From contig DXIJ01000114.1 in the NCBI GenBank assembly GCA_019112945.1, positions 1 through 39,440 on the forward strand: 39,440 nt of DNA. The letters run 5' to 3'. Made by a program: the position numbers and the translations under genes. A model generated the notes under the pieces. It ran no database searches, was not told the DNA's origin, and saw nothing but the letters and a program-made list of their open reading frames with translations. This stretch comes from Candidatus Monoglobus merdigallinarum (GTDB lineage: Bacteria > Bacillota > Clostridia > Monoglobales > Monoglobaceae). Below are positions 1-39,440 of the stretch, one piece after another; positions within the stretch are counted from its first letter, which is position 1; each line of letters opens with the position of its first letter.

Positions 1-280
1 CTTACTAAAGGTGTTGCCCAAACCTCGGTAGGTTTGCGAGAGCAAACACGGAGGTGCGGAGGCGAGGGAGTATTTTTAACTAAACGGATTATATAATTTT
101 TATTTACTGCCTCTGCCGAGCCTGCGCACCTCTGCGCTCACTCCGTTCGCCTGCCGACGTTTGCATTTCACCTTAAAATTTATGGTGAAGAAAATATTTT
201 ACCGAGAATAGACCCGTCACGCCCCTAATCCCTAATCCCTATTCCCTAATCCCTAATCTCTACGTTGCCTAATCCCTACG
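1..280. repeat. Intergenic repeat block A (modular hairpin repeats plus CCCTAAT heptamers)
   Basis: Bases 1-72 resemble the reverse complement of 10790-10862; 113-165 share the CTGCGCACCTCTGCGCTCACTCCGTTCGCCTGCCGA-GTTTGCA module found at 27354-27398 and 27743-27785; 212-280 contain (CCCTAAT)n. Confidence 0.8.
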
Positions 281-282
281 TT

Positions 283-310
283 AAAAGCCGCAGCTGTTTA
301 GCCGCGGCTC
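283..310 (-). terminator. Probable intrinsic terminator of the ppiC-like gene
   Basis: Minus strand reads AGCCGCGGCT-aaac-AGCTGCGGCT followed by TTTTAA, just downstream of the stop at 327. Confidence 0.6.
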
Positions 311-326
311 ATTAAATCTTAAATTT

Positions 327-1703
327 TTATTCTGCTGCAGCTGTTGCTGCGCTCTCCTCGGCGCTCTCGCTGCTGTCTGTCTCGGAGCTTGATGAGCTGC
401 TCGAACTCTCAGAAGCGGCCTCTTGCTCAGCCTGAAGCTGCTCGCCCGCTTCCTGCACTCCGTCCATGATCTCCTTTACGGAAATCCTGTCAAGATTGCC
501 GCGGTTCTCCTTAATGTCTGCCTGAGACCTCCAGTAGTTCTGAAGCTCATAGAAGCCTGCGATCCTCTTGATGACATGATATCCATAGCTGGTCTTGACG
601 GGGTCTGAAACCTCATCTATTCCAAGAGCAAACGCAGCGTCCTCAAATTCCTGAACCATTTCACCGGTCCTGAAAGTATAACCGTCCGTGGTCTCGCCCG
701 TATCCTGGTTATACTGCTCCATCAGCGCGTCGAAGTCGCCGCCGGACTTAGCCTGATCCGCTACAGTCTGGGCGGTCGCAAGGCCGGTAGCCTCGTCAAC
801 TGCTCCGGGCTCCGGAGTTTCTGCCGGGTCGAGATTGTTCGCGTCATAGGTTGTGATAAGGACATGCTTTGCAGAACCTCTGTCATCGCTTGTGTACTGC
901 GAAAGGTCAACGTTTTCGGGGATATAGCTTGCAAGGTCCTCCTCAACGGTCATCTGCACAGTCTGAGACTTCATAACATTTGTGTACATTCTTGCATACT
1001 CGTTTGCAGAAGAAATACCCATGCTCTTTGCTCTTAAATTAAAGCCCTCCTCGCCGAACTGTGTAACATAGCCGTCAACCGTGGATTCGATCTGTGCATC
1101 GTTGGTCTCCGTCCATGCGTCCTCGCCGGTCAGTATCTCATCGGCCTTGAGCGCTGTCACAGTCTCCGCAATAGCGTTGTTGTAGGCGTTCTCTTTGATA
1201 ATATCAGACAGGCTTCTGCCGTCAACATCCTGCTCCCAGTCAAAGCCCTGAAGGTCGCCTGTTGCATTTGAGCCTTCGATATTATAATACTGATTGTACG
1301 CCTCTGTGTAGATATAGTAGCCCATATCCGCATCGGTGATCTTGTAGCCGTCAACAGTTGCAACCGTTCTGCCCTCAGCCTTTCCGTATTTCGGCTGGTC
1401 GGCAATATAGTTCATGATAAGGAATACCGCAAGAGTCGCAACGGCAACACAGCCGACAACTACGCCCACAAGTGCGCCGACAGAGATATTAATACCCTTT
1501 TTCTGCTTATCATTATTGTTTATGCTGTCGATATCATCGGATATCTCTTTGAAAGCGTCCTCGAACTTTTCATTGCCGCCGTCTGACGGTTCAGGTTCCG
1601 CAGCCGCCGACGTATCCTCAGCGTCAAACAAATTCACAGTCTGCTCTGAGACATCTGCGTTTTCATCGTTGAACATCTCGTTCTTGTCTTTGTCCATTGT
1701 CAA
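327..1703 (-). CDS. Membrane-anchored PpiC/parvulin-type peptidylprolyl isomerase (foldase)
   Basis: 458 aa; single N-terminal TM (ISVGALVGVVVGCVAVATLAVFLIMNYI), parvulin-like segment (AKHVLITTYD...GGDFDALMEQYNQD...VKTSYGYHVIKR), Ser/Glu-rich tail; beside mfd. Confidence 0.85.
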   Translation of the reverse strand: MTMDKDKNEMFNDENADVSEQTVNLFDAEDTSAAAEPEPSDGGNEKFEDAFKEISDDIDSINNNDKQKKGINISVGALVGVVVGCVAVATLAVFLIMNYIADQPKYGKAEGRTVATVDGYKITDADMGYYIYTEAYNQYYNIEGSNATGDLQGFDWEQDVDGRSLSDIIKENAYNNAIAETVTALKADEILTGEDAWTETNDAQIESTVDGYVTQFGEEGFNLRAKSMGISSANEYARMYTNVMKSQTVQMTVEEDLASYIPENVDLSQYTSDDRGSAKHVLITTYDANNLDPAETPEPGAVDEATGLATAQTVADQAKSGGDFDALMEQYNQDTGETTDGYTFRTGEMVQEFEDAAFALGIDEVSDPVKTSYGYHVIKRIAGFYELQNYWRSQADIKENRGNLDRISVKEIMDGVQEAGEQLQAEQEAASESSSSSSSSETDSSESAEESAATAAAE

Positions 1704-1827
1704 TTCTCCTTTATGTTTATATTAATTTATTTACAGCACTGATATTTTAGTATTATACTATATTTAAAAATATTTTTCTATAGATGTAGCAAAAACTTAT
1801 TATAATGTTAACACAATGTTAAAAAAT

Positions 1828-4800
1828 TTATCCGTTTTCTGCCGCATCACTTTTGCTCTCGTCCGTTTCCGCCGAAAACTGCGCAAGGAACCTCAGCATT
1901 TCCTTGAGTTCCTTTAAATACTCGGAAGCATACACGTCCTGCGGCTTTGGCGCTGTTTTGATAACAAGCCGCGGCGCTGACGGCGAGATTATCGACACCC
2001 GCCCTTTCTCGCGCTCGATAAGCTCAAGGCAGGGCTGCATATCCGGAAGATTTTCCGTGTCGAACCTGACGGTTACCCTCTCGCGGTTTCCTATCAACTC
2101 ACTTATGCCGTAGCTCTCGGCATACGCCTTTATCAGCGCGATCTCCAGCAAATTCTCTGTCTCGGGCGGGACGGTTCCGTACCTGTCCTCGATCTCGTCA
2201 TACGTGTCATACAGATCCTCCTGCGTCCTGATAGAAGCGATACGCTTATAGGCGGATATCCTCTGGCTGTGGTTTGCTATATAGCGTTCTGAGATATATG
2301 CCGTTACCGGCAGGTCTACCTGCGCCTCGGTCTCCTTTTTGGGCTCTATGCCGCGCAGCTCGTTTTTCGCCTCTTCGAGCAGGCGGCAGTACATCTCGTA
2401 TCCGACCGCCTCCATATGCCCGTGCTGCTGTGCGCCTATCAGGTTGCCGGTGCCTCTTATCTCAAGGTCGCGCATCGCTATTTTAAAGCCGCTGCCGAAC
2501 TCGGTGAACTCCTTTATTGCCAGCAGTCTCTTTTCCGCCTCGGGCGTAAGGCTCTTGCTGCGCCTGTAGGTCAGATAGGCATATGCCGCACGGTTTGAAC
2601 GCCCCACCCTGCCGCGGAGCTGGTACAGCTGTGCAAGCCCCAGACGGTCGGCGTTTTCGATTATTATCGTGTTCACGTTCGGGATATCAAGACCGGTCTC
2701 GATTATCGTTGTGCATATCAGCACGTCTATACTGCCCTCTGACATATCCATCATGATCTGTTCAAGTTCGTTTTCGTGCATTTTCCCGTGCGCCACTGCG
2801 ATCCTTGCCGACGGCACAAGCTCCGCTACGCGGGCTGCAACCTTGAATATCCCGTCTATCTTGTTAAACAGATAATACACCTGTCCGCCGCGGCCGAGCT
2901 CCCTGTTTACCGCCTCTCTGACAACGTTTTCATCATACTCCAAAACATAGGTCGAGACCGGAAACCTCTCTGCCGGAGGCTCGTTTATTATGCTCATATC
3001 CCTGATGCCGGTGAGCGACATATGCAGCGTTCTGGGTATCGGTGTAGCCGAAAGCGTAAGGACGTCGATCTCCTTGCGGAGCTCCTTTATCTTTTCCTTG
3101 TGCAGGACGCCGAAGCGCTGCTCCTCATCTATTACCAGCAGCCCGAGCTTTTTAAAGCTCACCTGCTTCCCGAGCAGCTTATGCGTGCCGATAACGATAT
3201 CTATCTCTCCGGTCGCCAGCCCCTTTACTATGCGCTTCTCCTCCGCCGGAGTGCAGAAGCGCGACAGCATGGCAACGTTTACCGGGTAATCCATCATTCG
3301 CTGACGGAACGTATTGTAGTGCTGATTGGCAAGGATAGTGGTGGGCGCAAGATACGCCACCTGGTACCCGGCATTAACCGCCTTGAATGCACCGCGCAGC
3401 GCGACCTCGGTCTTGCCGTAGCCCACATCTCCGCACAGCAGCCTATCCATAGGGAACGGCTTTTCCATATCGGCTTTCATCTCTTCTATGCTTCGGAGCT
3501 GGTCGTCTGTCTCGTCATACGGGAACCTCGCCTCAAAATCCCTCTGCCAGTCATCGTCCTTGGGGAAAGCTATGCCGGGCGTTGCGGCACGCTTTGCGTA
3601 AAGCTCTATAAGCTCCTTTGCCATGTCCGCCGCCGCTGCCTTTACCCGCTGCTTGGTTCGGTTCCACTCGCCGCCGCCCAGCCTGTTCATCTTTATCCGT
3701 GCGCCGTCGCGGTGGATATGCTTGTAGACCATATCCAGCTGGTCTGTCGGTACATACAGGAAGTCGTCGCCCCTGAAGCGTATCTTTAAATAGTCCTTTC
3801 TGACCCCCTCGACCGCCAAGCGCTCTATACCCTCGTACCGGCCTATGCCGTAGTTCTTGTGAACCACATAGTCCCCGACGCTGAGATCGGCAAAGCTGTT
3901 GAGCTTCTCGCCGTTTATTTTATTTCGCCTCTTTCTTTTGCGCTTCTCGCTGCCGAATATTTCCTTATCGGATATTATTACGGTACGTATTGTCGGCAGC
4001 TCGTAGCCGTGCGAAAGACTGCCGCGGCTCACGGTTATAGTGCCGCAGGGCGGCAGGGCGCTTAAAGTATCACTGTACCCGCAGTCGAGCCCGTGGTTTT
4101 CTATCTGACGCGTCAGGTTGTTCGCTCTCGTCTCAGAGCCTGCGAGCAGCACGACCCTATAGGCCGACTTTTTATAATACTTAAGGCTATCATACAAAAA
4201 ATCCATTTTACCGCGGAATCCGGTGACAGACCTCGCGCTGAAACCGATCGTCAAATTCGGACGGTAGTCCTTTGCATGACCCGTCATGCCGCTGAGCCCC
4301 ACGAGACGCAGCCCGCAGAGACGCTTTAAAGCCTGTCTGAGCGGCAGGCTGTATCTGAGATCCGCCTCCGGTATAACGCCCCTTTCGGCAAGGTCTGTAA
4401 GGTCCTCCGCAAAGCGCAGTCTTTCGCTCTCATACGCCTCGTCAATGCGCGCGCCGTCACACCAGAAAACTATTGTATTTTGGGGCAGATAGTCTATCAC
4501 GGTCGGTATCTCGTTATATATATACGGAATATATTTTTCAAGCGAGGGGAACGGTATGCCGTTTTTAAGCCTCTCGATATCACGCTTTACATACGCGTCC
4601 CTATCGCCGAACCCCTCGAGCCTCTTTATCAGCGCGTCCCGCTCCGTATCGCTCAGGATAAGCTCGCTCACCGGGGTTATCCTTGCCTCGGCACAGCGTC
4701 TGACCGTGCGCTGGTCCGAGGGATCAAATTCTCTTATCGAATCTATCTCATCGTCAAAAAATTCCAGCCTCAGCGGGAACTCGCAATGCGGCGGAAAATA

Positions 4801-5343
4801 GTCAAGTATACCGCCGCGCACGCTGAACTGCCCCGCGCCCTCGACCATATCCTCTCTCTTATACCCGAGGCTCACCAGCCGCTCAGTGATAGCCTCTATC
4901 CCGGCACAGCCGCCCTCTGAGAGCTCAGTCACGCCGGACAGATACTTGCCGCGCGGCAGCGTTGCCCTGAGCAACGCCCTAAACGACGCCGTGACAGCCG
5001 CCCTGCCGCCCTCAAGCGCATCAAGCGCTTCAAGCCGCTGCCGCTGCCGGTCGCGGCTTTTAACGTCTACATCATAAAACAGCAGATCAGAATCGGGGTA
5101 ATGCACCGCTCTGCCGCCCGTAAAAAAGCGCAGATCATTCGCAAGCGCGGCGGCGTCCTCCTCGGTCTCGGTCACCATCAGCACCGGCGCATCGAAATGC
5201 TCAGACGCACAAAAAGCAAGGTGTGCCCTCACAGAATCCGACACACCGTTTATATTTACGGGGGTATTGTTACGCCCGATATTTTTTTGAAGCTCCTCGA
5301 AATCGGCGAGCTCCTCCATTATTTTGTAAAATCCATTCTTCAT
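1828..5343 (-). CDS. mfd: Transcription-repair coupling factor Mfd
   Basis: 1171 aa with the CarD-like RID (VGDYVVHKNYGIGRYEGIE), helicase motifs (LLCGDVGYGKTEVALRGAFKA, VIDEEQRFGV, LSATPIPRTLHMSL) and TRCF C-terminal domain. Confidence 0.98.
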   Translation of the reverse strand: MKNGFYKIMEELADFEELQKNIGRNNTPVNINGVSDSVRAHLAFCASEHFDAPVLMVTETEEDAAALANDLRFFTGGRAVHYPDSDLLFYDVDVKSRDRQRQRLEALDALEGGRAAVTASFRALLRATLPRGKYLSGVTELSEGGCAGIEAITERLVSLGYKREDMVEGAGQFSVRGGILDYFPPHCEFPLRLEFFDDEIDSIREFDPSDQRTVRRCAEARITPVSELILSDTERDALIKRLEGFGDRDAYVKRDIERLKNGIPFPSLEKYIPYIYNEIPTVIDYLPQNTIVFWCDGARIDEAYESERLRFAEDLTDLAERGVIPEADLRYSLPLRQALKRLCGLRLVGLSGMTGHAKDYRPNLTIGFSARSVTGFRGKMDFLYDSLKYYKKSAYRVVLLAGSETRANNLTRQIENHGLDCGYSDTLSALPPCGTITVSRGSLSHGYELPTIRTVIISDKEIFGSEKRKRKRRNKINGEKLNSFADLSVGDYVVHKNYGIGRYEGIERLAVEGVRKDYLKIRFRGDDFLYVPTDQLDMVYKHIHRDGARIKMNRLGGGEWNRTKQRVKAAAADMAKELIELYAKRAATPGIAFPKDDDWQRDFEARFPYDETDDQLRSIEEMKADMEKPFPMDRLLCGDVGYGKTEVALRGAFKAVNAGYQVAYLAPTTILANQHYNTFRQRMMDYPVNVAMLSRFCTPAEEKRIVKGLATGEIDIVIGTHKLLGKQVSFKKLGLLVIDEEQRFGVLHKEKIKELRKEIDVLTLSATPIPRTLHMSLTGIRDMSIINEPPAERFPVSTYVLEYDENVVREAVNRELGRGGQVYYLFNKIDGIFKVAARVAELVPSARIAVAHGKMHENELEQIMMDMSEGSIDVLICTTIIETGLDIPNVNTIIIENADRLGLAQLYQLRGRVGRSNRAAYAYLTYRRSKSLTPEAEKRLLAIKEFTEFGSGFKIAMRDLEIRGTGNLIGAQQHGHMEAVGYEMYCRLLEEAKNELRGIEPKKETEAQVDLPVTAYISERYIANHSQRISAYKRIASIRTQEDLYDTYDEIEDRYGTVPPETENLLEIALIKAYAESYGISELIGNRERVTVRFDTENLPDMQPCLELIEREKGRVSIISPSAPRLVIKTAPKPQDVYASEYLKELKEMLRFLAQFSAETDESKSDAAENG

Positions 5344-5355
5344 ATCAAACCACTC

Positions 5356-5922
5356 TCAGCCGTTATACAGCCTTACCGCTTCTTTCACATCCGTTTTTAT
5401 TATCTCCTCAACAGCCAGCACAGCCCTGACAGCGGTATCGGTCAAGACCTCGGTCTCTTCTTTTGAGAACCTGCCCAGGACAAAGCCGCAGATTTCATCA
5501 TGGCTCTCTCCCTCCGGGCTGCCTATGCCAAGCTTCACCCGCGGAAAATTGTCAGAGCCCAGCTGCATGATTATACTCTTTAAACCGTTGTGGCCTCCCG
5601 CGCTGCCGCAGGCGCGTGTTCTGAGCTTACCGAGCGCCATCGACTTGTCGTCCGATATAACGATTATATTCTCGGGCGGGATATCATAATATGCCGCTAC
5701 CGGCGCAACGGCCTCGCCGCTCAGATTCATAAACGTCATAGGCTTTACGGCTATCACCCTTTCGCCGCCGACCTCCCCAAGCCCTATATCTGCCTTGAAC
5801 TTGCTCGGCTTCAGCCTGATATCGTTTTTGGCGCAGAATGCGTCAAGCACGTCAAAGCCTATGTTGTGCCGCGTATTAACATATTTCCTGCCGGGATTGC
5901 CCAGCCCTGCTACCATATACAT
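5356..5922 (-). CDS. pth: Peptidyl-tRNA hydrolase
   Basis: 188 aa; VAGLGNPGRKYVNTRHNIGFDVLDA, KPMTFMNLSGEAV, GSAGGHNGLKSI. Confidence 0.97.
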   Translation of the reverse strand: MYMVAGLGNPGRKYVNTRHNIGFDVLDAFCAKNDIRLKPSKFKADIGLGEVGGERVIAVKPMTFMNLSGEAVAPVAAYYDIPPENIIVISDDKSMALGKLRTRACGSAGGHNGLKSIIMQLGSDNFPRVKLGIGSPEGESHDEICGFVLGRFSKEETEVLTDTAVRAVLAVEEIIKTDVKEAVRLYNG

Positions 5923-5972
5923 TATGCTCTACCTCTGAAAATTATTAAACAAAACCGCCGCCGGGAATAAGC

Positions 5973-7337
5973 CTATTTATCTTTCTTTCTGTTTATCGTC
6001 CACTGCTCCTTGACCACCTGCTTTGAACGCGCAATAGCCAGAGATTCAGCCGGAACCTCGTCGGTTATCGTCGAGCCCGCCGCCGTATATGCGCCGTGAC
6101 GCACAACGACCGGAGACACCAGGTTGGTGTTGCAGCCGATAAAGCAGTCGTCCTCTATCGTGGTGCGGTGCTTATGCTCTCCGTCATAGTTCACAACGAC
6201 CGTGCCGCAGCCGAAGTTGACGCGCTTGCCGACGTCCGCATCGCCTATGTACGTCAGATGCGCGACCTTGGTATCGTCGTCTATGGTCGAGTTCTTTATC
6301 TCAACAAAGTCGCCTATCTTTACAGACGAACCGACCTTTGAGCCGGGTCTTATATACGCAAAAGGCCCGACGTTTGTATTTGCGCCAATCTCGCTGTCTA
6401 TCGCTACCGACTTTAATATATGCGTATTGTCGCCGACCTTGCAGTTGTTGAGCGAGGTATCAGAGCCTATAACACAGTTCTCGCCTATAACGGTATCGCC
6501 CTCGAGGATAGTTCCGGGATACAGCACCGTGTCTCTGCCGACCTTTACATTAGTCGTAACATGGATCTTATCGGGGTCTATCACGGTAACACCGCCGAGC
6601 ATGAGTTCCTCTACCTTGCGGCGGTTCAGTATCTTGCCGACCTGAGCCAGCTGCAGCTTATCGTTTACGCCCAGGATCTGCTCAAAATCCGTCACAAACG
6701 CTCCGACGCTCTCGCCGTCTGACAGCATGATCTCTATAACATCGGTTATATAATACTCGCCCTGCGCGTTGTCGTTGTTAAGCCGTCCGAGAGCGCTGCG
6801 CAGCTTTTCTATATCAAAGAAATACATTCCGGAATTGACCTCGTTTATCTGCTTCTCGGCGTCGGTTGCATCTTTCTGCTCAACGATCCTGGCTATCTTG
6901 CCGTCCTCCCTGACAATTCTGCCGTATCCGTAGGGATCGTCAACATGGGCTGTTATCACGGTAGCGGCGCGGCCGTTTTCATCGTGCTCCGCCTTGACCT
7001 TTTTCAGCGTTTCCGCCTCGATAAGCGGCGAGTCGCCGTACAGCACCATAACCGTACCCTGCGCTCCGCCCAGCTGCTCCATGCCCTGCATGACCGCATG
7101 GCCCGTGCCGAGCTGCTGCAGCTGATAGGCATACTTAACGCTGCCGCCCAGATACGCCTTTATGTCCTCGGCCTTATGCCCGATAACAACGATATTTTCA
7201 TCGCTGCCCGCCTCTTTAGCAGTATCCGCGACCCATTCGACAAGAGCCTTGCCTGCTGCCTGCTGAAGCGGCTTTGCAATACTTGACTTCATTCGCTTTC
7301 CCTCTCCGGCAGCGAGAATAATACTGTACAAACTCAT
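5973..7337 (-). CDS. glmU: Bifunctional N-acetylglucosamine-1-phosphate uridyltransferase / glucosamine-1-phosphate acetyltransferase
   Basis: 454 aa; N-terminal ILAAGEGKRMKSS nucleotidyltransferase and C-terminal left-handed beta-helix hexapeptides. Confidence 0.97.
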   Translation of the reverse strand: MSLYSIILAAGEGKRMKSSIAKPLQQAAGKALVEWVADTAKEAGSDENIVVIGHKAEDIKAYLGGSVKYAYQLQQLGTGHAVMQGMEQLGGAQGTVMVLYGDSPLIEAETLKKVKAEHDENGRAATVITAHVDDPYGYGRIVREDGKIARIVEQKDATDAEKQINEVNSGMYFFDIEKLRSALGRLNNDNAQGEYYITDVIEIMLSDGESVGAFVTDFEQILGVNDKLQLAQVGKILNRRKVEELMLGGVTVIDPDKIHVTTNVKVGRDTVLYPGTILEGDTVIGENCVIGSDTSLNNCKVGDNTHILKSVAIDSEIGANTNVGPFAYIRPGSKVGSSVKIGDFVEIKNSTIDDDTKVAHLTYIGDADVGKRVNFGCGTVVVNYDGEHKHRTTIEDDCFIGCNTNLVSPVVVRHGAYTAAGSTITDEVPAESLAIARSKQVVKEQWTINRKKDK

Positions 7338-7582
7338 TTTTATTCCTCCAAAATTTAAATATCATAGTATTAAATTATAACACACCGGCAGGCTTTTTTC
7401 AATACCACTATTTTATACTAATATTATAGTTTTTTCGAATATTAATTATACAATTTAACTTAAATCGCTAACTTTTAAAAATACGGCGGGCAGTGCGTAT
7501 ACAGCGTGATTATTATTTAAAATTTTAAAACCCATGTATTTTTTAACAGGTTTTGGGCAAGACTTAAAACCGAGGTGATAAA

Positions 7583-8473
7583 ATGAGTAACAAAAATGAA
7601 AAAAACAAGCCCGATAGGGAAAACCGCGAAAACTACGACCGCAGACCCATAGTTGACCCGCCGACCTCCGGCAGCGGCGATGACAAATCACACATTTCCT
7701 CAAAGAGAAAAGGATTTTACATAATCCTTTTGCTTGGGATTACTGCTATAGGAATGTATGCCGTTTTAAGCTCTGTTATGTCAGACAGGACTGCCAATGT
7801 TCAGGATGAGGTCAGAACAGCCTCGTACTATGCCACGCCGAGACCCGCAAGCGTTCCGGTCACCGCTGCGGTAACGCCGGTGCCGGACGAGCCCGAGAGC
7901 ACTCCCGCGCCGCAGACAAATGCTCCGGTTCCTACCGCCGCCCCGGCGGCCGAGCCCGGCCAGGCTCCGGTGAGCGGAAAAATAATCAAGGATTTTTCGC
8001 TTGATGACCTGATATACTCCGCTACAATGGACGACTGGCGCACCCACAGCGGCGTCGATATCGCAGCAAGCCTTGACACGCCCGTCACCGCGGTAAAGGA
8101 CGGCACCTTAAAAAAGGTCTATGAAGACAGTCTGCTTGGAACGACCGTTATAATCCACCACCCGAGCGACGGAACCGACAGCGTATACTGCAACCTGAAA
8201 GACGTAACGAACGATCCCATCGGCACAGAGCTAAAGACAGGCGACATGATAGGCCGCATTGGCAGCACCGCTGTGTCGGAGCTCAGCGATGAGCCGCATC
8301 TGCACTTTGAGATAAGGCTTGACGATGAGAGCCTTGACCCAAAGGAATTTGTAAAGTTTGAAGACGCCGAATACCTCAGCCCGTCCGAAGCCGCCGTGCC
8401 GTCCGCCGCACCGTCCGCCTCCTCCGACCCGTACACTGACGAAAACGGCGTTGAGACCATGATAATCGATTAG
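7583..8473 (+). CDS. Membrane-anchored M23-family (LytM-like) peptidase
   Basis: 296 aa; N-terminal TM, Pro-rich linker, HSGVDIAASLDTPVTAVKDGTL and HLHFEIRLDDESLDP motifs. Confidence 0.9.
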   Translation: MSNKNEKNKPDRENRENYDRRPIVDPPTSGSGDDKSHISSKRKGFYIILLLGITAIGMYAVLSSVMSDRTANVQDEVRTASYYATPRPASVPVTAAVTPVPDEPESTPAPQTNAPVPTAAPAAEPGQAPVSGKIIKDFSLDDLIYSATMDDWRTHSGVDIAASLDTPVTAVKDGTLKKVYEDSLLGTTVIIHHPSDGTDSVYCNLKDVTNDPIGTELKTGDMIGRIGSTAVSELSDEPHLHFEIRLDDESLDPKEFVKFEDAEYLSPSEAAVPSAAPSASSDPYTDENGVETMIID

Positions 8474-8478
8474 CGTTT

Positions 8479-8518
8479 AAAAGCGCAGGCGCCGCAATGC
8501 CCTGCGCTTTTACTTTTT
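8479..8518 (+). terminator. Intrinsic terminator downstream of the M23 peptidase gene
   Basis: AAAAGCGCAGG / CCTGCGCTTTT stem followed by ACTTTTT. Confidence 0.75.
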
Positions 8519-8552
8519 GGGGAACCGCCGAAGATGCGGGATACGCCTTGGT

Positions 8553-9710
8553 TTATTTATACAGCAGCCTGTAGAGCGCCTGGCTGAAGCCGAACTCCTC
8601 CATAAGCGCCTCGGCCTTGGCCTTGGCAAGGGCTCTTTTTTCCGGAGGCGAATTATGCCTCACCGCTCTGATAAGCAGATTTTTGGGCGAATGCTCCATA
8701 TCCACAAATTCAAGCAGCTGCACCCTGTACCCCTGCGCCTCAAGCAGCTTGCCGCGTATAGCGTCGGTCGCCAGTGCGGAAAACCGCTCCTTTATCAGGC
8801 CGTAATCGGTCAGCGCCGAGAGCTTATCGGTTTTTATCTGCGCATTGAGCTCATGCTGGCAGCACGGGACGGACATGATTATATCCGCGCCCCACTCTAT
8901 ACCGCTGCACAGTGCGTAATCTGTAGCGGTATCGCACGCGTGCAGGGTTATTATCATATCCGGCCTGAACGCCGGGCGGTAGCCGTTTATGTCCCCGACC
9001 TCGAAGCTCAGCCCGTCATAGCCGTATTTTTCCGCAAGGGCAGCGCATTTTTTTATCACATCGCTTTTGAGGTCAAGGCCGGTTATGTGCGCCTTGATAT
9101 TTTTTATCTCAGTCAGGTAGTAGTAGAGGATGAACGTCAGGTACGACTTTCCGCAGCCGAAGTCGAGAATGTTTATGCTGCTGCGCTCGCCGATAACATC
9201 ATCTATGAGCTCAACAAACCTGTTTATCTGGCGTTACTTGTCATACATGGAGTTTACGACCCTGCCGTCCTTTGTGAACACGCCTAAGTCAACGAGAGGC
9301 GGGATATACGTATCCTGCTTCAGCAGATAGTTCTTCTCCCGGTTGTTCCCGCCGATACCTGCGCCGCCTCTGTCCGCCGCCTTTTTTATGCAGCTCACCT
9401 TACCCTTTTTTGAGATCTTCAGCATGTAATAGCTCCCTGCGCTCCATGCGTCCAGCTGCCGAAAGCCGTTTTCCGAGATCAACTCTGCTACAGCAGAGAC
9501 CGGTTCGCCGGACGGAATATTTTTGTGGAACGCCTGCTTGTCGCTGAAAAGCTCGATCTGATACTTTTCTCCGCCGCCGATATTGCGCAGGGTCAGCTCC
9601 GCTCTTTTGTACTTTGCGGTTTTAAGACGCGGATTGCTCACGACCGCCCTCAATATCCTGTCCGAAAAAACATCTTTAAGGCTGCTTACTATATGCAAAT
9701 TATTTTCCAT
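8553..9710 (-). pseudogene. Class I SAM-dependent methyltransferase interrupted by one in-frame TAA
   Basis: ORF 9234-9710 ends ...VVNSMYDK-TAA; the same frame continues without frameshift [74 protein letters not shown] into ORF 8553-9059. The SAM-binding motif ([11 protein letters not shown]) lies after the stop. Confidence 0.85.
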
Positions 9711-9823
9711 TTTTCAAAACTCCTTAAGTAGGGGCGCTGCCCCGTAATATGGCGATTTAAGCAAATGCTGCGCCCATGCTTAAAAATCAAGCGGAAGCCG
9801 CCGGTGAGGCGGAGGACGTCTTG

Positions 9824-10540
9824 TTATATTACAAATCCGCCGTTTACGCCAAAGACCTGCCCGGTTATAAAGGCTCCGCCGCCGCCCGCAAGGAAGCAGG
9901 CAAGTCCCGCCACGTCCTCCGGCGTGCCTATCCGCATCAGCGGCGTCTCGCCGATAAGCCCGCGCCTTGTCTCCGCGTCCAGCTCCATGTTCATATCGGT
10001 ATCGATAAGCCCGGGAGCTATGGCGTTTACACGTATGCCCGAGGGGCCGAGTTCCTTGGCAAGAGCCTTGGTCAGCCCGATAAGCCCCGCCTTTGAAGCG
10101 GAATACGCCGCCTCGCACGATGCTCCCGAGACCCCCCACATAGACGAGATGTTGATGATGCAGCCGTCCTTTTTGTTTATCATATATCCGAGCGCTGCCT
10201 TTGTCACCCGGTACGCTCCGCCAAGATTTACATTGATTATTCTCTGCCACTCGCTCTCGCTGCAGTCGGTCATAAGCGATATCTTTGAGATACCGGCATT
10301 GTTCACCAGAACATCAACACCGCCGAAGCGGCTGTTTATCTGCTCAAACATTGCCCCGACCTCCTCCGGACTGCCGACGTCCGCCCGCAGCGCGGCAGCG
10401 CCTATGCGCGAAGCCAGAGACTCCGCCGCCTCTTTTGAACTGTTGTAGTTTATTATCACTCTGTATCCGCTTGCGGCAAATTTTTCGGCCATCGCCGCGC
10501 CTATCCCGCGCGAGCCTCCGGTTACCAATACAGTTTTCAT
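9824..10540 (-). CDS. Short-chain dehydrogenase/reductase (FabG-like 3-oxoacyl-ACP reductase)
   Basis: 238 aa; TGGSRGIGAAMAEKFA, NNAG, ISSMWG...YSASKAGL, IAPGLIDTDM. Confidence 0.93.
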   Translation of the reverse strand: MKTVLVTGGSRGIGAAMAEKFAASGYRVIINYNSSKEAAESLASRIGAAALRADVGSPEEVGAMFEQINSRFGGVDVLVNNAGISKISLMTDCSESEWQRIINVNLGGAYRVTKAALGYMINKKDGCIINISSMWGVSGASCEAAYSASKAGLIGLTKALAKELGPSGIRVNAIAPGLIDTDMNMELDAETRRGLIGETPLMRIGTPEDVAGLACFLAGGGGAFITGQVFGVNGGFVI

Positions 10541-10599
10541 AGCTTCTTCACCTTATCTTTACATTATAGTTTCTGACCGCTAAATCTTAATCCATAAAA

Positions 10600-11390
10600 A
10601 CACGGCTCCCCATCAGCCGAGCTGCCATTACCTGCCGAGGTTTGGATCTATCCTAAGTTTTAGGATAGCAGACAATACCATGCAAAGGTGTTATGCAAAC
10701 TGCGGCAGGCGAACGTAGTGAGCGCGGAGGTGCGCAGACACGGACGGATTTATAACTAAACGAATTATGCAATCTTTAATTTTTGCCTCTCCCTCGCCTC
10801 CGCACCTATCGCGTTCGCCTAAAGGCTCACCTGCCGAGGTTTGGGTCAGCACCTTTTACTAAGTGCTGTATGTGTAGATTTAGGCATCAAATCAGCCCGT
10901 CACGTCCTAATCCCTGCGTCAAAGCAAGCTCTGTATCGTTCTTTTCCACCTCTTAGGTGGAAATTCGCTCACGCCGCTGCCTCTCCTCTCAAACCGAAAC
11001 CCGCTGCCGCTGGGCTTTCGGTTTGTAACCCATGGTATTCCTATGGGGCTGTCTGATAAACTTTCTTAAAAACCGTTCCTCGCCTCCGCACCGCGTCAAA
11101 GCAAGCTCCGCTTGTTCGTTTCCGTGCAAAGCACGAAAAGCTCACCCGCTCCGCTGCTTTTCCTTTCAAACAAAAGTCCGCTGCGCTGGGACTTTTGCTT
11201 GGTTAAGCAGGACTTGTCTGCCGAAGTTTGGATCTATCCTAGGTTTTAGGATAGCAGACAATACCATGCAAAGGTGTTATGCAAACTGCGGCAGGCGAAC
11301 GTAGCTTGCATCAATCCCAAAGATTTCGGATTACGCATAGAATGCAGCTTTTATAAAATGCAGGCAACGCCTTGCAAGGCGTTATATATA
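10600..11390. repeat. Intergenic repeat block B (compound modular hairpin repeats)
   Basis: 10641-10718 and 11227-11304 are direct repeats differing at one of 78 positions; 11093-11197 is an inverted copy of 27181-27285; 10790-10862 is an inverted relative of 1-72; 10916-11026 has the same layout as 11093-11197 with different stems. Confidence 0.88.
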
Positions 11391-11432
11391 AAAACAGACA
11401 CGAGTCCGCCGCATTGACAGCGGAGCCGTGCC
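11391..11432 (-). terminator. Probable terminator of the lysC operon
   Basis: Minus strand GGCACGGCTCCGC-tgtcaat-GCGGCGGACTCGTGTC followed by TGTTTTT, just after the lysC stop at 11440. Confidence 0.55.
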
Positions 11433-11439
11433 CTTTTGT

Positions 11440-12645
11440 TTAAATATCGAACTTATCGTGGATCACTCTGACTGCTCTTTCGGCGTTTTCAAGTTTGATA
11501 AGCACTGACACCTTTATCTCTGAGGTCGATATCATGTGAATGTTTATGTCGTTGTCATAGAGCGCCTCAAACATTTTTGCGGCAACGCCCGGATTGTTTA
11601 CCATACCGGCGCCGACGATAGAAACCTTTGACAGATCGTCCCTGTGCGTCACCTCATCATAGTTGAGGATATTTTTAAGCTTTTTTATTACCTCAAGCGT
11701 CTTTTTCTCGTTATCTCTGGTAACGGTAAAGGCAATATCCTTTGTGCCGTGGCGGCCTACCGACTGGAGGATCATATCCACATTCACATTTTCACGCGCA
11801 AGCTCCGAAAAAACTCTGAAAGCGATACCCGGCTTGTCTTCAAGACCGACTATTGCAATTCTCGCAACGTCATTATCGCGCGTTACACCTCTTATCAACA
11901 TTTTTTCCACGTTTACTACCTCCTTAACAAGAGTGCCCGGCACTCGCTCAAAACTTGATTTAACTTCCAGTTCAACATTATATTTCTTAGCCATTTCAAC
12001 GCTTCTGTTATGCAGCACGTTTGCACCGAGGCTCGCAAGCTCCAGCATTTCATCATAAGTTATCTCATCGAGTTTTTTAGCATTCTCACAAATCCTCGGG
12101 TCTGCCGTGTACACTCCGTCAACGTCCGTATATATCTCGCACTTGTCAGCATGAAGAGCCGCAGCTATAGCGACCGCAGAAGTGTCGCTTCCGCCTCTGC
12201 CCAGGGTCGTAATGTCGTCATACTTGTCTATTCCCTGAAAACCCGCAACAACGATTATCTTACGCCTGTCGAGCTCTGAGCGCATACGCTCGGTATCTAT
12301 GTTGTTTATACGCGCATTGCCCGAGGTGGCGTTGGTGTTAAACCCTGCCTGCCAGCCGGTAAGCGATACTACCGGACAGCCAATCTTCTCGATGGCCATG
12401 GCAAGCAATGCGATAGAAATCTGCTCGCCGCTTGACAGAAGCATATCCATCTCGCGCTTTGAAGCGTCAGGGTTTATCTCGTTTGCTTTTTCGATTAAAT
12501 CATCGGTTGTGTCTCCCTGTGCCGATACCACAGCCACAACCCGGTTCCCGGCTCTGTAGGTCTCGGTTATGCGCTCCGCAACATTCATTACCTTTGCCGC
12601 ATCGGCAACCGAACTGCCTCCGAATTTTTGAACGATAAGTGCCAA
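11440..12645 (-). CDS. lysC: Aspartate kinase, probably starting at TTG
   Basis: ALIVQKFGGSSVADAAKVMNVAERI, two C-terminal ACT-like regions. The ORF track starts at 12690, but the conserved N-terminus and a GGAGGG RBS fit a TTG start at 12645. Confidence 0.93.
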   Translation of the reverse strand: MALIVQKFGGSSVADAAKVMNVAERITETYRAGNRVVAVVSAQGDTTDDLIEKANEINPDASKREMDMLLSSGEQISIALLAMAIEKIGCPVVSLTGWQAGFNTNATSGNARINNIDTERMRSELDRRKIIVVAGFQGIDKYDDITTLGRGGSDTSAVAIAAALHADKCEIYTDVDGVYTADPRICENAKKLDEITYDEMLELASLGANVLHNRSVEMAKKYNVELEVKSSFERVPGTLVKEVVNVEKMLIRGVTRDNDVARIAIVGLEDKPGIAFRVFSELARENVNVDMILQSVGRHGTKDIAFTVTRDNEKKTLEVIKKLKNILNYDEVTHRDDLSKVSIVGAGMVNNPGVAAKMFEALYDNDINIHMISTSEIKVSVLIKLENAERAVRVIHDKFDI

Positions 12646-12692
12646 AAAAATCCCTCCTGTTATTTTGCTCCGCAGCCCTAAAGGCTGCAATA

Positions 12693-13601
12693 TCAGTTAT
12701 TTTCAATTATGCTTGCTCCGATATTGTCGGGGCTTAAAATGTGAAGTTTCCAATCTTTCATTTTATCCAAAAGCACACGGCTTATACTGCACCCGAAAGC
12801 CCGGTTGTCCGCTTCGATTATCGCTATGATAGTAGGCCCCGCACCGCTGAGGTATACGCCCAGGGCTCCGTTGTCATAGCACAGCCTGAACAGACTGTCC
12901 ATATTAGGTATCAGCCGCCGCCTGTAGTTCTGGTGCAGCTTGTCGCCGACCGCCGTTCTGATGTTCTCATACTTGCCGGATATAAGGCTTGCTGTGAGCA
13001 GCGCGCTGTGCCCGGTGTTATACACCGCGTCTCCGTGTGGAACCGATTTCGGCAGCACCCCCCGCGACTTTTTTGTCTGAAGATAAAAATCCGGTACAAG
13101 CGCCGCAAAACGCAGCGCCTTGTCATCAAGCTCGGTCTTTACATACCGTATAGCGTTTTTTGTCATAACATTGACAGTAAAACCGCCGAGCAGCGCCGGG
13201 GTAACATTGTCGGGGTGACCCTCTATATCAGCGGCAAGTTTTAAAAGCTCATCCATCGAAAGTTCGTCTCCGCACAGCCTGTTTGCCGCAACTATCCCTC
13301 CGACTATCCCTGCGCTGCTGCTGCCCAGCCCGCGCGTGACCATGATGTTGTTTTTAAGGGTCAGTTTCAGACCCCGGGGCTTATACCCGGTAATATCGAA
13401 AACACGCTTCATTGACCTGTATACCAGGTTGTTCTCGTTTTCGGGCAGGAAACTTTTGGAACTGTCGGTTATTTTTATTGTGAGGCCGGCGCCGCCGGTC
13501 TCCTCAGCTGTTACATAGTTATAGAGCCCCAAGGCTATACCCATGCTGTCAAAACCCGGACCTATGTTTGCCGACGTTGCCGGAACTCTGACTTTGACCA
13601 T
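12693..13601 (-). CDS. thrB: Homoserine kinase (GHMP family)
   Basis: 302 aa; VRVPATSANIGPGFDSMGIAL, VTRGLGSSSAGIVGG, YLSGAGPTIIAI. Confidence 0.96.
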   Translation of the reverse strand: MVKVRVPATSANIGPGFDSMGIALGLYNYVTAEETGGAGLTIKITDSSKSFLPENENNLVYRSMKRVFDITGYKPRGLKLTLKNNIMVTRGLGSSSAGIVGGIVAANRLCGDELSMDELLKLAADIEGHPDNVTPALLGGFTVNVMTKNAIRYVKTELDDKALRFAALVPDFYLQTKKSRGVLPKSVPHGDAVYNTGHSALLTASLISGKYENIRTAVGDKLHQNYRRRLIPNMDSLFRLCYDNGALGVYLSGAGPTIIAIIEADNRAFGCSISRVLLDKMKDWKLHILSPDNIGASIIENN

Positions 13602-13603
13602 GT

Positions 13604-14821
13604 TTATTCAGCCACCAATCTAATCTTATTTAAAAGCTCGTACTTCGCAAGCGGACCGTCTAAAAGCGCTTCAAAATCATACTCCGTCATACTGGGAGAT
13701 ACCACTGCGAACTCGTCCGCATACTCGGCGCCGTCCAGGGTTATAACGTCAAAGCCGTCTCCCGAGAACGGCTCTTCGCCGTTCCTTTTAAACCTTGCGT
13801 AAAATCTGCCGGGCAGGGTCTTGGAATCGAGAAGATACCCATCCTCTCCCTCGCTCCAGCCCAGACGTATATGTTTCTGCTTATGCTTTACGGTATCGAT
13901 TATATCCGACAGCACTGCGCTTGCCGTCGGCAGCGCACCTGCTCCGCGTCCGTAGAACATGACGTCTCCCAGACCCTCGCCGCGCACCATGATACCGTTA
14001 AAGACATCGTCAATGCCGGCAAGCGGGTGCGACGACTTCAGGATAGCCGGGCAAACCATGGCATACACACCGTTTTCGGCTCTGGAAGTCATACCGAGAA
14101 GCTTTATCACAGAATCGAATTTAGCGGCATACGCCACGTCTTCCAGTGTAATGCCCGATATTCCCTCGCATGGGATCTCGTCGCTGTTTACATACTTTCC
14201 GAACGCCAAAGACGCCAATATTGCCGTCTTTCGGCAGGTGTCAAAGCCCTCAACGTCCGCAGTCGGATCCTTTTCGGCATAGCCGTTTTCCTGAGCGCCC
14301 TTTAGCGCCTCCTCAAACGAGGCGCCGTTCTTTATCATCTGGGTCAGGATATAGTTGGTTGTACCGTTCAGTATGCCGTAAATATCGGTAAGTTCATTCG
14401 CCGCAAGGCTCGTATAAAGAGGCCTGATAATCGGTATTCCTCCGCCGACGCTGGCCTCAAACAGATAGTTTACATTGTTCTCCTCGGCAAGCCTGAGCAG
14501 CTCGGTGCCGTGCTTTGCCACAAGCTCCTTGTTTGAGGTAACCACGCTCTTGCCCGCCTGAAGCAGTCTTTTGGTAAAGTCGTACGCCGGGTTGGTACCG
14601 CCCATGACTTCCGCCACGACCCCTATCTCGGGGTCATTTAAAATATCCTCAAAGTCCTTGGTGAAGCACTTGTAAATGCTGTCCGGAAAATCCCGCAGAT
14701 CAAGAATTTTTGCAACAGTTATCTCTTCGCCGCTGCGGCGTTTTATCGATTCGGCATTCGTTGCTATCAGCTCGCCTACGCCGCCGCCGACAACGCCGAA
14801 GCCCATTATTCCTATTTTCAT
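13604..14821 (-). CDS. hom: Homoserine dehydrogenase with C-terminal ACT-like domain
   Basis: 405 aa; GIMGFGVVGGGVGELI, VVTSNKELVAKHG, GILNGTTNYILTQM, DVEGFDTCRKTAILASLAFG. Confidence 0.97.
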   Translation of the reverse strand: MKIGIMGFGVVGGGVGELIATNAESIKRRSGEEITVAKILDLRDFPDSIYKCFTKDFEDILNDPEIGVVAEVMGGTNPAYDFTKRLLQAGKSVVTSNKELVAKHGTELLRLAEENNVNYLFEASVGGGIPIIRPLYTSLAANELTDIYGILNGTTNYILTQMIKNGASFEEALKGAQENGYAEKDPTADVEGFDTCRKTAILASLAFGKYVNSDEIPCEGISGITLEDVAYAAKFDSVIKLLGMTSRAENGVYAMVCPAILKSSHPLAGIDDVFNGIMVRGEGLGDVMFYGRGAGALPTASAVLSDIIDTVKHKQKHIRLGWSEGEDGYLLDSKTLPGRFYARFKRNGEEPFSGDGFDVITLDGAEYADEFAVVSPSMTEYDFEALLDGPLAKYELLNKIRLVAE

Positions 14822-14844
14822 TTGCTGTCCCCTCCGCTTTGTGT

Positions 14845-16197
14845 TTAGTTGTCAAATTTGTTTATTACTATCCCGGTGATGAGCTTTGGCCAGAAAAATG
14901 TTGACTTCTGCGGCATTTTCTCGTTTGCCAGAGAGATGTCCTTTATTTCGGAGATCTTTGTGGCGTTAATTAAAAATGCACACTGAAATTCTCCGCTCCT
15001 GACCGCCTCGACCGCCTCGGACGCACTCCTTGTATAAACAAGGTTCTGCTGCTCGGCAAGGCTCTTGTCGTCAATGCCGAAATACCTTTCAAGCACCAGC
15101 TTATGGAGAATAGTTACGTCAAGGTGCTTATAGGCGTCGCTCTTTCCCGAGATCATGTCGTCTATGATATGAACATCTTTAAGCCTCAGCAGATAGTAAT
15201 AATTATCGCCGGTATAGAATGCAAACTGCTTCTCGTCAACCGTGTTTCGCAGCTTTGTCATAATGATATCGGCATAATCGCCCTCGGTAAAATATATCTT
15301 GGACGCACTGAAATCCTCAGTCAGCATGCTTACCGTCATCTGCTCCGAAAAGTTTTTAACGTTTCTAATCATCCGGTGGGTCGGGAAGATAAACAGACCG
15401 CTGTCGTCCATTGACACAAGCATCATCATGGTATAGTCATACGGCTGCGTTCCAACCTCGGTACCGTCCTGCTCGTGCCGGATGTTTCTGTAATTCAGCG
15501 CCGTCTCGTACCTGTGATGACCGTCCGCTATGAACAGCTGCTTATTTTCAAACTTTTTGGAAATAACACCGATTATCGCCGGATCCTTGATTATCCAGAT
15601 GTTTTGTATCACATTATCGTCAGTGGTAAATGTTATGTCCGGTGCGCCGTCGGAGCACTCCGAGATAATATCCGCTATTGCCTGGTCAGGATCCATATAC
15701 AGCGAATATATCTGGCTCATGTTAGTCCCGGTCGCGGTCATAAGTCCCATCCTGTCGCGCTTAGCCTTTTTAAGCGTCTCCTCATGCGGCATTATGATCT
15801 TCTTGGAAAACTCCTCAAGTTCCACCAGCGAAATTATTCCCTTTAAGGAATGTGTCGGAGATTCCTCGTCTCCAAGCTGAAACACCTGCTCGTAGATATA
15901 AAACGCAGGTTCATCCTCAAAAACCAGTACCTGTTCGTCGATCCACTTATTGAGGTGCGCCGCGCTTCTTGTGTACTTATTGTTGTTCTCGTCATCGCTT
16001 TCAAATTCCATCCCGTAATCCAGCCGTATAATGTTGTACTCGTCCTTGTTGTAGAGTTCCTGCTGTTCCTCCGGCGTGATTATATCATACGGCGGAGCCG
16101 TGACCATGTTCAAGTCCTTAAATTTATCTGTATTATATCTTAAACCTTTAAAAGGTATTACTTTTGCCATTTTTATTACCGTCCTTTCGGTATTCAA
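14845..16197 (-). CDS. DUF1015 family protein
   Basis: 450 aa (likely start a few codons inside, MAKVIPFKGLRYN); APPYDIITPEEQQ and LFIADGHHRYETALNYR are DUF1015 hallmarks. Confidence 0.92.
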   Translation of the reverse strand: MNTERTVIKMAKVIPFKGLRYNTDKFKDLNMVTAPPYDIITPEEQQELYNKDEYNIIRLDYGMEFESDDENNNKYTRSAAHLNKWIDEQVLVFEDEPAFYIYEQVFQLGDEESPTHSLKGIISLVELEEFSKKIIMPHEETLKKAKRDRMGLMTATGTNMSQIYSLYMDPDQAIADIISECSDGAPDITFTTDDNVIQNIWIIKDPAIIGVISKKFENKQLFIADGHHRYETALNYRNIRHEQDGTEVGTQPYDYTMMMLVSMDDSGLFIFPTHRMIRNVKNFSEQMTVSMLTEDFSASKIYFTEGDYADIIMTKLRNTVDEKQFAFYTGDNYYYLLRLKDVHIIDDMISGKSDAYKHLDVTILHKLVLERYFGIDDKSLAEQQNLVYTRSASEAVEAVRSGEFQCAFLINATKISEIKDISLANEKMPQKSTFFWPKLITGIVINKFDN

Positions 16198-16407
16198 ATT
16201 TATGCACGCTATTTTGCGTACAATATGGACACTTTACCATTATGGTATCATTTTCAATAATACAACATATTACGGGCATAGTCAAGGAATATTTGAGAGA
16301 TTGGTGTAAATATTTTACCAAAAAATTTCTGAATTTTTAGATTTAATCTACAAATACTATTGTTGTAATAATAAAACAAATCAATACTTAACCGAAAGGA
16401 GTTTATC

Positions 16408-16524
16408 ATGGGAAAGTTCAGTACAGGAATGCTTTTGGGCGCTGTGTTCGGCGCAGGTCTTGTTATGCTTGACAAGAAGAATATGAAAAAAGCAAAAAAA
16501 ATGCTGCACAATATGCATATGTAG
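16408..16524 (+). CDS. 38-aa small membrane-like protein
   Basis: ATG preceded by GAAAGGAG; MGKFSTGMLLGAVFGAGLVMLDKKNMKKAKKMLHNMHM, one hydrophobic Gly-rich helix then a Lys-rich tail. Below the ORF track cutoff. Confidence 0.6.
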   Translation: MGKFSTGMLLGAVFGAGLVMLDKKNMKKAKKMLHNMHM

Positions 16525-16536
16525 CAAAAATATTGC

Positions 16537-16576
16537 GGGGCTGCCGAAAGTTTTTGACTCTGCTTTCGGCAGCCCC
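16537..16576. terminator. Hairpin between the convergent small ORF and dtd
   Basis: Perfect 14-bp stem GGGGCTGCCGAAAG / CTTTCGGCAGCCCC; on the minus strand it is followed by GCAATATTTTTGC. Confidence 0.6.
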
Positions 16577-16612
16577 GGCGAACGCGGACTTTGGATCGAG
16601 AATACATAGCCG

Positions 16613-17062
16613 TCAAAGCCCGTTTCCGTCCTCTAAAATAATCGTAAAGGGACCGTCGTTCACCAGACGGACTTTCATATCTGCTCCGAAAATACCATGC
16701 TGTACGCTTCCCAGCCTGAGCGCAGCTTTTTTGAGAAAGTACTCGTACAGCTCCTCGGCACGGCGCGGCTCTGCCGCTCCGCTAAAACCCGGCCTGTTGC
16801 CCCTGCGGCAGTCCGCACACAGCGTGAACTGCGATACGACCAGCAGTCCGCCGCCTATATCTGTAAGCGACAGGTTAGTTTTGCCGTTTTCGTCAGCAAA
16901 CAGCCGCAGCTTTGCTATCTTGTCCACTGCTTTATCGGCCTTTTCTTCGGTGTCCCCGTTTGAGATACCAAGCAAGACCAGGCAGCCCCGCGATATTTGA
17001 CCTACAGTCTTGCCGCCTGTCTCAACAGCCGCCTCACTCACTCTTTGTATCAAAAGCTTCAT
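16613..17062 (-). CDS. dtd: D-aminoacyl-tRNA deacylase
   Basis: 149 aa; MKLLIQRVSEAAV, LLVVSQFTLCAD, VRLVNDGPFTIIL. Confidence 0.96.
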   Translation of the reverse strand: MKLLIQRVSEAAVETGGKTVGQISRGCLVLLGISNGDTEEKADKAVDKIAKLRLFADENGKTNLSLTDIGGGLLVVSQFTLCADCRRGNRPGFSGAAEPRRAEELYEYFLKKAALRLGSVQHGIFGADMKVRLVNDGPFTIILEDGNGL

Positions 17063-17080
17063 AAATACCGCGTCCTCTCT

Positions 17081-17413
17081 CTAATCATAAAAAACGCACA
17101 GCCAGTTGCACTCAGTCGTGCTTACGACCCTGTGCCGCCTGTGTTTTTCTATCAGTATGCAGTCGCCCGGCCTGAGCGTGACAATATTCTGTTCTCCGCC
17201 GCAAAGCTCAAGCTCCGCCGTGCCTGTAAGCAGGCATACAAATTCGTTCTCGTCCTGGTCATACCAGCCGCTTGTGTGGCCGTCTGACACTATCTTTTCT
17301 ATCCTGACGCTTGCGCTCTCGGCCAATATTTCCACAAGCTCTTTTTCCGGCCTGAAGTTCGGTCTTATAAATATATTTTCTAACATTTCTTCACCCCGCT
17401 CCGTATGGCTCAT
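17081..17413 (-). CDS. Small cupin-domain protein
   Basis: 110 aa; SGWYDQDENEFVCLLTGTAELELCGGE...LRPGDCILIEKHRRHRVVST. Confidence 0.85.
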   Translation of the reverse strand: MSHTERGEEMLENIFIRPNFRPEKELVEILAESASVRIEKIVSDGHTSGWYDQDENEFVCLLTGTAELELCGGEQNIVTLRPGDCILIEKHRRHRVVSTTECNWLCVFYD

Positions 17414-17646
17414 GCACCCTCAACCCCTTTGCAGGCGGAACCGTTTTGGACGGCGCGCTTGGCAGATGGGCCGCGAGCTCCGGAATATTCCGCCTCCGCG
17501 CACTGAACAACGCGGACTTCATTACTGAAAAAGTCCTGCATACGCTCCTCCCGGCCGCCGGTAATATTTTTATATAACCGCCGCATACCGCAACGATAGA
17601 ATCTGCCGGTAAAAATAAATTCATACATTACCTCACGCCGTGACGG

Positions 17647-17988
17647 CTAAAAATTGCTGCCGTTCCAGCCCCAGTCAGATATCGGGTGATAAGTTATATA
17701 AACTGACTTTGCCGGGATAGCCAGCTCCTGCTCAAAGATTTCGCATATCTGTGCGGTTAGCTTGCTGTAAGCAGAGGAGGGGGCGTTTCCGAACAGGCTT
17801 ACTGAAACGTACGCTCCCTTTTCGAGCTTCTCTCCGGCCATCCACAGATCATAGCCGTCCTCAATACCGACCATCAGAAAATTTTCAGACTTATTAAGCG
17901 TGCTTACCGCCTTTCCCAGAGCTGTTTTAACAGCCTCTTTCTGCTCAGGCGTAATCCGATTTGCAATTTTGGATTCGATAAAAGGCAT
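17647..17988 (-). CDS. MIF-like tautomerase (macrophage migration inhibitory factor family)
   Basis: 113 aa from an ATG at 17988 with GGAGGG RBS; MPFIESKIANRITPEQK (N-terminal Pro after Met), KSENFLMVGIED, ISDWGWNGSNF C-terminus. Confidence 0.85.
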   Translation of the reverse strand: MPFIESKIANRITPEQKEAVKTALGKAVSTLNKSENFLMVGIEDGYDLWMAGEKLEKGAYVSVSLFGNAPSSAYSKLTAQICEIFEQELAIPAKSVYITYHPISDWGWNGSNF

Positions 17989-18061
17989 AGCAAATCCCTC
18001 CTTATAAGTTATAATATTCATCTTTTGCCATGATACCATACTTTTTGATTTTTATCAAGCA

Positions 18062-18250
18062 TTATAATATTTTTCCTGCGAACAATGTTACGGCGCTGCC
18101 GCCCTTTACGATCTGCGCCTCCGGAGCCTTTCCGTTTGTAATAACGGTATCTATCCCCTGCGCGGCGGCAAGCGCGGCAGCCCGGAGCTTCGTTTTCATG
18201 CCGCCGGTTCCGCGTCCGGAGCCTGCACCGACAAAAGAAAACATCTGCAC
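18062..18250 (-). pseudogene. C-terminal remnant of a glutamate 5-kinase (ProB-like) gene
   Basis: GAGSGRGTGGMKTKLRAAALAAAQGIDTVITNGKAPEAQIVKGGSAVTLFAGKIL resembles the ProB C-terminal GTGGM-TK...A-G--VVI-NG...GT-F region; the N-terminal kinase core is missing. Confidence 0.75.
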
Positions 18251-18255
18251 CGCTA

Positions 18256-18288
18256 ATAAAAAAGAACGGAATCCGTGAGGATCCCGTC
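18256..18288 (-). terminator. Intrinsic terminator of the rplM-rpsI operon
   Basis: Minus strand ACGGGATCC-tcac-GGATTCCGTTC followed by TTTTTTA, immediately after the rpsI stop. Confidence 0.75.
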
Positions 18289-18300
18289 TTGATATTAAAA

Positions 18301-18702
18301 TTATCTCTTTGAGAACTGAGGTGCGCGGCGTGCAGCCTTGAGTCCGTACTTCTTTCTCTCTTTCATTCTCGGGTCACGAGTGAGGAAGCCCTCAGCCTTA
18401 AGTATGGGTCTGAATTCCTCGTCAACCTCAAGAAGCGCTCTTGAGATACCGTGGCGAATCGCACCCGCCTGGCCTGTGAAGCCGCCGCCCTTGACGTTGA
18501 CCAGAACATCAAACTTGCCGAGAGTCTTGGTTGCGTTAAGGGGCTGACGTACAACGACCTTTAAGGTCTCAAGACCAAAGTAATCGTCAATATCTCTCTT
18601 GTTTATAGTAATTTTGCCTGTGCCGGGAACCAGTCTTACCCTTGCAACAGAGCTCTTTCTTCTGCCTGTTCCGTAATACTGTACTTTATCTGCCATAATC
18701 AC
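18301..18702 (-). CDS. rpsI: 30S ribosomal protein S9 (uS9)
   Basis: 133 aa; [36 protein letters not shown]-terminal [16 protein letters not shown]. Confidence 0.99.
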
Positions 18703-18715
18703 TTGTCCCCCTTAA

Positions 18716-19150
18716 TTAAATCTCTCTTGTCCACTCAACAGGTTTCTGAGCGGCATGTTCGTGTTTGTCATCTGCGTAAATCCTGAGCTTCTTCAGCGCC
18801 TTGCGTCCCAAGGTGTTGTGCGGAAGCATACCCGAAACAGCAAGCTCCATAGCCTTTTCGGGTCTGTTCTTCATAAGGTCCTTATAAGAAACTTCCTTTA
18901 AATGACCGATATAGCCTGTGTGTCTGTACCACTTTTTCTGCTCCAGCTTGTTTCCGGTCAGAACAGCGTCCTTTGCATTGATAATAATAACATACTCACC
19001 GCAGTCAACCCCCGGCGTAAATTCGGGACGGTGCTTACCTCTGAGAATGGCAGCGGCAGCAGCGGCAACTCTGCCCATAGGCTTGCCGGCAGCGTCAATC
19101 ACATACCATTTCTTTTCGATTTCATTAGCTTTAGCCATATATGTTGACAT
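18716..19150 (-). CDS. rplM: 50S ribosomal protein L13 (uL13)
   Basis: 144 aa; KWYVIDAAGKPMGRVAAAAAAILRGKHRPEFTPGVDCGEYVIIINA, GMLPHNTLGR. Confidence 0.99.
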   Translation of the reverse strand: MSTYMAKANEIEKKWYVIDAAGKPMGRVAAAAAAILRGKHRPEFTPGVDCGEYVIIINAKDAVLTGNKLEQKKWYRHTGYIGHLKEVSYKDLMKNRPEKAMELAVSGMLPHNTLGRKALKKLRIYADDKHEHAAQKPVEWTREI

Positions 19151-19240
19151 AGTAATGAATACCTCCTAAAATATATATTGGTTAATTAACTTACAAAATA
19201 AATGACATCTTAAAAAGATGCCCTCTCAGCGTGCCTGACT

Positions 19241-19269
19241 ATTATAATATGATTTCCCTAATTTGTCAA
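19241..19269 (-). promoter_or_regulatory. Perfect consensus sigma-70/sigma-A promoter for rplM-rpsI
   Basis: Minus strand TTGACA (19269-19264), 17-nt spacer, TATAAT (19246-19241). Confidence 0.9.
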
Positions 19270-19400
19270 GCACTTTTTCAAAAAAATTAATTTAGCTCCA
19301 TTTAAACTCTTGATTTCTCTCAATATCTCTCTTAATCTCTTTTATACTAACACGCCATGTCAAATTTTGTGCAATTTAACAAATGTCTATCATGCAGCAA

Positions 19401-19435
19401 ACCGCCCGGTGGGCTTTAAGCTCCACCCGGGCGGT
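19401..19435 (-). terminator. Hairpin downstream of the pectinase gene
   Basis: ACCGCCCGG-TGG / CCA-CCCGGGCGGT stem after the stop at 19481; weak T-tract. Confidence 0.5.
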
Positions 19436-19480
19436 GCACTGCGGCTCAGCCGCATATTTCATATTGTATTAAAGACTTGA

Positions 19481-22400
19481 TCACTGCATCGGAACTGTCG
19501 GTGCATTATCATTTGGCAGAACTATTTCCGCCGTATCTGCTGCATGGTTACCATCGGGCAGAGTCTGGCTCTCACCCTTTGGCTCCTGCGTAAGAGTAAA
19601 CGCAAATACCAGCGATTTGGCCGCTTTTGCACGTGTTACCTCAGCTTTCGGCTCAAGTTCATTGCCGAGCGCTATAGAGCCTCTTGCTATACCCTGCTCG
19701 CTTCTGACAAGGCCAAGGTTATATGCCTCTTTGACCTTTGCATAGAGTGATGAATTAAGCTCGTCTGTGTCAGAAAGCGCGCCCCAGCCTACAAGCGGGA
19801 TATACGGCGAACCCTCGTACTGAATGTTCGGGTCATAGTTCGGGTCGTCAGGAGACGGAACAGCTCCGTTTTGATTCATGTACTCAACTTTATTCCAGCT
19901 GCCGTCCTCATTCTTGCCGTACGCTGCAAGGTATGCATCATAAAGTATGGCGCCCATAGCTTCACGCGTAAGCGCTGCGTCGCTTGGGATATACGCATCT
20001 ATTACCTCAGGCTCCTTGTCAAATACAGCCGATACTACCGTATCACTCGTGACTATGATAGAATACTCGCGCGCAGAAGAAGCATTATATCCTCCAACCA
20101 CGATAGAATTGAACAGATATCCGCTGTCTGCACTTGCTACTATCCTGACCGTATCGCCGGAGTTTACCATGAGCCGGGTATCGCTCTGCGGATACTCGCC
20201 CTCATACATTACTCCGTATATCTGGCCTGTACCGCCTCTTGCCCAGAGCTGATAGCTGTTTCCTGCCTCAACATTAAAGTGTACAACACCTGTCAGCCAA
20301 GACCCATTGCCCGCTGCGGGCTCATCGTTCATGTATTTAGACTGCAGCACATTACCATTGCTGTCGGCCAGCTGTATATTCTTATGATCCTGGAAGTAAC
20401 AATAAACCGTTATGGTTCCGCTTGCCTTTGCATCATACTTTACGATCTTTTCCGGATTAGAATTACGGAACTCTATTCCGTCCTTGGTAATCGCCGGGTT
20501 ATCCGGGAACACAGCATCGTCACGTGATTTTTCCACAACTTCAGACGGCGCCGTCAGAGTAAAGTATTCATTGTCGGAAATCACCTGGTTTGCCGTGATT
20601 CCTTTGGTTATATTGGCCGTATAAGCCGTGCGCTGCGTCTCATTATATACCATGACGCTTCCGCCCTCGGGCTGCTGAACCGTAACAGTGATATCACCGG
20701 ACGCCGGTTCTGCACCGCCTGTAAGTGATGCAGTCTGCGCAGCTGCCTCATCAGATGACTGAAGTGCTGCTGCGCCCTCTGACTGAAGCTCTGCATATGT
20801 CTTGGTGTAGTTTGTCAGAGTATTTTCATCAAGACCGAACGCTTTTTCCGCGCCTCTTGCAAACTCACCGACCGTTACAGTCTCATTCGGCATAAAGAGA
20901 TTATTGTCATTCTTGTGGAGCAGACCAAGCTGCAGAGCCTTTTCTATATTATTTCTGTAATAGAATGAGCTCTCCGACTGCTGCGAAGCGCCGGGAACAA
21001 CTCCGACTGCGCTGACGTCGCTCGCCATCTCCGGGAAAACCTTTGACCAATCGCCTGTTGACGCCGCCTCAACAACACTATCCGGCATGTAGGATACGAG
21101 TTCCTGCATTATATCCTTATCGGTATATGTATCATTTGAAGCCACAGACTGGTCGTATATGCTCTGAAGCATTATACGGCACCACTGCTTTGCGGCTGCC
21201 TCGCGGTAATGCGTTCCGTCGCTGTTTGCACCGTTTGCCGCATTCTCTGCCGGGGTCTCTCCTGCTTCAACCGAATTGTATATATAAAGTATCTCCCTTT
21301 TGTTGCTGAAGCTGTCTATATAATCCTTTGCGCCCTCGTACAGCTCAATAAGCCCTACCTCAGGATCGGACGCAGCCTTTGCACGCATATTTGCCGGAGA
21401 GTCCGGATTAAAGCCGTTTGGCTTGTTTGAGTTCTCGCTGTAATTACCCGAACCCGTTCTCGGCATTGCGGTAACCAGCACCGGGGTCATGCCTCTTGCC
21501 TTGATAGCCGTCACATACATATCGAGCCATCTGTTATAGCTTGCGTTGTTCTTAGAAAGATTATCCTTTTCTACCGAAGAACCTCTGGAAAAACGGTCAA
21601 GGCTTATCGTCTCGTCATTGTGGGCCGAATGAATAAACACATAGTCGCCCTCTTTGCCCGAGACGAGGATCTCGCCGAAGCGGCCCTCGTTATAATTGCT
21701 CTTCATAGCACGGCCGCCCATTGAGTAGTTGACGACATTGACCTTTTCGGGGTCAAAGTAGTTGACAAGCGTCTGTCCCCAGGAGCTTATCGTTTCGTTA
21801 AATGTATACGTCTTTTGAGTAGAGTCTCCCAAAATGTGGATAGTCGGCTTGTCGCCTGCCTGATTGTTGGCAAGCGGCGTCACCCTTATGCTCTTTACGC
21901 CGACAGTCTTAGGGTCACTGCTTGAGGGCAGCGAGCTCGGCTCTATCTCTATCTCGATAAAGTCCTCGCCGGTTGCAAAATCATATGTCCATACGCTGCC
22001 GTTCCACTTTGCACTTACTGTGCGCGGCACATTGCCGGCATTATCCCAGGTTGACGTACCCGTCAGCCTGCCTGCATCCATGCCCGTCGGAGCAACTCTG
22101 GTGTCGGCGCTTGAGCCTGTGACCTCTACCTCCAGGCGGTAAGCGCCCGGTGCGCCTGTATCGATACGGTAGATCATTCCGCCGTAGTTATAATCGTCTG
22201 AATCAAAACCGTTTGTTGCAGCATTTTTAGCAGTGTAGTGAAGGTAAGCCGCATCAGTCTCTGTAACCGACGCTCCGTCTGCGGACAAAGCTATGCGGTC
22301 AGGTGATGCAACCTGTCTTTCCCAGCCCTCAGCTCTGATCGCACCTGACTTCTCGACAAAGCCCTGACCTGCTGATGTGCTGTACACCGGCACGCTCTGC

Positions 22401-25400
22401 ATGGCGGTGAAGTCAACGTAGATTTCATCGCCCGAGGGAGGAGCAGACGGGGGTGTTGTCGGATCGGACGGGGTTTCGCCCGTCACATCAAATGCCTCAC
22501 AGAGCGGCTCCATGCTGCTGAGTGAATCCCAGACAAATACTTTGTCGGCCTCTATGCCCTCCAAAACGACTTGGTCTCCTGTGACGTCTGCCGTCTTCAT
22601 ATCCTCGAGCGCTCCGCCGGCGTTGTACTTAGCGCCGATAACCACGCCGCTCTCTATGTTTTCAAGCGTAACGTATGTATTTCCGTTCTCTGCATATGCC
22701 TCCGAAATCACAGCCTCGCCTGACGGCGGAGTTACCGGCGTCGGAGTAGGAGTCGGTGTATCTCCTCCGCTCTCTCTGATTATCTCCTTATATGTAATGC
22801 TTATATCCTTTATTGTAAACATATTGTCTCCGTCATTTCCGGGGAATACGCTTATATAAATATTGTTCTTATCCGGAGTTTGCGCAAACTCGTCAAATGC
22901 GTCATATGTATTCCACTCGCTTGCCGAATCACCTTTCATAGCTCCGATTATTTTTGAATTTTTAAAATCCAAAGTTACTCTTACGTTCTGTACGGGAGTG
23001 TCGCTAAAGTTTGAGCCTGTGCCGTTGAGCCACTGGTTCTCGTTATTTGATGAACCGCTTGTTGCGCCTGCGCCCGCGTCAAACATATTGAGCTGATCCC
23101 AGCGTCCCGCATTTATCTTTGCGTAACGCTCATCATATGCCGATGTTGAGAAGCCGGCCATCTGTCCGTTTGTGATCTCAACTGCCGCTCCGTTGTTGCT
23201 GCCCCGATAATCCTCGCTCATGTCAAGCGTAAACTCGATCGTTACCGCATCCGTATCAGATATATCGGGTATCAGATCTGAAACTTTCCAATATGCGCCG
23301 CCGCTGCCGTTTCCTGTGACCGTAAAGCTGCCGTCTCCGTTGTCCGTAACACTCGCGCCTGAACCGAATGTGGTCGGAGCCGCTGTGATGTCATATGTAA
23401 CATCTCTGAGGCGCACTACCTGCGCGTCAATCGTCCGGGACTCGCCTTTGCCGCCCGATACGGTAGTCCTGCCTTCCTCGGGAGACGCAATTGTAAAGTA
23501 AGAATCGGGAGAATCAAATACAACGTCATAATCGCCTACCGGGATCATGTCTGCTGTATATCTTGCCTCGGTCTCGCCTGCACGTATTGTTGCTGTCGTC
23601 TGCTTTATGAGCGCTGCACCCTTGTAGATATTTATATTAATATCCGCATCTCTTTCCGGAGCCGCACCCACGACCGAAACAGTTCCCTGCGCTGTGAATA
23701 CGTTCTCAGTATCCTGTGAGGGCTCGATCTTAAAGTCAATGCTCTTCTTATTGCCTATCTCTTTGTTTGCAGACTCTCTGACATAAAGTGCAACGCTTGC
23801 GTCTATTGCCTGCTCGCCGTTTGCCGGGCGGATAAGCGTAAGCTGCGTTCCGTCATCGCTGACAGTCGCATACTCGCTGTTGCTCTCCCATTTGAACTCG
23901 TATCCGCTTGGCGCGGACGGGAGCGCAACTACGTTTGTAGTACCATCGCTTGTATCGATAGTCGTGCTTTCAAGCACGCCGTTAACACCTGCGTATGTAT
24001 CCGTAAGGTTCATAGGATCCCACTCGCTCTTGCCCTGGCTGAGCCAGAAGTCACTGTTAAAATAGTTTACAGGGTTAAATTCAAGTATCTGCCACTCGTC
24101 AAGCACACTTCCCATGCCGGCGCCGCCGTTTTCAACGCTCTCGTTTACTACACGCCCCGAGAGGTCTGCCGGCTCTCCGCTTGAGTTATGTGTACCATAC
24201 TCATAAAAACGCGCGAGATTTGCCATGTTGTCGGACATATCTCTCCAGCCAAGCGCGCCGATTCCTGCCGCACTTGCACCTATCTCTGCCGTATCATCGA
24301 TCTCGGTATTGTAGAACGTAATCTGCGCATCCTGCCGCCACGGTCTGCCGTATAATGAATCTGTTATATTATCAAGCAAATTATATACCGTACAGTTGTA
24401 GAACAGATATCCGTACGGGTTGTTTGGATCATGGTTAGCCGCTGTGATGGTTGCACCGTAATCTCTGTTAGTCATACCCTCTGCGCCGAGCAGACAGTTG
24501 TCAAACACAACTGTTGCATCGCCGTATATATAGTCGGTGCCGCCGATCAGGTTACAGTCTTTGAAATACTGTCTGCCGCTGCCGACCCATACGCTGTCCT
24601 GATTTCCTCTTGCTCTTATACCCTCGAGGATTATCCTGTCGCCGTCTATTGCTATGGCATGGCCGCGCTCGTTGTACTTATCAGAGCGCACAAGGTATGC
24701 GCTCTCTTCGGGCGTCAGGTCTGTGAGAGCTTCAAGAGCCTTGACCTTTTCCACTTCATTCTCGATCGCAAGTGCTTTTACAACACGGTCTGTTCCCTGA
24801 GGGATAGTATCCTCGCTGCATATTGCGAGATTATCGCGCCTTGGGAGCACATCTTTTGTCGCATTGTCTGCGTTTCTATCCTCCTGCGGAGCAACGCCGA
24901 AAGTCTTTTCACCCTCGGTTACCATAACAGGTATAGCGTTTACTATATTGAAATTCTTTACGGTGATATCACTGCAATTTCTGTCTATGACAAGCGCCGC
25001 CTGGTCGTTAAAATCGCCGAGGTGAGCCTTTTGAACGGGCACGTCCCTATGCGCCACGCCGTCCGTGTCATAGTACGAGATGGTCTCTACGCCCGTGAGA
25101 ACCTGACCGAGACGGTATGCCGTGAACTGCTCATCGCCGGGATTATAACCCGTCCATGTGCGCGGATCGCTCCAGTTGACCTTTGGGTCATAGTTTCCGT
25201 CAAGGCCTGTGTTGCCTGCGCAGTAACTCGTGCAGTAGTACCAGTAAAGGTTTACTGTACCTTCTGTTCCCGGAGTCTGCTGCAGCGTGATATACTTCAT
25301 GCTCTGCAGCTTGACCTGCTCTTCATAATTGCCGGGGTCCACATTTATCGTGACCCTGTACTCTTCGCTCTGCGGATTTATTTCAGCCGCAGCTGCAACG

Positions 25401-25564
25401 GCTTCGCTTATCGTCCGGTAATCGCCGCTTGCGCCTACAGTTATGGTCGTCGCCGACGCCAGCTCCGGTGCGTCGCCGGGCTCTGCATACGTAAACACAG
25501 CGGGAGTAAGCATTGTAACGAACACCGTTATTGCCGAAACCAATGCCAAAATCCTTTTTCGCAT
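19481..25564 (-). CDS. Secreted multidomain pectinase: pectin methylesterase (CE8-like) + rhamnogalacturonan acetylesterase-like SGNH (CE12-like) + SLH segments
   Basis: 2027 aa; signal peptide; PME region GNYEEQV, GNQDSVWVGSGRQYFKDCNLIGGTDYIYGDA, LYGRPWRQDAQITFYNTEI; SGNH region ILGDSTQKTYTFNETISSWGQTL, NYSMGGRAMKS, FIHSAHNDET, SDGTHYREAAAKQW; SLH-like segments near aa 1500-1600 and at the C-terminus. Confidence 0.93.
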   Translation of the reverse strand: MRKRILALVSAITVFVTMLTPAVFTYAEPGDAPELASATTITVGASGDYRTISEAVAAAAEINPQSEEYRVTINVDPGNYEEQVKLQSMKYITLQQTPGTEGTVNLYWYYCTSYCAGNTGLDGNYDPKVNWSDPRTWTGYNPGDEQFTAYRLGQVLTGVETISYYDTDGVAHRDVPVQKAHLGDFNDQAALVIDRNCSDITVKNFNIVNAIPVMVTEGEKTFGVAPQEDRNADNATKDVLPRRDNLAICSEDTIPQGTDRVVKALAIENEVEKVKALEALTDLTPEESAYLVRSDKYNERGHAIAIDGDRIILEGIRARGNQDSVWVGSGRQYFKDCNLIGGTDYIYGDATVVFDNCLLGAEGMTNRDYGATITAANHDPNNPYGYLFYNCTVYNLLDNITDSLYGRPWRQDAQITFYNTEIDDTAEIGASAAGIGALGWRDMSDNMANLARFYEYGTHNSSGEPADLSGRVVNESVENGGAGMGSVLDEWQILEFNPVNYFNSDFWLSQGKSEWDPMNLTDTYAGVNGVLESTTIDTSDGTTNVVALPSAPSGYEFKWESNSEYATVSDDGTQLTLIRPANGEQAIDASVALYVRESANKEIGNKKSIDFKIEPSQDTENVFTAQGTVSVVGAAPERDADININIYKGAALIKQTTATIRAGETEARYTADMIPVGDYDVVFDSPDSYFTIASPEEGRTTVSGGKGESRTIDAQVVRLRDVTYDITAAPTTFGSGASVTDNGDGSFTVTGNGSGGAYWKVSDLIPDISDTDAVTIEFTLDMSEDYRGSNNGAAVEITNGQMAGFSTSAYDERYAKINAGRWDQLNMFDAGAGATSGSSNNENQWLNGTGSNFSDTPVQNVRVTLDFKNSKIIGAMKGDSASEWNTYDAFDEFAQTPDKNNIYISVFPGNDGDNMFTIKDISITYKEIIRESGGDTPTPTPTPVTPPSGEAVISEAYAENGNTYVTLENIESGVVIGAKYNAGGALEDMKTADVTGDQVVLEGIEADKVFVWDSLSSMEPLCEAFDVTGETPSDPTTPPSAPPSGDEIYVDFTAMQSVPVYSTSAGQGFVEKSGAIRAEGWERQVASPDRIALSADGASVTETDAAYLHYTAKNAATNGFDSDDYNYGGMIYRIDTGAPGAYRLEVEVTGSSADTRVAPTGMDAGRLTGTSTWDNAGNVPRTVSAKWNGSVWTYDFATGEDFIEIEIEPSSLPSSSDPKTVGVKSIRVTPLANNQAGDKPTIHILGDSTQKTYTFNETISSWGQTLVNYFDPEKVNVVNYSMGGRAMKSNYNEGRFGEILVSGKEGDYVFIHSAHNDETISLDRFSRGSSVEKDNLSKNNASYNRWLDMYVTAIKARGMTPVLVTAMPRTGSGNYSENSNKPNGFNPDSPANMRAKAASDPEVGLIELYEGAKDYIDSFSNKREILYIYNSVEAGETPAENAANGANSDGTHYREAAAKQWCRIMLQSIYDQSVASNDTYTDKDIMQELVSYMPDSVVEAASTGDWSKVFPEMASDVSAVGVVPGASQQSESSFYYRNNIEKALQLGLLHKNDNNLFMPNETVTVGEFARGAEKAFGLDENTLTNYTKTYAELQSEGAAALQSSDEAAAQTASLTGGAEPASGDITVTVQQPEGGSVMVYNETQRTAYTANITKGITANQVISDNEYFTLTAPSEVVEKSRDDAVFPDNPAITKDGIEFRNSNPEKIVKYDAKASGTITVYCYFQDHKNIQLADSNGNVLQSKYMNDEPAAGNGSWLTGVVHFNVEAGNSYQLWARGGTGQIYGVMYEGEYPQSDTRLMVNSGDTVRIVASADSGYLFNSIVVGGYNASSAREYSIIVTSDTVVSAVFDKEPEVIDAYIPSDAALTREAMGAILYDAYLAAYGKNEDGSWNKVEYMNQNGAVPSPDDPNYDPNIQYEGSPYIPLVGWGALSDTDELNSSLYAKVKEAYNLGLVRSEQGIARGSIALGNELEPKAEVTRAKAAKSLVFAFTLTQEPKGESQTLPDGNHAADTAEIVLPNDNAPTVPMQ

Positions 25565-25614
25565 AAAATCTCTTCCTTTCTTATTTTTATAAATTGTACA
25601 TTGCTTTGGATATA

Positions 25615-25643
25615 ATTATACGTCAAAATCACTAAATTTAATA
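25615..25643 (-). promoter_or_regulatory. Candidate pectinase promoter with good -10 and poor -35
   Basis: Minus strand TATAAT at 25620-25615; the -35 at 17-nt spacing reads TATTAA. Confidence 0.45.
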
Positions 25644-25644
25644 G

Positions 25645-25675
25645 TGCCAATCCACTTAAAAACTACCATGCCAAT
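25645..25675. promoter_or_regulatory. Direct repeat TGCCAAT-N17-TGCCAAT between divergent promoters (candidate MocR operator)
   Basis: TGCCAAT at 25645-25651 and 25669-25675, 24 bp apart start to start. Confidence 0.45.
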
Positions 25676-25680
25676 TTCTA

Positions 25681-25709
25681 TTGAAAATATCTCCGGTATG
25701 TGCTATACT
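25681..25709 (+). promoter_or_regulatory. Candidate promoter of the MocR regulator gene
   Basis: TTGAAA (25681-25686), 17-nt spacer, TATACT (25704-25709) with TG extended -10. Confidence 0.65.
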
Positions 25710-25739
25710 AAATATAAGAAAATGAAAGGAGCGCGCGCA

Positions 25740-27104
25740 TTGAAACTTGACAGAGGCTCGGAAACACCGATATACATACAGATATACAATTTCATCGCAG
25801 GAGAGATAACGAACGGCTACCGCGCACCCGGCGAGGCGCTGCCCACAAGGCGCGCGCTGTGCAGGGAGCTCGGCGTATCTCCTGCAACGGTCGAAAACGC
25901 TTACGGCAAGCTGATATCAGACGGATATATAATCTCACGCCCCGGCAGCGGATACTATGTTACTATGGACAGAGCCGCCCCGCCTGAAGCGAAGCCTGCA
26001 AGCGGCAATATTTACAACTTCAGCAGCAACGGCGTTGAGATATCAAAGCTGCCGTTTGCCAAATGGTCGAAGCTTATGATAAGCACGATACGCGAGAACA
26101 CCGACCTCTTTCAGCACGGCGAAAAGTACGGCGAATACTGCCTCAGAAACAGCATCCGCCGTCTGCTGTACCGCACGCAGGGGATACGCTTCAGCCCCGA
26201 GCAGGTGATAATCGGCCCCGGCACGGACGACCTTATGCGGGATCTGTTCTTGCTGACCGGCGGCAGATATCCGCTGCTTATGAACAACTACTACAACTAC
26301 AGGGTGAAGAACGTTGCCGATGAGCTGGGTCTTGGTATTGAGTATATTGAGAACTGTGACTGCGGAATAGAGATTTCAGAGCTTGAAAGGTACAAGACCG
26401 GTCTGCTTTATCAAAAACCCACACACGATCTGCCGACCGGCTCTACACTCTCAAGCGAGCGGCGCGGGGAGCTTATAAAATGGCTCGGAGGCAACAGATA
26501 TATCCTTGAGGATCTGAGCGAAAACGACTTTTGCTATGTAAAGCGAAAAAAAACTTTGTGGGAGCTGTCGGGAGGCGAAAACGTTATACTCATAGGCGGC
26601 TTCTCGACCACTATTGCGCCGTCAATGAAGATCGGCTATATCATACTGCCGGAACCGCTTATTAAGCTGTGGACTGACGGAAAACGCTTCTACTCAAACA
26701 GAGTGTCGCGCATTGAGCAGGTAACCTTGTCCAGGTTTATAGACCTTGGGTACTACGAACAGCATGTAGGGTATATGAGAAGCATATACCGCGAGAAGAT
26801 GAACACGGTAAAGGGCGCAGTCGCGGAGACCCCTCTCGCGCGGTGCACAAGGCTGAGCGGCTGTGACGAAGGGCTGTTCTGTCTGGCGCAGTTTGATATA
26901 AGCCTCAGCGAAAACGAGAGCTATCAGCTTCTGATGAAAAACGGCGTAAAAGCGAGTACGCTCTCGTCCTGCATAAAAAATGCGGCGCTGTCACGCTATC
27001 CGCTGAACACATATATCATAGGATTTGGGGAACTGAAAATCTCTCAGATACAGGACGGTATAAGGAAGTGGGCACGGGCGTGGAGGCCATATATTACAAC
27101 GTAG
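25740..27104 (+). CDS. MocR/GntR-type transcriptional regulator (wHTH + aminotransferase-like domain)
   Basis: MKLDRGSETPIYIQIYNFIAGEITNGYRAPGEALPTRRALCRELGVSPATVENAYGKLISDGYIISRPGSGYYV, then fold type I aminotransferase-like domain. TTG start at 25740 with AAAGGAG fits better than the track start at 25644, which would span the -35/-10 elements. Confidence 0.92.
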   Translation: MKLDRGSETPIYIQIYNFIAGEITNGYRAPGEALPTRRALCRELGVSPATVENAYGKLISDGYIISRPGSGYYVTMDRAAPPEAKPASGNIYNFSSNGVEISKLPFAKWSKLMISTIRENTDLFQHGEKYGEYCLRNSIRRLLYRTQGIRFSPEQVIIGPGTDDLMRDLFLLTGGRYPLLMNNYYNYRVKNVADELGLGIEYIENCDCGIEISELERYKTGLLYQKPTHDLPTGSTLSSERRGELIKWLGGNRYILEDLSENDFCYVKRKKTLWELSGGENVILIGGFSTTIAPSMKIGYIILPEPLIKLWTDGKRFYSNRVSRIEQVTLSRFIDLGYYEQHVGYMRSIYREKMNTVKGAVAETPLARCTRLSGCDEGLFCLAQFDISLSENESYQLLMKNGVKASTLSSCIKNAALSRYPLNTYIIGFGELKISQIQDGIRKWARAWRPYITT

Positions 27105-27157
27105 GAACGTAGGAACGTAGGAACGTAGGGATTAGGGATTAGGAATTAGGAATTAGG
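27100..27157. repeat. Adjacent 8-bp and 7-bp microsatellites
   Basis: (AACGTAGG)x4 followed directly by four 7-bp GGATTAG/GAATTAG units; the first 8-mer contains the TAG stop of the MocR gene. Confidence 0.88.
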
Positions 27158-27930
27158 CTGACAGAGGTTATCGAACCAAACAAAAGTCCCGGCGCAGCGG
27201 ACTTTTGTTTGAAAGGAAAAGCAGCGCAGCGAGTGAGCTTTTCGTGCTTTGCACGGAAACGAACAAGCGCAGCTTGCTTTGACGCAGGTGCGTAGGCGAG
27301 GGAGTGTCGCATAGAATATGTTAAGTTGCTTATACTATCAGCCCGTTTCCGGGGCTGCGCACCTCCGCGCTCACTACGTTCGCCTGCCGAAGTTTGCACT
27401 AACCAAAATTGTTATTTGGTTGGATAACTCAGTTAAATATTGAGTTTATCCTAAATTTTATGATAGCACATGACGCTTTGCGCAAAGCGTTAAACCATAA
27501 TTTCAGCCGAGAATTAATCCGTCACATTCATAATCGCTAATCCCTACGTTGCTACCGAAGTTTGCAGTAAAAAATATTATTTGGTTAGATAACTTAGCAA
27601 ATTTGAGTTTATCCCAAAGGTTTTCGGATAAGTGCAAGCGTCGGTAGGTGAGCCTTTAGGCGAACACTTTAGGTGCGCAGGCGAGGAAGAGGCAAAAAAA
27701 GAAAGATTGTATAATCCGTTTAGTTGTAAATCTGTGCGCGACTGCGCACCTCCGCGCTCACTACGTTCGCCTGCCGAAGTTTGCATAACGCTTTGCGCAA
27801 AGCGTTATATGCTATGCCAACGTTCAGGATAAACTCAATATTTGACTGAGAATAAACCCGTCTCCGCCCTAATTCCTGCGTCGAAGCAAGCTCCGCTTAT
27901 TCGTTTCCGCGCAACGGTGTTAGTACAAAC
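27158..27930. repeat. Intergenic repeat block C (compound modular hairpin repeats)
   Basis: 27181-27285 is an inverted copy of 11093-11197; near-identical GCGCACCTCCGCGCTCACTACGTTCGCCTGCCGAAGTTTGCA at 27357-27398 and 27744-27785; partial module at 27878-27914. Confidence 0.85.
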
Positions 27931-28005
27931 ATCTATAATATCAAAAAGGCATACCGCGGTAAATTTGCGATATGCCCATTTTATTGTAAATATTACGCTT
28001 TACTA

Positions 28006-29040
28006 TTAATTCTCCAACTCACTTGAAAGCCCGCCGCCCGAGGAGGAGCCGCTGCCCGAGGAGCCGCTGCCCGAGGAGCCGCTGCCCGAGGAGCTGCTTC
28101 CTGAGCTGCTGCTTGAAGAGCTGCCCGATGAGCTGCTGCCGGAGGACGAACTCTCTGAGCCGCTGCCCGACGAACTCTCGGAACGGTTTGAACTGCCCGA
28201 GCTTCCGCTCTGCGAGCTGCCTGATGAGCTGCTGCCGGAACCGCCGCCTGATGAACTGCTGCCTGAGCTGTTTGAATCCCCGGAACTGCTTGACGAGCTG
28301 CCGCTTCCCGAGCTGCCGCCCGATGAACTCTCAGAACGGCTTGAACCGCTGCCGGAGCTGCTGCCCGAGCTTCCGCTCTGCGAGCTGCCGCCCGATGAGC
28401 TGCCTGAGGAGCTGCTGCCCGACGAACGGTCGCTTGAGGAGGAGTTGCCCGACGAACTGCTGCCCGATGAGCTGCCGCCCGTTGAGCCGCTGCTTGAGCT
28501 GCCGCCGCTGCGCGGTGCGCTTTCCGTCTCGGCTTCAGTTACGCTTGGCTCCGAATTGTTAAAATTGCCAATCCAGCCGGAAACGCTTATGCTGACCCAA
28601 TATATAATGAAGCCAAGCACAAAGCCCAGCGCGGCAAGCAATAATATCTTTGCTATTCTTTTTCCAATACCGCGTTTGCGCTTAGGCTGCGGCGGATACT
28701 GCGGGGCATACTGCGCAGAACGCTCCTTACGCCTCCGCTGTTTTTTCCCTGAGGCGTTCGGGTCATACCGGTAATACTGTTTTTTGGCGGCGCTGCTGCC
28801 GTGCGTGCGTTCGCCCCTTTCAAGCTCACGCAGCCTTGAGCTGTTCTCAAAGCCCGGAGTATTTGAGTTGACCGCCGGGAAAGCGACCGTCCTGTCGCCC
28901 AAATCTTCTCCGCGCCCATCGTCCGTGTTTTTTATGTATTCGGTTTCGGCCGCTGTTTTTTGCTGCACAAGCGCGCTTCCGCAATACTTACATATCTTGT
29001 CGCTGTCGCCGACCTGTTTACCGCAGAATTGACAAATCAT
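28006..29040 (-). CDS. Zinc-ribbon membrane protein with a long Ser/Gly low-complexity C-terminus
   Basis: MICQFCGKQVGDSDKICKYCGSAL (CxxC-CxxC), basic linker, one TM, then about 170 aa nearly all Ser/Gly. Probable start at 29040. Confidence 0.75.
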   Translation of the reverse strand: MICQFCGKQVGDSDKICKYCGSALVQQKTAAETEYIKNTDDGRGEDLGDRTVAFPAVNSNTPGFENSSRLRELERGERTHGSSAAKKQYYRYDPNASGKKQRRRKERSAQYAPQYPPQPKRKRGIGKRIAKILLLAALGFVLGFIIYWVSISVSGWIGNFNNSEPSVTEAETESAPRSGGSSSSGSTGGSSSGSSSSGNSSSSDRSSGSSSSGSSSGGSSQSGSSGSSSGSGSSRSESSSGGSSGSGSSSSSSGDSNSSGSSSSGGGSGSSSSGSSQSGSSGSSNRSESSSGSGSESSSSGSSSSGSSSSSSSGSSSSGSGSSGSGSSGSGSSSGGGLSSELEN

Positions 29041-29165
29041 TCCATAACCTCTTTCCATAATAATTACACTAATTATATCACGTTTTTCCGCATAGTCAAT
29101 ACAACGATTTCATAAATATCATACCCGTACGGGCGGGCTCTTTGATATATTTCAATAACCCCATT

Positions 29166-29191
29166 AAAAACGCACTCCGGGCAGAGTGCGC
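29166..29191 (-). terminator. Intrinsic terminator of the rodA/ftsW-like gene
   Basis: Minus strand CGCACTC-tgcccg-GAGTGCG followed by TTTTTAAT. Confidence 0.8.
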
Positions 29192-29203
29192 AGTTTGAGG
29201 TAT

Positions 29204-30322
29204 TTAAAAATTTATCTTCTTATATCGGTACCGCACGTTAAGCGCCAGCCCGACCGCCAGCATTGTTGTCGCAAGCGATGAGCCGCCGTAGCTGAAGAAC
29301 GGCAGCGTTATGCCGGTTATCGGGAACAGGCCGATGCACATCCCTATATTTTCGAACGACTGAAACGCAAGCATTGCCGCAACCCCTGCGCAGATATAAA
29401 GTCCCTCGCTGTTTCTGGCGTTTATGCCGATATACAGGCACCTGATTATTATTGCGGACAAAAGCACTATCACCGCAATGCCGCCTATCATTCCCAGCTC
29501 CTCGCACACAACCGCGTATATAAAGTCGGTATGCCGCTCCGGAAGCAGATTGTTATAGCGGCTCGCACCGTTATAGAGCCCCATTCCGGTGAGCTTGCCG
29601 CTGCCGACCGCCGTTCTTGACTGTATGACCTGAAAGCCGCTGCCTGTCGGGTCGTTTTCGGGGTGAAACAGATTTATTATCCTGTCTTTCTGATACGGCT
29701 TGAGCAAAAAGAACCATGCAAGCGGACAGGCCGCCGCCATGGCCGCAAACCCGCCCAGGATATACTTATAGCTGAGCTTTGCCATAAAGAGCATGGCGAC
29801 CGCCATCATCACAAACACTATTACGGTTCCGAAGTCGGGCTGCAGCAGCATAAGCACGCACAGTATGACCGGCTGCAGCAGCACCTTGCAGAGGTTTTTC
29901 GGCTCGTTCAGACCCTTGCCCGTTTCCGCCAGCTGCTTTGAAAAAGTTATCACAAAGCCTATCTTGACAAGCTCTGCCGGCTGAAAGCTGACAACGCCCA
30001 AGTCAAACCAGCTGCGCGCACCGTTGCGCTCACTGCCTATACCCGGTATCAGTACCAGCGCCAGAAGAAGCACACAGGCCGCGAAAATATATTTTGAAAG
30101 CCGCGCCAGATAGTCGTAATCCAAAATGCTGATCACGATTATCCCGATCAAACCGACAAAAAGCGCGGCGGTCTGCACGATCACATACCGCACAGAACCG
30201 CTGCCGCCCGCACTGGAGATCATTACTATCCCAAAAACGGCAGCTGCGACCGTCAGGGCTATCAGCACAAAGTCAATGTTCCTGACCGCATCGCGCAGGC
30301 CTCTTGTTTTCTCTAACATCAA
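29204..30322 (-). CDS. SEDS-family protein (RodA/FtsW-like)
   Basis: 372 aa polytopic; SILDYDYLARLSKY, GARSWFDLGVVSFQPAELVKIGFVI, LQPDFGTVIVF, TGITLPFFSYGGSSLATTMLAVGL. Confidence 0.94.
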   Translation of the reverse strand: MMLEKTRGLRDAVRNIDFVLIALTVAAAVFGIVMISSAGGSGSVRYVIVQTAALFVGLIGIIVISILDYDYLARLSKYIFAACVLLLALVLIPGIGSERNGARSWFDLGVVSFQPAELVKIGFVITFSKQLAETGKGLNEPKNLCKVLLQPVILCVLMLLQPDFGTVIVFVMMAVAMLFMAKLSYKYILGGFAAMAAACPLAWFFLLKPYQKDRIINLFHPENDPTGSGFQVIQSRTAVGSGKLTGMGLYNGASRYNNLLPERHTDFIYAVVCEELGMIGGIAVIVLLSAIIIRCLYIGINARNSEGLYICAGVAAMLAFQSFENIGMCIGLFPITGITLPFFSYGGSSLATTMLAVGLALNVRYRYKKINF

Positions 30323-30334
30323 ATTACCTCATTA

Positions 30335-30997
30335 TCAAATTTCATCCCGCTTTATGCTCAGTGCAATTCCGTCTCCGACGGGGAGAACAACAGTCTCAAG
30401 CTGCTCATGAGTGCACAAAAGCTTTACATAGTCCCTAAGACGCTTAACGATCGTCCGCTTTCTGTGCAGCACCAGCTCGTCTGTCGCGGTCATTCCCTTA
30501 TAGAGCACGTTGTCGGACACGAGCAGTCCGCCCGGACAGAGCATACTCATGCAGCTTTCAAAAAACGCTCCGTACTGAGCCTTTGCTGCGTCTATAAATA
30601 TCATGTCATACCGTCTGCCGCTGCGCGCAAGATTTGGCAGCACCTCTGCTGCATCGCCGGTATAAAGCGTGACAGCGCCGCAAAGACCGGCCTTTTTGAA
30701 GTTCCCGGCGGCTGTTTCGGCGCTGTCTTTATTTATCTCGATAGTGTCAATCTTTTCGGCGCCCGCCTGCGCCATACATATCGCCGAGTAACCTATAGCC
30801 GCACCGACCTCCAGCACGCTGCGCCGTCTGCCGAGCTTTATCAGCAGCTCAAGCAGCTTTATGGTCTCCGGCTGGGAGATAGGCACCTCGTGCTCCGCAG
30901 CATACAGTTCCAGCTCTCTGAGCAGCCCGGTACGCTCGGGGAGCATATCTCTTATATATCTTATTATATACCCATAATTAATACTGTCATCGATCAT
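30335..30997 (-). CDS. SAM-dependent O-methyltransferase (CCoAOMT-like)
   Basis: 220 aa; VLEVGAAIGYSAICMAQAG, YDMIFIDAAKAQYGAFFE, GGLLVSDNVLYKG. Confidence 0.92.
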   Translation of the reverse strand: MIDDSINYGYIIRYIRDMLPERTGLLRELELYAAEHEVPISQPETIKLLELLIKLGRRRSVLEVGAAIGYSAICMAQAGAEKIDTIEINKDSAETAAGNFKKAGLCGAVTLYTGDAAEVLPNLARSGRRYDMIFIDAAKAQYGAFFESCMSMLCPGGLLVSDNVLYKGMTATDELVLHRKRTIVKRLRDYVKLLCTHEQLETVVLPVGDGIALSIKRDEI

Positions 30998-31018
30998 GAA
31001 AACACATCCCTCCGTGCG

Positions 31019-32173
31019 CTAATCATCGGCCTCTGCCGTGGGTGCAGGTGTGGGAGTGCTTTCGTCGACAGGCATTCCGTTGTTTAACAGCTCTATCTTC
31101 TCCTCATGCTCGTCAAAGGTCTGCGAAAAATAGTTCTTTGAACCGTCAGGCGCTGCCACAAAATACATATAGCTCGTCTGAGCGGGATTAAGCGCCGCTC
31201 TGACTGCCGCGCGGCTCGGAGAACATATGGGGCCGTACGGCAAACCCTCGTACATATACGTATTATACGGAGAATCTATCTCGGTATCCTCCTCGCTCAG
31301 CACCGGCTTTCTCTCGCCGAGTATATACTGAACGGTCGCGCAGGATTCCAGCTTTCTTCCATCATAGAGCCTGTTGTTGAAAACAGACGAGACCAGCCTC
31401 ATTTCATCAGTATTGGCCGCCTCGCGCTCTATCACCGAGGCAAACGTCACAACATAGTCAACGCTGTCGGTGGTTCCGCTGGCGTTGTATGCCGGCATAA
31501 CGTTTGAATTAAAAGCATCCAGCATCATAAGGATAATATCGTGCACTGAGGTTCCCGGGTAGATCTGATACGTGGCCGGGTAAAGGTAGCCCTCCAGCCT
31601 GTTTTCGCTTCTTGGTATCAGATTTACAAAATCATAGTCGAAAACGCCGTAGTTTATCTCGTTCATAAACTCATCACGGTCAACCAGACCCTTTTCGACA
31701 AGCAGGTCTGCGATCTGCGAAAGCTCGTAGCCCTCGGGTATCACGACCTCGACCTGCTCGCCCACTCCGCCCTCTGCATAGCTGCCGAAAGTTTCAAGCA
31801 GCTCGTTATAGCTCATAGACGGCGACACCGAATGCCTGCCCTGCTGGAACATATACCGGTCTCCCGCATACAGCCTGAACAGAAACGGATAATCAATGAT
31901 GCCGCGGTTTGCAAGCAGATTTGCAACATTCGAGGCGCCCGCGCCCGCCGGGACCTCGACGACATACATCTTGTCGTCACCCCCTATGCCGTTGATCTCG
32001 CGGTATGCCAAATATCCGCAGAAGCCCGCGCCCGCAAGTATGACGGCCGCAATAAAAACGCACAGTGTAATCCGCCTTAAACGCTTTCTCTTCTTTTTCT
32101 TAACGGCCCTCATCGCCTCACGCGCGTTTCTTCTCGCTTCAAGCTCTTCAATGGTTTTATAATTATTGTCCAC
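31019..32173 (-). CDS. mltG: Endolytic transglycosylase MltG
   Basis: 384 aa; N-terminal TM; VVIPEGYELSQIADLL, LEGYLYPATYQIYPGTS, VTFASVIEREAANTDE, SPYNTYMYEGLPYGPICSPSRAAVRAALNPAQTSYMYFVA. Confidence 0.96.
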   Translation of the reverse strand: MDNNYKTIEELEARRNAREAMRAVKKKKRKRLRRITLCVFIAAVILAGAGFCGYLAYREINGIGGDDKMYVVEVPAGAGASNVANLLANRGIIDYPFLFRLYAGDRYMFQQGRHSVSPSMSYNELLETFGSYAEGGVGEQVEVVIPEGYELSQIADLLVEKGLVDRDEFMNEINYGVFDYDFVNLIPRSENRLEGYLYPATYQIYPGTSVHDIILMMLDAFNSNVMPAYNASGTTDSVDYVVTFASVIEREAANTDEMRLVSSVFNNRLYDGRKLESCATVQYILGERKPVLSEEDTEIDSPYNTYMYEGLPYGPICSPSRAAVRAALNPAQTSYMYFVAAPDGSKNYFSQTFDEHEEKIELLNNGMPVDESTPTPAPTAEADD

Positions 32174-32200
32174 CTGAATTTCCTCCGTTTATGTATGATA

Positions 32201-32788
32201 TTACTCCGCCTCGCAGATCCCGGTATCGGTAAATATCCTATCGACCCGCATATCATGCTCGCTGCGGCAGACTTCTGCTGTCAGACATTCACTGAAGCAC
32301 AGCCCGGCAGAGCAGCCCTCATATTTTTCCAAAAAGCGGTCGTAATAACCTCCGCCGTAGCCTATGCGGTAGCCTGAGCGGTCAAACCCAAGCCCCGGCA
32401 CCACCGCCAAATCTATATCCGCCGCCTTAAGGCTCCGCACGCGTCCGCTTTCGATCAGACTGCGGCGCGGCTCCGGTATGCCGTAGGCTCCCGCACAAAG
32501 CTCATCGGCGCTGCCTATCATATACGGAACCATGGTGCGCTCTGCCGTATTGCAGACCGGCACCGCAACGTTCTTGCCGTCCGCAAACGCCCTCCTTACG
32601 ATCTCTGACGTTTCGGCCTCGCTGCCGACCGACAGATACACAAACACCGTCCCTGCGCTTAAATACTCAGGGCTTTTTATCAGGCTCTCTGCAATTATAC
32701 GGCTCTTTCGCCGCCTGAGCTCAGGCGGTATCGCGTCCCTGAGCCTCCTCAGCTCTGTCCGCTGCGCTCTCTTATCCATTTTTCCCAT
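32201..32788 (-). CDS. 5-formyltetrahydrofolate cyclo-ligase family protein
   Basis: 195 aa; [27 protein letters not shown]. The 5' end overlaps the upstream GNAT ORF; start may be 32779 ([10 protein letters not shown]). Confidence 0.93.
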
Positions 32789-33315
32789 TCCTCCGCGGTG
32801 ATGCGCGACACATGCTCGGTTCTGATATCTCCTGTAAAATCATTCTTTACGTCCCGGTTTGTATGATGATATACAAAGCCGCATTTTTCCTGTACACGGC
32901 GCGACTTCTCGTTGCCGCTGAAGTACCCGCACCATATTGCCTTAAGCTTCAATTCCGTAAAGCCGTACCGCAAAAGCTCACGGACCGCCTCCGGGATAAG
33001 CCCTCTGCCCCAATACGGTACTCCTATCCAGTAGCCGATCTCGCCCTCGTCCTCAGCGATATCAAAATGACTGTTCATGCCCCGCACAAGCCCGGCACAT
33101 CCAACAGGAAGCCCCGTTTCCTTAAGCACGGCGGCAAACGTCCCGTCCGCAGAGAGCACGTCTCTTATCACCCCGCGGCTGTGCTCAACGCTCGTATGCG
33201 GCGGCCAGCCCGCTATAGGCCCAACCGCCGGATCCTTTGCGTATTTGTAAAGCTCCGCGGCGTCGTCCTCGCACCAGGGACGCAGGATAAGACGCGCTGT
33301 TTCAAGGTTTGTCAT
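32749..33315 (-). CDS. GNAT acetyltransferase (RimJ/RimL-like)
   Basis: 188 aa; [59 protein letters not shown]. Confidence 0.93.
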
Positions 33316-33324
33316 AGCCGCCCC

Positions 33325-33855
33325 CTAAAACTGCATCTTTTTGAGGGTTTTTCTGCCCTTATCGTCTCCGAGTATATAATCGACTATCTCTGCGCCAAAT
33401 TCAAGAGCCTTGCCCGCACCGGCAGCGGTTATAAAATTGCCGTCGCGCACAACGCCCAAATCCGAGAGTTCTGCATCGCCCAGGCTGTCCTCAAAGCCCG
33501 GGAAGCAGGTCGCACGCCTGCCGTCCAGCAAGCCAAGCTCGCCCAGTATCATCGGAGCCGCACAGATAGCCGCAATAAGCTTGTTTTCCTTTGCGCAGTG
33601 CTCGATTGCCCCGCTGACCACCGGGCTCTTTTGAAGATTGAGCGTGCCCGGCATTCCGCCCGGCAGAATAATGCCGCTGATATCAGACATATCAACATCA
33701 AGGCAGTCGGGCTTTACATATACTCCGTGCGTGCTGCACGGCATATCGGAGCCTATGCCCACAGTCTTTATATCGATCGCTGCGCGGCGTATAACGTCAA
33801 GCGGCGCTATAGCCTCGGTTTCCTCAAAGCCGTCAGCCAAAAACATATACAGCAT
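33325..33855 (-). CDS. DJ-1/PfpI family protein
   Basis: 176 aa; MLYMFLADGFEETEAIAPLDVIRRA, IILPGGMPGTLNL, IAAICAAPMILGELGLLDG (nucleophile-elbow Cys). Confidence 0.94.
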   Translation of the reverse strand: MLYMFLADGFEETEAIAPLDVIRRAAIDIKTVGIGSDMPCSTHGVYVKPDCLDVDMSDISGIILPGGMPGTLNLQKSPVVSGAIEHCAKENKLIAAICAAPMILGELGLLDGRRATCFPGFEDSLGDAELSDLGVVRDGNFITAAGAGKALEFGAEIVDYILGDDKGRKTLKKMQF

Positions 33856-33907
33856 AATAACCTAAATCCTTTCTTACAATAAATATTTATTAAATCATAA
33901 ATCCGTC

Positions 33908-34654
33908 TTATTTATCTCCGCGCTTCTCATAGCCTTTGACGGTCAGGATAAATTTCGGCAGCGCCGCAAACCGTCCGAGCCTGCTCGGATTTTTGCAGAA
34001 CCTGTAAAACCATTCAAGATTGAGCTTTATAAATATATCGGGCGCACGCTTTACCACGCCGGCGAACACGTCAAGCGCACCGCCGACGCCCATGCACAGA
34101 TTAACGTTTGAAAGCCTCCCCATATTGTCGGATATCCACTTCTCCTGCTTAGGTGCGCCGAGGCATACAAGCAGCAGCTTTGCGCCCGAAGCGTTGATCT
34201 TATCGGCTATATCTGCGCTTTCGGAGTCGCTGAAGTATCCGTGCTGGACGCCGCTGATTTTAAGACCTACGTACTTCTCCCTGAGCTTTTGGGCAGCGGT
34301 CTCCGCAACGCCCGGCTTTGCACCGAACAGAAATACGCCCTCGCCGGTCTTTCTTATGCTCTCGAGCAGGCCGCAGGTCAGATCAAAGCCCGCCACTCTC
34401 TCGGGCACCGGTGTTTTAAGCATCTTTGCCGCGTATACTACGCCTATGCCGTCGGGAGTGCACATATCCGCAGAGTTCAGCACCTTTTTAAACTCTGCGT
34501 CCTCATGCGCCGCCATAATTATCTCCGGGTTCGGTGTAAATATAACGGACGTGCCCGGGGTTCTCACCATTTGCTCCGCCTTTTTCAGCGCGTATGCCGC
34601 CGTTATCTTATCGACCTTAACACCCAATATATCTACAGTATTTCTCATTCTCAA
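33908..34654 (-). CDS. WecG/TagA/CpsF family glycosyltransferase
   Basis: 248 aa; VIFTPNPEIIMAAHEDAEF, ADMCTPDGIGVVYAAKML, LLVCLGAPKQEKWI, MGVGGALDVFAG. Confidence 0.95.
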   Translation of the reverse strand: MRMRNTVDILGVKVDKITAAYALKKAEQMVRTPGTSVIFTPNPEIIMAAHEDAEFKKVLNSADMCTPDGIGVVYAAKMLKTPVPERVAGFDLTCGLLESIRKTGEGVFLFGAKPGVAETAAQKLREKYVGLKISGVQHGYFSDSESADIADKINASGAKLLLVCLGAPKQEKWISDNMGRLSNVNLCMGVGGALDVFAGVVKRAPDIFIKLNLEWFYRFCKNPSRLGRFAALPKFILTVKGYEKRGDK

Positions 34655-34758
34655 GCTCCTTTAAAGACAGATATGAAATTCCTGTTATATTATACCACAA
34701 CTTAAAAATGTATGCAAGAATTTAACACTTTTGTTTTAATGTTGTAAGCTTTTGCAAC

Positions 34759-34887
34759 ATATTGTAACAATATATCTCCCGGCAGCGTTCATTCACAAAT
34801 TGTTTACATAAAATCTACCGTTTGTTAATGCCAAAATTAAGGTTCCTTTAAGGAAACGATTATATATTTAACTTGCGCAAGTTAAAT
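34759..34887. promoter_or_regulatory. Palindrome cluster upstream of the VTC gene
   Basis: ATATTGT-A-ACAATAT (34759-34773), TTCCTT-T-AAGGAA (34843-34855) and a perfect 22-bp ATTTAACTTGCGCAAGTTAAAT (34866-34887). Confidence 0.6.
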
Positions 34888-34923
34888 TTGTGTAAAATCT
34901 AAAATATTACGGAGGCAAAATAT

Positions 34924-35631
34924 ATGAACAAAGAGCTGTTTTTTGAGCCTGCCGACATGAAGTTCCGGCATGAGTTTAAATATATAATAACGTTCAGTGA
35001 TTACCTTATACTGCGGCAGAGGCTGTCCGCCGTTGCGGAGCTTGACCCAAACGTACCGCCGTACGGCAATTATAGTATACGCAGCCTTTATTTTGATAAT
35101 GTATACGATTCCGCGCTGAAAGAGAAGCTGGACGGAATTAACAACCGCGAAAAGTTCAGGATAAGGCTGTATAACGGAGACGACAGGTTCATACGGCTGG
35201 AAAAGAAGAGCAAGCTAAGCGGGCTTTGCAGCAAGATATCGGCGCAGCTCACGCGAGAGGAGACCGAAAGGATCATCGCCGGAGATATCGAGTGGATGAA
35301 AGAGCAGGAGCGCGGACTGCTTGTAGAGCTGTATTCCAAAATGAAGTTCAAGCTGCTCCGCCCGCGCGTGATCGTCGACTATATACGGGAGCCGTATGTT
35401 TACAATCCCGGAAACGTAAGGGTCACGCTTGACTACAACATCCGCACCGGACTTACGAGCACTGCACTGTTTGATACGCAGCTGCCAACTGTGGCGGCGG
35501 GCTCGCAGAGCTATCTGCTTGAAGTAAAGTACGACGAGTTTCTCCCCGGCATAATCAGGGATATTGTGCAGCTTGAGAGCCGGAGAAATACCGCGTTCTC
35601 AAAATACGGAATATGCCGTATATACGGCTGA
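34924..35631 (+). CDS. VTC-domain polyphosphate polymerase-like protein
   Basis: 235 aa; FRHEFKYIITFSDYLILRQRL, YSIRSLYFDN, REKFRIRLYNGDDRFIRLEKKSK, RPRVIVDYIREPYV, LLEVKYDEFLPGII. Confidence 0.92.
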   Translation: MNKELFFEPADMKFRHEFKYIITFSDYLILRQRLSAVAELDPNVPPYGNYSIRSLYFDNVYDSALKEKLDGINNREKFRIRLYNGDDRFIRLEKKSKLSGLCSKISAQLTREETERIIAGDIEWMKEQERGLLVELYSKMKFKLLRPRVIVDYIREPYVYNPGNVRVTLDYNIRTGLTSTALFDTQLPTVAAGSQSYLLEVKYDEFLPGIIRDIVQLESRRNTAFSKYGICRIYG

Positions 35632-35654
35632 TTAACAAGAAAAGGAGTTTTATT

Positions 35655-36329
35655 ATGAGCTTTAATGATATTTTTAAATCGAACTTTCTGGAAAATGTTT
35701 CTTCGGTTTCGGTAACGGATATGGTGATAGCAATGGCTCTGGCCTTTGCTATAGGCCTGTTTATCTTTGTTGTATACAAAAGGACGTTCAGCGGCGTTAT
35801 GTATTCCTCCGGCTTCGGTGTGACGCTGATCGCCCTGACGCTTATATCCACATTTGTTATCCTCGCGGTAACCAGCAACGTGGTGCTGTCTCTCGGTATG
35901 GTCGGCGCACTGTCCATAGTACGCTTCAGGACTGCAATAAAGGAACCGCTTGACATCGCATTTTTGTTCTGGTCGATCGCGGCAGGAATAGTTCTGGCAG
36001 CGGGCATGATACCTCTCGCGGTGTTCGGCAGCGTCCTTATCGGCGTGATACTGCTGATATTCTGCAACAAGAAGCCGTCCGACAGCCCGTATATCCTGGT
36101 AATAACGTTTGAGGAAAGACGCGCGGAGGACGAGATACTGGAGTTTCTCAAAAGCAGCGTCAAAAAGATGGTGATAAAGAGCAAGACTGTCTCAAAGGAC
36201 GGCAGCACAGAGCTGAACTACGAGGTGCGCCTTAAAGACAACAGCACCGAGTTCATGAGCAGCCTTGCCGGTATGCACGGCGTGACGAGCGCCGTCCTGG
36301 TAAGCTACAACGGCGAATACATGAACTGA
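35655..36329 (+). CDS. DUF4956 family membrane protein
   Basis: MSFNDIFKSNFLENVSSVSVTDM start with AAAAGGAG RBS; TM helices; VLSLGMVGALSIVRFRTAIKEPLDIAFLFWSIAAGI signature. Confidence 0.92.
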   Translation: MSFNDIFKSNFLENVSSVSVTDMVIAMALAFAIGLFIFVVYKRTFSGVMYSSGFGVTLIALTLISTFVILAVTSNVVLSLGMVGALSIVRFRTAIKEPLDIAFLFWSIAAGIVLAAGMIPLAVFGSVLIGVILLIFCNKKPSDSPYILVITFEERRAEDEILEFLKSSVKKMVIKSKTVSKDGSTELNYEVRLKDNSTEFMSSLAGMHGVTSAVLVSYNGEYMN

Positions 36330-36346
36330 TAAAGGGCGGTGAAGCT

Positions 36347-38518
36347 ATGATTAAGCACAAGAGCATTACCGTTATATGCTGCGCCGTACTTGCCGCTGCG
36401 CTCCTGTTCACCTGCCTGTTTGCGGCGGACAGGATACCGTTTATAAAGCACGCGGATAATTCCGCCTCATCCCTCTATGCCGAAACGCTGTTTGACAGAA
36501 GCTATGTACACTCGATAAATATCGAGGTCAGCGAGACCGACTGGAGCGCTATGATCGAAAACGCACAGGCCGAGGAATATATCAGCTGCAGCGTCACGAT
36601 AGATGGCACGCAGATAAACAACGTCGGCGTGCGCCCAAAGGGCAATACCTCTCTTACAAGCGTCCGGAGCATGGACTCTGAAAGATACAGCCTGAAGCTT
36701 GAATTTGACCACTACAACGACGGCGGCAGCTATTATGGGCTCGACAAGCTCTGCCTGAACAATATCATCATGGACAACACATATATGAAAGACTACTTCA
36801 GCTATGTACTAATGGAGGAGGCAGGGGCTTATGCGCCGCTCTGCAGTTACGTATACGTAACGCTGAACGGCGAGGACCATGGTCTGTTTCTGGCGGTGGA
36901 GGCTGTTGAGGAAAGCTTTGCCAAAAGGAACTTCGGCTCAGACTACGGTGAAATATATAAGCCCGAGAGCATGGGCATGGGCGGAGGCGGCGATCGCATG
37001 GAGCCGCCCGATACGGGCAATATGCCCGATATGGGAGAAGCTCCTCCGAACATGGGCGAGGCTCCTCCGGCACAGGACAGCGCCGCTGACACTCAGCCCG
37101 GCGGAGCGCCTGATATGAGCGAAGCGCCTCCGAACACGGGCGCAGACGGAGGCGCTCAGGCAGCGGATAATGCCGCCTCGGCACGGCCGGATGAAGCGGG
37201 CGGCGGACGCGGCGGCATGGGCGGCGGACGCGGCGGCATGGGCGGAGGTCCCGGCGGCATGGGCGGCAGCAGCGCGGTCGCACTCCGGTATCAAGGCGAT
37301 GAAATTGAAAGTTATTCCGACATATTCGACTATGCCGTATTCACCCCCGATACGGCGGACAAAAACCGTCTTATCTCAGCTATAAAACAGCTCAATGAGG
37401 GCGAAGCTCTTGAGGAGGCAGTGAATATTGACGAAGTTCTGAGGTATTTTGCCGCCCACAACTTTGTGCTGAACTTTGACAGCTATACAGGGTCGCTTAT
37501 GCACAACTACTACCTGTACGAAAATGACGGGCAGATGTCCATGATAGCGTGGGATTACAACCTGGCGTTCGGAGCGTTCAGCATGGGCGGAGGCCCCGGC
37601 GGTGAGGGAGGCGGCTCCGGTGAAACGGACAGCGCAACAGAGATGGTAAACTTTCCGATAGACACGCCGGTCTCGGGCGCTGCTTTAGAGGACAGACCGA
37701 TGCTCGGAAAGCTGCTGGAAAACCCCGAGTATCTTGAGCGCTACCATCAAATATTCGGCGAGCTCATCAGCGGATACTTTGAGAGCGGCGAGTTTGAGAA
37801 CGAATTTAGCCGCGTGTACAGCATGATAGCGGAGTATGTGCAAAAAGACCCCACCAAGTTCTGCACCTATGAGGAATTTGAGCGCGGAGCCTCCACACTG
37901 CTTGACTTCTGCCGGCTCAGAGCGCAATCAATACGCGGCCAGCTTGACGGCGCTATCCCATCGACTTCAGACGGCCAAACCGCCGATACAACCGCCTTTG
38001 TTGACGCTTCACACCTTAATATCCGTGATATGGGCGAGCAGCAGATGGGCGGCGGCAGAGACCGCGGAGCGCAGAGCGGTACGGCAGACGGAAGCGCTTC
38101 GGACAGCGTGACCCGCCGCTTTGGCGCAGATACCGGATCGGAAAGCACGGCACAGCCCTCCGAGGTTCAGCAGCAGAGCGCAGAGCAGACTGATACGCAG
38201 CAGAGCGCAGACAGCGCAGCACAGCCTCCCGGTATGCGGCAGAACGGACAGCAGCCCGCCGCGCAGGGCGCAGAGCAGACTGATGCGCAGCAGAGCGCAG
38301 ACAGCGCAGCACAGCCTCCCGGTATGCAGCAGAACGGACAGCAGCCCGCAGAGCAGGCAGCAGCATTCACCCGTGAGACTGCCGCAGACGGCGGCATTAA
38401 CATGCCGGAGCGCAGACCGGCAGCGGCGGATTATACCTCTGCCTTAACGATTCTTATCGGCTGCACAATTCTGATCATACTTGGTATCATATTTGCTCTG
38501 CTTTACAAAAAACGCTGA
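36347..38518 (+). CDS. CotH kinase-like surface protein with low-complexity insert and repetitive C-terminal stalk
   Basis: 723 aa; signal/TM N-terminus; RPKGNTSL, YVYVTLNGEDHGLFLAVEAVEESFAKRNFG, EIYKPESMG, MIAWDYNLAFGAFSMGG; C-terminal TM LTILIGCTILIILGIIFALLYKKR. Confidence 0.92.
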   Translation: MIKHKSITVICCAVLAAALLFTCLFAADRIPFIKHADNSASSLYAETLFDRSYVHSINIEVSETDWSAMIENAQAEEYISCSVTIDGTQINNVGVRPKGNTSLTSVRSMDSERYSLKLEFDHYNDGGSYYGLDKLCLNNIIMDNTYMKDYFSYVLMEEAGAYAPLCSYVYVTLNGEDHGLFLAVEAVEESFAKRNFGSDYGEIYKPESMGMGGGGDRMEPPDTGNMPDMGEAPPNMGEAPPAQDSAADTQPGGAPDMSEAPPNTGADGGAQAADNAASARPDEAGGGRGGMGGGRGGMGGGPGGMGGSSAVALRYQGDEIESYSDIFDYAVFTPDTADKNRLISAIKQLNEGEALEEAVNIDEVLRYFAAHNFVLNFDSYTGSLMHNYYLYENDGQMSMIAWDYNLAFGAFSMGGGPGGEGGGSGETDSATEMVNFPIDTPVSGAALEDRPMLGKLLENPEYLERYHQIFGELISGYFESGEFENEFSRVYSMIAEYVQKDPTKFCTYEEFERGASTLLDFCRLRAQSIRGQLDGAIPSTSDGQTADTTAFVDASHLNIRDMGEQQMGGGRDRGAQSGTADGSASDSVTRRFGADTGSESTAQPSEVQQQSAEQTDTQQSADSAAQPPGMRQNGQQPAAQGAEQTDAQQSADSAAQPPGMQQNGQQPAEQAAAFTRETAADGGINMPERRPAAADYTSALTILIGCTILIILGIIFALLYKKR
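37198..37272 (+). repeat. 21-bp in-frame tandem repeat encoding GGRGGMG-like units
   Basis: ggcggacgcggcggcatgggc-type units repeated about three times inside the CotH ORF. Confidence 0.75.
38178..38357 (+). repeat. Two copies of a 90-bp in-frame tandem repeat
   Basis: AEQTDTQQSADSAAQPPGMRQNGQQPAAQG then AEQTDAQQSADSAAQPPGMQQNGQQPAEQA; cagagcagac recurs at 38181 and 38271. Confidence 0.85.
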
Positions 38519-38785
38519 TAAACCAAAAAAATCATAAATAAACCGGGATATACAAAGCGGACTTTGTATCATATGCTATATATGGACGAAGCCCGCTTTA
38601 TTTATATACCGGTTAATTTTGACACAATGTGTTTTTTTGGTTTTAACAAAAATTTAACATTATATTTATAATATTTGATTTGTTCATATAATAAACTATT
38701 GAAAAATTCTTGCTAATGTTGTATAATTTTTTTGTATATAAAATACTTTAAAACCATATTGATTATTATTGTAGGGATGAATTAA

Positions 38786-39440
38786 ATGAAACTGTTAGTC
38801 AATCAAATCAGCTATATATGCCATACGTTTGAAAAACGAAACAATTATTTTAGGGACGGTAAAACGGAGATTACAGAATATAATGTGAGATATTTGCCTG
38901 TATCAACAATTATAGGTATATTGATCCTGAGCCTGCTTATTTTTATAACACCTTATATCCTTAAAGGCTGGAGAGCTACTGCCGAGTACTACAGCATGTA
39001 TATCACTCTCGGTTTTTTTCTGGTGCTTAGCTTGATCTACAGAAAGTTTAAGATATATAATTACTGCCTGGTTCAGGCAACCTGCATTGCGCAGTATGTG
39101 GTTATGTTTTTCCATTTTATCGTTATAAGCGTCTTTCCGTATGATGACAACTACCAGGTTTATATTTCGATTTTTATCATGCTTATGCCCGCGCTGTACA
39201 TTATCCGCCCGTCCGCCACATTTGCTATCTCTGCAGTATGCGGCTGTATTTACATAATTACCGCCTACCGGTATAAAGCCATCGAAATTGCAAGTCAGGA
39301 GGCCTTTACAACTATTGCCGCACTGATCTTTTCAAGATTCATATCATACTTCCTTTTCCATATGCGGGTAGAATACTATATGAGCCGCCAAAAGTTCATC
39401 TCACTCAGCACCACGGACGAACTGACATCTCTGTTGAACC
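38786..39440 (+). CDS. Polytopic membrane protein with start of a GGDEF domain (diguanylate cyclase), truncated by window end
   Basis: ATG at 38786, open to window end; several TM helices then FISLSTTDELTSLLN, which resembles the DxLTGLxNR opening of GGDEF domains. Confidence 0.75.
   Translation, partial: MKLLVNQISYICHTFEKRNNYFRDGKTEITEYNVRYLPVSTIIGILILSLLIFITPYILKGWRATAEYYSMYITLGFFLVLSLIYRKFKIYNYCLVQATCIAQYVVMFFHFIVISVFPYDDNYQVYISIFIMLMPALYIIRPSATFAISAVCGCIYIITAYRYKAIEIASQEAFTTIAALIFSRFISYFLFHMRVEYYMSRQKFISLSTTDELTSLLN

Follow-up and report, generated by a model that had tools for sequence, protein, structure and literature searches.

A MocR-type regulator naturally lacking the Schiff-base lysine and its predicted operator at a pectinesterase promoter in gut Clostridia

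Introduction

The closest described systems to the regulator presented here are PdxR of B. clausii (7pq9/7zn5), the activator of pdxST, and GabR of B. subtilis (4n0b/5x03), a PLP- and GABA-dependent activator of gabTD. Both proteins activate their own targets, with MocR factors often found to bind spaced direct repeats and PdxR shown to activate from an intergenic site (PMC5320631). The Schiff-base lysine of this family, Lys312 in GabR, is described as conserved across all MocR clusters (PMC6677901), and replacement of the equivalent residue in EnuR (K302H) abolishes PLP retention and locks the protein as a constitutive repressor (PMC8739950), which suggests that a sensor relying on the conventional aldimine would fail without the lysine. 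In the openly readable literature, we found neither a description of a natural MocR factor without this lysine nor a link between MocR factors and pectin.

The regulator described here is encoded in a 39,440-nucleotide stretch of Candidatus Monoglobus merdigallinarum DNA (hereafter the window), from an assembly that is 74% complete in 144 contigs. It resembles PdxR in its winged helix-turn-helix (wHTH) and aminotransferase-like domain (about 28% identity), in fold, in its direct-repeat operator, in the adjacent position of its target and, probably, in activation, however it lacks equivalents of the Schiff-base lysine, Tyr281, Phe250 and Arg319, and its putative target is a pectinesterase rather than PLP synthesis. 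With GabR it shares architecture, fold and direct repeats upstream of the target promoter, but it cannot form an internal aldimine at the Lys312 position and has lost Arg430, the GABA carboxylate binder of GabR. Like EnuR K302H it is a MocR-type factor without the lysine; whilst the EnuR variant is a laboratory mutant locked as a repressor, the window protein occurs in nature, where its operator and target are conserved.

Results

The regulator gene and protein

Features of the locus are collected in Table 1. The most likely start of the regulator gene is the TTG at 25740, which AAAGGAG precedes, and this was preferred over the GTG at 25644 with which the mechanically called open reading frame begins. 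Both elements of MocR architecture are present in the encoded protein, with an N-terminal GntR-type winged HTH (PF00392, E 8.9e-12) followed by a fold type I aminotransferase-like domain detected by phmmer (E 1e-56 against PdxR 7pq9, 6e-44 against GabR) and by Foldseek to both proteins. The reading frame is intact, as the preliminary description of this DNA had stated, with 66% identity over its full length to the ortholog of G017 (Candidatus Roslinia caecavium). The aminotransferase domain of an AlphaFold2 model (pLDDT 90.8) superposes on GabR and PdxR at about 2.1 Å, with a TM score of about 0.9 (Foldseek, domain only), and the fold is predicted to be intact.

Table 1. Coordinates of the regulator, its putative target and the predicted control elements in the window
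Feature	Position	Strand	Details and basis
MocR-type regulator gene	25740..27104	+	454 aa, TTG start; GntR-type winged HTH + aminotransferase-like domain
Asp258, kept equivalent of GabR Asp279 (pyridine nitrogen)	26511..26513	+	D in 8/8 orthologs
Ser260, replacing GabR Tyr281 (ring stacking)	26517..26519	+	Alignment
Thr290 (ACC), at GabR Lys312 Schiff-base position	26607..26609	+	Alignment with GabR and PdxR
Lys297, replacing GabR Arg319 (PLP phosphate)	26628..26630	+	K in 7/8 orthologs, T in one
Divergent gene for 2027-aa secreted pectinesterase multidomain protein	19481..25564	-	PF01095 E 3.4e-27; putative target
-10-like TATAAT of pectinesterase promoter, 24 bp from proximal half-site; poor -35	25615..25620	-	Conserved pattern
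Predicted operator half-site ATTGGCA, proximal to pectinesterase promoter	25645..25651	-	Conserved pattern
Predicted operator half-site ATTGGCA, distal direct repeat, 24 bp from proximal	25669..25675	-	Conserved pattern
Promoter-like TTGAAA-17-TATACT of regulator gene, abutting distal half-site	25681..25709	+	Sequence reading, inference

Against the PdxR profile NF052282 the window protein scores 324.7 bits, barely over the curated cut-off of 320. NCBIfam naming would make it a PdxR, yet its neighbours are a pectinesterase and other non-B6 genes, with no pdxST or B6 salvage genes among the neighbours inspected, and the pdxS-adjacent MocR of the window genus belongs to a different clade. Directly 3' of the regulator stop (27104-27165) lies a short tandem run of GGAACGTA repeats and then GATTAGG/AATTAGG repeats, and a 350-aa protein with a zinc-ribbon-like CxxC start and a long Ser/Gly-rich low-complexity tail is encoded at 28006-29058 (-).

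Loss of the PLP site

Alignment with the chain sequences of GabR (4n0b) and B. clausii PdxR (7pq9) places Thr290 on GabR Lys312, the codons around the site reading GGC GGC TTC TCG ACC ACT ATT GCG CCG TCA ATG AAG ATC GGC TAT, exactly as in the preliminary description, which had read the lysine as replaced by threonine and had proposed this alignment and a structural model as checks. Its further statement that the flanking motifs are kept applies to part of the site. Among the GabR PLP-site contact residues listed in PMC6917764, only the equivalents of Asp279 and Arg207 are retained, with Tyr205, Phe250, Tyr281, Arg319 and Arg430 replaced by Asn, Leu, Ser, Lys and Ser respectively; the serine of the FS motif (Ser289) is kept. 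Across the eight orthologs, the Arg207 equivalent is present in seven, the Tyr281 position is Ser, Gly, Thr or Ala, the Phe250 position is Leu in all eight where sequenced, Asn occupies the Tyr205 position in five, and no ortholog sequenced at Arg430 retains it. With contacts replaced at several positions, the window protein has lost most of the PLP pocket and not one residue only. Outside the clade described below, 86 of 88 MocR proteins have Asp279 and 84 have Arg319.

A compensating lysine elsewhere was considered and rejected, with none found at the Schiff-base position of the lysine-less orthologs over the region aligned to GabR. Only four columns of this region are conserved as lysine in the lysine-less orthologs (GabR positions 121, 148, 374, and 424), and all four are also lysine in the lysine-bearing orthologs wherever sequenced, so that no substitute for the lost residue is seen.

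Orthologs and distribution of lysine loss

Hundreds of Clostridia genomes, mostly fragmented assemblies, were searched with profiles, giving eight orthologs at or above 520 bits, with the next protein at 318. Five of these lack the lysine, with Thr (ACC) in the window genome, Asn in G017 (AAT) and G461 (AAC), Arg in G015 (CGT), and Gly in G459 (GGC), and three carry Lys (AAA in G394, G124, and G450). The motifs MNNYYNY, YQKPTHDLPT, ENDY/F, and LWELSGG hardly vary among the three best orthologs and, judging from sequence, probably line the pocket.

Trees of 138 rows and, under a mixture model, of 55 rows were both built without the lysine column, and both recover the orthologs as one group (support 100/100 in the 55-row tree), which nests in a larger clade of window-genus paralogs and relatives (100/100, 55-row tree). 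Of the 40 remaining clade members, 37 have lost Asp279, 38 Lys312, and 38 Arg319. The lysine is missing from every one of the 46 MocR proteins detected across the 12 window-genus genomes sampled (R, Y, H, T, L, or F). Sampling was skewed to close relatives, apart from a phylum-wide sample drawn with the PdxR profile, in which the lysine is kept in 61 of 69 proteins (the 69 including one from the window genome), indicating that lysine is the rule and the window lineage the exception. Parsimony on the 138-row tree requires at least nine changes between Lys and non-Lys, in either direction.

Several further groups were observed in these comparisons. Other Clostridia MocR groups (L142, L143, L019, L131, L134, L137) have Thr or Ser at the lysine position in an otherwise near-canonical site with Asp279 and Tyr281 kept, suggesting that a similar substitution arose independently. 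The clade members L060 and L176 possess a lysine, with Asp279 changed to Asn and Tyr281 to Glu, and the lysine is possibly a reversion. A subgroup with His at this position shows an in-frame TGA within the match in three genomes: L172 (G007:C4), L282 (G003:C15), and L283 (G010:C11). The MocR divergent from pdxS in the window genus and a related genus (L270:13913-15283 and 12925-13869; L278:5355-6731 and 6835-8317; pdxS identified by sequence) has Arg at the Schiff-base position with Asp279 and Arg319 kept, falls in an 11-row clade (support 100) of which all members have Arg, and is likely the true PdxR of these genera. A regulator of PLP synthesis without the PLP lysine merits separate study.

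Neighbouring genes

Six ortholog loci have readable surroundings, with those of G015 and G450 cut by contig ends such that no target is visible. The divergent arrangement of the window recurs in G017 with a 2227-aa pectinesterase ortholog, and in G124 and G394 a pectinesterase lies immediately downstream of the regulator. In G459 the regulator shares an operon with a gene for a secreted protein and with genes of the GH88/105 type and GH43, and in G461 its divergent neighbour encodes a secreted protein of 615 aa to which no Pfam domain could be assigned with confidence. A pectinesterase is therefore divergent from or next downstream of the regulator at four of six readable loci. Pectinesterase domains are few in the seven genomes tested, at 2 to 11 per genome, so that this frequency is not attributable to chance.

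Regulators of the wider clade likewise adjoin genes for giant secreted proteins of the GH95 and/or pectinesterase type, in G000:C68, G008 (several), G017:C24, G002, G295, G015, G394, G124, G459, G001, and G006, with spaced TGG repeats similar to the window operator near several of these sister regulators. In contrast, a clade subgroup with Asp279 changed to Tyr has mostly unrelated neighbours. The GH95-associated paralogs resemble the window protein in their replaced lysine (mostly by Arg), decayed PLP site, spaced direct repeats, and adjacent giant secreted enzymes for plant polysaccharides, but differ in their half-site (TGGTA/TGGNCC, compared with TTGGCA in the window) and in the frequent loss of Asp279.

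Operator and promoters

Reading toward the target, all six loci share the same geometry with exact spacing: NNYGGN(A/C), 17 bp, NNYGGNA, 24 bp, and TATAAT or TAAAAT, giving spaced direct repeats with a 24-bp period near the target promoter, as in other MocR operators. This pattern occurs in none of 30,000 randomised sequences (5000 first-order randomisations per locus); it was chosen on the six loci themselves, and the only out-of-sample evidence comes from 11 genomes scanned with a somewhat stricter version, the reversed pattern serving as control. The scan returned 15 matches, compared with none for the reversed pattern. Six of these are the training sites, two are new and lie upstream of second pectinesterase genes in G459 and G124, fulfilling an out-of-sample prediction, and one in G461 is ahead of secreted proteins. 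The other six have the variant half-site TGGTA, four of them beside same-clade paralogous MocR genes divergent from GH95-type enzymes and the remaining two in G013, the genome of L060 and L176, where they precede GH95-type genes that have no MocR gene nearby. The sole match in the window genome is at 25615-25673 (-).

The proximal half-site occupies about -43 to -37 of the pectinesterase promoter and the -35 hexamers are poor, an arrangement that fits activation. The regulator's own promoter abuts the distal half-site, making autoregulation plausible. The operator is common to lysine-bearing (G394, G124) and lysine-less (window, G017, G459, G461) orthologs, as for the most part is the target, suggesting that the conserved function probably does not rely on the lysine.

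Discussion

We propose, with a probability of roughly 70%, that the window protein is an activator of pectin-degradation genes that has abandoned the PLP-lysine aldimine and acts from a direct-repeat operator at the pectinesterase promoter. The substitution, the loss of other PLP contacts, the conservation of the protein and its target, and the operator geometry were each computed, and from these we infer how the dimer is arranged, that it activates and does not repress, and that the remodelled pocket takes a ligand derived from pectin, the last of these being suggested by gene context. The aminotransferase-like domain, no longer able to form the aldimine, would sit in a head-to-tail dimer on the two direct half-sites NNYGGNM, 24 bp apart, with the nearer one just upstream of the pectinesterase -35 region. 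The pectinesterase gene would be activated when pectin breakdown products are present, and the regulator's own promoter would possibly be damped.

The signal sensed by the regulator is probably not a B6-bound amine. The preliminary description had suggested that the protein may respond to something different from a PLP aldimine, offering a sugar-derived ligand as one example, and this fits the conserved link to pectinesterases. The substitution does not stand alone, however, and belongs to an ortholog group within a clade of decayed sites. Its alternative of ligand independence appears less likely, given how strongly the probable pocket-lining motifs are conserved.

The main rival to a pectin-derived ligand is non-covalent binding of PLP or PMP, two ligands also named in the preliminary description, through Asp258, Ser289, and Lys297. 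Pectinase genes would then be controlled by a regulator that reports on B6 or amines. Conservation of the Asp279 equivalent in all eight orthologs and of Arg207 in seven, together with the retained FS serine, is consistent with such binding, as are the three orthologs with lysine, the score slightly over the cut-off of the PdxR-type profile, and the Arg found in place of lysine in the pdxS-adjacent relatives. Yet none of the eight orthologs, where sequenced, has Tyr281, Phe250, Arg319, or Arg430, EnuR without its lysine does not retain PLP (PMC8739950), and no B6 genes were seen in the ortholog neighbourhoods, and we consider this reading unlikely. Similarly doubtful, and slightly more so, is a sensor domain that serves as a dimerisation scaffold only, in a factor that is ligand-free or controlled through its own expression. 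The Schiff-base position varies freely (T/N/R/G/K), as would that of a site without a role, but the near-invariance of the four motifs in the three best orthologs exceeds the needs of a scaffold.

Two further explanations carry very little weight. Fold type I active sites are located at the dimer interface, and with several MocR paralogs per genome a lysine-bearing partner might provide PLP at a shared active site of a heterodimer; no such partner is present among the 46 MocR proteins found in the 12 sampled genomes of the genus, the two others of G000 among them, and this arrangement was rejected as highly improbable. Still more remote is the notion that Thr290 reflects a sequencing error, a recent mutation, or a decaying gene. 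The fragmented source assembly and the three orthologs that still carry lysine, close orthologs of this kind having been named in the preliminary description as grounds for suspecting error or recent mutation, might appear to favour it. The differing non-Lys residues and codons in four other genomes nevertheless rule out an error or one-off mutation, and the intact frame, the full-length similarity to the G017 ortholog, and the conserved operator and target likewise speak against decay.

More broadly, and tentatively, gut Clostridia may harbour an entire MocR clade that has dropped PLP-based chemistry, reads plant cell-wall sugars directly in the former aminotransferase pocket, and controls giant secreted pectinases, with even the lysine gone from the window member; we regard this as somewhat less probable than not. 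What is new here is the predicted link, in target and operator, between a lysine-less MocR and pectinesterase genes.

Reviews and annotation pipelines treat MocR factors as PLP-dependent. A lysine-less clade tied to pectin degradation by synteny and operator suggests that this fold can sense without cofactor chemistry, and supplies a candidate regulator for the giant pectinases of gut bacteria. Furthermore, the lysine-bearing and lysine-less orthologs with the same operator and target constitute a natural experiment on the role of the lysine.
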